The position numbers were made by a program, and so were the translations under genes. Shown piece after piece: positions 1-64,000 of a DNA stretch of 64,000 nucleotides. The stretch comes from Noviherbaspirillum suwonense (GTDB lineage Bacteria > Pseudomonadota > Gammaproteobacteria > Burkholderiales > Burkholderiaceae_D): the NCBI RefSeq assembly GCF_900182955.1, contig NZ_FXUL01000010.1:62001-126000 (forward strand), given 5' to 3'. The notes under the pieces were generated by a model that was not told the origin of the DNA, ran no database searches, and saw nothing but the letters and a program-made list of their open reading frames with translations. Each line of letters begins with the position of its first letter. Position 1 is the stretch's first letter.

Positions 1-96
1 CTCGCCCGCTTCACCCGGCAACGCGACGAATTCCGCTTCGCCGGAGAAGATCAGCTCTTCGGCGGAAACGACGTCGACGTGTATTGTATTTGCCAT
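1..96 (-). CDS. atpC: ATP synthase epsilon subunit, N-terminal fragment (cut by window edge)
   Basis: Only the first 32 codons are in the window. They begin [19 protein letters not shown] and continue with the [11 protein letters not shown] segment typical of the beta-sandwich domain of the F1 epsilon subunit. Epsilon sits on the central stalk with gamma and couples and inhibits rotation. It is the last gene of the atp operon, 90 bp downstream of atpD, which is its usual place. The start is the only ATG that gives the family N-terminus. The rest of the gene lies beyond position 1. Confidence 0.93.
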
Positions 97-148
97 ATCA
101 AAACCTTCTCAAGCTGGAACCATCATGGTGCAGGGGTCAAGCGACAAG

Positions 149-177
149 CGGACCAGCCGGCAGAGCCGGCCTGTCCG
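149..177 (-). other. Stable hairpin between atpD and atpC
   Basis: Two arms of 13 bases (149-161 and 165-177, 11 of 13 paired, with a GCCGGC core) enclose a three-base loop in the atpD-atpC spacer. There is no T-tract after it, so it is not a classic terminator. A hairpin here could stabilise or process the mRNA and set the low epsilon dose; that role is inference. Confidence 0.4.
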
Positions 178-186
178 CATTGCCGA

Positions 187-1611
<1,425 letters not shown>

Positions 1612-1639
1612 TTAAATTCTGTTTCACGCGTTTGCGTGT

Positions 1640-2512
1640 TTAAACCGCTGCCGCACCGGCAACGATCTCGGAGAGTTCCTTGGTAATCGCGGCCTGCCGG
1701 GTCTTGTTGTAGACCAGGCGCAGTTCACCGATGACATTGCCGGCATTGTCCGACGCCGCCTTCATCGCCACCATGCGGGCCGACTGCTCGGACGCCAGGT
1801 TCTCGGCGACTGCCTGGTAGATCAGCGCTTCAACGTAGCGCACCAGCAGTTCGTCGATCACGCTCTGGGCATCCGGTTCGTAGATGTAGTCCCAGTCCGG
1901 GCCGGTCTTCTTGTCGGCGGTCATGCGCTCGGACGACAGCGGCAGCAGCTGCTCCAGCATCGGCTCCTGCTTCATCGTGTTGATGAACTTGGTGTAGACG
2001 ATGTAGACCGCATCGAGACGGCCTTCCTGGTACGCGTCCAGCAGCACCTTGACCGGGCCGATCAGCTTGTCCAGGTGCGGCGTGTCGCCGATCTGGATCG
2101 CATGCGACACCACCCGGGCGCCGATCCGGTTCAGGAAGCCGAAGCCCTTGTTGCCGATGGCAACGGCTTCGATCTTCTTGCCCTGGCCTTCGAGCTCGCG
2201 CAGCTTGGTCGTCAGCACCCGCAGCGCATTGGTGTTGAGGCCGCCGCACAGGCCCTTGTCGGTCGTCACCACGATGATGCCGACCGTCTTCGAGGCATCC
2301 TGCTTGACCAGGAACGGATGGGTGTACTCCGGGTTGGCCTCGGCAAGATTGGAGGCGATATTCCGAATCTTGTCACTATAGGGACGAGCCGACCGCATCC
2401 GCTCCTGCGCCTTGCGCATCTTGGAAGCGGCGACCATTTCCATCGCCTTCGTGATCTTCTTCGTATTTTCTACGCTCTTGATCTTGCCACGTATCTCTTT
2501 GCCTACAGCCAT
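1640..2512 (-). CDS. atpG: F1 ATP synthase gamma subunit
   Basis: Gamma is the rotating central shaft of F1. The 290-residue protein starts [20 protein letters not shown] and has the diagnostic long N-terminal helix ([16 protein letters not shown]) and matching C-terminal helix ([20 protein letters not shown], then [16 protein letters not shown]), which form the coiled-coil shaft. Between them is the Rossmann-like domain with [11 protein letters not shown]. It lies between atpA (30 bp upstream) and atpD, the standard operon order. Confidence 0.98.
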
Positions 2513-2542
2513 GAGTCCTTGCTCCTTCTAGCCGCGTTCAAG

Positions 2543-4084
2543 TCAGAACGATACAGATTTCTTGTAGTCACCGATGGCGGCGGCAAGGGCTGTTTCGCCG
2601 TCCTTGTCGAGCTGCTTGGTGTCTTCAATCTTCTGCAGCAGTGCTGCATGGCTGGTCTTCATGAAGTTATGAAGGCCAGATTCGAACGGGAGTACATTCT
2701 TGACTTCGATATCGTCGAAGTAGCCCTTGTTGACCGCGAACAGCGACACGGCCATCAGCGAGATCGGCAGCGGCGAGTACTGCGGCTGCTTCAGCAGTTC
2801 AGTCACGCGTGCGCCGCGCTCGAGCTGCTTGCGGGTCGATTCGTCGAGGTCGGATGCGAACTGCGCAAATGCGGCCAGTTCACGGTACTGCGCGAGGTCG
2901 GTACGGATACCGCCGGACAGGTTCTTGATGACCTTGGTCTGCGCTGCGCCACCGACGCGCGACACCGAGATACCGGCGTTGATCGCGGGACGGATACCGG
3001 CGTTGAACAGCGAGGTTTCCAGGAAGATCTGGCCGTCGGTGATCGAGATCACGTTGGTCGGAACGAAGGCGGAAACGTCGCCTGCCTGGGTTTCAATGAT
3101 AGGCAGTGCCGTCAGCGAACCAGTCTTGCCGGTGACCGCGCCGTTGGTGAATTTCTCGACATAGTCGGGATTCACGCGGGCTGCGCGCTCGAGCAGGCGG
3201 CTGTGCAGGTAGAACACGTCGCCGGGGTAGGCTTCGCGGCCTGGCGGACGGCGCAGCAGCAGCGACACCTGGCGGTAGGCGACAGCCTGCTTGGACAGGT
3301 CGTCGTACACGATCAGCGCGTCTTCGCCGCGGTCGCGGAAGTATTCGCCCATTGCGCAGCCGGAGTAGGCCGACACGTATTGCATCGCGGCCGACTCGGA
3401 AGCCGACGCGGCGACGACGATGGTGTATTCCATGGCGCCGTGGGTTTCCAGCGCGCGCACGATGTTCTTGATCGTCGATGCCTTCTGGCCGATGGCGACG
3501 TAGATACACGTCATGCCCTGGCCCTTCTGGTTGATGATCGCGTCGATCGCGACAGCGGACTTGCCGGTCTGGCGGTCGCCGATGATCAGTTCGCGCTGGC
3601 CGCGCCCGATGGGCACCATCGCGTCGATCGACTTCAGGCCGGTCTGCATCGGCTGGGAAACGGATTGGCGGGCGATCACGCCCGGTGCGATCTTTTCGAT
3701 CGGTGCGGTCAGCGTGGTGTTGACAGGACCCTTGCCGTCGATCGGCTGGCCCAGCGCGTTGACCACGCGGCCTTTGAGTTCGGGGCCGATCGGCACTTCC
3801 AGGATGCGGCCGGTGCACTTGACCGTGTCGCCTTCGGAGATGTGCTCGTAGCTGCCCAGGATCACCGAGCCGACCGAGTCGCGCTCGAGGTTCAGCGCCA
3901 GGCCGAAGGTATTGCCCGGGAATTCCAGCATCTCGCCCTGCATCACGTCGGACAGACCGTGGATGCGGCAGATGCCGTCGGACACGGAAATGACCGTACC
4001 CTGATTGCGAATCTCAGCGTTGTCGCCGAGCCCCTGGATCCGGCTCTTGATCAGTTCGCTGATTTCAGACGGGTTGAGTTGCAT
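2543..4084 (-). CDS. atpA: F1 ATP synthase alpha subunit
   Basis: Non-catalytic nucleotide-binding subunit that alternates with beta in the F1 hexamer. The 513 residues are full length. The sequence shows the N-terminal delta-binding helix ([17 protein letters not shown]), the P-loop GDRQTGKS at about 169-176, the segment [20 protein letters not shown] including the Walker B strand, and the conserved [10 protein letters not shown] loop. It follows atpH by 50 bp and precedes atpG by 30 bp. Confidence 0.98.
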
Positions 4085-4134
4085 GTTAGAACTCCTAAAT
4101 GATATGTCTCTGTGCTTGCCGGGAACGGCCGATG

Positions 4135-4668
4135 TCAGGTGGTCAGTGCAGTCTGCATCCGCTGCAGTTTCGCGCGCACCGACGTGTCGAGCACTTCATC
4201 GCCGACCACGACGCGCACGCCGCCGATCAGCGAGTTGTCCACAGTCACCGACGGGTTCAGGTTGCGGCCGAAGCGTTTTTCCAGCGTTGCGACCAGGTCG
4301 ACGACCTGTGCCGGCGTCATCTCGAACGCGCTCACGATTTCCGCATCCGCAGCGCCTTCCTGCGCATTGCGCAGCGCGTGGAACTGCGAGGCGATCTCCG
4401 GCAGCAGCGACAGCCGTCCGTTCTCCACCAGCATGCTGACGAAGTTTTTGAGTTCGGCATTGGCCGGCGAGTTCACCGCCGACAGAAAGACGGAAATGAC
4501 CTGCTCGTCCGACACCTTCGGATTACGCGCCATGTCCATGATGTCCGGATTGGCGGCAATCGAAGACATGGCCGACAGGATTTCCGACCAGGACGCGAGG
4601 TTGCCGTTCTGGGCAACCCGGAACAGCGCTTCAGCGTAGGGGCGGGCAATCGTTGCGAGTTCGGCCAT
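4135..4668 (-). CDS. atpH: ATP synthase delta subunit
   Basis: Delta is the peripheral-stalk cap that ties alpha to the b subunits. The protein is 177 residues, the family length. It starts [16 protein letters not shown], with the ARPYAEALF signature, and ends with the conserved C-terminal segment around [20 protein letters not shown]. Only two bases separate its ATG from the atpF stop, which suggests translational coupling. Confidence 0.97.
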
Positions 4669-4670
4669 GG

Positions 4671-5141
4671 TTACAGCTCGGTCTTGAGTTGGTTCAGCAG
4701 ATCGGCATGGATCGCGGGGTTGATTTCCCGCTTCAGGATCTGTTCCGCGCCCTGGACCGCCAGCGTTGCCACCTGGGCGCGCAGTGCGTCGCGTGCCTGG
4801 CTGACCTGCTGCTGTGCATCCGCGTGGGCGGCGGCGACGATGCGCGCCGCTTCTTCCGAAGCGGTGCGCTTTGCTTCTTCGATGATCGCCTGGGCGCGCT
4901 TCTCGGCGTCGCCTATGCGTTTTTGTCCGGCGTCATGCGCGGAAGCCAGTTCTGCCTGCACGCGTTTTTCAGCGGCAGCCATTTCCAGCTTGCCGCGCTC
5001 GGCAGCAGCCAGACCGTCCGCGATCTTCTTGGCGCGCTCGTCGAGCGCGTTCATCAGCGGCGGCCACACGAATTTCATCGTGAAGACAGCCAGGATGAAG
5101 AAGACCACGAACTGAGCAAACAAGGTTGCATTCAGGTTCAT
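4671..5141 (-). CDS. atpF: ATP synthase b subunit (Fo)
   Basis: Peripheral-stalk subunit b. The 156 residues consist of one N-terminal membrane helix (about residues 6-26, rich in F, V and L) followed by a long charged Ala/Lys/Glu/Gln helix that extends into the cytoplasm and dimerises. The motif [21 protein letters not shown] just after the membrane helix is typical. It lies 72 bp downstream of atpE. One copy only, with no b-prime paralogue, as expected in betaproteobacteria. Confidence 0.97.
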
Positions 5142-5213
5142 GGTAGTTTCCTTCTCAGAATGGCAAGTGCTGGAATTCTATTCCAGCATGAGAATCAGGT
5201 CCGGTGAACCGGA

Positions 5214-5537
<324 letters not shown>

Positions 5538-6380
5538 TCAGTGACCCTCATGCGCCTGGCCCAGATACACCAGCGTCAGCATCATGAAGATGAACGCCTG
5601 CAACAGCACGATCAGAATGTGGAAGATGGCCCACATCGAACCGGCAATTACATGCCCAACGAAACCGAACACGGTTGCAGTCGAACCAAGCAGAGCGATC
5701 AGCAAAAACAGAAGCTCGCCGGCGTACATGTTGCCGAACAGTCGCATCGCGAGGGACACGGTCTTTGCGGCGAATTCGATGATATTGAGCAGCAGGTTGA
5801 ACGGCGCCAGCCAGATGCCGAACGGCGCGGCGAACAGTTCGTGGACGAAGCCGCCGAGGCCCTTGATCTTGACGTTGTAGTACAGCATCAGCACCAGTAC
5901 GCCCAGGGCGATGCCCATGGTGCCGTTCAGGTCGGCGGTCGGCACGACGCGGTGATACGGGAAAACATGCTCGATGCCCAGCAGCCCAAACAGGCTGGAG
6001 AACAGGTCGACCGGCAGGAAGTCGAGGGAATTCATCAGCGCGACCCAGATGAAGACGGTCAGCGCCAGCGGCGCGATGAAGCTGCGGTCGCCATGCACGA
6101 TGGACTTTGCCTGGTCATCGACCATTTCGACGATCATCTCGACGAATGCCTGCATGCGGCCGGGAACGCCGGCCGTGGCGCGGCGCGCCGCCGTGTACAT
6201 GACCAGGCAGCCGACGATGCCCATCGCGACGGACCAGAACAGCGTGTCCATGTTGATGATGGAAAAGTCGACGATCTTTTCCTGGTGACTCGTGGAGAAA
6301 TGTCCAAGATGGTGGACGATGTATTCGGAAGCAGTCGGAGCGTGCCCCGCAGCCGCCCCAGCAGCAGTTTCAGTCGCCAT
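5538..6380 (-). CDS. atpB: ATP synthase a subunit (Fo)
   Basis: Stator subunit a, which carries the two proton half-channels against the c ring. The 280 residues contain about five to six membrane helices. The essential arginine is in [16 protein letters not shown], the counterpart of E. coli Arg210. The N-terminus is Ala/Gly/Thr-rich before the helix starting [10 protein letters not shown]. The gene starts one base before the atpI stop region and is followed by the atpE leader. Confidence 0.97.
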
Positions 6381-6381
6381 G

Positions 6382-6720
6382 TCAGTGCCTAAATAATAAG
6401 ATGATGTAACTTTTCAGCGCCACGATGAAAGCGGCGATAAGCGCCAGCCAGTTCAAATCGCGGTACAGCCACGCCACCGCGCCAAGGAGCGCGACGGTTA
6501 GTGCAATCTTGATAAATTCACCGATAAAAAACGACATCGGATTGACAGCTTTGGACCTGCGCGCATTGGAGTACAAGCGCAGCGCAAGCAAGCCATTGGG
6601 CACGACACAACACAGGCCGCCCAGAAGCGCCGAAACCAGCGCATGGACACCGCCCAGCATGCCGGCTACAACGCCAGCCAGGACCGTGGTCAATAGTTGC
6701 AAGAGGACAAGGCGAAGCAT
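6382..6720 (-). CDS. atpI: ATP synthase subunit I (AtpI)
   Basis: Small hydrophobic protein of 112 residues with four predicted membrane helices, first gene of the atp operon. AtpI helps assemble or stabilise the c ring and is not essential in characterised bacteria. The identification rests on size, hydrophobicity, the [17 protein letters not shown] segment typical of the family, and position directly before atpB (one base between them). Confidence 0.9.
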
Positions 6721-6834
6721 ACAAGTCCAGACTCATGCAACCCGTTGGCCTCTTTCGAGTTCCCGGTACGGGCCGTGTTATTCGTTATGAAATGCAAAAA
6801 CGTTTTGTTAGTGCGCTGTTTCCAAAGCCACGGG

Positions 6835-6864
6835 ATTATAAGAGGATTCGTTCCATTGCGTCAA
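6835..6864 (-). promoter_or_regulatory. Sigma70-type promoter of the atp operon
   Basis: On the minus strand TTGACG (complement of 6859-6864) and a perfect TATAAT (complement of 6835-6840) are separated by 18 bp, about 115 bp upstream of atpI. No other good pair was seen in the 290-bp atpI-parB spacer (6721-7011), which is otherwise AT-rich and without a gene. Confidence 0.7.
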
Positions 6865-7011
6865 ACGTTTACTTGCACTGAAATCGCGCATAACAAACGC
6901 TAAAAGCACGGGAACATCGCTTATGCAGCACACATCGTCACGCATGTAAACGTGCACCGTAGTTTTACGTGACCTTTACACAACAACGTAGTTTGTGAAT
7001 TTATCGGCCGA

Positions 7012-7890
7012 TTAGCGGCGCAGCCGTGCGATCACACCGTCGAGTGCATCCAGGCTGGCGAAATCGATCACCAGTTTTCCCTTGTTGCGAGCGCTGACCT
7101 TGATCGCGACCTGGGTCGCGAGCGCATCCGACAGCTCCTCTTCCAGGCGCACGATGTCCCGCGGCTTTTCCCTGGGCGCGGGCTTGGGCTCGTCGGCCTC
7201 GGCCAGCGCGGCCGCCACCAGCTTCTCGGCTTCGCGCACCGACAGTCGGCGGGCGATGATCATGTTGGCCAGCGAGATCTGGGTCGCGGGGTCGACCGAC
7301 AGCAGCGCCCTTGCATGGCCCATGTCGATGTCGCCCGCCATCAGCATGGTCTGCACCGGCTGCGCCAGGTTCAGCAGCCGCAGCAGGTTGGACACCGCGC
7401 TGCGGGAGCGGCCGACGGCGCTGGCAGCCTGTTCATGGGTGAAGTCGAAGTCCGAGATCAGCCGCTGTATGCCCTGCGCTTCTTCCAGCGGGTTCAGGTC
7501 CTCGCGCTGGATGTTCTCGATCAGCGCCATCGCGGCGGCGGCATGGTCGTCGACCGCCTTCACCAGCACCGGCACCTCGGCCAGCCCGGCCAGCTGCGCG
7601 GCCCGGTAGCGGCGTTCGCCGGCAATGATCTCGTATCGGTTCGGATGGTCGGCAAGCGGCCGCACCAGGATGGGCTGCAGCAATCCCTGGACCCTGATCG
7701 AGTCAGCCAGTTCGGCGAGCGAACCTTCATCCATCCGCGTGCGCGGCTGGTATTTGCCCGGCTGCAGCCTGGCGATGGCCAGCGACGACGGCGCCGCGGC
7801 GACCGTGTCCTCGGCCTCGCCGTTTTCGGAGGAGCCGCCCAGCAGCGCATCGAGGCCGCGTCCCAGGCCCTTGGTTTTTCTGGTAGCCAT
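7012..7890 (-). CDS. parB: Chromosome partitioning protein ParB
   Basis: CTP-dependent DNA clamp that loads at parS and spreads to form the partition complex. From the start MATRKTKGLGRGLDALLGG the protein has 292 residues. It contains the CTP-binding GERRYRAA box, the arginine patch ENIQREDLN, the helix-turn-helix FTHEQAASAVGRSRSAVSNLLR, and a C-terminal dimerisation helix. An in-frame ATG at 7935, 5 bp after the parA stop, would add 15 residues; the GLGRGLDALL start is preferred because it matches the family N-terminus. It is transcribed with parA. Its sites are at 12042-12094. Confidence 0.95.
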   Translation of the reverse strand: MATRKTKGLGRGLDALLGGSSENGEAEDTVAAAPSSLAIARLQPGKYQPRTRMDEGSLAELADSIRVQGLLQPILVRPLADHPNRYEIIAGERRYRAAQLAGLAEVPVLVKAVDDHAAAAMALIENIQREDLNPLEEAQGIQRLISDFDFTHEQAASAVGRSRSAVSNLLRLLNLAQPVQTMLMAGDIDMGHARALLSVDPATQISLANMIIARRLSVREAEKLVAAALAEADEPKPAPREKPRDIVRLEEELSDALATQVAIKVSARNKGKLVIDFASLDALDGVIARLRR

Positions 7891-7939
7891 CTGAGGTTTT
7901 GCTCCGTCGGTAATCTTCGTGGTTGCAGTCGTCATCGGC

Positions 7940-8710
7940 TCACCAGCTCCTGATCCGCTCGACCATTTCGGCGCCGAAGGCGACATAGGCCTGCGCGCCC
8001 TTGGACGACGGGTCGAAGCTGACGCCGGGCATGCCATAGGACGGCGCTTCGGCCAGCCGCACATTGCGCGGGATGATGGTCTTGAACACCTTGTCGCCGA
8101 AGTGCTGCTCGAGCTGCGCCGACACCTGCTGCGACAGGGTCATGCGCGGGTCGAACATCACCCGCAGCAGGCCGATGATGCGCAGGTCGGGATTGAGCTT
8201 CGCATGCACTTTCTTGATCGTGTTGACGAGGTCCGACAAGCCTTCCAGCGCATAGTATTCGCACTGCATCGGGATGATCACGCCATGCGCCGCGCACAGG
8301 CCGTTCAGGGTCAGCATCGACAATGCCGGCGGGCAGTCGATCAGCATGAAATCGTATTCCGCGTCGACTTCGGCCAGCGCCGTCTTCAGCCGCTTTTCCC
8401 GGTTGTCCAGTTCGACCAGTTCCACTTCGGCGCCGGCCAGTTCGCGGTTCGCCGGCAGCACGTCGAAGCGGCCGGTTTCCGAAAGCTTGCGGCAGGCGCT
8501 GACGGTTGCCAGGCCGACCAGCACTTCATAGATCGACCCGTCCAGTTCAGCCTTGTTGATGCCGGCCCCCATGGTCGCATTGCCTTGCGGGTCGAGGTCG
8601 ACCAGCAGCACGCGCTGGCCGAGCTTGGCCAGGCCAGCGGCGAGATTGACGGCGGTCGTGGTCTTGCCAACGCCGCCCTTCTGGTTTGCCACACAAAATA
8701 TTCTCGCCAT
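7940..8710 (-). CDS. parA: Chromosome partitioning ATPase ParA (Soj)
   Basis: Walker-type ATPase that moves ParB-parS complexes and so the origin region along the nucleoid. The 256 residues begin MARIFCVANQKGGVGKTTT with the deviant Walker A motif KGGVGKTT at 11-18. Further on are the Walker A' strand YDFMLIDCPP and the conserved IIPMQCEYYALEG segment. No N-terminal DNA-binding domain is present, so it is the chromosomal rather than the type Ia plasmid form. It is followed directly by parB. Confidence 0.97.
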   Translation of the reverse strand: MARIFCVANQKGGVGKTTTAVNLAAGLAKLGQRVLLVDLDPQGNATMGAGINKAELDGSIYEVLVGLATVSACRKLSETGRFDVLPANRELAGAEVELVELDNREKRLKTALAEVDAEYDFMLIDCPPALSMLTLNGLCAAHGVIIPMQCEYYALEGLSDLVNTIKKVHAKLNPDLRIIGLLRVMFDPRMTLSQQVSAQLEQHFGDKVFKTIIPRNVRLAEAPSYGMPGVSFDPSSKGAQAYVAFGAEMVERIRSW

Positions 8711-8717
8711 GGATTTT

Positions 8718-9347
8718 TCAGTTGGTGGTTAATTTGATGCCGAAGCCGATCAGGAGCACGCCCGCAAGCTTGTTGCCGAGGCTGGCCAGCCGGCGGTGCC
8801 GTTTCAGCCGTGCCGCCGCGGCATTGCCGACGAGGACCAGCAGGCTGCCGTAGCAGAGCGTGCAGCTTGAAATGATGGCCGCCATGGTCAGGAACGTCAG
8901 GCTGCCGCGGTGCGCCGCCGGATCGATGAAAAGCGGAAAAAAAGCCATGTAGAAGACGATGGCCTTGGGATTGATGAGCGTGACCAGGAAGCCGCGGCGG
9001 AAATCTGCGGCGCTGGAAAAAGGCACCACGCCCGATGGCTCGCCCCGCGCCAGTAGCAGCTTCAGCCCCAGCCATGCGAGGTAGGCGGCGCCGACATACT
9101 GCAGCGCGCGAAATGCCATCGGGTTGGCCTGCAGCAGCGCAGCCACGCCGGCGGCCGCCAGGAACATCAGCATGCCGTCGGCCAGCATCAGACCGGCGAC
9201 CGCGGCGAAACCGCCGCGCAGGCCATTGCGCGCGGTGCAGGTCAGCACGCAGAACGTGCCCGGCCCCGGCAGCATCAGGAACACCAGGGCGGCAGCGACG
9301 AGCTGCCACACATCGCTGATGCCGAGCAGTGGCTGGGGCGCAAACAT
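8718..9347 (-). CDS. LysE/RhtB family amino acid exporter
   Basis: The 209-residue protein has about six membrane helices and the family pattern VFLMLPGPGTFCVLTCTARN near the N-terminus (the PGP motif region) and LITNPKA-like LVTLINPKAIVFYMAFFPLF in the middle. The family exports basic amino acids, homoserine or threonine; the substrate cannot be told here. The start MFAPQPLLG is 7 bp after the rsmG stop and the gene ends 7 bp before parA, so it is embedded in the mnmG-rsmG-parA-parB transcription unit. Upstream in-frame codons overlap rsmG and were not used. Confidence 0.88.
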   Translation of the reverse strand: MFAPQPLLGISDVWQLVAAALVFLMLPGPGTFCVLTCTARNGLRGGFAAVAGLMLADGMLMFLAAAGVAALLQANPMAFRALQYVGAAYLAWLGLKLLLARGEPSGVVPFSSAADFRRGFLVTLINPKAIVFYMAFFPLFIDPAAHRGSLTFLTMAAIISSCTLCYGSLLVLVGNAAAARLKRHRRLASLGNKLAGVLLIGFGIKLTTN

Positions 9348-9354
9348 GGCCGCG

Positions 9355-10020
9355 CTACTCCCCTGCCCTGGCGATGACGACCAGGTGCCGTTCGGCATCC
9401 AGCCCGGGCACGGCCAGCGGCGTCTTTTCCAGCACGCGCCATTCGGCCGGCAGGCGGCCGGTCTCGTCGCTGCCGGCAATGCCCTTCATCGCGATGAAGC
9501 GCCCGCCTTCGGCGAGCAGGTGGCCGGACCAGTTCACGAAGTCGGACAGGTCGGCGAATGCGCGGGAAGTGATCACATCGAAAGGCTGTCCGACCTGCAG
9601 CGCCTCTACCCTCCCGGTATGGACCGTGACATTGGACAGGCCGAGTTCTGCCTTCACCTGGGTCAGGAAGGCGGTCTTCTTGCTGACGGTATCGATCATC
9701 GCGATGCGCATGTCGGGACGCGCTTCCTGCGCCCAGATTGCCAGCACCATGCCGGGCAAGCCGCCGCCGGAGCCGACATCGAGCACCCGCGTCGCGGAGA
9801 CGAAGGCCGGGACCGCGGCCAGCGAATCGAGCAGGTGCTGCACAACCATCTGCGCCGGGTCGCGCACGGCGGTCAGGTTGTAGACCGCATTCCATTTCGC
9901 CAGCAGCGCAAGATAGTCGAGCAGGCGTTCGAACTGCGTATCGCTGAGCGTGACCGGCAAGGCGGCCGCGCCTTTCCTGAGCGCGTCCGACAATGCCGGG
10001 CGATCGAAAGCCTTGGCCAT
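9355..10020 (-). CDS. rsmG: 16S rRNA (guanine527-N7)-methyltransferase
   Basis: RsmG (GidB) methylates G527 of 16S rRNA using SAM; loss gives low-level streptomycin resistance in other bacteria. The 221 residues carry the Rossmann SAM motif VLDVGSGGGLPGMVLAI and the family segment NLTAVRDPAQMVVQHLLDSL. The ATG overlaps the mnmG stop by one base (TGATG), so the two genes are translationally coupled. Confidence 0.96.
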   Translation of the reverse strand: MAKAFDRPALSDALRKGAAALPVTLSDTQFERLLDYLALLAKWNAVYNLTAVRDPAQMVVQHLLDSLAAVPAFVSATRVLDVGSGGGLPGMVLAIWAQEARPDMRIAMIDTVSKKTAFLTQVKAELGLSNVTVHTGRVEALQVGQPFDVITSRAFADLSDFVNWSGHLLAEGGRFIAMKGIAGSDETGRLPAEWRVLEKTPLAVPGLDAERHLVVIARAGE

Positions 10021-11954
10021 CAGGCAGCGGCCGGCGACGCCGGCACCGATGCAAATTCGCGGAAGCCGCCCTTTTTCAGGTGAACCAGCAGCAGCGAAAT
10101 GGCTGCGGGCGTGACGCCAGCGATGCGCGATGCCTGGCCCAGCGTTTCCGGCTGGTGCTTGTTGAGCTTCTGCCGCACTTCCATCGACAGCGCCTTGACC
10201 TGCATGTAGTCGAGTTCGGGCGGCAGCTTCAGGTTTTCGAAGTGCTCGTGCCGCTCCACTTCCTTGGCCTGGCGGTCGATGTAGCCCGCGTATTTCAACT
10301 GGATTTCGATCTGCTCGCGCACGGCGTCCGGCAATGTCTGCTCGGCGGTAAATTTCTTGCCGTCAATTGACTGCATGGTCATCAACTTCTGATAGTCGAC
10401 GTTCGGGCGTCTCAGCAGGTCCGCCAGGTTGTATTCCCGTTCGATGGCCTTGCCCAGCACGCGCTCGGATTCCGCGTCCGCGATCAGCCTGGGGCTGACC
10501 CAGGTCGACTTGAGACGTTCGATTTCACGTGAAACCGCTTCGCGTTTTTCCTCGAACATCTGCCACTGGCGATCGCTGACACAGCCCAGCTTGCGGCCGA
10601 TTTCGGTCAGCCGCATGTCGGCATTGTCTTCCCGCAGGCTCAGGCGGAATTCGGCGCGGCTGGTGAACATCCGGTACGGCTCGGCGACGCCCTGGGTGAT
10701 CAGGTCGTCGACCAGCACGCCCAGGTAGGCTTCGTCGCGGCGCGGCGTCCATGCTTCCCTGCCCTGCGTCTGCAGCGCGGCATTAAGGCCTGCCAGCATG
10801 CCTTGCGCGGCTGCTTCCTCGTAGCCGGTGGTGCCGTTGATCTGGCCGGCGAAGAACAGTCCCTGGATCGCCCTTGTCTCGAGCGATGCCCGCAGGCCGC
10901 GCGGGTCGAAGTAGTCATACTCGATCGCATAGCCGGGACGCAGGATATGCGCGTTCTCCAGGCCGACCATCGAGCGCACCAGTTCAAGCTGCACGTCGAA
11001 TGGCAGGCTGGTGGAAATGCCGTTCGGGTAAAACTCGTTGGTCGTCAATCCTTCGGGCTCGAGGAAGATCTGGTGTGATTCCTTGTCGGCGAAGCGATGG
11101 ATCTTGTCCTCGATGGAAGGACAGTAGCGCGGCCCGACGCCTTCGATGACGCCGGTGTACATCGGACTGCGATCCAGGCCGCCGCGAATCACATCATGCG
11201 TGCGGGCATTGGTATGCGTGACCCAGCAAGGCACCTGCCGCGGGTGCATCGCCGTATTGCCCAGCACCGAGAAGACCGGCACCGGATCGAGATCGCCAGG
11301 CTGTTCGGCGAGCCGAGAGAAGTCGATGCTGCGGCCATCGATGCGCGGCGGCGTCCCGGTTTTCAGCCGTCCTTGCGGCAGCTTCAATTCCTTCAGCCGC
11401 GCCGACAGCGAGACCGCGGGCGGATCGCCGGCACGGCCTGCCGCGTAATTATTCAGGCCGACGTGGATCTTCCCATCCAGGAATGTGCCGGCGGTAAGCA
11501 CCACCGCCCTGCCCCGGAACTGGATACCGACCTGCGTGACGGCGCCAACGACCCGGTCGCCCTCGACCATCAGGTCGTCCACCGCCTGCTGGAACAGCCA
11601 CAGGTTGGGCTGGTTTTCCAGGCGGGACCGGATTGCCTGCTTGTACAAGATGCGGTCGGCCTGCGCGCGGGTTGCGCGCACGGCCGGGCCCTTGGACGAA
11701 TTAAGGATGCGGAACTGGATGCCGGCTTCGTCGGTGGCGATAGCCATCGCGCCGCCCATCGCATCGACTTCCTTGACCAGGTGGCCCTTGCCGATGCCGC
11801 CGATGGACGGATTGCAGGACATCTGGCCCAGCGTTTCTATATTGTGCGTGAGCAGCAGGGTTTTCTGGCCCATGCGGGCAGAAGCAAGCGCCGCCTCGGT
11901 GCCGGCGTGGCCGCCACCAACGACGATGACATCAAATTCGGTAGGAAATAACAT
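10020..11954 (-). CDS. mnmG: tRNA uridine-5-carboxymethylaminomethyl modification enzyme MnmG
   Basis: FAD protein that, with MnmE, makes the cmnm5 or nm5 modification at the wobble U34 of several tRNAs. The 644 residues are full length: the N-terminal dinucleotide fold [19 protein letters not shown], the family block [20 protein letters not shown], and the C-terminal helical domain that binds MnmE. Its partner mnmE lies at about 59 kb in this window. A parS-like site lies inside the coding region at 10521-10536 and two more lie upstream. Confidence 0.97.
10521..10536. promoter_or_regulatory. Third, weaker parS-like site inside mnmG
   Basis: GATTTCACGTGAAACC contains the full 12-bp palindromic parS core TTTCACGTGAAA and matches the 16-bp consensus TGTTTCACGTGAAACA at 13 positions. 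It lies within the mnmG reading frame, about 1.5 kb from the two sites upstream of mnmG. Coding-region parS sites are known in other species. Confidence 0.65.
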
Positions 11955-11988
11955 GGAGCGCCTCGGGGAGACCTTGAGCAGAGGCGAG

Positions 11989-11994
11989 ATTATA
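11989..11994 (-). promoter_or_regulatory. Candidate -10 element for mnmG-rsmG-lysE-parAB
   Basis: A perfect TATAAT on the minus strand lies 35 bp upstream of the mnmG ATG. No convincing -35 hexamer was found 16-18 bp further upstream. The parS site at 12042-12057 lies just upstream, so ParB bound there could influence this promoter. Confidence 0.45.
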
Positions 11995-12041
11995 GAGGGT
12001 TTTTACAGACATCCGCAGCGGCTGCGGGAGCTGGAAGCGAC

Positions 12042-12057
12042 TGTTTCACGTGAAACA
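12042..12057. promoter_or_regulatory. parS: parS site 1 (ParB-binding centromere)
   Basis: TGTTTCACGTGAAACA is a perfect match to the universal 16-bp chromosomal parS consensus. It lies in the mnmG-TauE spacer about 3.3 kb from parA and 4.2 kb from parB. Confidence 0.95.
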
Positions 12058-12078
12058 AACATCGGACTGCATTTGTAT

Positions 12079-12094
12079 TGTTTCACGTGGAACA
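12079..12094. promoter_or_regulatory. parS: parS site 2
   Basis: TGTTTCACGTGGAACA differs from the consensus at one position. Its centre is 37 bp from that of site 1, so the two ParB clamps would load three to four helical turns apart. Confidence 0.92.
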
Positions 12095-12099
12095 AACCG

Positions 12100-12861
12100 C
12101 TAGCGGAAAAATGCGTCGTATGTCGTCCGCAAGATCAGTGCTGAAACGACGACCAGGAAGATTTTCCTGACGAAGCCGCTGCCGTGCCGCATCGCCAGGC
12201 GGCTGCCTATCAGCGAGCCGGCTACATTCAACACCGCCATCAGCAGGCCGACTTGCCAGAGCAAATGGCCGCTGTAACCGAACCACAACAAGGCAGCAAG
12301 GTTACAGGCGACGTTGACAACCTTGGACACCGCGGACGCTGCCAGGAAGTCAAACCCGAAGAAACGGACGAACAGGAACAGCAGGAAGCTGCCGGTGCCC
12401 GGTCCGAAAAAGCCGTCGTAGAACCCGATCCCGCCGCCGATCAGGACAGCAAAGAACTGTTCCCTCCCCCCACTGTGGACAGGCGCATGAACCTGTCCAA
12501 AGTCCTTTTTCTTCAGCGTGTATAGGGCCACTGCAATCAGGATGAATGGCAGCAGCTTGCGCAGGAAATCGGGCGGCACATGGGTGACCGCGTATGCGCC
12601 GAGGAAAGACAGGATGAATGCCGCCACTGCTGCCGGCGCCGCCGTGCTCCAGGCCACGCTGATCCGGCGGGAAAAGTTCACCGCCGCGGCCGCGGTGCCC
12701 CAGATGCCGGCAAGCTTGCTGGTGCCGAGCAAGGTCGCGGGCGCCACATTGGGCAAGGTGGAAAACAGCGCCGGGATCTGTATCAGCCCCCCTCCCCCGA
12801 CCACCGCATCGATCATTCCAGCAAGAAAGGCGGCTGCGCCAAGGATCAGGTAATCAGTCAT
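12100..12861 (-). CDS. TauE/SafE family membrane permease
   Basis: A 253-residue membrane protein with seven to eight helices and the family signatures AGMIDAVVGGGGLIQIPAL near the N-terminus and YDGFFGPGTGSFLLFLFV in the second half. The family transports sulfite, sulfoacetate or other small organosulfur anions; the substrate is not known here. The start MTDYLILGAAAFLAGM is chosen because the upstream in-frame extension has no membrane or family features. Its 3' end lies 6 bp from parS site 2. A second, unrelated-looking family member is at 54671. Confidence 0.88.
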   Translation of the reverse strand: MTDYLILGAAAFLAGMIDAVVGGGGLIQIPALFSTLPNVAPATLLGTSKLAGIWGTAAAAVNFSRRISVAWSTAAPAAVAAFILSFLGAYAVTHVPPDFLRKLLPFILIAVALYTLKKKDFGQVHAPVHSGGREQFFAVLIGGGIGFYDGFFGPGTGSFLLFLFVRFFGFDFLAASAVSKVVNVACNLAALLWFGYSGHLLWQVGLLMAVLNVAGSLIGSRLAMRHGSGFVRKIFLVVVSALILRTTYDAFFR

Positions 12862-13007
12862 TCTTTTTATTCGAAAGCGAGACAGTAAGGGACGGTAATA
12901 GACAGAAATGGACAACCCAGGAAACATTGCCCAGTTTAAAGATCCGTAACCATAGCAGTTCGCCCATGCCATGTCATCTTGCTACAATCTTCGTCAAAGG
13001 AGACAAC

Positions 13008-14174
13008 ATGAGTACATACAACACATTCACTTTCAGCACTGTCCCCAACCTCGTTTGCGAGGCAGGCGCGGCGCAAAAGCTTGGTACGCTTATCAAGCAA
13101 CAATTTCCCAATGTCAAAAATGCGCTGATCGTGACGGACAGGGGTTTCCTCGGCACTGGCCTGATCAATGCCCCCGCAGCCACCTTGCGCGACGCCGGCA
13201 TACAGGTCCAGGTGTATGCGGATGTCCTGGCCGATCCGCCCGAACACATCGTTTTACAGGCCGCGGACAATGCGCGCAGCCACCAGACAGACATTGTCAT
13301 CGGCTTTGGCGGCGGCAGTTCGATGGATGTGGCCAAGCTGATCTCCATCCTTGCCGCGGGCGACCAGCCGCTGTCCAGCATGTATGGCATAGGCAATGTC
13401 AAGGGAGACAGGCTGCCGCTGGTGCAGATTCCCACCACTGCCGGCACCGGTTCGGAGGTCACGCCGATCTCCATCGTCACCACCGGGGAGACGACGAAGA
13501 TGGGCGTGGTCTCGCCCAAGCTGTATGCCGACCTTGCGATCCTGGATGCCGCGCTGACCGTCGGGCTGCCGCCCAAGGTCACTGCCGCCACCGGCATCGA
13601 CGCGATGGTCCATGCGATTGAGGCGTACACCACGCGTCACAAGAAGAATGCGCTGTCCGACATGCTGGCCCGGGAAGCGCTGCGGCTGCTGTCCCGCAAC
13701 CTTGTCACCGCCTGCGAAGACGGCGGCAACCTCGACGCGCGCCAGGCCATGCTGCTCGGCGCGATGCTGGCCGGCCAGGCGTTTTCCAATGCGCCGGTGG
13801 CTGCGGTGCATGCGCTGGCCTACCCTATCGGCGGCATCTTCCACGTGCCCCACGGCCTGTCGAATGCGCTGGTGCTGCCGCACGTGATGCGCTTCAATGC
13901 CGGCCATGCGGCGGCAAGCTACGCGGAACTGGCGGACATCGTCGTGCCCGGCAGCGCGGGCAGCGACGAAGCCCGCAGCCATGCGCTGATCGCAGCGCTT
14001 GAGCAGTTGGCCGGCCGCGTCGGCATCGCGACGACCCTGCGCGAGGTCGGCATCACCGAGACGGACCTCGACCGGCTGGCTGACGACGCGATGCTGCAGA
14101 CCCGCCTGCTGGTGAACAATCCGCGGGAGCTGCAGCGCGAGGATGCGCGGGCGATCTATGCGGCTGCGCTGTAA
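13008..14174 (+). CDS. Iron-containing alcohol dehydrogenase
   Basis: A 388-residue group III (Fe-dependent) alcohol dehydrogenase using NAD(P). The sequence shows the nucleotide-binding GFGGGSSMDVAK motif, the conserved PTTAGTGSEVTPISI block, and the metal-ligand region with IDAMVHAIEAYTT, AVHALAYPIGGIFHVPHG and the downstream His. The start MSTYNTFTF has a good AAAGGAG site 8 bp upstream. Substrate unknown; lactaldehyde, 1,3-propanediol, ethanol or methanol are known for relatives. It faces the livM end across a bidirectional terminator. Confidence 0.92.
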   Translation: MSTYNTFTFSTVPNLVCEAGAAQKLGTLIKQQFPNVKNALIVTDRGFLGTGLINAPAATLRDAGIQVQVYADVLADPPEHIVLQAADNARSHQTDIVIGFGGGSSMDVAKLISILAAGDQPLSSMYGIGNVKGDRLPLVQIPTTAGTGSEVTPISIVTTGETTKMGVVSPKLYADLAILDAALTVGLPPKVTAATGIDAMVHAIEAYTTRHKKNALSDMLAREALRLLSRNLVTACEDGGNLDARQAMLLGAMLAGQAFSNAPVAAVHALAYPIGGIFHVPHGLSNALVLPHVMRFNAGHAAASYAELADIVVPGSAGSDEARSHALIAALEQLAGRVGIATTLREVGITETDLDRLADDAMLQTRLLVNNPRELQREDARAIYAAAL

Positions 14175-14310
14175 CGCCTGTCCGCCAGCGTAAAGGGAAC
14201 AGGCATCCGGACATGTCGGGTGTAAAGCGCCTCGGCGGCCATCAGCCGGCACGATAAGGCGCGGGACACGGCAAGCCTGCCCTGCCTGTCCTGCCTGTCC
14301 CACAAAGTAA

Positions 14311-14346
14311 AAAGCCCCGGCTGCATCAGCCGGGGCTTTCTTTTTA
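14311..14346. terminator. Bidirectional rho-independent terminator
   Basis: A 13-bp perfect stem (14311-14323 with 14327-14339, core GCCCCGGCTG) with a three-base loop is flanked by an A-run on the left and a T-run on the right. It serves both convergent units: the alcohol dehydrogenase (+) and the liv operon (-). Confidence 0.9.
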
Positions 14347-14363
14347 CAGGCAGCGTCGCCAGG

Positions 14364-15338
14364 TCAGTGGCGCCCTGCCGGCTTGAACCGTGCGGCAATC
14401 TCACCGACGATGCCACGCCGGAACGCCAGCACGCAGACGATGAAGATCAGCCCGGTGACGATGGTCACCGAGTCGCCCAGCGTATTGAACCACTCGACGC
14501 TGGTCACGCGCGCCAGGAAAGCGCCGAGGTCGCCCAGCTTGTTTTCCAGCGCGATGATGACGATTGCGCCGACGATGGGACCGACGATGGTGCCCAGCCC
14601 CCCTACCAGCGTCATCAGCACCACTAGGCCAGACATGGTCCAGTGGGCGTCGGTCAGCGTCTCGAAACCCAGCACCAGCGTCTTGGTGGCGCCTGCCAGG
14701 CCCGACAGCGCGGCCGACAGCACGAAGGCCAGCAGCTTGTAGCGGTCGACGTCATAGCCCAGCGAGATCGCGCGCGGCTCGTTCTCCTTGACCGCCTTCA
14801 GCACCTGCCCGAACGGCGAATGGATGGTCCGCACGATCAGCGCGAAAGCGGCAATGACGATGGCCAGCACCACGTAGTACATCGTGACGTCGTTGCCCAG
14901 GTCCAGCATGCCCAGCAGGCGACCGCGCGGCACGCCTTGCAGGCCGTCCTCGCCGCCGGTGAACGGCGACTGCAGGAACACGAAGAACAGCATCTGCGCC
15001 AGCGCCAGCGTGATCATCGTGAAGTAGATGCCCTGCCGGCGTATCGCCAGCCCGCCCATCACCAGGCCCACCAGCGCGGCGAAGGCGGTGCCCAGGATCA
15101 GGCCGATCTCGGTCGGGAGGCCCAGCGTCTTCAGCGCGTAGCCGGCAATGTAGCCGGCGCCGCCGAAGAATGCCGCGTGGCCGAACGACAGCAGGCCGGT
15201 AAAGCCGATCAGCAGGTTGAAGGCGCAGGCGAACAGCGCAAAGCACAGCACCTTCATCAGGAAAACCGGATACAGGTAGAACGGCGCGCCCAGGGCCAGC
15301 AGCAATGCAATCGCGTACAGCACTTTCTTGTTCATCAC
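14364..15338 (-). CDS. livM: Branched-chain amino acid type ABC transporter permease LivM
   Basis: Inner-membrane permease of 324 residues with about nine helices. The block GFTGLLSFGHAAFFGGAGYIAGY is the LivM/LivH loop, and the EAA-like coupling segment AVKENEPRAISLGYDVDRYK contacts the ATPases. Last gene of the liv operon; 9 bp separate it from livH. Substrate could be branched-chain amino acids, but the same family imports urea, amides and aromatic acids. Confidence 0.93.
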   Translation of the reverse strand: MMNKKVLYAIALLLALGAPFYLYPVFLMKVLCFALFACAFNLLIGFTGLLSFGHAAFFGGAGYIAGYALKTLGLPTEIGLILGTAFAALVGLVMGGLAIRRQGIYFTMITLALAQMLFFVFLQSPFTGGEDGLQGVPRGRLLGMLDLGNDVTMYYVVLAIVIAAFALIVRTIHSPFGQVLKAVKENEPRAISLGYDVDRYKLLAFVLSAALSGLAGATKTLVLGFETLTDAHWTMSGLVVLMTLVGGLGTIVGPIVGAIVIIALENKLGDLGAFLARVTSVEWFNTLGDSVTIVTGLIFIVCVLAFRRGIVGEIAARFKPAGRH

Positions 15339-15347
15339 AGTCTCCGA

Positions 15348-16232
15348 TTACTTTTCTTTGCCGAACAGGCCGGCCGGACGAACCAGCAGCACCAGGGCCA
15401 TGATGATGAACACCACGGTCGCCGACAGCTCAGGGTAGAACACGCGCGTCAGGCCCTCGATGATGCCGAGTCCCAGGCCGGTCAGGATGGAGCCCATGAT
15501 CGAGCCCATGCCGCCGATCACGACCACCGCGAACACGGTGATGATCAGGTTCGAACCCATCAGCGGCGACACCTGGATCACCGGCGCGGCCAGCACGCCG
15601 GCAAAGGCCGCCAGCGCGACGCCGAAGCCATAGGTCAGCGTGACCATCAGCGGCACGTTGATGCCGAATGCTTCCACCATCTTCGGGTTTTCGGTGCCGG
15701 CCCGCAGGTAGGCGCCGAGCTTGGTTTTCTCGATCACGAACCATGTGACGAAGCAGACGATCAGCGACGCCACCACGACCCAGGCGCGGTAATTCGGCAG
15801 CACCATGAAGCCGAGGTTGGTCGCGCCGCCCAGGGCCTCCGGCACCGAATAAGGCTGGCCGGAGACGCCGTATATCGAGCGGAACACGCCTTCGACCAGC
15901 AGCGTGATGCCGAAGGTCAGCAGCAGGCCGTACAGGTGGTCCAGCTTGTACAGCCAGCGCAGCATGGTCTTTTCGATGATGATGCCGAAGACGCCGACCA
16001 GGAGCGGCGCGACGACCAGCATCACCCAGTAATTGATGCCGAAATAGGTCAGGCCCATCCACGCGATGAAGGCGCCCATCATGTAGAGCGCGCCGTGTGC
16101 GAAATTGATTACGTTGAGCAGGCCGAAGATCACGGCGAGTCCGAGCGAGAGCATCGCGTAGAACGAACCGTTGACCAGGCCCAGCAGTAACTGGCTCAAC
16201 ATCGCCTGCAGGGGTATGCCGAAAATTTCCAT
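15348..16232 (-). CDS. livH: Branched-chain amino acid type ABC transporter permease LivH
   Basis: Second permease, 294 residues, about eight helices, with the LivH pattern LLGLVNGSFYAMLSLGLAVIFG at the N-terminus followed by INFAHGALYMMGAF. The coupling loop RAGTENPKMVEAFGINVPL is present. It lies downstream of a terminator-like hairpin after the binding-protein gene, so it is probably expressed at a lower level than the binding protein. Confidence 0.93.
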   Translation of the reverse strand: MEIFGIPLQAMLSQLLLGLVNGSFYAMLSLGLAVIFGLLNVINFAHGALYMMGAFIAWMGLTYFGINYWVMLVVAPLLVGVFGIIIEKTMLRWLYKLDHLYGLLLTFGITLLVEGVFRSIYGVSGQPYSVPEALGGATNLGFMVLPNYRAWVVVASLIVCFVTWFVIEKTKLGAYLRAGTENPKMVEAFGINVPLMVTLTYGFGVALAAFAGVLAAPVIQVSPLMGSNLIITVFAVVVIGGMGSIMGSILTGLGLGIIEGLTRVFYPELSATVVFIIMALVLLVRPAGLFGKEK

Positions 16233-16276
16233 TGCGCGTTATCTCAAGTCATCCGGCTCGCGCCGGACAGGCACAG

Positions 16277-16307
16277 AAAAAACGGCGCGCGGTTGGACCG
16301 CGCGCCG
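16277..16307 (-). terminator. Intra-operon terminator/attenuator between binding protein and livH
   Basis: On the minus strand an 11-bp GC-only stem (16297-16307 with 16283-16293) with a TGG-type loop is followed by six T residues (complement of 16277-16282). It has the form of a rho-independent terminator but lies inside the liv operon, which fits partial termination that leaves more binding-protein mRNA than permease mRNA. Confidence 0.75.
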
Positions 16308-16322
16308 CACATTAACCGCCTT

Positions 16323-17537
16323 TTACTTCCAGGCAGCGCATTTCGATTCAGCCTTGGTCGTGAAGGCCTCGTCACCCGGGATCGTTGCCGCGATCTTGAA
16401 GTAATCCCATGGCGTCTTGGACTCGGCCGGCGACTTCACCTGCATCAGGTACATGTCGTGGATCATGGAACCGTCGCCGCGTATCGTGCCGTTCTTGGCG
16501 TACATGTCGTTGACCTTGGTCGACTTGAACTTCTCCCAGGCCTTGTCGGTGTCGTCGGTGCCGGCTGCCTTGACCGCGTTCAGGTAGTGCAGAGTCGCCG
16601 AGTAGTCGGCTGCCTGCAGGCTGGACGGCATCTTCTTCATCTTGCTGAAGTAGCGCTTGGCGAACGCGCGGGTGGCGTCGTTCTGGTCCCAGTACCAGCT
16701 GTCGGTCAGGTACATGCCCTGGGTCAGCGCCGGCGTCAGCGAGTGGATGTCGTTGATGAACATCAGCAGGCCGGCCAGCTTCATGGTCTTGGTCACGCCG
16801 AATTCGTTGGCCGCCTTGATCGCGTTGATCGTGTCGCCGCCCGCGTTGGCCAGGCCGAGGATCTGCGCCTTCGACGCCTGCGCCTGCAGCAGGAAGGACG
16901 AGAAGTCCGACGCCGACAGCGGATGCTTGACCGAACCCAGCACCTGGCCGCCCGAGGCCTTGACCACCGCAGTGGTGTCGCTTTCCAGCGACTGGCCGAA
17001 CGCGTAGTCGGCCGTCAGGAAGTACCAGCTCTTGCCGCCCTGCTTCACCACCGCGCCGCCGGTGCCCTTGGCCAGCGCCACCGTGTCATATGCATAGTGC
17101 ACGGTGTACGGCGAGCATTCCTCGTTGGTCAGGCGCGCGGTGCCGGCGCCGATCGAGATGAACGGCTTCTTCTTTTCCGACGCGACCTTGGCCATTGCCA
17201 GGCCGGTTCCCGAGTTGGTGCCGCCGATCAGCACGTCAACGCCTTCGCGGTCGAACCATTCGCGCGCCTTGCTGGCCGCGATGTCGGCCTTGTTCTGGTG
17301 GTCGGCCGTCACGAGTTCGATTTTCTTGCCGTTGAGGGTGCCGCCGAAATCGGCAATCGCCATCTTGATGGCTTCCGCACCGCCCTGCCCGTCGATGTCC
17401 GAATACAGGCCGGAAATGTCGGTGATGAAACCGATCTTGACCACATCGCCGGAAATCTGTGCCGAAGCGCTCGCGCCAAAACCTGCGGCTGCAATCGATG
17501 CCACTGCCATCGCTATTACTTTTGCCTTCAACTTCAT
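16323..17537 (-). CDS. ABC transporter periplasmic substrate-binding protein (LivJ/K superfamily)
   Basis: A 404-residue periplasmic protein. It starts with a Sec signal peptide (MKLKAKVIAMAVASIAAAGF, likely cut after ASASA) and continues with the type I periplasmic-binding fold, for example VKIGFITDISGLYSDIDGQG and VDVLIGGTNSGTGLAMAKVA. Length fits the family. It lies between livF and livH. The ligand is uncertain; relatives bind branched-chain amino acids, short-chain amides or aromatic acids. Confidence 0.9.
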   Translation of the reverse strand: MKLKAKVIAMAVASIAAAGFGASASAQISGDVVKIGFITDISGLYSDIDGQGGAEAIKMAIADFGGTLNGKKIELVTADHQNKADIAASKAREWFDREGVDVLIGGTNSGTGLAMAKVASEKKKPFISIGAGTARLTNEECSPYTVHYAYDTVALAKGTGGAVVKQGGKSWYFLTADYAFGQSLESDTTAVVKASGGQVLGSVKHPLSASDFSSFLLQAQASKAQILGLANAGGDTINAIKAANEFGVTKTMKLAGLLMFINDIHSLTPALTQGMYLTDSWYWDQNDATRAFAKRYFSKMKKMPSSLQAADYSATLHYLNAVKAAGTDDTDKAWEKFKSTKVNDMYAKNGTIRGDGSMIHDMYLMQVKSPAESKTPWDYFKIAATIPGDEAFTTKAESKCAAWK

Positions 17538-17584
17538 TTGTCTTCTCCTTGGTGTATGGATGATGCCTTTATCGTGCGCGGTGT

Positions 17585-18292
17585 TCAGACGCCGAGCAAT
17601 TCGTTCAGTACCGGCATCTTGGCGTTCAACTCGGATGCAGCGAAGGTCTCGACGATCTGACCATGCTCCACCACGTAAAACCGGTCCGCGAGCGGCGCTG
17701 CGAAACGGAAGTTCTGCTCCACCATGACGATGGTGTAACCCTTGGCCTTCAGGGTCGTGATCATGCGCGCCAGCGCCTGCACGATGACAGGCGCCAGCCC
17801 TTCCGAAATCTCGTCGAGCAGCAGCAGCCGCGCGCCGGTGCGCAGGATGCGCGCCACCGCCAGCATCTGCTGCTCGCCGCCGGAAAGCCGGGTGCCCTGG
17901 CTGTTGCGGCGTTCGGCGAGATTGGGAAACATGTCGTAGATTTCTTCGATCGACATGCCGCGGTCGGTCTTCGACACCGACGGCGGCAGCATCAGGTTTT
18001 CTTCCGCCGACAGCGATGCGAAGATGCCGCGCTCCTCGGGGCAGTAGCCGACGCCGAGATGCGCTATGCGGTAGGTCGGCATCTGGATCGCCTCGACGCC
18101 GTTGATCTTGATGGAGCCGCGGCGGGCGCCGGTCAGTCCCATGATGGCGCGCAGCGTCGTCGTGCGGCCGGCGCCGTTGCGGCCCAGCAGCGTGACGACC
18201 TCGCCCTTGGCGACTGAAAAACTGAGGTCATGCAGGATGTGCGATTCGCCATACCAGGCGTGCAGGTTGGCGACTTCTAGCGCTTTTTCCAT
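17585..18292 (-). CDS. livF: Branched-chain amino acid type ABC transporter ATPase LivF
   Basis: ATPase subunit of 235 residues. It has the signature LSGGEQQMLAVAR, the Walker B LLLLDEISEGLAP and the H-loop region TIVMVEQNF in which Gln replaces the usual His, as is common in LivF. The Walker A reads GRNGAGRTTT: the invariant Lys is Arg, which is unusual. The start MEKALEVANLHAWYGE has GGAAAG upstream; a TTG codon overlapping the livG stop would add 16 residues and is not favoured. Confidence 0.92.
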   Translation of the reverse strand: MEKALEVANLHAWYGESHILHDLSFSVAKGEVVTLLGRNGAGRTTTLRAIMGLTGARRGSIKINGVEAIQMPTYRIAHLGVGYCPEERGIFASLSAEENLMLPPSVSKTDRGMSIEEIYDMFPNLAERRNSQGTRLSGGEQQMLAVARILRTGARLLLLDEISEGLAPVIVQALARMITTLKAKGYTIVMVEQNFRFAAPLADRFYVVEHGQIVETFAASELNAKMPVLNELLGV

Positions 18293-18336
18293 GTGTTCTT
18301 TCCGGACCGGACGGGGCTGGGCGGCCGTCGCGTTGA

Positions 18337-19107
18337 TCAATGGGCGCCTTCGAGAGCGCCGCTCGTGGTGCCCATATAGGCTTCCATCACCTGGGGATTG
18401 GACGACACTTCCTGGTAACTGCCCTCGGCCAGCATGGCGCCGCGCTGCAGTACCGAAATGCGGTCGCAGATGCCGGACACCACGTTCATATTGTGTTCCA
18501 CCATCAGGATGGTGCGCCCGGCCGACACTTTCTTGATCAGCTCGGTCACCCGGTGCACGTCCTCGTGCCCCATGCCCTGCGTCGGTTCGTCGAGCAGCAT
18601 CAGTTCCGGCTCCATGCCCAGCGTGGTCGCGATTTCCAGCGCCCGCTTGCGGCCGTACGGCAGGTCGACGGTCACGGTGTCGGCGAACTCGGTCAGGTCG
18701 ACTTCGGCCAGCAGCGCCATCGCGCGGTCGTTGAGGCGGGACAGCGTGCGTTCGCTGGTCCAGAAATGGAAGGAATTGCCCAGCGAGCGCTGCAGTCCGA
18801 TGCGCACGTTCTCCATCACCGTCAGGTGCGGGAAAACGGCGGAAATCTGGAACGAGCGGATGATGCCCTGGCGCGCGATCTGCGCCGGGGCCGCCGAGGT
18901 AATGTCGCGGTTATTGAAGAGGATCTGGCCCGCGGTCGGGACCAGGAACTTGGTGAGCAAGTTGAAACACGTGGTCTTGCCGGCGCCGTTGGGGCCGATC
19001 AATGCATGGATATGGCCACGCTGCACCTGGAGGTTTACATCGTTCACGGCGGTGAAGCCCTTGAACTCTTTCGTCAGGTGCCGTGTCTCGAGTATGACGT
19101 CGGCCAT
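18337..19107 (-). CDS. livG: Branched-chain amino acid type ABC transporter ATPase LivG
   Basis: First gene of the liv operon, 256 residues. Canonical Walker A GPNGAGKTT, the LivG-specific IIRSFQISAVFPHLTVMENV stretch, the family segment LPYGRKRALEIATTLGMEPE in place of the standard LSGGQ, and Walker B LMLLDEPTQGMGHEDV. It pairs with LivF as a heterodimer under the permeases. Unlike LivF it keeps the Walker A lysine. Confidence 0.94.
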   Translation of the reverse strand: MADVILETRHLTKEFKGFTAVNDVNLQVQRGHIHALIGPNGAGKTTCFNLLTKFLVPTAGQILFNNRDITSAAPAQIARQGIIRSFQISAVFPHLTVMENVRIGLQRSLGNSFHFWTSERTLSRLNDRAMALLAEVDLTEFADTVTVDLPYGRKRALEIATTLGMEPELMLLDEPTQGMGHEDVHRVTELIKKVSAGRTILMVEHNMNVVSGICDRISVLQRGAMLAEGSYQEVSSNPQVMEAYMGTTSGALEGAH

Positions 19108-19182
19108 TTAGTCTCCTGTATGCTTTTAATAATGCATCGGTAATTTTTCCGCATCGTACACAGCGCATGATCTTTCTAGCAA

Positions 19183-19200
19183 TACGGTATAACTACCGTA
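19183..19200. promoter_or_regulatory. Inverted repeat upstream of livG, candidate operator
   Basis: TACGGTA and TACCGTA form a perfect 7-bp inverted repeat with a TAAC spacer, 76 bp upstream of the livG start in the 209-bp spacer 19108-19316. The size fits a dimeric repressor of the TetR or GntR kind; none is encoded next to it. The rest of the spacer is AT-rich and holds no gene. Confidence 0.45.
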
Positions 19201-19316
19201 CGTCATGCTGACTGCATCATGTCGCGCATTGTGCCCGAATCTGCGCATCATACATGCACGTTATTTAAGCTTTCAAGAAATAAACATTTAGCTGCTTGGG
19301 CAGCAAAATCAAATGC

Positions 19317-20942
19317 TTACGTCCGTTCCGCGCGGATCATCGCGGCGGCTTTTTCCGCGATCATGATGGTCGGCGAATTCGGATTTCCCGACGTGATGAC
19401 GGGCATGACGGACGCGTCGACCACCCGCAGTCCGGCCACGCCGCGCACGCGCAGCCGCGAGTCGAGGACCGCAGTGGGATCGTCGTCGCGGCCCATCCTG
19501 CAGGTGCCGACCGGATGGAAAATCGTCGTGCTGATATCGCCTGCGGCCCGCGCCAGTTCCTCGTCCGTCGTCAGGTGCGCGCCCGGCTTGAACTCGGCCG
19601 GCGCATATTTTTTCATCGCCGGGGCCTCGACGATGCGGCGCGTCAGCTTCAGCGAATCGGCGGCGATCTGGCGGTCTTCCGGCGTGCTCAGGTAATTGGC
19701 GGTGATCTTTGGCGCCGCCATCGCATCGGCGGACGCGATGCGCACATGGCCGCGCGCGGTCGGCCGCAGGTTGCAGACACTGGCCGTGAACGCCGGGAAC
19801 GGGTGCAGCGGCTCGCCGAACCGTTCCAGTGACAGCGGCTGCACGTGGTACTGCAGGTTGGGCGTGGCCTGCCCCGGGTCGGAACGGGTGAAGGCGCCCA
19901 GCTGCGACGGCGCCATTGACATCGGGCCGCTCTGGTTCACCACGTATTCCATGCCGATGCGCATCTTGCCGAACCAGTTGCTGGCCATGGTGTTGAGGGT
20001 CTTGGCGCCGGTGACCTTGAACGCCATGCGGATCTGCAGGTGATCCTGCAGGTTCTCGCCGACGTCGGGCGCGTCGACCTCGACCGGGATGCCATGCTTC
20101 TGCAGCAGGTGGCCGGGGCCGATGCCGGAGAGCTGCAATATCTGCGGCGATCCGATCGCACCGGCGCACAACAGCGTCTCGCGGGTCGCGTCCGCGGTGA
20201 AGGCGCGGCCGCCGCCGATGAATTCGACCCCGGTGCAGACCTTGCCCCGCTCCGTCGTCGCCAGCTTCAGCCGCTGCACATGGCAGCCGGTCATGATGGT
20301 CAGGTTGCTGCGCTTGCTGGCCGGCTTCAGGAAGGCCTTGGACGTGTTCCAGCGTATGCCGCGGCGCTGGTTGACGTCGAAGTAGCCGCAGCCGTTGTTG
20401 TCGCCGCGGTTGAAGTCGCCGGTCTTGGGGATGCCCACCTGTTCGGCGGCATCCCGGAAGGCTTCCAGGATGTCCCATTTGAGGCGCTGCTTTTCCACCC
20501 GCCATTCGCCGCCGCTGCCGTGGAACGCATCGGCGCCGTTGTAGAAATCCTCGGTCTTCTTGAACAGCGGCAGAACCGAATCCCAGCGCCAGCCGGGGTC
20601 GCCGGTCATCTCGGCCCACTGGTCGTAGTCGTGCGACTGCCCGCGCATGTAGATCATGCCGTTGATCGACGATGAGCCGCCCAGCACCTTGCCGCGCGGG
20701 TAGACCAGGCTGCGGCCGTTGAGGCCGGCATCGGCCTCGGTGCGGTACAGCCAGTCGGTGCGCGGGTTGTCGATGCAATACAGGTAGCCGACCGGGATGT
20801 GTATCCACAGGTAGTCGTCCTTGCGGCCGGCTTCCAGCAGCAGCACCGAGACATCCGGGTCCTGGGTCAGGCGGTTGGCCAGCACGCAGCCGGCCGAGCC
20901 GCCGCCGATGATGATGTAGTCGTATTTACCGGCGGATTCCAC
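19317..20942 (-). CDS. GMC family FAD oxidoreductase (choline dehydrogenase-like)
   Basis: A 541-residue flavoprotein that oxidises an alcohol. N-terminal ADP-binding motif YIIIGGGSAGCVLANRL, the GMC signature GRSLVYPRGKVLGGSSSINGM, and the C-terminal catalytic region with FHPVGTCRMG (active-site His) and ASVMPVITSGNPNSPT. Relatives include choline, polyethylene-glycol and long-chain alcohol dehydrogenases; there is no betaine aldehyde dehydrogenase of the BetB type next to it, so choline is not assured. It lies 63 bp downstream of mmsA on the same strand and may be cotranscribed. Confidence 0.9.
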   Translation of the reverse strand: MESAGKYDYIIIGGGSAGCVLANRLTQDPDVSVLLLEAGRKDDYLWIHIPVGYLYCIDNPRTDWLYRTEADAGLNGRSLVYPRGKVLGGSSSINGMIYMRGQSHDYDQWAEMTGDPGWRWDSVLPLFKKTEDFYNGADAFHGSGGEWRVEKQRLKWDILEAFRDAAEQVGIPKTGDFNRGDNNGCGYFDVNQRRGIRWNTSKAFLKPASKRSNLTIMTGCHVQRLKLATTERGKVCTGVEFIGGGRAFTADATRETLLCAGAIGSPQILQLSGIGPGHLLQKHGIPVEVDAPDVGENLQDHLQIRMAFKVTGAKTLNTMASNWFGKMRIGMEYVVNQSGPMSMAPSQLGAFTRSDPGQATPNLQYHVQPLSLERFGEPLHPFPAFTASVCNLRPTARGHVRIASADAMAAPKITANYLSTPEDRQIAADSLKLTRRIVEAPAMKKYAPAEFKPGAHLTTDEELARAAGDISTTIFHPVGTCRMGRDDDPTAVLDSRLRVRGVAGLRVVDASVMPVITSGNPNSPTIMIAEKAAAMIRAERT

Positions 20943-20957
20943 GCTGCTGTCCCCTGC

Positions 20958-21005
20958 TTGCTTATTGATTGCTTAGTGACTGCTTGTCGATTGCTTATTG
21001 ATTGC

Positions 21006-21012
<7 letters not shown>
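20958..21012. repeat. 11-bp tandem repeat, five copies
   Basis: Five consecutive 11-bp units related to TTGCTTATTGA (starts at 20958, 20969, 20980, 20991, 21002; units 1 and 4 identical). They fill the mmsA-GMC spacer and contain the mmsA stop codon. Confidence 0.9.
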
Positions 21013-22520
<1,508 letters not shown>

Positions 22521-22603
22521 GGAAGTCCTCTGTCTCGGTGGGTCATAGTTGGTGTGTCCACAGGATATCCGCTGATCGACCTCATTTCCAATGAGTTATG
22601 ATC

Positions 22604-22634
22604 CGAGCAATATAAGGAATTTTTATAAAGCTCG
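22604..22634. promoter_or_regulatory. Palindrome in the mmsA/LysR divergent spacer, candidate operator
   Basis: CGAGC at 22604-22608 and GCTCG at 22630-22634 bracket an AT-rich imperfectly symmetric core (AATATAAGGAATTTTTATAA). It lies 21 bp before the LysR start and about 85 bp before mmsA, where a LysR-type regulator would be expected to bind and control both genes. Confidence 0.5.
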
Positions 22635-22655
22635 ATTTTCACCGAGAGACCGAAC

Positions 22656-23531
22656 ATGGACTTTTCCCAGATGCGTGCCTTCGCCGCGATTGCCGCCGAA
22701 GGAAATCTAACCCGCGCCGCCGAGCGGCTCCACCTGACGCAGCCTGCGGTCAGCCTGCAATTGAAGTCCCTGCAATCCACGCTGGGCCTGCAGTTATTCA
22801 CGCGCACATCGACCGGCATGGTGCTGACCGACGACGGCGCAAAGTTGCTGCCCTTCGCAGAGCGGGTCCTGGCCAGCATCGCCGAATTCCGCCAGGGCGC
22901 CGACGCGCTGCATTCCACCCTGTCCGGCACCCTGTCGATCGGCACGATACTCGACCCCGAATTCATCCGGCTCGGCGCATTCCTCAAGCGCCTGGTCGAA
23001 AGTTATCCGCAGATTTCGACCCGGCTGCAGCACGGGATGTCCGGTTCGGTGCTGCAGCAGGTGCGCAGCGGCGCGCTGGATGCCGGCTTTTATCTCGGCA
23101 CGCCCGGCAAGGAATGCGATTACCAGGTCCTTACTTCCTTTAATTATTACGTGCTTGCGCCCCACGGCTGGAAGCACCGGGTCGTCGGACGCGACTGGGC
23201 GGCGCTGGCAAAGCTGCCGTGGATCTGGACGCCTCCCGAATCGGCCCATAACCGGCTGCTCAGCAAGGTGTTCAACAGCCATAAAGTCATGCCGCACAAG
23301 GTGGCGCTGGTCGACCAGGAGCCATCGATGCTCGACTTGGTCAAGTCCGGGGTCGGCCTGGCGCTCGCCAGGGAATCGATTGCCTTGCGTGAAGCGCATG
23401 CGCACGGCCTGGTCATTGCCGACCAGGTCAGCATCGCCGCCGAATTGAGCTTTATTTGCCAGGCAAAACGCCGTCACGAACCCCTGATCGAAGCGGTATT
23501 CGCGCTGTTGAAATCTGTCTGGGACCGCTGA
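22656..23531 (+). CDS. LysR family transcriptional regulator
   Basis: A 291-residue LysR regulator. N-terminal winged helix MDFSQMRAFAAIAAEGNLTR followed by AAERLHLTQPAVSLQLKSLQ, then the effector-binding domain with the hinge near residue 90. It is divergent from mmsA with 135 bp between the starts, which suggests that it controls mmsA and perhaps the GMC oxidoreductase. The effector cannot be told. Its 3' end borders the candidate origin region. Confidence 0.92.
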   Translation: MDFSQMRAFAAIAAEGNLTRAAERLHLTQPAVSLQLKSLQSTLGLQLFTRTSTGMVLTDDGAKLLPFAERVLASIAEFRQGADALHSTLSGTLSIGTILDPEFIRLGAFLKRLVESYPQISTRLQHGMSGSVLQQVRSGALDAGFYLGTPGKECDYQVLTSFNYYVLAPHGWKHRVVGRDWAALAKLPWIWTPPESAHNRLLSKVFNSHKVMPHKVALVDQEPSMLDLVKSGVGLALARESIALREAHAHGLVIADQVSIAAELSFICQAKRRHEPLIEAVFALLKSVWDR

Positions 23532-23556
23532 AATTCCTTGAATTTCAAGAGCTTGC

Positions 23557-23805
23557 GCTGTGGATAAGCCTAAGGATATCTATTGGGCGGGCTGTGCATA
23601 ATCCGGGTTTACAGAAAAACACTTTTTTTGTCCAGAAGCTGTCACGCGGACATACAGCGCTTATCCACTCTTTATTCAATAGCTAAGTCGTTGAATGTTC
23701 GACGGTTTACAGGGTTGCGCACAGATTTTCCCGCCGGTTAACACTACTACTATATATGTATACAGACCTTTAAAATAAAACCCGAATCCCTTCATGACGG
23801 CAGTG
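23557..23805. other. Left half of candidate chromosomal origin: DnaA-box cluster plus AT-rich element
   Basis: The 298-bp spacer 23532-23829 holds two perfect matches to the DnaA box TTATNCACA on the minus strand (complements of 23559-23567 and 23593-23601), TTATCCACT at 23661-23669 and a weak TTGCGCACA at 23715-23723. These are followed by a GC-rich stretch (CCCGCCGG), the ACTACTACTA element and an AT-rich run to about 23790. The order box, GC-rich, TAC-type trinucleotides, AT-rich is that of the basal unwinding element with DnaA-trios known from Bacillus subtilis. Origin function is inference. Confidence 0.6.
23736..23770. repeat. Left arm of a 35-bp inverted repeat around the nucleosidase gene
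   Basis: Reads GGTTAACACTACTACTATAT and then ATGTATACAGACCTT. Its reverse complement matches 24649-24683 at about 29 positions with two single-base gaps; GTTAAC, the ACTACTACTAT block, GTATACA and ACCTT are shared. The arms are about 880 bp apart. Confidence 0.85.
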
Positions 23806-23829
23806 AACAGCCATTTCAGGAACAAAAAC

Positions 23830-24612
23830 ATGCAAAAAAAACCGATCAGGCTGGGCATTGTCAGTGCGCTTCGCGAGGAACAGACGGGACTGCTCGCGCA
23901 GATGCGCGACATGAAAACGGTGACACGCGGCATGCGCGACTATCTTCATGGAAACTTATGGGGAGTCGACTGTGTCTGCGTCCTGTCCCGGCTCGGAAAA
24001 GTTGCATCGGCAACAACTGTTGCAACGCTGATCGAGCGTTTCGATGTGTCGGCGGTCGTTTTTACCGGCGTCGCCGGATCGGCCGACCCCGATGTAAAGG
24101 TCGGTGATGTCGTCATTGCCGAAAGCCTGGTCCAGCATGACATGGATACCCGGCCGCTTTTTCCGCGATTCGAAATCCCGCTGACGGGACAGTCCAGATT
24201 TGCAAGCGATGTCGGATTAAGCGAAAAATTGCATCGCGCCGCCAGTTTGTTCCTGGAAAACGACTTGAAATCGGCCATCTCATTAACGCAGCAGCAGATT
24301 TTTGGCCTGCATCGGCCGCGCGTGCATCGCGGACTGATCGCGAGCGGCGATGAATTCATCGGCAGCACCGCCCGGCTGCGGGAATTAAGGGAAGATTTTC
24401 CGGATTTGCTTGCCGTGGAAATGGAAGGCGCGGCCGTTGCCCAGGTCTGTTTCGAATTCGGCATCCCCTTTTCGGTAATCCGCACGATTTCCGATGGCGC
24501 CGACGAGACATCGGCGATCGATTTTCTGGCATTCATCCGTGAAGTCGCAGCTGTTTATGCCTTTCATACCACCAGGCGCTTGTGCTCGATTCTGGTTGAA
24601 GACGGTTGTTAA
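23830..24612 (+). CDS. 5'-methylthioadenosine/S-adenosylhomocysteine nucleosidase-like protein
   Basis: A 260-residue member of the purine nucleosidase family (MtnN/Pfs), which cleaves adenine from MTA or SAH. Seen are the N-terminal SALREEQ with Glu17 aligned to catalytic Glu12, FTGVAGSADPDVKVGDVVIA, ASGDEFIGS, and AVEMEGAAVAQVCFEFGIPF with Glu199 (Glu174 of E. coli) and ISDGAD with Asp222 (Asp197). All three catalytic residues are kept. It is about 28 residues longer than E. coli MtnN. The start MQKKPIRLG has AGGAAC upstream; an ATG at 23794 lacks a ribosome site. Codon use looks less GC-biased than the neighbours. It sits between the two halves of the candidate origin. Confidence 0.88.
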   Translation: MQKKPIRLGIVSALREEQTGLLAQMRDMKTVTRGMRDYLHGNLWGVDCVCVLSRLGKVASATTVATLIERFDVSAVVFTGVAGSADPDVKVGDVVIAESLVQHDMDTRPLFPRFEIPLTGQSRFASDVGLSEKLHRAASLFLENDLKSAISLTQQQIFGLHRPRVHRGLIASGDEFIGSTARLRELREDFPDLLAVEMEGAAVAQVCFEFGIPFSVIRTISDGADETSAIDFLAFIREVAAVYAFHTTRRLCSILVEDGC

Positions 24613-24648
24613 CACCCCTGCCGACGAAAAGCCGTTGTTTATTTAATT

Positions 24649-24683
24649 AAGGTTGTATACCCAAATAGTAGTAGTTGTTAACG
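24649..24683. repeat. Right arm of the 35-bp inverted repeat
   Basis: Starts AAGGTTGTATAC, then AAATAGTAGTAGTTGTTAAC, ending at about 24683. It is the inverted partner of 23736-23770. Confidence 0.85.
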
Positions 24684-24753
24684 CATGCCGCGACCTGTGG
24701 GTAATACTAAAAAAATCAATGAAATCAGTGGCCTGGAGATTTGATAAGACTTG

Positions 24754-24799
24754 CATAAGCCGTGTATGGGCTTATGGGCAATTCTGTACAAGAATTGCC
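24754..24799. other. Two adjacent perfect stem-loops
   Basis: CATAAGCC/GGCTTATG (24754-24761 and 24769-24776, 7-base loop) is followed without a gap by GGCAATTCT/AGAATTGCC (24777-24785 and 24791-24799, loop GTACA). No T-tract follows either. They lie 75 bp before the MFS gene, inside the right half of the candidate origin. Confidence 0.7.
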
Positions 24800-24873
24800 G
24801 GACGGATCGCGCGCGGGTTGTACCCAGTTCATCCACAGCTTATGCAGAGCTTTATCCCCATCCGGAGCGGCCC

Positions 24874-26067
24874 ATGAAAGCGCCGCTGCCGTTGCTGGTA
24901 TCCGGCCTGGGCATCGCACAGATCGTTTCCTGGGGCAGTCTTTACTATCCGATTTCCGTGCTTGGCGAGAGCATGCAGCGCGACCTCGGCGTGTCGTCGA
25001 CGGTCCTGTTCGGCGCATTCACGCTGAGCCTGCTGATCTCCGGCATGGCTGCCCCGATGGTGGGAAGGCTGATGGACGCCCATGGCGCACGCGCGGTGCT
25101 GTGCGCCGGCTCGCTGCTGGCGATGGGTGCGCTGCTGCTCACCGCACGCGCCAGCGGCCCTGTGGGCCTGTACGCGGGCGCCATGCTGTCCGGCGTGGCG
25201 ATGGCGGCCTGCCTGTACGACGCGGCCTTCATGGCGCTGAACCAGCTTGCCGGCGATGCGTATCGCCGGTCGGTGACGGGTCTTACCCTGTTCGGCGGCT
25301 TTGCCAGCACCGTTTCCTGGCCGCTGTCGCAATTCCTGCTCGGCACGGTGGGCTGGCGCGATGCCTTGCTTCTCTATGCCGGCCTGCAACTGGCGCTTTG
25401 CCTGCCGCTGCACGCGCTGCTGCTGCCTGCCCGGACCGGGAAAACGCTTGCCGCGCAGGATGCCGCTCCGGCGGCCGTGGTACTGCCGGACACGCTGTGG
25501 CTGGCCACGGCGTTCGCGCTGGCGAGCTTCGTGCTGTCGGTGCTGTCGGTCCACCTGATCAGCCTGTTCCGGCTGTCCGGCCTGGAAAACGGCAGCGCCG
25601 TATTCATCGCCACGCTGGTCGGACCGATGCAGGTATTGGGACGGCTGCTGGAACTGGGCGCCGGCGGCCGGCTGCGCGCGGTCCATGTCGGCGCCGTGGC
25701 TTTCGCTTCCATGGTGCTGGCCCTCGCCGGCCTGTTCCTGCTGCACGGCGCGTCGCCGCTGGCCTTTGTCATTGCGGGTCTGTACGGGATCAGCAACGGG
25801 CTGATGACCATCGTGCGCGGCGTCGTGCCGGCCGAGCTGTATGGCAGGCGCCATTACGGCCTGCTGCTCGGGCGGCTTGCGCGGCCGGCCTTCGTGGCGC
25901 GCGCGCTGGCGCCGTTCGCCTTTCCGCTCGGGCTGGCCGGGCTGGGCACCGGCGGCGTCGTGCTGGCGCTGGGCGGCGTCGCGGCGCTCGCCTGCTGGAG
26001 CTACCGCGCCGCGCTGCGCGAGGCGGCCGCCGCCGCGGCCGCTACTGCGCCGTCGGCATCAGCGTAG
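24874..26067 (+). CDS. MFS transporter
   Basis: A 397-residue protein with twelve predicted helices. Typical features are the first helix GLGIAQIVSWGSLYYPISVL, the loop between helices 2 and 3 VGRLMDAHGAR (MFS motif A, GxLaDrxGrR type), and twofold N/C symmetry. The IVSWGSLYY start resembles the OFA/monocarboxylate-like MFS group; substrate unknown. The start MKAPLPLLVSGLG has GGAG 7 bp upstream. Its 3' end overlaps the convergent LysR gene by 26 bp. Confidence 0.88.
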   Translation: MKAPLPLLVSGLGIAQIVSWGSLYYPISVLGESMQRDLGVSSTVLFGAFTLSLLISGMAAPMVGRLMDAHGARAVLCAGSLLAMGALLLTARASGPVGLYAGAMLSGVAMAACLYDAAFMALNQLAGDAYRRSVTGLTLFGGFASTVSWPLSQFLLGTVGWRDALLLYAGLQLALCLPLHALLLPARTGKTLAAQDAAPAAVVLPDTLWLATAFALASFVLSVLSVHLISLFRLSGLENGSAVFIATLVGPMQVLGRLLELGAGGRLRAVHVGAVAFASMVLALAGLFLLHGASPLAFVIAGLYGISNGLMTIVRGVVPAELYGRRHYGLLLGRLARPAFVARALAPFAFPLGLAGLGTGGVVLALGGVAALACWSYRAALREAAAAAAATAPSASA

Positions 26068-26989
26068 CGTCCGCCGTCCTGGTGATCAGATGGTCCCGCA
26101 TCCACTGGTGCGCCTTGCTGCGCGCGTCGCGCTCATGCCACAGCATGTCCACATGGACATTGGGCATGTCGAACGGCACTTCCTGGGCCACCAGCTCGTC
26201 GCTCATGCCGGTCGAGGCGATCAGGTGCTCCGGCAGCACGGTGAGCAGGTCGGAATTGGCGACGACCCGGCCGGCGGTAAAGAACTGGTTCACGGTCAGC
26301 AGGATGCGCCGTTCACGGCCGATCTGCGCCAGCGCCTCGTCGACCAGGCCGCGCGGCCGGCCGGAAAAGCTGACCAGCAGGTGGTTCGCGCTGCAATAGG
26401 CATCCAGCGTCAGCGGCTGTCCTGTCAACGGATGGTCCTTGCGCATCACGCAGACGTATTTTCCGGAATAAAGCTGTTCATGGCGTATCGGCGTGTCGGG
26501 TTCGCCCGACAATTGTGCGACCACGCCGGGGAAAAAGCCGATCGCCAGGTCGATGTCGCCGTGCAGCAGCATCGGCCGCGGCTCCCGCGTCGTCAGCGGC
26601 ACCATCCGCACGTTCAGGCCGGGAGCATCGTTTTCGATCGAACGGACCAGCGACGGCAGCCACAGCGCGGCGGTCGCGTCCGCCATGGCCAGGCGAAACG
26701 TGGCACTGGCCTGGGAGACGTCGAAGGAATGCGGCGCAACCGCATCCTGCAATTCGGCCAGCGCCCGCCTGACCGCCGGCCACAGGCTCTCGGCGCGTGG
26801 CGTCGGCTTCACGCCGTGGGCGGTGCGCACCAGCAGATCGTCGTGCAGCGCGTCGCGCAGCCGGCGTATCGCATTCGACACGGCCGGCTGCGTCATCGCA
26901 AGCTGGCCCGCCGCACGCGTCAGGTTCTGTTCGCTCATGACGGCGTCGAATACCCGCAACAAGTTCAGGTCAAGGCTGAGAAAGCTCAT
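26042..26989 (-). CDS. LysR family transcriptional regulator
   Basis: A 315-residue LysR regulator with the helix-turn-helix VMSEQNLTRAAGQLAMTQPA and SNAIRRLRD, and an effector domain in the PBP2 Nod/DsyR-like style (LNLLRVFDAVM start, MLLHGDIDLAIGFFPG). The start MSFLSLDLN has AGGGGGA upstream. Convergent with the MFS gene, whose last 26 bp it overlaps; divergent from the small membrane protein gene at 27151. Confidence 0.92.
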   Translation of the reverse strand: MSFLSLDLNLLRVFDAVMSEQNLTRAAGQLAMTQPAVSNAIRRLRDALHDDLLVRTAHGVKPTPRAESLWPAVRRALAELQDAVAPHSFDVSQASATFRLAMADATAALWLPSLVRSIENDAPGLNVRMVPLTTREPRPMLLHGDIDLAIGFFPGVVAQLSGEPDTPIRHEQLYSGKYVCVMRKDHPLTGQPLTLDAYCSANHLLVSFSGRPRGLVDEALAQIGRERRILLTVNQFFTAGRVVANSDLLTVLPEHLIASTGMSDELVAQEVPFDMPNVHVDMLWHERDARSKAHQWMRDHLITRTADATLMPTAQ

Positions 26990-27150
26990 GCGTATCCCCC
27001 TGGAGATAGGAAACATTATTCACGAGAAACATAGCTGGTATGGAAACAGGCGATTGGATTTATATCTTAGGGCTGCTTATACTGCATTGCAACATAAGCA
27101 TGACTGTAAGCAATTTTTGTAGCACCTTATTCAATCAGAGAGCATCAACC

Positions 27151-27456
27151 ATGTCTGTCCTGTCCATTGCATTTCCATTCGAGGCTGCCATCTCGTTCGC
27201 CGGCGTCGCCATGGGCGCAGCCCGGCCCCTGATCGGCGTAAGCCTGTTCGCCACCCTGCTGCTGCTGTTTCAACCGCTGTTGAAGGGCCTGCTGAAGGCA
27301 GGACTGCTGCTGCTGTCGCCGCGCAAGTCGCTCGAAGAGCGCCGCACAGCGCAAAAAGTGCGCGGCGCGAAGCTGCTCAACATGATTGCCCGCGACTACG
27401 AGTGCAGCCAGCCCAACCTCGCCGCCGAGCTTCGCCAGCTTGCATCCCGCGCGTAA
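27151..27456 (+). CDS. Small conserved membrane protein of unknown function
   Basis: A 101-residue protein with two hydrophobic stretches (about residues 5-25 and 28-52) followed by a positively charged tail (SPRKSLEERRTAQKVRGAKL). No family recognised. The ATG has AGAGAG upstream and the gene is followed by a good terminator, which supports a real transcription unit. Its length and topology are all that can be said. Confidence 0.65.
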   Translation: MSVLSIAFPFEAAISFAGVAMGAARPLIGVSLFATLLLLFQPLLKGLLKAGLLLLSPRKSLEERRTAQKVRGAKLLNMIARDYECSQPNLAAELRQLASRA

Positions 27457-27561
27457 ATTTTTAATTCATTAACAAATATTGGTGAAAGAGAAGCAATCGC
27501 GGAAGCTTCGTCTCTGTCAGGCGTTTTTCAGGTTGTCTCCTCCTCCCCTTGGGAAGGTTAA

Positions 27562-27594
27562 CCCCTCGAAGCAATACTTCGAGGGGTTTTTTTT
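27562..27594 (+). terminator. Rho-independent terminator
   Basis: CCCCTCGAAG and CTTCGAGGGG form a 10-bp perfect stem with loop CAATA, followed by eight T residues. It ends the small membrane protein unit and overlaps the stop of the convergent MFS gene. Confidence 0.92.
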
Positions 27595-28835
27595 CATGCT
27601 CCCGCTGCAGCACCAGCCCTGGCCCTCTGCACCTGCAGGCGGCTGAAATTCAATCCCACGCACAGCATGCCGACGGCGCCGGCCACCAGCACGGGCATCG
27701 TACCCAGGCGGTCGGCGATGACGCCCGCGATACCCACTCCCAGCGACTGACCGAGAAAGAAGCAGGAGGCGAACGCCGACACCGCGGCGCCGCGCCGTTC
27801 CGGCGCCATCTGGGTCGCATTGATCTGCAAGGTGTTGTGCAGCATGTAAAACCCCAGGCCGGTCAGGAAGCATCCGGGAATCGCCCAGGCCCAATGCGGC
27901 GCGACGCCCGTGACGAGCAGCGCACCCGATGCGATGACGGCGCCCCACCGGGTCAGCCCGGTCTCGCCCAGCCGGCGCACCAGCGCGCCTGCGCCCACCG
28001 CAAACAGCACGCCGCCAAAGCCGAACAGCATGACCAGGAGCCCCGCCTGCGATAGCGGTATGCCGTGGACCACGTGGACATGGGTCGCGATGAATGCGAA
28101 GGCGCCGTACAGGCACATTCCCTCGATGAACACGGTCGCCAGCACGACCTTTGCCCATCTTCCGGACAATACCTGGGAAAATTCCCGGATCATGCGCGCC
28201 AGCACCGCGCCTTCCACCCGGCTGGTGCGCCGCGCATAGTCGGGCAGCTGCCGGTTCAGCCTGAACAGCGTGATGCTGATCAGCACGAAACCCAGCGACA
28301 CCGCGAAAAACGGCAGGCGCCAGCTGAGGAAATCGGCAGCCAGGCCGCCGACGAACACCCCGGCCGACACGCCGAGGATCTGGCCGAGCAGGAACCTGGC
28401 CAGCACCGGCTGCCGTTCATCGTACGGGATCACGTCGCCTATCCAGGCCATGGACAGCGGGATGAGCGATGCCGCGGTCGCGCCTGCCAGCAGCCTGGCC
28501 GCCAGCAGCATCGAAAAGCTGGGGGCGACCGCGCACAGCAGGGCTGTCAGCGCACAGCATGCACAGCCCCAGGCGATCACCAGGTATTTTCCGAAACGGT
28601 CGCCGACCGGGCCGAAGAACAGCTGGGAGAAGCCGTAAGCGACCGAAAAACAGGTAATGACATAGGACGCGCTGGCAAGGGAAACGCCAAACTCGGCCGC
28701 CAGCCTCGGCAGCTGCGGGTCGGTCAGCCGCAGCGACATGCCGCTGCCGAAAGCGGCCATCGACAGCACGACGATGGCAGCGCGGGGGATGGGCGTGGGA
28801 GGAAGGGGCGCGGCCGGGTCGGAAGTCGTGGTCAT
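27594..28835 (-). CDS. MFS transporter (multidrug/sugar efflux-like)
   Basis: A 413-residue, twelve-helix MFS protein. Motif A appears as FFGPVGDRFGKYLVIAWGC after helix 2, and the N-terminal helix AAIVVLSMAAFGSGMSLRL followed by LTDPQLPRLAAEFGV resembles the DHA1 drug or sugar efflux group. Substrate unknown. It lies 19 bp downstream of the pseudouridine synthase gene on the same strand and could be cotranscribed with it. Confidence 0.88.
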   Translation of the reverse strand: MTTTSDPAAPLPPTPIPRAAIVVLSMAAFGSGMSLRLTDPQLPRLAAEFGVSLASASYVITCFSVAYGFSQLFFGPVGDRFGKYLVIAWGCACCALTALLCAVAPSFSMLLAARLLAGATAASLIPLSMAWIGDVIPYDERQPVLARFLLGQILGVSAGVFVGGLAADFLSWRLPFFAVSLGFVLISITLFRLNRQLPDYARRTSRVEGAVLARMIREFSQVLSGRWAKVVLATVFIEGMCLYGAFAFIATHVHVVHGIPLSQAGLLVMLFGFGGVLFAVGAGALVRRLGETGLTRWGAVIASGALLVTGVAPHWAWAIPGCFLTGLGFYMLHNTLQINATQMAPERRGAAVSAFASCFFLGQSLGVGIAGVIADRLGTMPVLVAGAVGMLCVGLNFSRLQVQRARAGAAAGA

Positions 28836-28853
28836 GAATGGGCTTGCATCGGG

Positions 28854-29771
28854 CTACAACTGTCGCAAGCTGGTGAAATGGCGGGCGGCGCCGTCCAGCG
28901 GGTCCGTGAAGCGCAGCGAGCGTGCCAGCAGCTTCAGCGGCGCGGACAGGTCGTCTCCCTTGCATGGAAGGGCGTCGGGATAAAACGCGTCGTTGACGAT
29001 GGGGATGCCCAGCGACGCCATGTGCAGGCGTAACTGGTGCTTGCGGCCGGTCAGCGGCTCCAGCCGATAAAGCACGTGCTCGCCGCGCTGTTCCAACGGC
29101 GTAATGACCGTCTCGGAATTGGCTTCGCCGGGTGCTTCGCGCATCCGGAAAAAGGGTGTGCCGTCGACCATGCGGCTGCGGTAGGTCAGCGGAAACGTCA
29201 CGCCGCGCAGCGTGCCGGCCAGCGCCTCGTATTCCTTGACGATCGCACGCTGCTGGAATAGCGACTGGTAGATGCCGCGCGTGGCCGGGTTATGGGAAAA
29301 CAGCATCACGCCCGCGGTTTCCCTGTCCAGCCGGTGTATCGGCGTCAGGTCCATCAGGCCTGTCTTGCGCCGCAGCCGGACCAGCAGCGTTTCCTGCAGA
29401 AACCGGCCGGACGGCACCACCGGCAGGAAATGCGGCTTGTCGACCACCAGCAGGTGCGCATCCTGGTGCAGGATGGTTTCCTCGAACGGAATCGGGGTTT
29501 CCGCGTCGAGTTCGCGGTAGTAGAAGACCTTCGTATTCGGACGGCAAGGTGTATCGGCCCGCATTACATTGTTGCGCTCATCGAGCACTTCGCCGCGTGC
29601 GATCCGCGCGATCCATGTCGCGCCGTCGACGGCCGGAAACCGCTCCAGCAGGAAATCCAGCAGGCCGCGCCGGCAATCGGCAGGGATCGCGACGAAACTG
29701 GCGGCAACGCCATTGCGCACCGGCAGCCCGCCTGCGCCCTGTTCCCGGCGCGCGGGCGGTCCTTCAGCCAT
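28854..29771 (-). CDS. RluA-family RNA pseudouridine synthase
   Basis: A 305-residue enzyme that converts uridine to pseudouridine in RNA. The catalytic motif is PIHRLDRETAGVMLFS with the Asp in HRLDRET, and the C-terminal block LEPLTGRKHQLRLHMASLGI matches the family. There is no clear S4 domain, only an N-terminal extension of about 85 residues, as in the RluA/RluC-like stand-alone group acting on an unknown rRNA or tRNA site. Its ATG overlaps the fghA stop by 8 bp. Confidence 0.9.
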   Translation of the reverse strand: MAEGPPARREQGAGGLPVRNGVAASFVAIPADCRRGLLDFLLERFPAVDGATWIARIARGEVLDERNNVMRADTPCRPNTKVFYYRELDAETPIPFEETILHQDAHLLVVDKPHFLPVVPSGRFLQETLLVRLRRKTGLMDLTPIHRLDRETAGVMLFSHNPATRGIYQSLFQQRAIVKEYEALAGTLRGVTFPLTYRSRMVDGTPFFRMREAPGEANSETVITPLEQRGEHVLYRLEPLTGRKHQLRLHMASLGIPIVNDAFYPDALPCKGDDLSAPLKLLARSLRFTDPLDGAARHFTSLRQL

Positions 29772-30612
29772 GCAGCGCCTGCCGGTGGAAGTTCAGGTGA
29801 TCTTCCATGAAGGTCGAAATGAAATAATAGCCATGGTCGTAGCCGGCATGGAAGCGCAGGGTCAGCGGCTGCGCGGCCTGCCGGCAGGCCGCCTCGAACA
29901 GCGCCGGCTTCAGCTGGACGTCGAGGAATTGGTCGGACAATCCCTGGTCGATCAATATGCCGGCAGGAAACGGCGTCTGCCGCCGGCTCATCAGCGCGCT
30001 GGCATCGTGTTCGAGCCAACTGTTGCGATCGTCGCCCAAATAACGTGAAAACGCTTTCTCGCCCCAGGGACACTGGGTGGGCGCTGCAATCGGCGCAAAG
30101 GCGGAAACCGAGCAGAACAGGTCCGGATGCCGCAGCGCCAGGACCAGCGCGCCATGCCCGCCCATCGAGTGGCCAAAGATGCCGACCTTGCGCGGTACGG
30201 TCGCGAACTCCGAGGCGATCAGCGGCAGCAGCTCGCCGACGATATACGACTCCATCCGGAAATGGGAGGCATAGGGCGGCGCGCTGGCGTCGAGGTAGAA
30301 ACCGGCGCCCTCGCCAAAGTCCCAGTCGGCAGTGATGCCGTCGATGCCGGTGTTGCGCGGACTGGTATCGGGCGCGACCAGCATTATGCCGTGCTGCGCC
30401 GCATAGCGCTGCGCCCCGGCCTTGATCATGAAGGTTTCCTCGGTACAGGTCAGGCCGGCCAGGTACACCAGCACGGGTACAGGTCCGGCAGACTGCTGGG
30501 GCGGGCGATAGACGGAAAACCGCATCGGCAAGCCGATCTCGGAAGATGCATGGCGGTAATACGCCTGCGTACCGCCAAAGCAGCCATGTTCGCTGATCAA
30601 TTCCATCTGCAT
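29764..30612 (-). CDS. fghA: S-formylglutathione hydrolase
   Basis: Serine esterase that hydrolyses S-formylglutathione to formate and glutathione, the last step of glutathione-dependent formaldehyde detoxification. The 282 residues show the nucleophile elbow GHSMGGHGAL, the N-terminal ISEHGCFGGTQAYYRHAS typical of the family, LTCTEETFMIKAGAQRYA, and the C-terminal His in FHAGYDHGYYFI. It is 24 bp downstream of frmA, the usual operon. Confidence 0.96.
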   Translation of the reverse strand: MQMELISEHGCFGGTQAYYRHASSEIGLPMRFSVYRPPQQSAGPVPVLVYLAGLTCTEETFMIKAGAQRYAAQHGIMLVAPDTSPRNTGIDGITADWDFGEGAGFYLDASAPPYASHFRMESYIVGELLPLIASEFATVPRKVGIFGHSMGGHGALVLALRHPDLFCSVSAFAPIAAPTQCPWGEKAFSRYLGDDRNSWLEHDASALMSRRQTPFPAGILIDQGLSDQFLDVQLKPALFEAACRQAAQPLTLRFHAGYDHGYYFISTFMEDHLNFHRQALHG

Positions 30613-30636
30613 CGCTTTCTCCTTGGTAAAGCGCCC

Positions 30637-31743
30637 TTAATAGAGCACGACCGAGCGGATCGACTCGCCGCGTTTCATCAGGTCGAATCCTTCGTTGATC
30701 TGGTCCAGGCGCAGGGTATGCGTGATCAGGTCATCGATGTTGAGCTTGCCTTCCATGTACCAGTCGACGATCTTCGGCACGTCCGTGCGTCCGCGGGCGC
30801 CGCCGAATGCCGAGCCTTTCCATACCCGGCCCGTCACCAGCTGGAACGGACGCGTGCTGATTTCCTCGCCCGCGGCCGCGACGCCGATGATGATGGACTG
30901 GCCCCAGCCCTTGTGACAGCACTCGAGCGACTGCCGCATCGTGGTGGTGTTGCCGATGCATTCGAACGAATAGTCGGCGCCGCCGTCGGTCAGCTGGACG
31001 ATATGGTCGACCACATTGGGGACGTCCTTCGGGTTGACGAAGTGCGTCATGCCGAACTTGCGCGCCATCGCTTCCCGCTCGGGATTGAGGTCGACGCCGA
31101 TGATCTTGTCCGCACCGACCATGCGCGCCGCCTGGATCACGTTCAGGCCGATGCCGCCCAGGCCGAACACCACCACATTGGCGCCTGCCTCGACCTTTGC
31201 GGTGAAAAGCACCGCGCCGACGCCGGTCGTCACGCCGCAGCCGATATAGCAAACCTTGTCGAACGGCGCGTCCGGACGGATCTTTGCGACCGCGATTTCA
31301 GGGACCACGATATGGTTGGCGAAGGTCGATGTGCCCATGTAGTGGAAGATCGGCTTGCCGTCGATCGAAAAGCGCGATGTCGCATCCGGCATCAGGCCGC
31401 GTCCCTGCGTGTTGCGTATGGCCTGGCACAGGTTGGTTTTCTGCGACAGGCAGAACTTGCACTGGCGGCATTCGGGTGTGTACAGCGGAATGACATGGTC
31501 GCCGGCGCGCAGCGACTTGACGTCGGGGCCGACATCGACCACGACCCCTGCGCCCTCGTGTCCCAGGATGGAAGGAAAGATCCCCTCGGGATCGGCGCCC
31601 GACAGGGTGTAGTAATCGGTATGGCAGATGCCGGTGGCCTTGACCTCGATCAGCACCTCCCCCGCTTTCGGCCCTTGCAGGTCCACCTCTTCCACGGTCA
31701 ACGGTGCGCCTGCTTTCCACGCGATTGCGGCCTTTGTTTTCAT
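30637..31743 (-). CDS. frmA: S-(hydroxymethyl)glutathione dehydrogenase (class III alcohol dehydrogenase)
   Basis: Oxidises S-hydroxymethylglutathione (formed from formaldehyde) to S-formylglutathione with NAD. The 368 residues contain catalytic-zinc ligands (ICHTDYYTLSG, GHEGAGVVVDVG), the structural zinc cysteines (CRQCKFCLSQKTNLC) and the Rossmann motif GLGGIGLNVIQAARM. It also reduces nitrosoglutathione in relatives. It heads the frmA-fghA unit; an inverted repeat lies just upstream. Confidence 0.96.
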   Translation of the reverse strand: MKTKAAIAWKAGAPLTVEEVDLQGPKAGEVLIEVKATGICHTDYYTLSGADPEGIFPSILGHEGAGVVVDVGPDVKSLRAGDHVIPLYTPECRQCKFCLSQKTNLCQAIRNTQGRGLMPDATSRFSIDGKPIFHYMGTSTFANHIVVPEIAVAKIRPDAPFDKVCYIGCGVTTGVGAVLFTAKVEAGANVVVFGLGGIGLNVIQAARMVGADKIIGVDLNPEREAMARKFGMTHFVNPKDVPNVVDHIVQLTDGGADYSFECIGNTTTMRQSLECCHKGWGQSIIIGVAAAGEEISTRPFQLVTGRVWKGSAFGGARGRTDVPKIVDWYMEGKLNIDDLITHTLRLDQINEGFDLMKRGESIRSVVLY

Positions 31744-31763
31744 GCTGGATCCTTTTTGTTATT

Positions 31764-31779
31764 GACACGTCGGTGTGTC
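31764..31779. promoter_or_regulatory. Inverted repeat upstream of frmA, candidate operator
   Basis: GACAC (31764-31768) and GTGTC (31775-31779) form an inverted repeat 21 bp upstream of the frmA ATG. The flanks TTG and GAA extend it imperfectly. The 216-bp frmA/haemagglutinin spacer (31744-31959) holds no gene. No FrmR or LysR-type formaldehyde regulator is next to it. Confidence 0.4.
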
Positions 31780-31959
31780 GAATTTCCGGTTCGGGTGAGT
31801 ATAAACGAAGGCGCAAGTAACCATATTCGACCAGCGGACGGTGCGTTGATTGCATTAATTATTAGCCGAATTGCTAATGATTGTTCTGCGGGACCGGATC
31901 GGCACATAGATTCGAAGGTCGCTGTTCTGTCCGACGCGCCGCATCCAGGAGACGTCTCC

Positions 31960-34900
31960 ATGATTACCTGCCCTCCCCACGCTTCCTCCCTGCCTGCTCC
32001 AGGCAAAAAAATCGAAAGAATCCGCTGCCTGCCCGCGCCATTGTCGCTGGCCATCGCCTGCCTGTATTCGACTTCCGCCCAGGCGCTGCCGCAGAATCCC
32101 ACCACGGTGTCCGGCAAGGTCAGCATCACCACCGCCAACCAGGCAATGCAGGTCAACCAGACGACGAACAAGGCCATTATCGAATGGCAGAAGTTCGGCG
32201 TCGCATCCAACGAGTCGGTCACCTTCAACCAGCCGTCCAGGTCGTCGGTGATACTGAACCGGGTAAGCGGCATGGAAACCAGCGCGCTGGACGGCATGCT
32301 CAATGCGACCGGCCAGGTATTCATCGTCAACCCCAACGGCGTATTGATAGGCCCCACCGCGCGCGTCAATGCGGGCGGCCTGCTGGCATCCACGCTGGCG
32401 ATCGAAAACCAGCGTTTCCTCAACAGCGATTTCACCTTCGCCGCCAGGTCCGACAGCGACAAGGCGCCGGTTGGCAATGCCGGTTCGGTCACCGCAGTTG
32501 ACGGCGGCTATGTCATCCTGCTGGCCAATAACGTCCGCAATAGCGGCACGATCGATGCCCCTGCCGGCCATGTGCTGATGGGCGCCGGGAGCAAGGCCAC
32601 GCTGTACCTCAGCGACCAGTCCCTGCTGGGCTATCGCATCGACGCCGGCTCCGCCGCGGCCCTGGTCGAAAATGCCGGCAGAATCAGGGCGGACGGCGGC
32701 AAGGTGACGCTGGCGGCAAGTGGCATCAGCGGCGCCAGCCAGCTCGCGAGCGCAGCGGTCAATCACAGCGGCATCATCGAGGCGAAGACGCTGAACGGCA
32801 AGGCAGGCGCCATCGTGCTGTCGGGCGACATGCAGGCGGGACGGGTGTCTGTCACCGGCAGGCTCGACGCGTCTGCTCAGGCAGGCGTCGGGGGCACCAT
32901 AGACACGTCTGCGGCTGTCGTCGCTGTCGGCAGCAATGCCAGCATATCCACCGAATCGGTGTCGGGAGCGACAGGCTTGTGGACAGCGACATCGCTCAAC
33001 CCTGTCATTGGCGGGGACAGGGACAGCATTTCCAATACAGTATTAGCCAAAGCGCTGGACAAGAGCAATGTGACGGTAAGCGCCTATGGAAACGGCACGG
33101 GCACGAGCGGCAGCCTGTCTATCGCCGGTGAAATCGACGCGCGGGGAAAGCACAAGCTGATGGTGAAGGCGACGCACGACGTGCTGGTCGCTGCGCCGGT
33201 GACCGTAGGCAGTGGTGGATTCGCCGCCCGGGCGGACAGTGACGGCTCCGGCGAAGGCGCGGTGAAGTTCGACGCTGCCGCCACGATCCGCGGAAACGAT
33301 GGCGCGCCGATAGACATCTACACCAATGTCCCAAGCTACAGCGACACGTCCCGCTATGACGGCTTCATCACCTCGCCATACCGCCTGTGGATGCTGGTCA
33401 ACAACGCAGGCCAGCTGCAGGACATGCAGTCCAACCTCTCCGGCAACTATGCGCTGGGCAGGGATATCGATGCCGCCGGAACAGCCGCATGGAACGGCGG
33501 CGCCGGATTCCGGCCGATAGGACTTGACCGGAAGCGGTTCGATGGCCAGCTCGACGGCATGAGCCACGTCATTTCCAATCTCACGATCAACCGTCCCCGC
33601 AACGACTACGTCGGCCTCTTTTCCGAAATGACGGGCACCGTCATGAACCTGGGCCTGCGGAATGTCCATGTGACGGCGAACAGCCATGCCGGCGCCTTTG
33701 CCGGCTACAACGGCGGCACGCTGAAGAATGTCTACGCAACCGGAAGCGTGTCGGTGGACGTGGAGCGCGGATACAGCGAACAGTCCACCAACACCGCCGG
33801 CGGCCTGGTCGGAAGCAATGGCAGGAGTGGAGCCATCAGGGATGCCTATAGCCTGGTCGATGTCGGCGGCGACGCCATCCTCGGGGGAATTGCCGGGACA
33901 AACGAAGGAACGATAGACGGCGTCTACGCGGCGGGCAAGGTGGGAAGGCCCAACTTCGCCGATGAATTATTTGGTATCGGCGGCATCGCCGGCATCAACA
34001 GCGGGCCAGTGAGAAACACGTACTGGACGACCGATGGCACGGGCAAAAACCTGGCTTTCGGCAGCGATCATTCGAGTGTCGACGGCGGCAATTCGGTCCA
34101 TGCACTGACAAACGACGGCCTGCGGACCGCGGAACTCGGCCTGGACTTCGATACGCGCTGGTTCCGCTACGATGGATACACGGCGCCCCTGCTCAGGTCC
34201 TTCCTGAAGCCGCTGACCATCGACGGGATTTCCCGCGAGGTGGACAAGATCTATGACAGCCTTGCCTTCGATTTTCAGCCCGCTTTCCTGTATTCCATCC
34301 CGGAAGCGGCATCCTCTGCACACCTGAATTCACGCAATGACGCAACGCGCGGCGCCCAGGGTTCGGATGTCGGCACGTACAGCAGCGGCACGGTCACGAC
34401 CTTCTGGTCGGATCAGCAGGGCTATTTGATACGCAATCCGATCGTACGGCAAAAAACGATCGTTGCAATCCATGCAAGGCCAATCGTCCTGCAAGCCACC
34501 GCCGACACAAAGTATTTCGATGATTCCATCGTGTCTCCGGCGCTTCCCGGCGTTTCGAACGACAGGAATGAGCGCAATGCTGGCCTGGTAAGCGGCGACG
34601 TCCTGGATGCGGTGCAATCATTCGATGCAAAGGTGGCTGGCGATCGAACGTTAAGTATTTCCTCGGTTGAAATCAAAAACAGCCAGGGGAAAAACGTGAC
34701 GTCGAACTATGAAATAAGCAGGTCCGACGCCATTGGAAAAATAGTGGAGAAGAAGGCCGATACTATTCCTGAAATACCGGTGACGGATGGAGGGAATGGC
34801 AATGGCACGGGTGACGGAAGCGGCGGCGGCACGGGTGGCGGAAACGGCGGCGGCACAGGTGGCGGAAATGGCGGCGGCACGGGCGGTGGAAACGGCGGCG

Positions 34901-35229
34901 GCACGGGCGGTGGAAACGGCGGCGGCGCGGGCGGCGGGAACGGCGTTGGCACGGGCGGCGGAACCAATGGCGGGCTGGGTAGGGGAAGCGGTAATGGCTC
35001 TGGCGGGACTAACGGGGGCGCTAATGGCGGAAATGCCGGCGGGACTCTCGGGTCGCCTGCCGATAGGTCGGGCGAGCAACAGCGAAGCGCTACCCTTTTC
35101 GCCTATCTCGGCGACCGGGGCGAAGACGAACTGAAGAAAAGAAGCCTGGAAAATAGCAAGCTCAGGAATGCCTTTACGTTATCGATACGGGACGGCGGTA
35201 TTCGCGTTCCCGGGGAGACGGCCAGGTAG
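31960..35229 (+). CDS. Filamentous-haemagglutinin-like secreted protein with Gly-rich repeats
   Basis: A 1089-residue predicted exoprotein. Residues 1-42 form a signal peptide ending STSAQA. Residues about 45-300 are the haemagglutinin activity (TPS) domain, with FIVNPNGVLIGPTARVNAGG (NPNG at about 125-128), used for two-partner secretion. About 513-683 carry GLUG-like repeats (AGAFAGYNGGTLKNVYATGS, AGGLVGSNG, LGGIAGTNEG). About 749-933 resemble YDG/MBG beta modules. About 943-1030 are a Gly-rich octapeptide repeat, then a short charged tail. The start has CCAGGAG upstream. No TpsB partner is in the window. Function: probable adhesin or matrix protein. The frame stays open upstream but that part is antisense to frmA. 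Confidence 0.88.
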   Translation: MITCPPHASSLPAPGKKIERIRCLPAPLSLAIACLYSTSAQALPQNPTTVSGKVSITTANQAMQVNQTTNKAIIEWQKFGVASNESVTFNQPSRSSVILNRVSGMETSALDGMLNATGQVFIVNPNGVLIGPTARVNAGGLLASTLAIENQRFLNSDFTFAARSDSDKAPVGNAGSVTAVDGGYVILLANNVRNSGTIDAPAGHVLMGAGSKATLYLSDQSLLGYRIDAGSAAALVENAGRIRADGGKVTLAASGISGASQLASAAVNHSGIIEAKTLNGKAGAIVLSGDMQAGRVSVTGRLDASAQAGVGGTIDTSAAVVAVGSNASISTESVSGATGLWTATSLNPVIGGDRDSISNTVLAKALDKSNVTVSAYGNGTGTSGSLSIAGEIDARGKHKLMVKATHDVLVAAPVTVGSGGFAARADSDGSGEGAVKFDAAATIRGNDGAPIDIYTNVPSYSDTSRYDGFITSPYRLWMLVNNAGQLQDMQSNLSGNYALGRDIDAAGTAAWNGGAGFRPIGLDRKRFDGQLDGMSHVISNLTINRPRNDYVGLFSEMTGTVMNLGLRNVHVTANSHAGAFAGYNGGTLKNVYATGSVSVDVERGYSEQSTNTAGGLVGSNGRSGAIRDAYSLVDVGGDAILGGIAGTNEGTIDGVYAAGKVGRPNFADELFGIGGIAGINSGPVRNTYWTTDGTGKNLAFGSDHSSVDGGNSVHALTNDGLRTAELGLDFDTRWFRYDGYTAPLLRSFLKPLTIDGISREVDKIYDSLAFDFQPAFLYSIPEAASSAHLNSRNDATRGAQGSDVGTYSSGTVTTFWSDQQGYLIRNPIVRQKTIVAIHARPIVLQATADTKYFDDSIVSPALPGVSNDRNERNAGLVSGDVLDAVQSFDAKVAGDRTLSISSVEIKNSQGKNVTSNYEISRSDAIGKIVEKKADTIPEIPVTDGGNGNGTGDGSGGGTGGGNGGGTGGGNGGGTGGGNGGGTGGGNGGGAGGGNGVGTGGGTNGGLGRGSGNGSGGTNGGANGGNAGGTLGSPADRSGEQQRSATLFAYLGDRGEDELKKRSLENSKLRNAFTLSIRDGGIRVPGETAR
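34798..34965 (+). repeat. 24-bp tandem repeat, seven copies, coding for a Gly octapeptide
   Basis: Seven in-frame 24-bp units (starts at 34798, 34822, 34846, 34870, 34894, 34918, 34942) encode variations of GGGTGGGN. Units 34870 and 34894 are identical. The array can change copy number in steps of eight residues without breaking the frame. Confidence 0.93.
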
Positions 35230-35301
35230 GACTGGCCTGCTTCGGTGGCGCCCCTCCCGTGCGGGCGCCCCGATGCATTTCGCTGGAGACGGGCGCGGCG
35301 T

Positions 35302-35541
35302 TCACTGTCTTCTCCGCTTCATCCAGTTGTAATTCGGCGCCGGGTCGGCGGCGCCGGCCTGCCCTACCGAATCGGGGTTTTCCGACGACAGCACGACAAA
35401 GCTGACAGGCTCGCCGGAACGCTGCCGCTGGCGCAGTTCTTCCATGAACTGCAGGGCGGCGCGCAGATCGTCCGCGGGAAACAGCGCCTGTGCCGGCTTC
35501 TGAATTTCGTTCGCCAGTTCGGTCCAATAAACCATGTACAT
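35302..35541 (-). CDS. Small conserved protein of unknown function
   Basis: A 79-residue soluble protein, MYMVYWTELANEIQKPAQAL in its N-terminus and a SSENPDSVGQAGAADPAPNY segment followed by WMKRRRQ at the end. The AGGAG plus AAAGG region lies upstream of the ATG. No motif points to a function. It appears to be of a type common in Oxalobacteraceae, which is a recollection that should be tested by search. Convergent with the haemagglutinin-like gene. Confidence 0.7.
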   Translation of the reverse strand: MYMVYWTELANEIQKPAQALFPADDLRAALQFMEELRQRQRSGEPVSFVVLSSENPDSVGQAGAADPAPNYNWMKRRRQ

Positions 35542-35619
35542 GGATTGCTACCTTTCTCCTTGTCCAATGACTGTCCATCAATAGCGACGGGCCGTCATGC
35601 TGGCCGTCGAGCATCGGGG

Positions 35620-35689
35620 CGCCTGCATGATGGCGCTTGCATCAGGCCGCGTGCATCGAGCCGCTTGCATCGAGCCGCCCACATCCCCT
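35620..35689. repeat. 14-bp tandem repeat, about five copies
   Basis: Units starting at 35620, 35634, 35648, 35662 and 35676 follow the pattern CGCNTGCATCGAGC; the third and fourth differ at one base and the fifth is degenerate. The repeat is in the 220-bp spacer between the two small genes (35542-35761), which otherwise holds nothing I recognise. Confidence 0.8.
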
Positions 35690-35761
35690 GCCGTGGATTG
35701 CATCAGCTTCCCCTGGGCCAGCCTGTCCGGAATTCCTTGCCGGGTCGGCCAGCAGCGGCCG

Positions 35762-36022
35762 TTAATGCTGCTGCATCCACTCGTTCACCGACTCCGGCCC
35801 ATAACCGGCAAATGGCTTTCTGCTGGTGATGACATACAAGTTACACGAGCTTTCCATCAGGCTGCGCAACTGGGTAAATACGGCTTGCGGCGTGAGGTCG
35901 GTAGAAATCGCGTAGCTGGTGTTCGTCAACTTTGCCCATGGATAATTCTTGATCGCACGGATCATCGGGTAGTGCGAAGCGCCCGTCGGACTGTAGTCGA
36001 AGATGATGATGAGCACCGCCAT
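35762..36022 (-). CDS. Small conserved protein, possible Cas2/SinR-like ferredoxin fold
   Basis: An 86-residue protein starting MAVLIIIFDYSPTGASHYPM, then a helix with IRAIKNYPWAKLTNTSYAI and a second beta-rich half (CNLYVITSRKPFAGYGPESV). The beta-alpha-beta pattern with an Asp after the first strand (FDY) and a tail ending WMQQH resembles SinR-family and Cas2-like small proteins, but no CRISPR array or cas gene is present. This is a weak structural guess. It could as well be a stand-alone protein of unknown role. Confidence 0.65.
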   Translation of the reverse strand: MAVLIIIFDYSPTGASHYPMIRAIKNYPWAKLTNTSYAISTDLTPQAVFTQLRSLMESSCNLYVITSRKPFAGYGPESVNEWMQQH

Positions 36023-36164
36023 GCGTTTCCCCGGTATGCCAAAGAAAAACGCGGCCAGGTTACCCTGCCGCGCATTTGTTTTGCCTGCTGTGCCGCTTCG
36101 ACATCCGGGTCCGGCTGCAGGCGCCGCATGACTGCGGCGCCTGCAGCGGACGTCGGACGCTTGC

Positions 36165-38024
36165 TTATGCCTTGAGCCGCTGCTCCAGCTTGTCCTTGGC
36201 GGTTTGCAGTTCCTGCGGGAGTTTGTAGCTCAGTTTTTCAAACAGTTCGCTGTGAAGCTTCAGTTCGTCCTGCCATGCATCGAGGTCGATCGACGTGATC
36301 TTGTCGAACTTGTCGCGGCTGAAGTCGGTGCCGGCCCAGTGCAGGTCTTCGTAACGCGGGGTGGTGCCGAACAGGTGTTCCACGCCTTCCGAAGCCGTGC
36401 CTTCGATACGCTCGAGCATCCACTTCAGGACACGCATGTTGTCGCCGAATCCCGGCCAGACGAACTTGCCGTTTTCGTCGGTGCGGAACCAGTTGACGCA
36501 GAAGATATGCGGCAGCTTGGCGCCGGTGGCGGAAAGCCTTTCACCCATTTCCAGCCAGTGCTGGAAGTATTCGCTCATGTTGTAGCCGGTGAACGGCAAC
36601 ATTGCGAACGGGTCGCGGCGAACCACGCCCTGCTGGCCAGTTGCGGCCGCGGTGGTTTCCGAACCCATGGTCGCTGCCATGTAGACGCCTTCGACCCAGT
36701 CGCGCGCTTCGGTGACCAGCGGCACGGTCGTCGAGCGGCGGCCGCCGAAGATGAAGGCGGAGATGGGCACGCCGGCCGGATCGTCCCAGGACGGGTCGAG
36801 CACCGGGTTGCTGCTGGCAGATACGGTGAAGCGCGCATTCGGATGCGCTGCCTTGCGGCCGGTTTCCTTCGCAACTTCCGGGGTCCAGTCCTTGCCCTGC
36901 CAGTCGATCAGGTGCGCAGGCGCTTCCTTGGTCATGCCTTCCCACCAGACGTCGCCATCGTCGGTCAGCGCGACGTTGGTGAAGATGGTGTTTTCCTTCA
37001 GCGACGCCATGCAGTTGAAGTTGGTGTCGCTGTTGGTGCCCGGCGCGACGCCGAAATAGCCGGCTTCCGGGTTGATCGCGTACAGCTTGCCGTCGGCGCC
37101 CGGCTTGATCCATGCAATGTCGTCGCCGATGGTCGTGACTTTCCAGCCGTCGAAGCCCGATGGCGGGATCAGCATCGCAAAGTTGGTCTTTCCGCAGGCC
37201 GACGGGAATGCCGCTGCGACATAGTGTTTCTTGCCTTCCGGGTTTTCAACGCCCAGGATCAGCATGTGCTCGGCCAGCCAGCCCTCTTCGCGGCCCATGA
37301 TGGAGGCGATGCGCAGCGCAAAGCACTTCTTGCCCAGCAGCGCGTTGCCGCCGTAGCCGGAGCCGAACGACCAGATTTCGCGGGTTTCCGGGTAGTGAAC
37401 GATGTACTTGGTCGGATTGCAAGGCCATGGCACGTCTTTCTGGCCAGCCTGCAGCGGCGCGCCGACGGTGTGGACGCATGGCACGAAGTCGCCGTCGCTG
37501 CCCAGCACGTCGTACACCGCGCGGCCCATGCGGGTCATGATGCGCATGTTGACTGCAACGTAGGGGGAATCGGACAGCTCGACGCCGATGTGCGCGATCG
37601 GCGAGCCGAGCGGGCCCATCGAGAACGGAACGACATACATCGTGCGGCCGCGCATCGCGCCGTCGAACAGGCCGTTCATGGTGGCGCGCATTTCGGCAGG
37701 CGCGGTCCAGTTGTTGGTCGGGCCGGCGTCTTCCTGCTTTTCAGGGCAAATGAACGTGCGGTCTTCGACACGGGCCACGTCCGACGGATCGGAACAGGCG
37801 AGGTAGCTGTTCGGACGCTTTTCCGGGTTCAGCTTTTTCATGGTGCCGGCGGCGACCATCTGGTTGCACAGGCGGTCGTATTCTTCCTGCGAGCCGTCGC
37901 ACCAGTAGATGTTGGCAGGCTTGGTCAGCGCAGCGATCTCGGCGACCCAGCTGATCAGCTTCTGGTGCTTGACATAGGATGGCGCCTCGACGGCGGTGAT
38001 GCCGTCCATAACGGGCTGGTTCAT
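36165..38024 (-). CDS. pckG: Phosphoenolpyruvate carboxykinase (GTP)
   Basis: Makes PEP from oxaloacetate and GTP, the entry step of gluconeogenesis. The 619 residues contain the kinase-1a loop FPSACGKTN at 273-281 with the reactive Cys, the kinase-2 strand [13 protein letters not shown], the oxaloacetate-binding region [20 protein letters not shown], and [20 protein letters not shown]. The start [15 protein letters not shown] has GGAGG 8 bp upstream; the longer frame lacks family similarity. It is monocistronic. Confidence 0.96.
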
Positions 38025-38218
38025 GGGTACTACCTCCAATGACGATAAAAAAATCTGTACTGGCATACCGGGATCGCTGTCCAGTTGCCGGCGCCCTGGC
38101 GGGCGGCCTGGCAGGCCTGGGTGCGTCTGGGGCAAAGAGCGCGATGCTTGGCGGCAGGGTTTGCCAGCCGGTATGTTGCTTCGTGAATACGGGCAGGTTT
38201 GCGAAAAATGGTGGGTGA

Positions 38219-38248
38219 TTGTACACCTGTCTTTTTTGCAAATCCAAC
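38219..38248 (-). promoter_or_regulatory. Candidate promoter of pckG in a 422-bp spacer
   Basis: On the minus strand TTGGAT (complement of 38243-38248), an 18-bp spacer and TACAAT (complement of 38219-38224) lie about 195 bp upstream of the pckG start. In the rest of 38025-38446 I see no gene, only a GC-rich 5' leader for pckG and a direct repeat AAATAGTAG at 38271-38279 and 38287-38295. Confidence 0.4.
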
Positions 38249-38446
38249 GACAAAGCTCAACTCTGGAGGAAATAGTAGTCGACTTAAATAGTAGGCTATA
38301 CCGCGCTAAACCCTTGTTTTCCCTCGCATTTTTTCAGCTATTTTGCTGCGCTGCCGCATTTTCTCCGGTCACCGGCGAATTGTCCCCGGCACGCTATCAT
38401 CTGCCGGGACACGTTCGGCCCTGCCACCCAAAACAGGAATTCATTG

Positions 38447-39436
38447 ATGAAGATCGCCATACTCGACGACTACCAGGATGCCGTCCGGCAACTGGATTGC
38501 TTTCAATTGCTTGACGGCCACGACGTCAAGGTATTCAACAACAGTGCGCGCGGCATCGGCCAGCTGGCGGCGCGGCTGGCGCCTTTCGAGGCGCTGGTGC
38601 TGATCCGCGAGCGCACCGTGATATCGAAGGCGCTGCTGGACAAGCTCCCCAACCTGAAGCTGATCTCGCAGACCGGCAAGGTCAGCGGCCATGTCGATGT
38701 CGACGCCGCCACCGCGCAGGGCGTCGCCATTGTCGAGGGCGTCGGCGACCCGACCGCGCCGGCCGAGCTGACCTGGGCGCTGATCATGGACGCCAGCCGG
38801 CGCGTGAGCCAGTACGCCGGTTATTTGAAGCAGGGTGTATGGCAATCGGCTTCGCCGCTGCCGCAGCACAACCGGCTGGGCGTGGCGCTCAAGGGCCGCA
38901 CGCTGGGGATCTGGGGCTATGGCAAGATCGGCCGCAAGATCGCCGGCTACGGCAAGGCCTTCGGCATGCAGGTGCTGGTCTGGGGACGCGAACCGAGCCG
39001 GCAGGCGGCGCAGCAGGACGGTTATTCCGTCGCCGCCAGCAAGGAGCAGTTCTTCGCGCAGTCCGACGTGCTCACGCTGCACCTGCGCCTGAACGACGCG
39101 ACCCGCGGCATCGTCCAGGCGGCCGATCTGGCCGCGATGAAGCCGACCGCCATCCTGGTCAACACCAGCCGCGCCGAACTGGTCGCGGAAGGCGCGCTCG
39201 AAGCCGCGCTGGCGGCCGGCCGGCCGGGCCAGGCGGCGCTCGATGTGTTCGAGCAGGAGCCGCTGGCGCCGGACAGCCCGCTGCTGCGGATGGACAACGT
39301 GCTGGCGACGCCGCACCTGGGCTACGTGGAAAAGGATGGCTACGAACTGTACTTCGACGCCGCATTCCGCAATATCGTGGATTTTGCGAACGGGACGCCG
39401 AAGAACGTGCTGAATCCGGAAGCGCTGAAGGCGTAG
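38447..39436 (+). CDS. D-isomer specific 2-hydroxyacid dehydrogenase
   Basis: A 329-residue NAD-dependent dehydrogenase of the phosphoglycerate dehydrogenase/hydroxypyruvate reductase superfamily. It has the Rossmann motif LGIWGYGKIGRKIAGYGKAF, an active-site Arg in ILVNTSRAELVAEGAL, Glu in AALDVFEQEPL, and the His in NVLATPHLGYVEKDGYE. Substrate unknown. ATG at 38447 is preceded by AGGAA; a TTG directly before it is an alternative. It is a single gene with its own promoter region. Confidence 0.9.
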   Translation: MKIAILDDYQDAVRQLDCFQLLDGHDVKVFNNSARGIGQLAARLAPFEALVLIRERTVISKALLDKLPNLKLISQTGKVSGHVDVDAATAQGVAIVEGVGDPTAPAELTWALIMDASRRVSQYAGYLKQGVWQSASPLPQHNRLGVALKGRTLGIWGYGKIGRKIAGYGKAFGMQVLVWGREPSRQAAQQDGYSVAASKEQFFAQSDVLTLHLRLNDATRGIVQAADLAAMKPTAILVNTSRAELVAEGALEAALAAGRPGQAALDVFEQEPLAPDSPLLRMDNVLATPHLGYVEKDGYELYFDAAFRNIVDFANGTPKNVLNPEALKA

Positions 39437-39491
39437 GTCCCGGCGGGAGACAAAGGGAAAAAGGAAGGCCGGCGAATGTCGCCGACCGCAT

Positions 39492-39518
39492 GCGATGCGT
39501 TGACGGTTAACGCATCGC
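39492..39518. terminator. Terminator-like hairpin between convergent genes
   Basis: GCGATGCGTT and AACGCATCGC form a perfect 10-bp stem with loop GACGGTT, in the 114-bp spacer between the hydroxyacid dehydrogenase (+) and cynS (-). No T-tract follows, so it may act with rho or as an mRNA end. Confidence 0.5.
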
Positions 39519-39550
39519 GCCGGATCAGCGCAGCAGAGAACGGCCGGACT

Positions 39551-39994
39551 TCAATATGTCTTGTATGGCAGGAACTTGCCCGACAGGACCACGTTGACCC
39601 GGTCGCCCTTGGGATCGGCCTCGCGCTGGATATCCATCGAAAAGTCGATCGCGCTCATGATGCCGTCGCCAAATTCCTCGTGGATCAGTTCCTTGATTGT
39701 CGTGCCGTAGACGCTGACGATCTCGTACCAGCGATAGATCAGCGGGTCGGTCGGCACCGGGGTTGCCAGCGAACCCTTGTACGGAACGATCTGCAGCCAC
39801 GCGCATTCCTCGTCGGTGAGTTCGAACAGTTCCTGGGCGACGGCCGCCTGCGCCTTGGTGAATGTCATCTGGCCGAGGCAGGCAGCGGTGGTCCATTCCT
39901 TGCTCTGTCCGATGCTGACGGCGATATCGCGCCAATGCAGCCCTTTCCTTACTTTTGCGGCGATGATCTTGCCGGTGACTAGCGTGCGATCCAT
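39551..39994 (-). CDS. cynS: Cyanate hydratase (cyanase)
   Basis: Breaks cyanate down with bicarbonate to ammonia and CO2. The 147 residues align with E. coli CynS with a shift of eight, and all three catalytic residues are present: Arg88 and Glu91 in YRWYE and Ser114 in GIMSAIDF. The C-terminal VNVVLSGKFLPYKTY is typical. AGGAGG lies 6 bp before the ATG. The usual partners cynT (carbonic anhydrase) and cynX are absent here. Confidence 0.96.
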   Translation of the reverse strand: MDRTLVTGKIIAAKVRKGLHWRDIAVSIGQSKEWTTAACLGQMTFTKAQAAVAQELFELTDEECAWLQIVPYKGSLATPVPTDPLIYRWYEIVSVYGTTIKELIHEEFGDGIMSAIDFSMDIQREADPKGDRVNVVLSGKFLPYKTY

Positions 39995-40123
39995 TTCTTC
40001 CTCCTGGTTGTCTGTGGCCACGCTTTCAGCAAGAGCCGTGCCATTCGCCCGGCGCCGGAAACGCCGCGTCCTGGTGCAGCCGGCCGCCTCGCCGCACCAA
40101 TGCAAACCATGACGGGACCAGCA

Positions 40124-40714
40124 ATGAAACTCATCAGCGTGAACGTGGCGCAGGTCGGCCCCCTCTTCGGCCCCGTGCCGGCCAACGGCCGCCAGGTCGC
40201 CACGGCGATACACAAGCAGCCGGTCGCCGGCCCGGTGGCGGTGGGCCGCCTGGGGCTGGACGGCGATGCCCAGGCCGACCGCCGGCTGCATGGCGGTCCG
40301 GGCAAGGCGGTGTACGCGTATCCGCTGGAGCATTACGCATTCTGGCAAACCCAGCGCCGGCTGGCCGGCAAGGGCGACGCCGCGCTCGTTCATGGGGCGC
40401 TGGGCGAGAACCTGACGGTGCAGGGCCTGCTGGAAGACGCCTGCTGGATAGGCGACCGGCTGGCGGTGGGCACGGCGCTGCTGGAAGTGAGCGAGGTGCG
40501 CACGCCCTGCTTCAAGCTGAACGTGAAAATGGGCTTGTCCCACGCGGCGCGCCTGATGGACCAGAGCGGCCACACCGGCTTCTACCTGCGGGTGCTGCGG
40601 CCCGGGATGATTGCCGCCGGCGACGCGGTGACCGTGCTGCCCGGCCCGCGCAGCCTGACGATCGCGCAGATCAACGCAGGTCGTCGGACGGCACGCCAGC
40701 CGGATTTATTCTGA
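40124..40714 (+). CDS. MOSC domain protein (YiiM-like)
   Basis: A 196-residue MOSC-domain protein; the domain binds molybdenum-cofactor sulfur or similar ligands and YiiM of E. coli detoxifies N-hydroxylated bases. Seen are LDGDAQADRRLHGGPGKAVY, the block HGALGENLTVQGLLEDACWI, and the conserved Cys in EVRTPCFKLNVKMG. In-frame ATGs at 40100 and 40109 are possible starts; 40124 is preferred by the MKLISVNVAQ start. Its 3' end overlaps the convergent gene by 44 bp. Confidence 0.85.
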   Translation: MKLISVNVAQVGPLFGPVPANGRQVATAIHKQPVAGPVAVGRLGLDGDAQADRRLHGGPGKAVYAYPLEHYAFWQTQRRLAGKGDAALVHGALGENLTVQGLLEDACWIGDRLAVGTALLEVSEVRTPCFKLNVKMGLSHAARLMDQSGHTGFYLRVLRPGMIAAGDAVTVLPGPRSLTIAQINAGRRTARQPDLF

Positions 40715-41420
40715 TCAGGCGGATCGCCGGCACGCTGGGCCAGAGCCCGGCCCAGCCCGGCGGCCACGGCAGCGCCGGGCCGGCATAGTCGGGCACGCCG
40801 CGCCGCACCGCGATCACCGGCAAGCCTTCCGGCTGCGAGTCGCCCTGGTCCCAGCCGAGGCTGAACGCATAGTCCGGCAGCAGCGCCTCGCACACCATCT
40901 CGAACCAGGCCGCGTGATCCTCGTCGCGGCCCAGCGCCTGCGACATGCCCTGCGGGTCGAAGCGCGCCAGCGCGCTGGAAAGCTCCTGCGCATCGGCGCC
41001 GGGGGCGTCGCCCCAGCCCATGATGGGATTCAGGTTGTACTCGGCGCCCGAACCGTACCAGCCCTCGCGCCACGGCCGCTGCATCCAGTTGCGCGGGCCG
41101 GTGAACAGGTGCCAGCGCCAGTGCAGGCCGGACGCCTTCGGCCAGGTGTACAGGTAGAGCCGCTGGTAGCCGGCGCGGTGCAGCCCGCGCACCATTTCCA
41201 TCAGCCGCGCATGCGGCATGCGCGCCGGCGGCTGGACCCGGAACAGGATGGGTTCGCCGTCGGCATGCTGGACCTGGTCGGACGACAGGTTCAGGTCCAG
41301 CGTGCGGCCTTCGGCGCCGAAGCGGGCCGAGATCCAGCCGGTCAGCAGATTGACCGAGGTGATCACGCCATAGCCGCGATAGCGATGGAAAATAACGGTT
41401 CCGGGAGCGACGGGTTTCAT
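40671..41420 (-). CDS. Conserved protein of unknown function
   Basis: A 249-residue protein rich in Trp and Pro, starting MKPVAPGTVIFHRYRGYGVI, where the VIFHRYRGYGVITSVN piece resembles a small SH3-like barrel (CarD/Tudor style) and the rest (GLHWRWHLFTGPRNWMQRPW) is unfamiliar. No enzymatic motif is seen. The start is chosen by the beginning of the charged hydrophilic protein; the upstream extension is low quality. It overlaps the end of the MOSC gene. Confidence 0.7.
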   Translation of the reverse strand: MKPVAPGTVIFHRYRGYGVITSVNLLTGWISARFGAEGRTLDLNLSSDQVQHADGEPILFRVQPPARMPHARLMEMVRGLHRAGYQRLYLYTWPKASGLHWRWHLFTGPRNWMQRPWREGWYGSGAEYNLNPIMGWGDAPGADAQELSSALARFDPQGMSQALGRDEDHAAWFEMVCEALLPDYAFSLGWDQGDSQPEGLPVIAVRRGVPDYAGPALPWPPGWAGLWPSVPAIRLIRINPAGVPSDDLR

Positions 41421-41640
41421 GGGTTCGGTGGAAAGGAAAGGACTTGCAAGGCCAAAATGTAGCCACAGTGTAGCGGCAACCGCCACGGCTGGAAGCCGGC
41501 GGTTCAGGCGACAGGGGGACAGGACAGGCAACCGGTATTGGATCGGCGATACGCGCTGGAAATTCCCGCAAACGCAAAATTTTCCGGAAGCCGGCTGCGC
41601 TATGATAGCCGCCTCCCGCTTCCATTCCCACATTACTGCC

Positions 41641-42138
41641 ATGAGCTTATGCGTGATTGCCGCCGGCGGCACCTTCGACAAGCATTACGATGAAATTGCC
41701 GGCACGCTCGGCTTCGGCGCCAGCGTGCTGCCGGCCGTGATTGCGCGCAGCCGCATCAGCCAGCCGGTGCGCCTCGAGCAGCTGCCGCTGCTGGATTCGC
41801 TGGACATGCAGGACGAGGACCGGCTGCGCATACTCGACGCCTGCCGGCGCGCCGGCGAGGACTGCATCATCGTCATCCACGGCACCGACACGATGCCGGA
41901 AACCGCGCAGGTGCTTGGACAGGCCGAGCTCGACAAAACCATCGTCCTCACCGGCGCGATGATCCCGTATGAAATTGCCAACTCGGATGCGCTGTTCAAC
42001 TTCGGCATGGCATTCGGCGTCGCGCAGACGCTGCCGGCGGGGGTGCATGTGGTAATGAGCGGCCAGGTATTCGCCTGGGACAATGTGCGGAAGGACAGGT
42101 CGCAGGGTGTGTTCCAGCCAGCGAGAAACACGCCCTAG
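41641..42138 (+). CDS. Short asparaginase-like protein (N-terminal domain only)
   Basis: A 165-residue protein with the asparaginase motifs CVIAAGGTFDKHYDE (first catalytic Thr) and IVIHGTDTMPETAQVL (Thr-Asp pair), and GAMIPYEIANSDALFNFGMA. Canonical type I and II L-asparaginases have about 330 residues; the C-terminal domain is absent here. The frame ends in a normal way, 4 bp into the convergent AbrB gene, so it may be a natural single-domain family member and not a truncation. Activity is unknown. Confidence 0.82.
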   Translation: MSLCVIAAGGTFDKHYDEIAGTLGFGASVLPAVIARSRISQPVRLEQLPLLDSLDMQDEDRLRILDACRRAGEDCIIVIHGTDTMPETAQVLGQAELDKTIVLTGAMIPYEIANSDALFNFGMAFGVAQTLPAGVHVVMSGQVFAWDNVRKDRSQGVFQPARNTP

Positions 42139-43193
42139 GCGTCGGCCCGCGCCTGGAAGTAGCGCATCGAGCGGAACAGCGGGCCGATGGTCAGCACCAG
42201 CACCGACATCCTGATCACATGGAAGGCGGTGACGATGGGCACGCCGAGATTGAGCGTGCGCGCGGTCAGGCTCATCTCCGCGATGCCGCCCGGCGAGGTG
42301 GCGAGGATGGCGGTGGCCGGGTTGATGCTGCTGGTCCAGGCCAGCAGCATGCCGAAGCCGCCAGCCACCAGGATCGCCAGCAGCGCGCAGACCGCCACGC
42401 TGGCCAGGTAGCGCGGCGCGGTATGCAGGAATTCCGGCGTGAAGCGGGTGCCGAGCGAAATGCCGATGAAGAGCTGGCCGAAATGCGTCATCCATTCCGG
42501 CAGCGCCGACAGGTTCACGCCGAAAGCGGTCAGCAGGATGGCCACCAGCAGCGGCCCGATGACCCAGACATTGGGCCAGTTGAAGCGCGACAGCAGCAGC
42601 GCGCCGGCCGAGGTCAGCGCCACCAGCAGCATCAGGCCGTCGTAATGCACGACGCGCGCGCCGGGCACGAACGGGTCGAGGCCATGCACATCGAGGAACT
42701 TGAATGCGAACGGCACCAGCACCACCACCATCATGATGCGCAGGCTGTGCGCCGCGGCGACCCGGTCCACCGCGGCGCCGTGGCGCTCGCCCTGCGCCGC
42801 CATCTCGGAAGCGCCGCCGACTGCCATCGCAAAAAAGGCGGTGACGCGGTCGACGCCCGACAGCCGCGCCAGCAGCCAGGCGCACGAGATGCCCAGCGCC
42901 ATGGCGAACACGGTGCCGGCGAAGATCCACGGCAGGTAGGAAGCCAGCACCTTGACCACCAGCGGCGTGAAGTACAGGCCGAGCGCGGTGCCGATCGCCC
43001 ATTGCCCGCCCTGCCGCACCGCGGTCGGGCAATACAGCGACACGCCGGCCATGCGGGTGGCGGCGCTGGCGAACAGCGGGCCTATCATCCACGGCAGCGG
43101 CGTACGCAGCGCATTGCACAGGCCGGCGGCGGCGAGGCCCAGCAGCAGCGTAACGATGAAGGAGCGAAAGTCGGCGAAGGTCGGGAACGGCAT
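42135..43193 (-). CDS. AbrB family membrane protein
   Basis: A 352-residue membrane protein of ten to eleven helices, built of two internal repeats; the pattern LRTPLPWMIGPLFASAATRM recurs in form as NWPNVWVIGPLLVAILLTAF, the double AbrB_dup architecture of the E. coli AbrB/putative ammonia monooxygenase family. The function is not established; a transporter is likely. The start MPFPTFADFR is preferred, since upstream sequence lacks membrane character. Confidence 0.85.
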   Translation of the reverse strand: MPFPTFADFRSFIVTLLLGLAAAGLCNALRTPLPWMIGPLFASAATRMAGVSLYCPTAVRQGGQWAIGTALGLYFTPLVVKVLASYLPWIFAGTVFAMALGISCAWLLARLSGVDRVTAFFAMAVGGASEMAAQGERHGAAVDRVAAAHSLRIMMVVVLVPFAFKFLDVHGLDPFVPGARVVHYDGLMLLVALTSAGALLLSRFNWPNVWVIGPLLVAILLTAFGVNLSALPEWMTHFGQLFIGISLGTRFTPEFLHTAPRYLASVAVCALLAILVAGGFGMLLAWTSSINPATAILATSPGGIAEMSLTARTLNLGVPIVTAFHVIRMSVLVLTIGPLFRSMRYFQARADA

Positions 43194-43384
43194 GGTGATG
43201 GATTGGAAGGCAGTTGCCCCGATGGTCGCATATCGCGGCGATCGGGGCAGCTTGCAGGATGGAGGACGGCAGTCAGTGCAGGGCCGCGCAGGCTGGTGCA
43301 GGCCGGCCGGCGCGGCCACGGAAACGACGCGCGTCGCGCGCCGTTCGCGCCGGGCGCATCAGGCGTCCCGGCCCCGGCGCGGCG

Positions 43385-44458
43385 TCAGAACACCCAGAGC
43401 TTTTCCTGCGGCAGCTGCAGCCAGTAGTCGCCCGGCGCCAGCCGGTAGGGCGAATAGGCGCGCAGCCCGCCTTCCCGCGCTTCCGGCCGGTGGAACAGGC
43501 ATTCCCAGCGGTCGCCCAGGTACATGCAGGTCGACAGCGGCAGCCGGATCGCATTGTCGGCCTGGGTGTCGGAGATGCGCACCTGTTCGAGCCGTATCAT
43601 CGCCGTCGCCGTGCCGTCGACGCTGCCGCCGCGCGCGGTGCCCATCATGGTCGAGCCGTCGACATCCAGCGTCACGCGGTCGCCGTCGCGGCGGATCACC
43701 TTGCCGGGCAGCTTGTTGTTGCTGCCCATGAATTCGGCGGTGAACAGGCTGTCGGGCATTTCATACATGCTCTGCGGCGCGCCCTGCTGCTCGATCTTGC
43801 CGTTGTTGAGCAGAAGGATGCGGTCGGAAATGGCCATCGCCTCGGCCTGGTCGTGCGTGACCATCAGCGCCGACAGGCCCAGCCGCACGATCAGCTCGCG
43901 CAGGAAGGCGCGCGCTTCCTCGCGCAGCTTGGCGTCGAGGTTGGACAGCGGCTCGTCGAGCAGGATCACCGGCGGGTTGTAGACCAGCGCGCGGGCAATC
44001 GCGACCCGCTGCTGCTGGCCGCCGGAGAGCTGGTGCGGGAAGCGCTCGCCGAGATGGCCCAGGCCCAGCTGGCCCAGCACTTCCTTGACCCGCTTGGCGA
44101 TCTCGTCGCCGGGCACCTTGCGCAGCTTCAGGCCGTAGCCGACGTTGTCGGCCACGGTCTTGTGCGGCCACAGCGCATAGGACTGGAACACCAGCCCGAG
44201 GCTGCGCTGCTCGGCCGGCATCTCGAACTTGCGCTCGCCGTCGAACACCACGCGGTCGCCGATGTTGATGGTGCCGGACTTCGGGCTTTCCAGCCCGGCC
44301 ACCGCGCGCAGCAGCGTGGTCTTGCCGCTGCCCGACGGGCCCAGCAGCGCCACCACCTCGCCGCGCTGCAGGTCCATCGACACGCCCTTCAGGATGGCAT
44401 TGGCGGTGGCGCCGGTGCCATAGTCCAGGTACAGGTTATTGACGCGTAATTCAGACAT
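43385..44458 (-). CDS. ABC transporter ATPase, FbpC/PotA type
   Basis: ATPase of 357 residues. It has the Walker [10 protein letters not shown], the signature [15 protein letters not shown], Walker [17 protein letters not shown], the switch His in [11 protein letters not shown], and a C-terminal TOBE-like regulatory domain (about 245-357, [20 protein letters not shown]). The subgroup imports iron(III), spermidine, thiamine, sulfate or phosphonates. It is 11 bp downstream of the permease gene, third in the importer operon. Confidence 0.92.
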
Positions 44459-44469
44459 GATGAAGTCCT

Positions 44470-46272
44470 TTAATCGTGAAGTCTGACGCCGAAGCGCAAT
44501 GCGATGGCAAGGCCGATCGCCACCAGCGTGATGTTGATGAAGGAAAGCGCGGCCACCAGGTCGACTGCGCCGGCGCCCCACATGGAGACGATCATCGCGC
44601 CGATCACCTCGGTGCCCGGCGAGAGCAGGTAGACGCCGGTCGAGTACTCGCGCTCGAAGATCAGGAACACCATCAGCCAGGCGCCGATCAGGCCGTACTT
44701 CACCAGCGGCAGCGTGACGTCGCGCGTCACCTGGCCGCGGTTGGCGCCGGCGGCCCGCGCCGCTTCCTCCAGCTCCGGCCCGACCTGCAGCAGCGCGGTC
44801 GTGATCAGCCGCAGGCCGTAGGCCATCCACACCACCGAGTACGCCAGCCAGACCGAGAAGATGGTCGAGCGCAGCGCCCGCAGCTGGGGGATCAGGTTGT
44901 CGCTGAGCCAGCGCGCGACATCGTTGTCGAACATCTTCAGGCCGTTGTCCAGCAGCGCCGGCACGAACAGGAACACCCACAGGAAGGACAGGCCGGCCAG
45001 GAGGCCCGGCACGGCGCGCGGCACCAGCACGCTGTAGTCGAGCACGCGGGTGATGCCGTCCGGCTTGCGGTGCATCGCCAGCGCGATGCCGCTGTAGCAC
45101 AGCACCGCCACCGCGCCGCCGATCACGCCGATCAGCACCGTGTTGGTAATGCCGCGCACCAGCGAAGGCTGTTCGTAGATGTCGCGGAAGTGGGCCAGCG
45201 TCAACACGTCGAGCAGCTTCACGCCCTCGCCCCAGTGCGTGACGAAGGCGCGCAGCACGATGCCGGAAATCGGCACGATGATGGTGAACACCAGCCAGGC
45301 CGCGATCAGCGCGAACGCCACCCATTTCCATTTACCCAGCGGCAGCGCCTTCTGGCGCGCGCCCTTGCCCTTGATCGACACGTACTTGTTGGCCGACTTC
45401 AGCAGCCAGCGCTGCAGCATCACCAGCGGCATCGTCACCGCGACCAGGCATACCGCCACCGCCGCCATCAGGTGATACGACGGCGTGCCGAGCTTGTTGG
45501 TCAGCTTGTACAGGTAGGTCGCCAGCACCAGGTGGCCTTCCGGGTCGCCCAGCACCAGCACCAGGCCGAACACCTCGAAGCCGAGGAAGAACACCAGCAC
45601 GCCGGAATAGGCCAGCGCCGGCATGATCATCGGAAGCGACACATTGAGCGCGACCTGCAGCGGCGACGCGCCGGCCACCCGAGCGGCTTCCTCGACGTCC
45701 GAGCCGAGGCTCTTCAGCGCAGCCGATGCATACAGGTAGACGTGCGGCACGTGGGTCAGGCCGGCGATGACGATGATGCTCGGGAACGCATACACATTCC
45801 ACGGCTGCACGCCGATCAGCTGCTTGACCCAGACCGTGTAGAAGCCGACCGGCCCCATCGACACCACGTAGCCGAAGGCCACCACCATCGGCGAGACGAA
45901 GATGGGCACCAGCAGCAGCGGCGCGATCCAGTTGCGGCCAGGCAGGTCGGTGCGCACCATCAGGAAGGCCAGCATGCCGCCCAGCGGCACGGCGATCAGG
46001 GCCAGGCCGCAGGCCAGCATGAAGCCGTTGATGAAGGCCTGGCGGAAGTCGGGGTCGTCGAAGATGAAGCGGTACGGCTCCAGGCTCAGTTCCCTGGCCG
46101 GCGAGAAGAATGGGGCCGACAGCACGCTCTGGTAAAAGATCAGCGTCAGCGGCACGAAGATGGCCAGCAGCGTCAGCGTCACCACGATGCCGCGGTTCCA
46201 GTTGATGCGGCCGGACGGACGCGGCAGTTCGAGCTGCAGCGGCGCGGTCGGTTGCAGGGGATGGGTTTGCAT
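44470..46272 (-). CDS. ABC transporter permease, fused double permease (FbpB type)
   Basis: A 600-residue permease with about twelve helices and two binding-protein-dependent transport domains in one chain. Both EAA coupling loops are seen: DVEEAARVAGASPLQVALNV and ELEEAARAAGANRGQVTRDV. This is the architecture of FbpB, ThiP and PhnU-like proteins. It lies between the binding protein and the ATPase, completing a full importer. Confidence 0.92.
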   Translation of the reverse strand: MQTHPLQPTAPLQLELPRPSGRINWNRGIVVTLTLLAIFVPLTLIFYQSVLSAPFFSPARELSLEPYRFIFDDPDFRQAFINGFMLACGLALIAVPLGGMLAFLMVRTDLPGRNWIAPLLLVPIFVSPMVVAFGYVVSMGPVGFYTVWVKQLIGVQPWNVYAFPSIIVIAGLTHVPHVYLYASAALKSLGSDVEEAARVAGASPLQVALNVSLPMIMPALAYSGVLVFFLGFEVFGLVLVLGDPEGHLVLATYLYKLTNKLGTPSYHLMAAVAVCLVAVTMPLVMLQRWLLKSANKYVSIKGKGARQKALPLGKWKWVAFALIAAWLVFTIIVPISGIVLRAFVTHWGEGVKLLDVLTLAHFRDIYEQPSLVRGITNTVLIGVIGGAVAVLCYSGIALAMHRKPDGITRVLDYSVLVPRAVPGLLAGLSFLWVFLFVPALLDNGLKMFDNDVARWLSDNLIPQLRALRSTIFSVWLAYSVVWMAYGLRLITTALLQVGPELEEAARAAGANRGQVTRDVTLPLVKYGLIGAWLMVFLIFEREYSTGVYLLSPGTEVIGAMIVSMWGAGAVDLVAALSFINITLVAIGLAIALRFGVRLHD

Positions 46273-46344
46273 GGCAGTCCCGTTAGATGATGTGAATGAT
46301 CGGGCGCCATGCCCTGGCGGGCACGGCGCCGGCGCTGCTTGCGC

Positions 46345-47439
46345 TTACTTCTTCGCGGTCGCTTCTTTCCACTGCTTGAGGAAAGCCAGGCGCTTGGTCT
46401 GGTCCAGGTACTGCAGCAGCTGCGGGCCGACGGTCAGCGGCTTGAGCGCGGTGCCGAGCTGCTTGGTCAGTTCGGCCGAGGTGGTCTCGCCGGTGACGTC
46501 GGAGCGGATCGCGAAGAGCTGCGATTCATTGGCGATCACGGTCTGGCCGCGCTTGGACAGCACGTAGTCCAGCCACAGCTTGGCGGCATTGACGTTCTTC
46601 GCCGACTTGTTGATGAACATCACGCGCGACAGCACCAGCGTGTAATCCTTGGGGAAGGCCACGCCGATCGACGGGTCCTTCTTCGCCCGCACCAGCGCAT
46701 AGGAACCCAGCATGTTGTAGCCGATCAGGTTCTCGCCGGACGAGATGCGCTCGAGCATGGTGCCGGTGGACGACTGCACCCGCAGGCCGGCCTGGCCCAG
46801 GGTCTTGGCGAAGTCCCAGAACTGCGGATTGATCGCCAGGTCGTTGGTGATGAAGGTGAAGCCGACGCCGGCCTTCTCGATGTCGTAGGTGGTGATCTTG
46901 CCCTGGTACTTCTCGGCCTTGGTCGTCATCAGCTTGGCCAGGTCGGCATGGGTGGACGGCACTTCGTCGGCCGGCACCAGGCGCTTGTTGTAGACGAACA
47001 CGGCAGGCTCGAAGGTCGTGCCATAGGCGGTGTCCTTCCAGTTGGCCCAGGCGGGAACCGCCGCGCCCTCGGGCGACTTGTAGGCCAGGCCGTAGCCGTC
47101 GGACACCAGCTTGACCTGCAGGTCCATCGCCGACGACCACATCAGGTCGGCGGTGGCGCCGCCGGCGGCGGCTTCCGAGATGAAGCGGTTGTAGACCTCG
47201 GTCGAGTTCATGTCGTTGTATTCGACCTTGACGCCCGGGTACAGCGCGCTGAAGTCCTTGATCAGCGGTTCGGCAGCCTTGGAGTCGGTGGCGCTGTAGA
47301 TCACCAGCTTGCCTTCCTTCTTCGCGCCGTCGACGATCTTTGCATAGTCGGCCGGGTAGCCGGCAGGCGCCTGCGCGCTGGCGGCGCCGGCAGCCAGCGT
47401 CAGGACGGCGGCGGCGATCAGGGTATTGGAAAATTTCAT
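46345..47439 (-). CDS. ABC transporter substrate-binding protein (family 1/FbpA-like)
   Basis: A 364-residue periplasmic protein. N-terminal Sec signal peptide MKFSNTLIAAAVLTLAAGAA, cut near SAQA, then a type II periplasmic-binding fold with GKLVIYSATDSKAAEPLIKD, DLMWSSAMDLQVKLVSDGYG, and VMFINKSAKNVNAAKLWLDY. The iron-binding twin-Tyr of FbpA is not obvious, so iron is not assured; organic anions are equally possible given the TctC-like neighbour. First gene of the importer operon. Confidence 0.9.
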   Translation of the reverse strand: MKFSNTLIAAAVLTLAAGAASAQAPAGYPADYAKIVDGAKKEGKLVIYSATDSKAAEPLIKDFSALYPGVKVEYNDMNSTEVYNRFISEAAAGGATADLMWSSAMDLQVKLVSDGYGLAYKSPEGAAVPAWANWKDTAYGTTFEPAVFVYNKRLVPADEVPSTHADLAKLMTTKAEKYQGKITTYDIEKAGVGFTFITNDLAINPQFWDFAKTLGQAGLRVQSSTGTMLERISSGENLIGYNMLGSYALVRAKKDPSIGVAFPKDYTLVLSRVMFINKSAKNVNAAKLWLDYVLSKRGQTVIANESQLFAIRSDVTGETTSAELTKQLGTALKPLTVGPQLLQYLDQTKRLAFLKQWKEATAKK

Positions 47440-47476
47440 GTCTGCTCCTTGGTTTTTTGGATGGAATGTTGCGGGC

Positions 47477-48538
47477 CTAGCGAACAAGGCCCAGTTCGGC
47501 TGCCTGCCGGTGGTAATTCTCTTCGGTCCTTGCGACATAGTCGGTCAGCAGCTTGCCCGTCATGGCGAACGGGTACAGGCCGTGGGCCGCGCGCAGCTGG
47601 TCGAACGACTTGTCGGCCATCATCCGGTCGAACGCGGCGACCCAGCGGCGGTAGTCGGCATCGGGCACCTGCGGCCCCATGTAGAGGCCGCGGATGATGG
47701 GCCAGGTGACGTCGTAGCCCTGCTCGCGCGCGGTGGGCACCTGCGCCAGCGCGCCGGGCAGGCGCGCATCCGACAGCACGGCCAGCACCCGGATGCGGTC
47801 GGACACCGCATGCAGCGAGGCTTCCGAGACATCGCCCGACACCACCTGCACATGGCCGGCCAGCAGCGCGGTGAAGGATTCGCCGCCGCCCTCGAAGGCG
47901 ACGAAGCGCAGCTTCTTCGGGTCGACGCCGGCCTGCTTCGCCACCAGCGCGACCTTGATCCAGTCCTGGCTGCCGATGGTGCCGCCGGCGCCGATGGTGA
48001 CCGCGGCCGGGTCGCGCTGCATCGCCGCCACCAGTTCGCGCAGCGACTTGTAGGGGGAGTCGGCGCGCACCGCGATCATGCCGTAGTCGGTGCCCACCGC
48101 CGCCACCCAGCGCACGTCGGCGCCGGTGGAGCGGCCGAACTTCCCGAGCACCACGTTGAGCAGCGAGCCGCCCGAGAACGCGACCAGCGTGTCCGGCTCG
48201 GCCCGCCGCTGCGAGACGATGGAGCTCCAGGCGACCGCGCCGATGCCGCCCGGCAGGTAGGACAGCCGCAGCGCGTCGCCGCCCAGGCCCTTCTGCGCCA
48301 GCTTGCAGGTCTGGTCGAAGCCGCCGCCGGGCTTGGAGGGGACGATGCACTCGGCGGCAAAGGCGGTGCTGAGAAACAGCGACAGCAGGATGCCGACGCC
48401 GAACCCGCGGCATGCAGGGTGCAATAAGCGCAGCGCATTGCACCAGCCGCCAGGCAAACGCCGTCCGTCATTGACGGACGGTGCAATGCGCCTGCGCTTA
48501 TTGCACCCTGCGAAATTGACGGTGTCCGAACGGTTCAC
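47477..48538 (-). CDS. TctC/Bug-type periplasmic binding protein with disrupted 5' end
   Basis: A binding protein of the tripartite tricarboxylate/Bug superfamily. Its mature part has AECIVPSKPGGGFDQTCKLA, TLVAFSGGSLLNVVLGKFGR, and LGLVR at the C-terminus. The hydrophobic signal sequence FGVGILLSLFLSTAFA is encoded just after a palindromic repeat (48414-48511), and no ATG is in frame near it. The nearest in-frame start is GTG at 48538, upstream of the repeat, with no ribosome site. The ATG that would normally begin the signal peptide may have been lost; other in-frame starts reach 48712 but overlap the regulator gene. No TctA/TctB membrane genes are nearby. Confidence 0.7.
   Translation of the reverse strand: MNRSDTVNFAGCNKRRRIAPSVNDGRRLPGGWCNALRLLHPACRGFGVGILLSLFLSTAFAAECIVPSKPGGGFDQTCKLAQKGLGGDALRLSYLPGGIGAVAWSSIVSQRRAEPDTLVAFSGGSLLNVVLGKFGRSTGADVRWVAAVGTDYGMIAVRADSPYKSLRELVAAMQRDPAAVTIGAGGTIGSQDWIKVALVAKQAGVDPKKLRFVAFEGGGESFTALLAGHVQVVSGDVSEASLHAVSDRIRVLAVLSDARLPGALAQVPTAREQGYDVTWPIIRGLYMGPQVPDADYRRWVAAFDRMMADKSFDQLRAAHGLYPFAMTGKLLTDYVARTEENYHRQAAELGLVR
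48414..48511. repeat. 98-bp nested palindromic repeat element inserted at the 5' end of the Bug gene
   Basis: Outer arms 48414-48444 and 48480-48511 are inverted copies (31 of 32 positions with one single-base gap; core GGGTGCAATAAGCGCA). Inside is a second perfect hairpin CCGTCCGTCA/TTGACGGACGG at 48461-48481 around one unpaired base. No other copy is in the window. REP/BIME-like in form. Confidence 0.9.
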
Positions 48539-48704
48539 GCAGTCACCGCCACGCTCAGGCCTGCGCGTTGGATAAAAAGGCGAATCTGGGTATGATGAAA
48601 AAGCCGTGGCGCTGCATGATGTCGTCTCCAGGAATGGTTTTATGTTCTTGTGGGACGAACGATACGACGGCTTCCCTTTCAACTTCCTTTCAATTGTCCG
48701 CCCG

Positions 48705-49382
48705 ATGCGCATTTTGCTGGTCGAAGATCACCTGGAGCTGTCGCGCTGGATAGGCCAGGCGCTGCAGGATGCGCACCTGACGGTGGAATTCGCGATGAAC
48801 GGCGCCGATGCCGACAGCCTGCTGCACACGCAGGAATACGCGCTGGTCATCCTCGACCTGACGCTGCCGAAGATGGACGGCCTCGAGGTGCTGCGCCGGC
48901 TGCGCGCGCGCGGCGGCAAGGCGCCGGTGCTCATCCTCACCGCGCGCGGCGGGCTGAACGAACGGGTGCAGGGCCTGAACCTCGGCGCCGACGACTACCT
49001 GGCCAAGCCCTTCGAACTGGCGGAGCTGGAGGCCCGGGTCAAGGCGCTGCTGCGCCGCAGCCAGGGCAACGAGGCGCCGACGCTGCGCTGCGGCGCGCTG
49101 TCCTTCGACACGGTGACCCGCATGTTCCATTACGGCGGCGCGGCGCTGGCGCTGACGCCGCGCGAATACGCGGTGCTGGAGGCGCTGCTGGCGCGCGCCG
49201 GCCGCGTGGTGCCCAAGGACAAGCTGTTCGCCGAAGTCTTCACGCTGGACGACGAGGCCAGCCCGGACGCCATCGAGATCTATATCCACAGGCTGCGCAA
49301 GAAGCTCGACACCGTCGAGGAAGGACGGGTCGTCATCACCACGCTGCGCGGACTCGGCTACCTGCTGCAGGAACGGCAATGA
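48705..49382 (+). CDS. OmpR-family response regulator (TctD/QseB-like)
   Basis: A 225-residue response regulator. The receiver domain MRILLVEDHLELSRWIGQAL has the phosphoacceptor Asp51 in VILDLTLPKMDGLE and LILTARGGLNERVQGLNLGA with the Lys in DDYLAKPFEL. The C-terminal winged helix ends RGLGYLLQERQ. Relatives TctD and BctD control tricarboxylate uptake. No obvious ribosome site is before the start. The kinase gene overlaps its stop by four bases. Confidence 0.92.
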   Translation: MRILLVEDHLELSRWIGQALQDAHLTVEFAMNGADADSLLHTQEYALVILDLTLPKMDGLEVLRRLRARGGKAPVLILTARGGLNERVQGLNLGADDYLAKPFELAELEARVKALLRRSQGNEAPTLRCGALSFDTVTRMFHYGGAALALTPREYAVLEALLARAGRVVPKDKLFAEVFTLDDEASPDAIEIYIHRLRKKLDTVEEGRVVITTLRGLGYLLQERQ

Positions 49383-50785
49383 CGCCCGCGCCGCGGCGGC
49401 TGGGCAGCCTGCGCGGGCAGCTGCTGCGCTGGCTGCTCATTCCGCTGGCGGTGCTGGTGGCGATCAACGCGGTGTCCGTCTACCGCAATGCGCTGGACGC
49501 CGCCGACCTTGCTTACGACCGCTCGCTGCTGGCCTCGACCCGCGCGCTGGCCGAGCGGGTTTCCATCGTCAACGGCCGGGTCGTGGCCGACGTGCCCTAT
49601 GTCGCGCTGGACAGCTTCGAGACCGACACGCTGGGCCGCCTGTACTACAAGGTCACCGGCATCAACGGCGAATTCGTGTCCGGCTACGACGACCTGCCGC
49701 CGGTGCCGGCGAAGGCGAAACGGTCCGACATCTACCCGGCGCTGGTGCGCTTCTACCATGCCAGCTACCGCGGCACGCCGGTGCGCATCGCCGCGCTGCT
49801 GCAGCCGGTCTACGACGATTCGATGCGCGGCATCGCGCTGATCCAGGTCGGCGAGTCGCTCGACGCCCGCTACGACCTGTCCCGCAAGATCCTGCTCGAC
49901 ACGCTGTGGCGGCAGGCGGCGCTGGTGCTGGCGGTGGCCTTCCTGTCCTGGTTCGCGGTGCGCTTCGTGCTGCGGCCGCTGATGCGGCTGACCGAGGATG
50001 TCGCCAGCCGCGCGCCGACCGACCTGGCGGGCTTCGACGCGGCGCTGGTGCACCGGGAGGTGCGGCCGCTGGTGCATGCGATGAATGGCTACATGGACAG
50101 GCTGCATGCGCTGATCGGCGGCCAGCGCCGCTTCATCGCCGACGCCTCGCACCAGCTGCGCACGCCGCTGACGGTGCTCAAGACCCAGGCCGAGCTGGCG
50201 CTGCGGGCCAGCGACCCGGCGGCGATGCGCGAGATCGTCGAAGGCATCGCCCGCACCACCGACGCCACCGTGCACCTGGCCAACCGGCTGCTGACCATGG
50301 CGCGCGCCGAGCATGGCGTCGCCGAGGGCCAGCTGGTCAGCGTGTCGCTGAGCGACACCGCGCGCCAGGTCGGCATGGCGCTGGCGATGGCCGCGGTTGG
50401 CAAGGACATCGACCTGTCGTTGGAGGCCGAGCAGGACGTGCTGGTGACCGGCAATGCGCTGCTGCTGCACGAGCTGCTGGCCAACCTGCTCGACAATGCG
50501 ATCCGCTACACGCCGGCAGGCGGGCGGGTGGCGCTGCGGGTGCTGGCGGCCGGCGACGGCGCAGTGCTGGAAGTCGAGGACAGCGGCATCGGCATCGCCG
50601 CCGGCGAGCGCGAACGGGTGTTTGCGCCGTTCTACCGGGCGCCCGGCGCGCAGCAGGTCAACGGCACGGGCGCCGGGCTGGGCCTGACCATCGTGCGCGA
50701 CATCGCCGCGCTGCATGGCGCGCGCATATTGCTTGACGACAACGAACATGGCGGCCTGACGGTTCGCGTATACTTCCCAGCCTGA
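49379..50785 (+). CDS. Sensor histidine kinase, TctE type
   Basis: A 468-residue membrane kinase. Two helices (about 12-33 and 177-199) enclose a periplasmic domain of the 2CSK_N/TctE kind (for example SFETDTLGRLYYKVTGINGE). A HAMP-like region precedes the H-box FIADASHQLRTPLTVLKTQA with His258, and the ATPase domain has LANLLDNAIRYTPAGG (N-box), VEDSGIGIAAGERERVFAPF and GTGAGLGLTIV. It starts within the response regulator stop (ATGA overlap), so the pair is coupled. The periplasmic domain may sense the neighbouring Bug protein. Confidence 0.93.
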   Translation: MTPAPRRLGSLRGQLLRWLLIPLAVLVAINAVSVYRNALDAADLAYDRSLLASTRALAERVSIVNGRVVADVPYVALDSFETDTLGRLYYKVTGINGEFVSGYDDLPPVPAKAKRSDIYPALVRFYHASYRGTPVRIAALLQPVYDDSMRGIALIQVGESLDARYDLSRKILLDTLWRQAALVLAVAFLSWFAVRFVLRPLMRLTEDVASRAPTDLAGFDAALVHREVRPLVHAMNGYMDRLHALIGGQRRFIADASHQLRTPLTVLKTQAELALRASDPAAMREIVEGIARTTDATVHLANRLLTMARAEHGVAEGQLVSVSLSDTARQVGMALAMAAVGKDIDLSLEAEQDVLVTGNALLLHELLANLLDNAIRYTPAGGRVALRVLAAGDGAVLEVEDSGIGIAAGERERVFAPFYRAPGAQQVNGTGAGLGLTIVRDIAALHGARILLDDNEHGGLTVRVYFPA

Positions 50786-50860
50786 ACCCGGCATCTGGAT
50801 TCGTGTCAAATTCCGCCAGTGTCCGCCTCACTCCCCTTTCATTTTTGTCCAAGGAACGCC

Positions 50861-51865
50861 ATGGCTACCGCACAACGTATGAATGCCCGTCCCAGCGCAT
50901 GGCTGGTTTCCCTGCTGACCGTGGCGCTGATTGCCGGATGCGGAGGCGGTGGCGGTGGCGGTAACGACAGCGGAACCGACAGCGCGACCAGCACCGCGCA
51001 GTCGGGCAATGGCGCAAGCGACACGACCGCCACGCCGGTCGCCGAGGCCGGCGCGCCGCAGGCCACCGGCAACATGGCGACCGACGGTTTCAACTGGTTC
51101 AATTTCCGGCGCCAGCAGATGGGTCTCTCCACCCTCAGCCGCAATGGACAGATCGACACGGCGGCCCTGAACCATTCGAATTACCAGGCGCTGAACAATA
51201 CGATCACGCATGACGAAATCAATGGACGGCGCGGATTTACCGGCGCGAACGTGCTCGACCGGCTGCGCGCGGCGCAATACTCGGTACCGGAGAGCAATTA
51301 CGCGTATGGCGAAGTGATCTCGTCCACGCCCGACACCAACGGCGTCAATGCGGCCGAGGACCTGATCGCCGCGATCTACCATCGCTTCGTGATCTTCGAG
51401 CCGAAATTCCTGGAAGTGGGCGCGGCCAGCACCACCGCCGGCAGCGGCTATACCTATTTCACGACCAATTTCGCCACCCGCACGCTCAACCGCAACGGCC
51501 TGGGGGACGGCAGGCTGGTGATCTATCCGTTCCGCGACCAGCAGAACCTGCCCACCGTGTTCTTTTCCGACCAGGAGCAGCCGGACCCGGTGCCCGACCG
51601 CAACGAGGTCGGCTATCCGGTGAGCGTGCATGCGGACATCACGTCCACCCTGACCGTGCAGTCCTTCACCATCAATCCGCGCGGCGGCGCGGCGCTGGCC
51701 ACCAGGCTGCTGCGTAAGGAGACCGATGCCGAGATCGGCGAACCGTCGGTCGCCGCCATCATCCCGCTGGCCGTGCTGCGGCCGCGGACCGTCTACGACG
51801 TCCGTTTCGTCGGCACGGTGGACGACGTGCCGGTCAATCTTTCCTGGTCCTTTACGACCCGCTAG
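50861..51865 (+). CDS. CAP (SCP/PR-1) domain lipoprotein
   Basis: A 334-residue predicted lipoprotein. The signal MNARPSAWLVSLLTVALIAG ends with lipobox LIAGC (Cys30) followed by seven Gly, so it is a membrane-anchored protein with a Gly/Ser/Thr linker to about residue 70. Then NWFNFRRQQMGLSTLSRNGQ and TAALNHSNYQALNNTITHDE mark a CAP domain, with a C-terminal beta-rich module ending FTTR. Biological role of bacterial CAP proteins is mostly unknown. AAGGAAC precedes the ATG. Confidence 0.88.
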   Translation: MATAQRMNARPSAWLVSLLTVALIAGCGGGGGGGNDSGTDSATSTAQSGNGASDTTATPVAEAGAPQATGNMATDGFNWFNFRRQQMGLSTLSRNGQIDTAALNHSNYQALNNTITHDEINGRRGFTGANVLDRLRAAQYSVPESNYAYGEVISSTPDTNGVNAAEDLIAAIYHRFVIFEPKFLEVGAASTTAGSGYTYFTTNFATRTLNRNGLGDGRLVIYPFRDQQNLPTVFFSDQEQPDPVPDRNEVGYPVSVHADITSTLTVQSFTINPRGGAALATRLLRKETDAEIGEPSVAAIIPLAVLRPRTVYDVRFVGTVDDVPVNLSWSFTTR

Positions 51866-51874
51866 CCGCGGCGC

Positions 51875-52474
51875 TCATTTGCGCGACACATGGCTGTTGC
51901 CTTCGAGGTAGAAGCGCAGCGGCCGCGCCGCCCACTCGCCGGCGTAGTCGACGCCGATGCGCGGCCGATGCACGACCGGCGCCGCATAGCCGTCGGGCCG
52001 CGCCAGGATGTGCAGGTCGTCGCTGCAGAAGTCATGGCCGTTGAGCCGGCGGTCTATGCCCATTGCCTTGCATAACAGGCCGGGCCCGCTGGTCTTGCCG
52101 GGCAGGTTGCGCACCGGCTCCAGCGCCCGCAGCAGCACCGCGGTGCCCTCGCCCGGCGGCCCGGTGACGACATTGATGCAATGATGCATCCCGTAGATCA
52201 GGTAGACATACGCATAGCCGGCCGGCCCGAACATGATGCGGGTGCGCGGCGTGATGCCCTTGGACGAATGCGCGGCCAGGTCCTCGACGCCGAGATAGGC
52301 CTCGGTTTCCACGATGCGGCCAATGCGCTCGACGCCGTCGCTGCGGTGCACCAGCAGGCAGCCGAGAAGCTCGCGCGCCACCGTCTCGGTGTCGCGGTCG
52401 AAGAACGCATGCGTCAGCCGGGCCGCGTTCGCCAGGAAGGCTGGCTTGTCGTTCATGTCAGTCATGTCGTTCAT
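51875..52474 (-). CDS. 3-methyladenine DNA glycosylase (Mpg/AAG family)
   Basis: A 199-residue base-excision enzyme that removes alkylated purines. Conserved are ARELLGCLLVHRSDG, the catalytic IVETEAYLGVEDLAAHSSKG with Glu in ETEAY, and FGPAGYAYVYLIYGMHHCIN (the Tyr intercalation region). ATG codons at 52474, 52465 and 52456 are all possible starts. Convergent with the CAP gene; stops are 9 bp apart. Confidence 0.93.
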   Translation of the reverse strand: MNDMTDMNDKPAFLANAARLTHAFFDRDTETVARELLGCLLVHRSDGVERIGRIVETEAYLGVEDLAAHSSKGITPRTRIMFGPAGYAYVYLIYGMHHCINVVTGPPGEGTAVLLRALEPVRNLPGKTSGPGLLCKAMGIDRRLNGHDFCSDDLHILARPDGYAAPVVHRPRIGVDYAGEWAARPLRFYLEGNSHVSRK

Positions 52475-52604
52475 TCAACGATGGTGCCACAGCGGCGGCG
52501 GGCGACGCTTGCCTGAACGCATAGCACGGCGCACCAGAATGTTGCAATTTCGGTATACGCATTAGAATGGCGAACCCCGGTTCAATCCACCACCAGACGA
52601 TGCC

Positions 52605-54671
52605 ATGATCCAGCGCACCACTTCCGTTTCCCTCGCATCGCTGCTGGTATGCGCAGGCGCCTTCAGCACAGCCGCCCAGGCGCAGCAGACCGAGCCCACG
52701 CTGGGCGAGGTGGTCGTCAGCGGCAACCGCAGCGAACAGCGCCGCTTCGACGTGCCGGGCGCCATCGACGCGGTCGAGGTCGACCAGATGCGCCTCGGTT
52801 CGCCGCTGGTGAACCTGTCGGAACTGATGTCGGCGGTGCCCGGCGTCCAGGTGCGCAACCGGGAAAACTATGCGCAGGACCTGCAGCTGTCGGTGCGCGG
52901 CTTCGGCACCCGCTCCACCTTCGGCGTGCGCGGCGTGCGCATCCTGATCGACGGCATCCCGGCCACCATGCCGGACGGCCAGGGCCAGGTGTCGTCGATC
53001 AGCCTGACCTCGGCCAAGCGCATCGAACTGCTGCGCGGCCCGCTGGCCCAGCTCTACGGCAATGCCGCCGGCGGCGTGCTGCAGGTGTTCACCAAGGACC
53101 CGCCGGTGTCGTCCACGCCGCAGTTCGGCGTTGCCGCCGGCGTCGGCTCGGACGGCCAGCGCCAGCTCGATCTGTCGGTCGGCGGCGGCAGCGAAACGCT
53201 GGGCGCGCTGCTCGACGTGTCCCGCTTCCGCACCGACGGCTACCGCGACCACAGCGCCGCCGAACGCACCCAGCTCAACGCCAAGGTGGTGGCGCGGCCG
53301 TCGTCGGCCACCACCATCACCGGCGTACTCAACACCTTCGACCAGCCGCTGTCGCAGGACCCGCTGGGCCTGAACCGCGCCGACTTCCGCAACAACCCGC
53401 GCCAGGCATTCGGCGGCGCCTATGCCTTCGACACCAGGAAGACCATCGAGCAGAAGCAGGCCGGCGTGGTCGTCGAGCATGACGTGTCCGCCAGCGACCG
53501 CATCAACGCCCGCGTCTACGGCGGCACCCGGCAGGTGTTCCAGACGCTGGCGCTGCAGGCCAACGGCGTGGTCGACCTCGACCGCAGCTTCGGCGGCGTC
53601 GGCCTCAACTGGACGCACAAGACCCGCGTCAACGACCTGCCGCTGCAATGGACGATCGGCGTCGAGGCCGACCAGCTGAAGGAAACCCGCAAGGGTTTTG
53701 TCAACAATAGCGGCACTCCCGGCGCGCTGGCGCGTAACGAGGACGACACCGCGAAGAACCTGGACTATTTCGGCCAGGTCGACTGGACCTTCGCGCCGCA
53801 GTGGCAGGCAACGGCCGGGCTGCGCGTGAGCCGCGTGCGCTTCAGCGTCGACGACAACTTCATCACCGCGACCAATCCCAACGACAGCGGCGGCGTGACC
53901 TACCGCAACACCAGCCCGGTGCTGGGCCTGGTGTGGCATGCGAACGACAACCTCAACGTCTACGGCAACCTGGGCACCGGTTTCGAGACGCCGACCCTGG
54001 CCGAGAGCGCCTATCGTCCCGCAAACACCGGCTCCGGCCCGAACTTCCTGCTCAAGGCGTCGAAGAGCACGCAGGCCGAACTGGGCATCAAGGCCCGGCA
54101 GGGCCGCCACAGCCTGGACCTGGCGCTGTTCCAGAGCCGCAGCCGCGACGAGATCGTGCCGCAGTCCACCCTGGGCGGCCGCACGGTCTTCCAGAATGCC
54201 GACCGCGTCGGCCGGCGCGGCATCGAGGCCGGCTGGAAAGCCGACTGGCAGCCTGTCAGCACCCGGCTTGCCTACACGCTGCTGGACGCGCGGTTCAAGT
54301 CGTCCTACCAGAGCGGCGCCAACACGGTCGCGGCGGGCAACCAGCTGCCCGGCGCGCCGCGCCACAGCCTGTACGCCGAGACCGAGGCGCGGATCGGCGA
54401 AGGCGCCACCGTCGGCCTGGAAATGCGGGCGGAGAGCAAGATTCAGGTCAACGACACCAACACCGACGCCGCGCCCGGCTATGCCGCATTCAACCTGCGC
54501 GCCGGCAAGGAGCTCCGCGCCGGGCCGGCCAGGGTGTTCCTGTTCGCCCGCATCGACAACCTGTTCGACCGCCAGTATGCCGGTTCCGTCATCGTCAATG
54601 ACGGCAACGGCCGCTTCTTCGAGCCCGCGCCCGGACGGCGGCTGTTCGTCGGCGCACGCACCCAGTTCTGA
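52605..54671 (+). CDS. TonB-dependent outer membrane receptor
   Basis: A 688-residue receptor. Signal peptide MIQRTTSVSLASLLVCAGAF cut after AQAQ, TonB box-like LGEVVVSG at about 32-39, plug domain with LRGPLAQLYGNAAGGVLQVF, then a 22-strand barrel ending with FLFARIDNLFDRQYAGSVIV and the terminal aromatic ARTQF. Ligand unknown; related receptors take siderophores or copper chelates. The next gene starts inside its stop codon, so a joint function with the TauE permease is possible. Confidence 0.92.
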   Translation: MIQRTTSVSLASLLVCAGAFSTAAQAQQTEPTLGEVVVSGNRSEQRRFDVPGAIDAVEVDQMRLGSPLVNLSELMSAVPGVQVRNRENYAQDLQLSVRGFGTRSTFGVRGVRILIDGIPATMPDGQGQVSSISLTSAKRIELLRGPLAQLYGNAAGGVLQVFTKDPPVSSTPQFGVAAGVGSDGQRQLDLSVGGGSETLGALLDVSRFRTDGYRDHSAAERTQLNAKVVARPSSATTITGVLNTFDQPLSQDPLGLNRADFRNNPRQAFGGAYAFDTRKTIEQKQAGVVVEHDVSASDRINARVYGGTRQVFQTLALQANGVVDLDRSFGGVGLNWTHKTRVNDLPLQWTIGVEADQLKETRKGFVNNSGTPGALARNEDDTAKNLDYFGQVDWTFAPQWQATAGLRVSRVRFSVDDNFITATNPNDSGGVTYRNTSPVLGLVWHANDNLNVYGNLGTGFETPTLAESAYRPANTGSGPNFLLKASKSTQAELGIKARQGRHSLDLALFQSRSRDEIVPQSTLGGRTVFQNADRVGRRGIEAGWKADWQPVSTRLAYTLLDARFKSSYQSGANTVAAGNQLPGAPRHSLYAETEARIGEGATVGLEMRAESKIQVNDTNTDAAPGYAAFNLRAGKELRAGPARVFLFARIDNLFDRQYAGSVIVNDGNGRFFEPAPGRRLFVGARTQF

Positions 54672-55465
54672 TGGCCTGGTTCGCAATCTATCTCGCATCG
54701 GGCGCGTTCGTCGGCATCCTGGCCGGACTGCTGGGCATAGGCGGCGGCATGACGCTGGTGCCGGTGCTGGCGGCGCTGTTTACGGCCCAGCATTTCGCGC
54801 CCGACCATATCGTCCACCTGGCGCTGGGCACCGCGATGGCGTCCATCGTCTTCACGTCCGCCTCCAGCGTGCGCGAGCACTGGCGGCTGGGCGGCGTCGA
54901 CCTCGCCATCGTGCGGCGGATGGCGCCGGGCATGGTGACCGGCAGCCTGCTGTCGACGCTGGCGGCAGGCTGGATCGCGCAGCGCCACCTGGCGCTCGCC
55001 TTCGCCGTGATCGTCTATGCCGGCGCCACGCAGATGATCCTGAACCGCAAGCCGGCCGCCGCCCGTCCGCTGCCGGGCGCGGCGCCGCTGTTCGGCGCGG
55101 GCCTGGTCATCGGCACCATCTGCGGCCTGGTGTCGGCCGGCGGCGCCTTCCTGACCGTGCCCTTCATGCTCTGGTGCGGCGTGCCGCTGCGCACCGCGAT
55201 CGGCACCGCCGCGCTGCTGGGCATCCCGGTGGCCGTGATCGGCACGGTCGGCTACCTGGTGTCGGGCTGGAGCATCCCGCAGCTGCCCGCATGGTCGGCC
55301 GGGTTCATCCTGCTGCCGGCGCTGCTGGGCCTGGTCAGCGGCAGCATCGTCACCGCGCCCTTCGGCGCGCGGCTGGCGCACCGGCTGCCGGTGCTGGCGC
55401 TCAAGCGCATCTTCGCGCTGCTGCTTTACCTGCTTGCGACCAAGATGCTGCTGACTTATTGGTAA
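54671..55465 (+). CDS. TauE/SafE family membrane permease
   Basis: A 264-residue membrane protein of about eight helices with family blocks VGILAGLLGIGGGMTLVPVL near the start and TICGLVSAGGAFLTVPFMLW in the middle. The ATG overlaps the TonB receptor TGA by one base, which suggests joint translation. Members move sulfite or organosulfur anions out of the cell; the substrate here is unknown. A second family member is at 12100, with different spacing. Confidence 0.9.
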   Translation: MAWFAIYLASGAFVGILAGLLGIGGGMTLVPVLAALFTAQHFAPDHIVHLALGTAMASIVFTSASSVREHWRLGGVDLAIVRRMAPGMVTGSLLSTLAAGWIAQRHLALAFAVIVYAGATQMILNRKPAAARPLPGAAPLFGAGLVIGTICGLVSAGGAFLTVPFMLWCGVPLRTAIGTAALLGIPVAVIGTVGYLVSGWSIPQLPAWSAGFILLPALLGLVSGSIVTAPFGARLAHRLPVLALKRIFALLLYLLATKMLLTYW

Positions 55466-55495
55466 ACGAACTTCTGGCATGGAAACCCGACCGAC

Positions 55496-56842
55496 ATGAT
55501 CCCTACCCTCGCTGAACTCCGCGCGTCCCTCGACGAAGGCCGCGCCACCTCGCTCAGGCTGACCGATGCAGCGCTGGCGCATATCGCCGATCCTGCCGGC
55601 GAAGGCGTGCGCGTCTTCACCAAGGTCTATTCCGGCCAGGCGCGCGCCGCCGCGCAGGCCTCGGACCTGCTGCGCGGCGCCGGCCTGGCGCGCTCCGCGA
55701 TCGAAGGGCTGCCCATCTCGATCAAGGACCTGTTCGACGTCGCCGGCGACACCACGGCGGCCGGCTCGGTGGTGCTGGCCGGTGCGCCGCCGGCGACGCA
55801 GCATGCGGCGATCGTGCGGCGGCTGCTGGCGGCCGGCGCGGTCATCGTCGGCCGCACCAACATGACCGAGTTCGCCTACTCGGGCATCGGCATCAACCCG
55901 CACTACGGCACGCCGCGCAACCCGTGGGACCGCGAGACCGGGCGCATTCCCGGCGGTTCCTCGTCGGGCGCGGCGGTGTCCGTGTCCGACCACATGGCGG
56001 TGGCCGCCATCGGCACGGACACCGGCGGTTCGGTGCGCATCCCGGCGACGCTGTGCGGGCTGACCGGCTTCAAGCCGACCGCGCGCCGGGTGCCGCTGGA
56101 CGGCGCGCTGCCGCTGGCCACGCGGCTAGACTCCATCGGCCCGATAGCGGCCAGCGTGCGCTGCTGCGCGCTGCTGGATGCGATCCTTTCCGGCGACGAT
56201 GCGCCGCTGCCGTCCGCGGCCCGGCTGCGCGGCATGCGCCTGGCGCTGCCGGTCACGGTGGTGCAGGACGGCATGGACAGCCAGGTAGCGGCGGCTTTCC
56301 AGGGGGCATTGTCGCGGCTGTCCGCGGCCGGCGTGCTGATCGATGAAATCGAGGTGCCCGAGTTCGACGCGCTGGCCGCCATCAATGCGACCGGCGGCCT
56401 GAGCGGCGCCGAGTCCTGGGCCTGGCACCGCGCGCTGATCGAGCGGTCCGCCGACGCCTACGACCCGCGCGTGCTGTCGCGCATCCGGCGCGGGCAAAGC
56501 ATGTCGGCGGCCGACCTGCTGGAGCTGCTGCAGGCGCGCATGCGCTGGATCGCGTCGGTGGAACAGCGCATCGCCGGTTATGACGCGATGATCATGCCCA
56601 CCGTGCCCATCGTCGCGCCGACGCTGGCCGAGATGGCGGACGACGATGCGTATTACCGGAACAATGCGCTCATCCTGCGCAACCCGACCTTCATCAATTT
56701 CCTCGACGGCTGCGCATTGTCGGTGCCCTGCCACGTGCCCGGCTCGGCGCCGGCAGGGCTGATGCTGGCCGCCGCCGGCGGCCGCGACCGCGCTGTGCTG
56801 GCGCTCGGCATGGCGGTCGAAGCCTGCCTGCGGCGGGCATGA
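55496..56842 (+). CDS. Amidase (amidase signature family)
   Basis: A 448-residue hydrolase with the Ser-Ser-Lys triad: GLPISIKDLFDVAGDTT (catalytic Lys), GRIPGGSSSGAAVSVSDHM, and AIGTDTGGSVRIPATLCGLT with the nucleophile Ser. The C-terminal part CALSVPCHVPGSAPAGLMLA is conserved. Substrate could be aliphatic or aryl amides, or carbamoyl derivatives (AtzF-like). It follows the TauE gene by 30 bp and a terminator ends the unit, so the TonB receptor, permease and amidase may be one operon. Confidence 0.93.
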   Translation: MIPTLAELRASLDEGRATSLRLTDAALAHIADPAGEGVRVFTKVYSGQARAAAQASDLLRGAGLARSAIEGLPISIKDLFDVAGDTTAAGSVVLAGAPPATQHAAIVRRLLAAGAVIVGRTNMTEFAYSGIGINPHYGTPRNPWDRETGRIPGGSSSGAAVSVSDHMAVAAIGTDTGGSVRIPATLCGLTGFKPTARRVPLDGALPLATRLDSIGPIAASVRCCALLDAILSGDDAPLPSAARLRGMRLALPVTVVQDGMDSQVAAAFQGALSRLSAAGVLIDEIEVPEFDALAAINATGGLSGAESWAWHRALIERSADAYDPRVLSRIRRGQSMSAADLLELLQARMRWIASVEQRIAGYDAMIMPTVPIVAPTLAEMADDDAYYRNNALILRNPTFINFLDGCALSVPCHVPGSAPAGLMLAAAGGRDRAVLALGMAVEACLRRA

Positions 56843-56882
56843 AAAAGCCGCTGCACGTCCAATGACGGCAGCGGCTTTTTAA
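56842..56882. terminator. Bidirectional rho-independent terminator
   Basis: AAAAAGCCGCTG (56842-56853) and CAGCGGCTTTTT (56869-56880) form a 12-bp perfect stem with A- and T-runs in the stem ends. It lies between the amidase (+) and the convergent small periplasmic gene (-). Confidence 0.85.
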
Positions 56883-56897
56883 ATCAGGCGAAACGCC

Positions 56898-57203
56898 TTA
56901 CTTCATTGCCTTGGCATCGGCCTTGGCTTTCTCATAGTCGGCCTTGGCCTGCTTCTTCGCGGTGTCCGCCGCAGCGTCCGCGTTCTTCTTGCAGGCGCTT
57001 TCGTCGGCGCCAGTCAGCTTCTTGCACGCTTCCTTGGCAGCCTTCTCGTCGCCTTCCGCCTTGGCCTTGGCAGCCTTGTAATCGCCTTCAGCCATTTCCT
57101 TGTGGGCCTTGGCATCCTGCTTGGCTGCATCGGCTGCGAAGGCAGGCGCCTGCATGGTTGCTGCAAACGCGCAGGCGGTCAGCATGGTCAGTAATTTGTT
57201 CAT
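56898..57203 (-). CDS. Small Ala/Lys-rich secreted protein
   Basis: A 101-residue protein. Signal peptide MNKLLTMLTACAFAATMQAP cut near AFA, then a helical region made of repeated AAKAKAEGDEKAAKEACKK-like segments with two Cys residues (likely one disulfide). Lys, Ala, Asp and Glu make up most of the mature part, so it is probably a single helix or coiled coil in the periplasm. No function assignable. Confidence 0.75.
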   Translation of the reverse strand: MNKLLTMLTACAFAATMQAPAFAADAAKQDAKAHKEMAEGDYKAAKAKAEGDEKAAKEACKKLTGADESACKKNADAAADTAKKQAKADYEKAKADAKAMK

Positions 57204-57306
57204 CGTATTCTCCTCGCTACGGATTGTCGGAGTAAGGAGCTTACGTCGCCCTGCTGCGCCGGTCGGTGCGCTATTTCACACACCGGCTGTACGCATGCCT
57301 GGAGTA

Positions 57307-57492
57307 TCAGCCGCCGTGATAGATATTCAGGTTGCCGTTAGGATCGATGACCGGATTCTGGTTGACGCTCGGTCCCTTCGAGCCCATGCCGGAGCCCATG
57401 CTGGACATGCCGGAGCCGCCCGACGAATTCATACCCATGCTGGAACAGCCAGCCATTGCAACGACCATCAGGATTGCGGCGATCTTTTTCAT
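57307..57492 (-). CDS. Small lipoprotein
   Basis: A 61-residue lipoprotein: MKKIAAILMVVAMAGCSSMG with lipobox AMAGC (Cys16), then Gly/Ser/Met-rich and a short GPSVNQNPVIDPNGNLNIYH tail. Too short to hold a domain. It is 104 bp downstream of the small secreted protein gene and may share its transcript. Confidence 0.7.
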   Translation of the reverse strand: MKKIAAILMVVAMAGCSSMGMNSSGGSGMSSMGSGMGSKGPSVNQNPVIDPNGNLNIYHGG

Positions 57493-57627
57493 CTTATTTC
57501 TCCAAGTGATGCGTCAAATAACGCGATACCAAATGGACAAAATGAAACGTGCGCGGTTCCGGTTTGCGCGCTGCACCATGCGCGCCATCAAACTAGGGCA
57601 TGGTGTCTGTCAGACATCCTGTTACAG

Positions 57628-57804
57628 CTACTTGCCCAGATGCCTGCCCACTGCCTCGACCGACGTGCCCGCGGCCTGCACCGCCGTGCGCAACTGGTCT
57701 TCGGTGACGCCGAAATGTTTGCTCCAGTACTGAAGCTCCCACGGCTCGTTGACGTTGATGCGTGAACGGTCCTGCGGTCCGCGGTCCTCGAGATTGTCAG
57801 CCAT
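57628..57804 (-). CDS. DUF3606 family small protein
   Basis: A 58-residue protein read from 57804: MADNLEDRGPQDRSRINVNE and PWELQYWSKHFGVTEDQLRT, ending AVGRHLGK. This matches the DUF3606 pattern (MADN-GPxDRSRIN at the start, WSKxFGVTExxL, AVxxxGxSVxAVxxxL). AGGAATC precedes the ATG. Function unknown; such proteins are common in rhizobia and Burkholderiales. Confidence 0.85.
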   Translation of the reverse strand: MADNLEDRGPQDRSRINVNEPWELQYWSKHFGVTEDQLRTAVQAAGTSVEAVGRHLGK

Positions 57805-57917
57805 GATTCCTCCTTGTCTGCGCTTGCGTTATTGGTGAACGGACGAGAAGGGTTGGATGCGGGGAAGCCCGCACAGTTCATTCAATGCGGGCCGGGGGAA
57901 CACCGGCGCAGGCCGGC

Positions 57918-58310
57918 CTAGCGGAAGACGAACAGCTTCGAGCTGATGAAATTGACCGACATGCCGGCGATGGAGCCGATGGCCACGCCGATCAGCGGCA
58001 CCATCGGGCCGGGCGGCAGCATCGCGACCGCAATCGCCGAGCACAGGTAGTTGATGATGCCGCCGCCCAGCATCGCCAGCAGGTAGCGCCACCATTCCTG
58101 CCACACGGACATCGAGCCCGATGGCTTGAACGCGTAGTTGCGGTTGATCTGCCATGTCGCAAAGACCGCGCACAGAAAGGAGATGCCGCGTCCCGCGTAG
58201 AAATTGGCGCCGGCGGCCATCGCCAGGTAGAGCACGGCGACGTCGACCAGGAAGCCGATGCCGCCGGATATGCCGAAACGCAGGAGTTGGGAAAGAGTGG
58301 ATTTGGTCAT
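57918..58310 (-). CDS. GtrA-family membrane protein
   Basis: A 130-residue, four-helix protein: LLRFGISGGIGFLVDVAVLY at the start, ATWQINRNYAFKPSGSMSVW in the middle and VNFISSKLFVFR at the end, the standard GtrA/DPMS-like signature. GtrA helps move lipid-linked sugars across the membrane in O-antigen or wall glycosylation. No glycosyltransferase is next to it. Start MTKSTLSQLLRF is chosen from the family alignment; longer in-frame sequence is antisense to mnmE. Confidence 0.88.
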   Translation of the reverse strand: MTKSTLSQLLRFGISGGIGFLVDVAVLYLAMAAGANFYAGRGISFLCAVFATWQINRNYAFKPSGSMSVWQEWWRYLLAMLGGGIINYLCSAIAVAMLPPGPMVPLIGVAIGSIAGMSVNFISSKLFVFR

Positions 58311-58415
58311 TGTGATGAAGCTGTGGTGAAAGGTATATGCCTGCAATCCGCCGGCCTGAACGCGCGAGGCGCAAAGCCGACATTCTTGCATGACTCGTCG
58401 ATCACGGTAGATGAA

Positions 58416-58450
58416 GCGCCATCGCCGATGGCGCAGGAACGTTCCTGCGC
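58416..58450. repeat. Two palindromes downstream of mnmE
   Basis: GCGCCATC/GATGGCGC (58416-58434, loop GCC) is followed by the perfect 20-bp palindrome GCGCAGGAACGTTCCTGCGC (58431-58450), and AACGTTCCTGC is repeated at 58451-58461, just before the mnmE stop at 58463. No T-tract follows, so it is at best a weak terminator or mRNA stabiliser for mnmE. Confidence 0.6.
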
Positions 58451-58462
58451 AACGTTCCTGCA

Positions 58463-59860
58463 CTACTTCCCGATGCAGAAGCGGCTGAAGATCACGCCCA
58501 GCAGATCGTCCGACGTGAACGCGCCGGTGATGCTGTTGAGCCTGTCCTGCGCCAGCCGCAGTTCCTCGGCAAACAGGTCCAGCGCCTGGTCGTTCTGCGC
58601 TGCCAGCTCGGCTGCCATGTCCAGGTGTTCGCGCGCGGCCTTCAGCGCCACCAGGTGCCGCTCCCGCGCCAGGTACAGTGATTCGCCGGTCTGCTGCCAG
58701 CCGGCGATGCGCAGCAGTTCGGCGCGCAGCAGGTGCAGGCCGGTATGGTCGGTGGCGGACAGGTAGATGTGGGTCGCATCCGGCAGCTGCTCGATGTCGG
58801 CGCGGTGCCCGGACAGGTCGATCTTGTTCCACAGCCGGATCACCGGCACGTTCGGCGGAAAGCGCTCGACGATTTTGTCGTCTGCCCTGGTCGGGCCGCG
58901 GCTGGCGTCCAGCATGTGCAGGATCACGTCCGCATCGCGCACCGCGCCCCAGGTGCGTTCGATGCCGATGCGCTCGACTTCATCGCTGGCGTCGGCCGCT
59001 TCCCGGATGCCGGCCGTGTCGATGATGTTGATCGGTATCCCCTCGATCTGTATGGTCTCGGTGACCTTGTCGCGGGTGGTGCCGGCGATGGCGGTGACGA
59101 TGGCCACGTCGGACCCGGCCAGCGCATTGAGCAGCGAGGACTTGCCGACATTGGGCTGCCCGGCCAGCACCACGTTGAGGCCGTCGCGCAGCAGCGCGCC
59201 CTGCGCCGCCTGCTCGAACACCTGCTGCAGCGATGCGCGGATGCGCGCGAGCTGGCCGCGGGCGTCGGACTTTTCCAGGAAGTCGATCTCCTCCTCCGGG
59301 AAGTCCAGCGTCGCCTCGACCAGCATGCGCAGGTGGATCACCTGGTCGACCAGGCCATGGATCACCTTCGAGAACACGCCCGACAGCGACTGCGACGCCG
59401 ACTTCGCGGCCGCCTCGGTCGACGCCTCGATCAGGTCGGCCACCGCCTCGGCCTGCGCCAGGTCCAGCTTGTCGTTGAGGAAGGCGCGCTGGGTGAATTC
59501 GCCGGGCTGGGCCAGGCGCAGGCCCACGCCCTGCCCGGCTTCCAGGCAGCGCTGCAGCAGCATCTGCAGGACCACCGGGCCGCCGTGGCCCTGCAGTTCC
59601 AGCACGTCCTCGCCGGTGTAGGAATGCGGCCCCTTGAAAAAGAGGGCCAGGCCCTGGTCGATCACGCTGCCGTCGGCCTGCACGAAGTCGAGATAGGTCG
59701 CATGGCGCGGCGTCAGCAGGCGGCCGGGCGGAAGCGCGCATACCGCCTGCATCACCGGTTCCAGGCCGCGCCCTGACAGCCGCACGACGCCGATGCCGCC
59801 GCGGCCCGGTGCGGTGGCGATGGCGGCGATGGGAGTGGTGTCGGGATTCATGTTGTGCAT
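58463..59860 (-). CDS. mnmE: tRNA modification GTPase MnmE
   Basis: GTPase partner of MnmG in wobble-uridine modification. The 465 residues comprise the folate-binding N-domain starting [20 protein letters not shown], the G domain with [14 protein letters not shown] (G1), IDTAG (G3) and NKID (G4), and the C-terminal CIGK motif with its conserved Cys. An ATG three codons later (59851) is an equally plausible start. Its distance from mnmG (46 kb here) is larger than usual. Confidence 0.97.
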
Positions 59861-59875
59861 TATTTGTCGGTCGAT

Positions 59876-59913
59876 AAAAAAAGGCCCGTGACGCTGCTGC
59901 GCGCACGGGCCTT
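59876..59913 (-). terminator. Rho-independent terminator of the yidC unit
   Basis: On the minus strand AAGGCCCGTG (59904-59913 complement) and CACGGGCCTT (59881-59890 complement) form a 10-bp stem, followed by T residues (complement of 59876-59882). It separates yidC from mnmE, so mnmE probably has its own promoter. Confidence 0.85.
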
Positions 59914-59934
59914 GCTGCTAACGCATGCGGCCGG

Positions 59935-61626
59935 TCAGGCGGCCTTGGGCGCCTGCAGGTTGCGCGTGATGAACCACTGCTGCGCAATCGACAGGATGTT
60001 GTTGACCACCCAGTACAGCACCAGTCCCGACGGGAAGAAGAAGAACATGACCGAGAAGATGATAGGCATGAACATCATCACCTTGGCCTGGACCGGGTCC
60101 GGCGGCGTCGGGTTGAGCTTGGTCTGGATGAACATCGACACGGCCATCAGCACCGGCAGGATGTAGAACGGATCGGGCGAGGCCAGGTCATGGATCCAGC
60201 CCAGCCACGGCGCATTGCGCATCTCGACGCTGGCCAGCAGCACCCAGTACAGCGCGATGAAGACCGGGATCTGCACGACGATGGGCAGGCAGCCGCCGAG
60301 CGGGTTGATCTTCTCGGTCTTGTACAGCTCCATCATTGCCTGGTTCATCTTCTGCGGGTCGCCCTTGTGGCGCTCGCGGATCGCGGTCATCTTCGGCGTG
60401 ACCAGCTTCATCTTGGCCATGCTGCGGTAGCTTGCGGCCGACAGCGGGAAGAACACCAGCTTGATCAGGATGGTCAGCACGATGATGGTCCAGCCCCAGT
60501 TGCCCAGGAAGGTGTGGATCTGCACCATCAGCCAGAAGATGGGCTTGGCGACGATGGTCAGCCAGCCGTAGTCCTTCACGAGGTCAAGGCCGGGCGCGAT
60601 CTTGAGCAGGGTTTCCGACTCTTGCGGACCCGAGTACAGCCTGGTGTCCATGCTGACCGTGGCGCCCGGCGCCACCGTGCCCAGCGGCAGGATGTTGCCG
60701 ACCGCGTACAGGTTGTCGACCTTCTTGGTGAAGATCTCGCGCGGCGCCTTTTCGGGCGGCACGAAGGCCGACACGAAGTAATGCTGGATCATCGCGATCC
60801 AGCCGTCGTTCGACTTGGTCGCGTGGCTGTCCTTGCCGCTGCCGATCTTGTCGAAGGCCAGCTTCTGGAACTTGTCGGCGTCGGTGTAGACGGCCGGGCC
60901 GGTGAAGGTGCTGTAGAACTTCGAGTCGCCGGGCAATGCGCCGCCGTCGCGCAGCAGCTGCACGTACAGCGATGGCGACACCGGCGCGCCGGACACGTTG
61001 GTCACGTCATGCTTCACGTCGATCAGGTAATCGCCGCGGCGGAAAGTGTAGGTCTTGACCAGCTTCACGCCGCCCTGCTCCGACGTCATCACCAGCTTGA
61101 CCTCGTTGCCGCTGTCGAGGCCGCGTGGGCCGGGCTGAACGGTGAACGGCGTGCGGTGGTTGGGGAAGGCGCCGCCGATCAGGCCGGTCTGGGCCAGGTA
61201 GGTGCGCTCCGCGCTATGGTCGAACAGCACGACATTCTTGGTCGGGTCCTGCGCGTCCTTGTGCTTGAGCAGCTCCAGGCGGCGCAGCTCGCCGCCGACG
61301 CTGTCGATCTCGGCCTTCAGCACGTCGGTGGTGATGATCACGCGCTCGCCCTGCGCAGCCGCCGCGGCGGCCGGGGCGCCGGGCACGGCCGCCGCGCCTG
61401 TGGCTGCCGCACCCGGCGTCGCGCTGGCCTGCGGCACCTGGCCTGCCGTGCCGGGCGCCGCGGTTCCAGGCGCTGCGCCGGCAGCCGGATTGGCCTGCTG
61501 GGTCGCGCTCGGGAAGAACATCGACGGCTTGCCGGTATAACGCATCCAGTTATCCCAAAGCAACAATATCGACAGTGAGAATACAACCCACAGGACGGTG
61601 CGTTTGATATCCATATGTTTATTCAT
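59935..61626 (-). CDS. yidC: Membrane protein insertase YidC
   Basis: Inserts membrane proteins, alone or with SecYEG, including subunits a and c of the ATP synthase encoded to the left. The 563-residue proteobacterial form has an N-terminal membrane helix (about 7-25), a low-complexity linker, the large periplasmic P1 domain (about 95-340), and five C-terminal helices with the conserved arginine-containing core region. The block [20 protein letters not shown] is typical. It starts 6 bp after the yidD stop. Confidence 0.97.
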
Positions 61627-61632
61627 CAGTAA

Positions 61633-61878
61633 TCAGGAATTCAGCGAGTGGCCGGACGATTTCGCGGGGGCTGGAACCGGATCGAGTCCCCCCGGGTGCC
61701 AGGGATGGCATTTGCACAGGCGCCGGGCAGCCAGCAGGCTGCCGCGGGCCGGGCCGTGCAGGTCGATAGCCTGTGCGGCGTAGTCGGAACAACTGGGGTA
61801 GAAGCGGCAGTTCTGCCCGAGGAACGGGCTGATGGCCAGCTTGTAGCCGCGCAGCAGCAGCAACAGCATACGTTTCAT
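61633..61878 (-). CDS. yidD: Membrane insertion efficiency factor YidD
   Basis: An 81-residue protein with one amphipathic helix ([19 protein letters not shown]) and the family blocks [17 protein letters not shown] and [16 protein letters not shown] with three conserved Cys. It assists membrane protein insertion with YidC. Its ATG overlaps the rnpA stop by four bases. Confidence 0.95.
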
Positions 61879-62261
61879 GGCTGCGTCCCGCCTTGCCGCA
61901 AGGGCTGGAACAGGCGGACCACCTCCAGGCGCAGCGCGGTTTTCAGCGCCGCCGTGATGGCGGGGCCGCTCTTGGCGTTGACCGGCTTGGACAGGCGCAC
62001 GATGCAGTCGACCGGCGGCAGCATGCTTTGCCGGAACAGTTCGCGGGTGATGCGCTTGATGGTGTTGCGGGTGACGGCGCGCGGCGCGAAGCGCTTGGCG
62101 ACGACCACGCCGAGGCGTGCATGGGCGAGTTCATTGGAACGCGTATACAGCACGAAATGCGCTGTACGCTGCACGGGCCGCAAACGAAAAACGGATGAAA
62201 ACTCATCCGTTTTAACGATGCGCTTGTCGCGTGCGTAATTCTGTGGGCCTTCGCCTGTCAC
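61875..62261 (-). CDS. rnpA: Ribonuclease P protein component
   Basis: Protein subunit of RNase P, which removes 5' leaders from tRNA precursors. The family helix [20 protein letters not shown] leads into [10 protein letters not shown] (RNR-type RNA-binding motif), followed by [11 protein letters not shown]. The best start is GTG at 62261, 26 bp after the rpmH stop, giving 128 residues; no ATG lies in a suitable place. It precedes yidD with a four-base overlap. Confidence 0.93.
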
Positions 62262-62287
62262 GCCAGCAGCCGGCTTGCGGTGCCGGA

Positions 62288-62422
62288 TTAAGCGGCGAGG
62301 CGCTTGCGGCCCTTGGCGCGACGTGCATTGAGCACAGCGCGGCCGCCGCGGGTTGCCATGCGTACGCGAAAGCCATGGGTGCGCTTGCGGCGGACGACGG
62401 AAGGTTGGTAAGTACGTTTCAT
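62288..62422 (-). CDS. rpmH: Ribosomal protein L34
   Basis: A 44-residue basic ribosomal protein, [20 protein letters not shown] then [20 protein letters not shown]. Full length and almost invariant for the family. First gene of the rpmH-rnpA-yidD-yidC operon. The upstream in-frame extension is not real. Confidence 0.98.
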
Positions 62423-62598
62423 TATGGTTCTCGCTAAATGGCAGAAATACGGAAAAAGAAAATAGGGCGGAATGTTCGCAAGCCGCATAACCCACCTGCC
62501 CGGCGCCCGGCACCGAACGAGCCGCCGACCGAACCGCTGATGGCGCTTGCGTTGCCAACAGCCGCCACAACGTCAACGCTGCTGGCAGTGAACCCGTG

Positions 62599-62628
62599 AT
62601 TAGACAGCAGATTCGGCTTGTCTGTCAA
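62599..62628 (-). promoter_or_regulatory. Sigma70-type promoter of the rpmH-rnpA-yidD-yidC operon
   Basis: TTGACA (complement of 62623-62628) and TCTAAT (complement of 62599-62604) with an 18-bp spacer lie about 180 bp upstream of rpmH. The 390-bp rpmH-dnaA spacer (62423-62812) holds no gene. Confidence 0.6.
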
Positions 62629-62690
62629 TCACTTAGCCCCATATACGTAGCTAGGGAAACGCCGGGAAGTCGGCCGATAAAGCGCCCGCC

Positions 62691-62721
62691 TGTGGATAAC
62701 TTCGGCGGGCGCGGGTAGAAT
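62691..62721 (+). promoter_or_regulatory. dnaA promoter with overlapping DnaA box
   Basis: A perfect DnaA box on the minus strand (TTATCCACA, complement of 62691-62699) covers the candidate -35 hexamer (TGGATA, 62693-62698) of a promoter whose -10 is TAGAAT at 62716-62721, 17 bp apart. DnaA bound here would block its own transcription. It is the only good DnaA box in the rpmH-dnaA spacer. Confidence 0.6.
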
Positions 62722-62812
62722 AGCACCAATTCAGTACCCGCATTCCTGCGACAAAACAGACGCTTCAGAGATCATTGCCGTACCGGTCCTGCGCAATTTA
62801 TTTAGACGATTA

Positions 62813-64000
62813 ATGGAAAATTTCTGGCAGACCTGCTCCGCGCAGCTGGAGCAGGAGCTGACGCCGCAACAGTTCAGCGCATGGATCAAGCCGCTGGCGC
62901 CGCTCGACTTCGAGGACGGCCGCCTGCGCATCGCCGCGCCGAACCGTTTCAAGCTGGACTGGGTGAAAACCCAGTTTGCCAGCCGCATCAGCACGCTGGC
63001 CGCGCAGTTCTGGGAAGCGCCGATCGAAGTGCAGTTCGTGCTCGACCCGCGCATCGGCAATGCGCGCCGGCAAGCCGCCGAAGCCGGCCCGGGTTCGACC
63101 TCGCAGGTGCCGCAGCGGGAAAACGGCGCCGCCAAGGGCGGCATGAACGGCAGCGCCGAGGCGCGCGACCAGGCGGCCGAACTGGCCGACTCGCCCCGCC
63201 GCGAACAGAGCAAGATCAACACCGCGCTGACCTTCGAGAGCTTCGTCACCGGCAAGGCCAACCAGCTCGCGCGGGCAGCCGCGATCCAGGTCGCCAACAA
63301 CCCGGGGATCTCGTACAACCCGCTGTTCCTGTACGGCGGCGTGGGACTGGGCAAGACCCACCTGATCCACGCGATCGGCAACCAGGTGCTGGCGGAAAAC
63401 GCGAACGTGAAAATCCGCTACATCCACGCGGAGCAGTATGTCCGCGACGTGGTGACGGCTTACCAGCGCAAGGGTTTCGACGACTTCAAGCGCTATTACC
63501 ATTCGCTCGACCTGCTGCTGATCGACGATATCCAGTTTTTCGGCGGCAAGAGCCGCACCCAGGAAGAATTCTTCTACGCATTCGAGGCGCTGATCGCGGC
63601 GAAGAAGCAGATCATCATCACCAGCGATACCTATCCGAAGGAAATCACCGGCATGGACGACCGGCTGATTTCCCGCTTCGACTCCGGCCTGACGGTCGCG
63701 GTCGAGCCGCCGGAACTGGAAATGCGGGTCGCCATCCTGCTCAAGAAAGCCGCGTCCGAGGGCGCCGTGCTGTCCGACGACGTCGCCTTCTTCGTCGCCA
63801 AGCACCTGCGCTCCAACGTGCGCGAGCTCGAGGGCGCATTGCGCAAGATCCTCGCCTACTCGCGCTTCCACGGCAAGGACATCACGATCGATGTCGTCAA
63901 GGACGCGCTGAAGGACCTGCTGTCCGTGCAGAACCGGCAGATTTCGGTGGAGAACATCCAGAAGACGGTGGCCGACTTTTTCAATATCAAGGTCGCCGAC
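62813..64000 (+). CDS. dnaA: Chromosomal replication initiator DnaA (5' part, cut by window edge)
   Basis: The first 396 residues are in the window. Domain I starts [20 protein letters not shown], a Gly/Ala-rich linker (domain II, about 85-130) follows, then AAA+ domain III with Walker [11 protein letters not shown], Walker [11 protein letters not shown], sensor 1 IIITSDTYP and the sensor 2 region [12 protein letters not shown]. Domain IV with the DNA-binding helix-turn-helix lies beyond the right edge. The gene would be expected to run about 70 residues further. Confidence 0.98.

Follow-up and report, generated by a model that had tools for sequence, protein, structure and literature searches.

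A very probable chromosomal origin of Noviherbaspirillum suwonense with two mirror-image units around a nucleosidase gene, distant from dnaA

To our knowledge, descriptions of bacterial origins generally assign a chromosome a single unwinding element. The oriC of E. coli, which sits between mnmG and mioC, has one DUE, to which a TTATCCACA box points, with the IHF site on the other side of that box and more boxes beyond. In the model of the B. subtilis type, box-bound DnaA is guided onto the DnaA-trios and opens the adjoining AT-rich run; the BUS survey (B. subtilis oriC and predicted counterparts) gives a box-to-trio spacing with a peak at 10–13 and a limit of 16, with one best candidate per origin kept in nearly all genomes (PMC8287927). 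Bipartite origins, known from B. subtilis, H. pylori and C. difficile, consist of two DnaA-box subregions parted by a gene, which is usually dnaA, with the DUE in one subregion (PMC7561715). When putative double origins were collected by Gao in 2015, there was no evidence for two functional origins per bacterial chromosome (PMC4403523). A paper on Cupriavidus metallidurans reports a skew switch that is accompanied by three perfect boxes and lies ~90 kb from dnaA. In the open-licence literature we found no description of a multi-unit oriC in Oxalobacteraceae; DoriC predictions for this family may exist.

Here we analysed a window of 64,000 nucleotides (G000:C10:62001-126000), lying on a 191-kb contig of the 6.45-Mb draft genome of N. 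suwonense. The region around its nucleosidase gene is very probably the chromosomal oriC, with two complete mirror-image units, A and B, on either side of the MTA/SAH-nucleosidase gene, ~38 kb from dnaA (Table 1). The order of TTATCCACA box, IHF site and further boxes is shared with E. coli oriC, which differs in its one DUE. Like BUS, the units consist of a box, a short spacer, co-directional CTA-type trios and an AT-rich run; unlike BUS, they are present, each complete, two or three times per genome in 96 of the 145 genomes sampled, carry an IHF-like site upstream and, in units with GTTAAC, have a longer box-to-trio distance. As in bipartite origins, two DnaA-box subregions are parted by a gene, but this gene is the nucleosidase gene and not dnaA, and, judged by sequence, each subregion has trios and an AT-run of its own. 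The double origins of Gao 2015 likewise show more than one oriC-like region per bacterial chromosome, but they are few single cases, with the regions far apart or with a duplicated dnaA (PMC4403523).

Table 1. Coordinates of the origin units, their parts and neighbouring features (window positions)
Feature	Position	Strand	Remarks
oriC unit A (LysR side), complete	23556..23788	+	~233 bases; trios toward nucleosidase gene; model R1 match, 138 bits, E 6.3e-40 for genome
Unit A distal DnaA box 1	23559..23567	-	TTATCCACA, perfect
Unit A distal DnaA box 2	23593..23601	-	TTATGCACA, perfect, 34 bases from box 1
Unit A inner DnaA box	23661..23669	+	TTATCCACT, one mismatch
Unit A IHF-like site	23684..23696	+	TAAGTCGTTGAAT, one mismatch to YAANNNNTTGATW
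Unit A trio-proximal box	23715..23723	+	TTGCGCACA, two mismatches
Unit A GTTAAC, then DnaA-trio run	23737..23752	+	ACTACTACTA, three trios, 20 bases past proximal box
Unit A AT-rich run	23753..23788	+	candidate unwinding element, abuts nucleosidase gene
oriC unit B (MFS side), complete	24635..24863	-	trios back toward nucleosidase gene; model R1 match, 124 bits, E 1.5e-35
Unit B AT-rich run	24635..24665	-	candidate unwinding element
Unit B GTTAAC, then DnaA-trio run	24666..24682	-	ACTACTACTA, 21 bases past proximal box
Unit B trio-proximal box	24696..24704	-	TTACCCACA, one mismatch
Unit B IHF-like site	24723..24735	-	CAGGCCACTGATT, two mismatches
Unit B distal box group	24818..24860	+	TTGTACCCA, TCATCCACA, TTATGCAGA, TTATCCCCA
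MTA/SAH nucleosidase (5'-methylthioadenosine/S-adenosylhomocysteine)	23794..24612	+	start 23794 or 23830; NCBIfam PRK05584.1, E 2.4e-82, above cut-off
LysR-type regulator	22656-23531		flank, unit A side
MFS transporter	24874-26067		flank, unit B side
mnmG	10020-11954		
Two parS sites	12042..12094	.	exact to TGTTNCACGTGNAACA; 11.5 kb from unit A, beside mnmG
mnmE	58463-59860		
DnaA domain	63218-63697		38.4 kb from unit B
DnaA-box cluster priA-hemE	-8112 to -7442		G000:C10:53888-54558 (L004 13888-14558); 8.1-7.4 kb left of window

The two units are 53.5% identical to each other, and model R1, a sequence-only model built from 34 units, finds just these two in the own genome (E ≤ 1e-10). Boxes with one mismatch start at 23661 (+), 24696 (-), 24829 (+), 24840 (+) and 24852 (+), and our recount gave the same tally as the preliminary description, with two perfect boxes, five with one mismatch and one with two. 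Seven boxes with at most one mismatch fall within the 525 bases of the two spacers, compared with a mean of 0.55 and a maximum of 4 in 1000 dinucleotide shuffles. The ACTACTACTA runs (23743-23752, +; 24666-24675, -) are both preceded by GTTAAC and followed by an AT-run, and the AT fraction after the trios, in the candidate unwinding elements, is 0.73 and 0.77. IHF-like sites were scored against YAANNNNTTGATW, which we take to be the IHF consensus. Both of the trio/AT modules that had been described head to head around the nucleosidase gene were thus located, and each of the two proved to be a complete origin unit with distal boxes and an IHF-like site of its own; the resemblance to the unwinding module of B. 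subtilis held for the order of the parts and not for the box-to-trio spacing. The extent given for the region, 23557-24860, is right in location and too short at its end, as the second module reaches three bases further; the distance of ~38 kb from dnaA agrees with that of the DnaA domain from this module, and the site does lie between mnmG and mnmE, though these genes stand 46.5 kb apart. Unit A combines a poor proximal box with perfect distal boxes, and unit B degenerate distal boxes with a better proximal box; such differing weak points would fit cooperation of the two units but are not proof of it.

Alignment of the copies showed that the half-modules of the preliminary description belong to a longer unit of ~230 bases. 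It consists of two inverted distal boxes ~34 bases apart, TTTTTGTCCAGAAT, ATACA, an IHF-like CAAGNNNTTGAT and the TTATCCACA box, followed by mixed bases, GTTAAC or GTTTAC, the trios, TATATA/GTATAC and the AT-run. Since the 82 non-redundant units come from a search for boxes and trios and from a model that was derived from this search, their agreement is partly due to selection: the proximal box is perfect in 73 of them, with one mismatch in 7 and two in 2, the mixed spacer after it measures 11–13 bases in 80, GTTWAC is exact in 79, and the AT fraction after the trios has a mean of 0.79. Distal box 1 is perfect in 68 of the 82 units and distal box 2 in just 25. The IHF-like site, which was outside the motif search yet is contained in the model, has at most one mismatch in 73/82 units versus 1/82 in reversed sequence.

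The unit is present in 125 of 145 Oxalobacteraceae genomes (E ≤ 1e-10), with no unit reaching this threshold in the other 20, and it occurs in 40 of 44 genera, 25 of which have two or more units in some member. One copy was found in 29 of the unit-bearing genomes, two in 75 and three in 21, numbers from which strict search filters and draft contigs may hide further copies. Among the 150 best entries, 53 multi-unit genomes comprise 44 with tandem units (33 pairs, 11 triples), 7 with convergent units, the type of the window pair, and 2 with divergent ones, and in these 53 listed genomes the homologous units are at most 4 kb apart. In the family genomes searched alongside the outgroups below, matches at E ≤ 1e-20 form a single cluster per genome; the match in G051 is weak (5e-9). 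As a sequence arrangement, the two-unit architecture is certainly present in the window and is common in Oxalobacteraceae. The preliminary description had called a bipartite arrangement unusual, which does not hold within this family, because two or three units, mostly in tandem, are present in 96 of the 145 genomes sampled; the conservation of boxes and trios in relatives, whose absence it had named as a refutation, is strong. Location, architecture, conservation and copy number of the units can be read directly from the DNA. Outside the family, a genome of family f31 has two convergent units 2.9 kb apart (G258:C2:85663-89061), with a third, weaker match on its contig C7, and unit duplication may therefore extend beyond Oxalobacteraceae.

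The gene between the units encodes a protein whose nearest named relative is that of Noviherbaspirillum soli (72%), and which is matched in 38 of 100 relatives (E ≤ 0.001). The flanking DNA is alike in 9 of the 11 nucleosidase loci of relatives that were read; the exceptions are L015 and L019, in whose genomes (G018, G019) the origin units are present but elsewhere. An apparent flip of the nucleosidase gene between species was dropped, the impression having stemmed from locus orientation; by tblastn, regulator, nucleosidase and MFS genes all point the same way in L124 and L073, just as they do in the window. Elsewhere in the window, a very long open frame (30127-35229) has glycine-rich repeats close to its end and presumably resembles a secreted protein of the filamentous-haemagglutinin type.

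Cumulative GC skew was followed in four relatives (G050, G004, G020, G003) and on the own contig. The first 600 kb of G050 have their minimum at 362,962, 208 bp from the units at 363,170-364,338 and away from both dnaA (position 0.4 kb) and the hemE cluster (position 107 kb); in G004, the minimum of 600 kb falls at 5,417,243, 216 bp from the units at 5,417,459-5,418,042. Ten sparse skew samples in each of these genomes were positive at 1.0–3.5 Mb and negative at 4.0–5.9 Mb in G050, and positive at 0.5–1.5 Mb and negative at 2.0–5.0 Mb in G004. Because the nucleosidase gene of G004, at 5,690 kb, is 272 kb from the units and has no boxes, the skew minimum tracks the unit and not the gene. The minimum of a 400-kb slice of G020 (1,857,888) lies 2.6 kb from the last of its units (1,853,639-1,855,264). 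For G003, which belongs to the same genus, the curve was followed over 400 kb; its lowest point lies 75 kb from the units, which themselves fall within the flat floor of the curve. The skew of the own 191-kb contig is flat. The preliminary description had placed oriC here rather than beside dnaA and had named cumulative GC skew as a check: the minima of G050, G004 and G020, at the units and not at dnaA, support this placement; in G003 and on the own contig, the curve is so flat that it favours neither place. The RY, MK, AT and gene-orientation curves on five stretches were mostly off the units, and their exceptions (MK maxima in G050 and G004, own-contig AT and RY minima ~3 kb away) are not counted as support.

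The terminus and parS offered further position tests, for which dif and parS were searched with sequence words that we take to be their patterns. A first dif pattern, applied to ten genomes, missed G003, G004 and G035, and a second found dif in 18 of 19, all but G035. In all 14 closed genomes scored (10 genera), dif lies opposite the units, with a short arm of 0.465–0.499, computed from lengths that are exact for six genomes and rounded to 0.1 Mb for eight (shift at most ~0.01); this count omits five of the 19, namely G003 and G051 (several contigs), G035 (no dif), and G114 and G149 (weak unit). As the scored genomes are related to each other, no probability was used for this result. The units are closer than dnaA to the dif antipode in 12 of the 14, the exceptions being G020 and G168, and in 8 of the 9 where units and dnaA are clearly apart. 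Each of the five stretches examined (191–600 kb) has sites matching parS with at most one mismatch 6–17 kb from the units, and further sites with two mismatches lie 18 kb (G003) and 31 kb (G050) from them. In the relatives, the units co-locate with the skew minimum, parS and the antipode of dif, and the location of oriC is well supported by these genomes and, in N. suwonense itself, only indirectly.

Measured from the units, dnaA lies at 62–720 kb in nine closed genomes with a readable distance (363 kb in G050, 720 kb in G004), the distance being masked by length rounding in five other closed genomes; for G003 and G035 it comes to about 33 and 19 kb. Seven genomes of the order were searched as outgroups, and the five with a match at E ≤ 1 were examined: the match lies in the dnaA–dnaN spacer in four of them, G089, G096, G073 and G078 (E 0.02), and 413 kb from dnaA in G063, while G080 and G098 gave no match at E ≤ 1. 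The outgroup loci L260, L261 and L263 each have one unit-like match in the dnaA–dnaN spacer, and in L260, 29 bases separate the end of the trios from the presumed start of dnaN. Across a wider sample of the order, 43 of 120 genomes (three of them Oxalobacteraceae) have a match at E ≤ 1e-6, mostly one. Because four of the five outgroups examined have a single match in the dnaA–dnaN spacer, we infer that Oxalobacteraceae probably moved the origin out of this spacer and duplicated it, in that direction.

Copies from the same genome are often less alike than copies from the same position in other genomes. In the lineage of inverted pairs (five genomes), identity is 0.625 and 0.620 for the same position and 0.530 within a genome; the corresponding values are 0.865 and 0.861 versus 0.767 in the tandem genus g28, 0.817 and 0.844 versus 0.656 in g13, and 0.656 and 0.679 versus 0.619 in six Massilia-type arrays. 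FastTree support for the splits between paralogues is 0.845–1.0 at genus level and weak deeper in the tree (0.443 for the widest B group). By these identities, the unit copies are paralogous types older than the species, which suggests selection on both units. The inverted pairs of G166 and G179 (L132, L212) are 97–98% identical within the genome, which suggests recent copying between units, by gene conversion or duplication.

The types also differ in their geometry. Each of the six Massilia-type arrays has GTTAAC in its distal copy and GTTTAC in the copy next to the gene, and the distance from box to trios is 17–21 bases in 54 of 60 GTTAAC units and 13–14 bases in 13 of 19 GTTTAC units. A BUS rule, coded as at least three DnaA-trios at most 16 bases from a box with at most two mismatches (after PMC8287927), selects 21 of the 82 units, of which 7 are among the 60 with GTTAAC, 14 among the 19 with GTTTAC and none among the 3 others. 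It may be that GTTTAC units open the DNA in the classic manner, and that GTTAAC units either assist or open it over a longer reach. Both window units are of the GTTAAC type and neither is selected, their trios starting 20 (A) and 21 (B) bases past the proximal box; they are not filed as BUS because of this spacing, and are best regarded as BUS-like in their predicted working.

Other readings concern the place of the origin. The priA–hemE cluster, 32 kb away and outside the window, is denser than that of the window, with 11 boxes of at most one mismatch (5 perfect and 6 with one mismatch, one palindromic site being counted twice) in AT-rich DNA. A cluster at hemE is conserved in the four relatives examined (8–16 boxes per 1.3 kb in G003, G004, G020 and G050), and a hemE-adjacent second oriC was predicted in Ralstonia pickettii 12D (PMC4403523), but that the true origin is located there is very improbable: skew minima lie about 255 kb (G050), 193 kb (G020) and 329 kb (G004) off the cluster, far from it in these three relatives, no trio-type element was found in it by pattern, and model R1 matches it just at E 0.06 and 0.43. 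We regard it as a candidate DnaA-titrating or reactivating locus. A box cluster was also seen in G050 (G050:C1:349200-350500, L041), with 12 boxes in 1.3 kb, ~13 kb from the units, and weak partial model matches. Functions of this kind might be ascribed to the window boxes themselves, as a locus of the datA/DARS kind that titrates or reactivates DnaA, or as a DnaA-regulated nucleosidase promoter, since the boxes are clustered and unit A abuts the gene start; we give this very little credence, as the units are 272 kb (G004) and 979 kb (G056) from the nucleosidase match, the skew minimum of G004 is at the units, and the trio and AT elements, together with the dnaA–dnaN position in outgroups, suit an origin. 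Least credible of all, and scarcely to be entertained, is an origin in the rpmH–dnaA or dnaA–dnaN spacer. The own genome does have one perfect box near each end of dnaA (62691; 64245, past the window edge), and the Herbaspirillum seropedicae genome paper infers an origin at or near dnaA (PMC3093359), but in G050 and G004 the units, and with them the skew minimum, are far from dnaA, and model R1 has no match at E ≤ 1 at the dnaA spacers of the own genome. In the three relatives tested where the candidates lie far apart, the skew minima speak against origins at the dnaA spacers or at priA–hemE, which we therefore reject.

For an origin at the two units, the mechanism that we propose is carried over from B. 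subtilis and E. coli, and binding of DnaA and IHF as well as opening of the AT-runs are predicted by analogy with these systems. DnaA would bind the distal boxes and the trio-proximal box of each unit, IHF would bend the DNA between them, DnaA would pass from the proximal box onto the TAC trios, and the AT-run past the trios would open, leading to helicase loading. How many units act in this way is judged differently by two readings. That the origin is real but only one unit fires, the other either decaying as a relic or helping by titration or delivery of DnaA, has in our view not far short of an even chance. The silent unit would be likened to the DUE-less half of known bipartite origins (PMC7561715), and each window unit has weak spots (TTGCGCACA in A, TTATCCCCA and TTGTACCCA in B). 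The difference between the types in box-to-trio distance, with the BUS rule selecting 7/60 versus 14/19, the constant GTTTAC of the gene-proximal copy in the Massilia-type arrays, and the single unit in 29 of 125 unit-bearing genomes point the same way. Against a single firing unit stand the trios, GTTWAC and AT-runs kept in both copies across genera, the types older than the species, and the two or three units kept in 96 of 145 genomes; in the window, moreover, both units have GTTAAC and nearly the same spacing, which singles out neither. We put forward only tentatively, with a substantial minority of our confidence, that Oxalobacteraceae have a multi-module oriC in which two or three old, distinct units all open DNA, for example each forming its own bubble or loading one helicase. 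The likeliest explanation for the retention of the old paralogous types is a contribution from each unit, with both opening the DNA equally or with one opening it and the other helping.

The tandem and face-to-face arrangements are natural variants that bear on how many units fire, on once-per-cycle control and on the loading of two helicases. If all units open, Oxalobacteraceae would provide the first natural case of bacterial chromosomes in which several unwinding elements work at one origin. In Oxalobacteraceae, the position of dnaA is a poor guide to oriC, and genome start points set by dnaA, as well as replication-rate estimates that assume dnaA, are therefore off.
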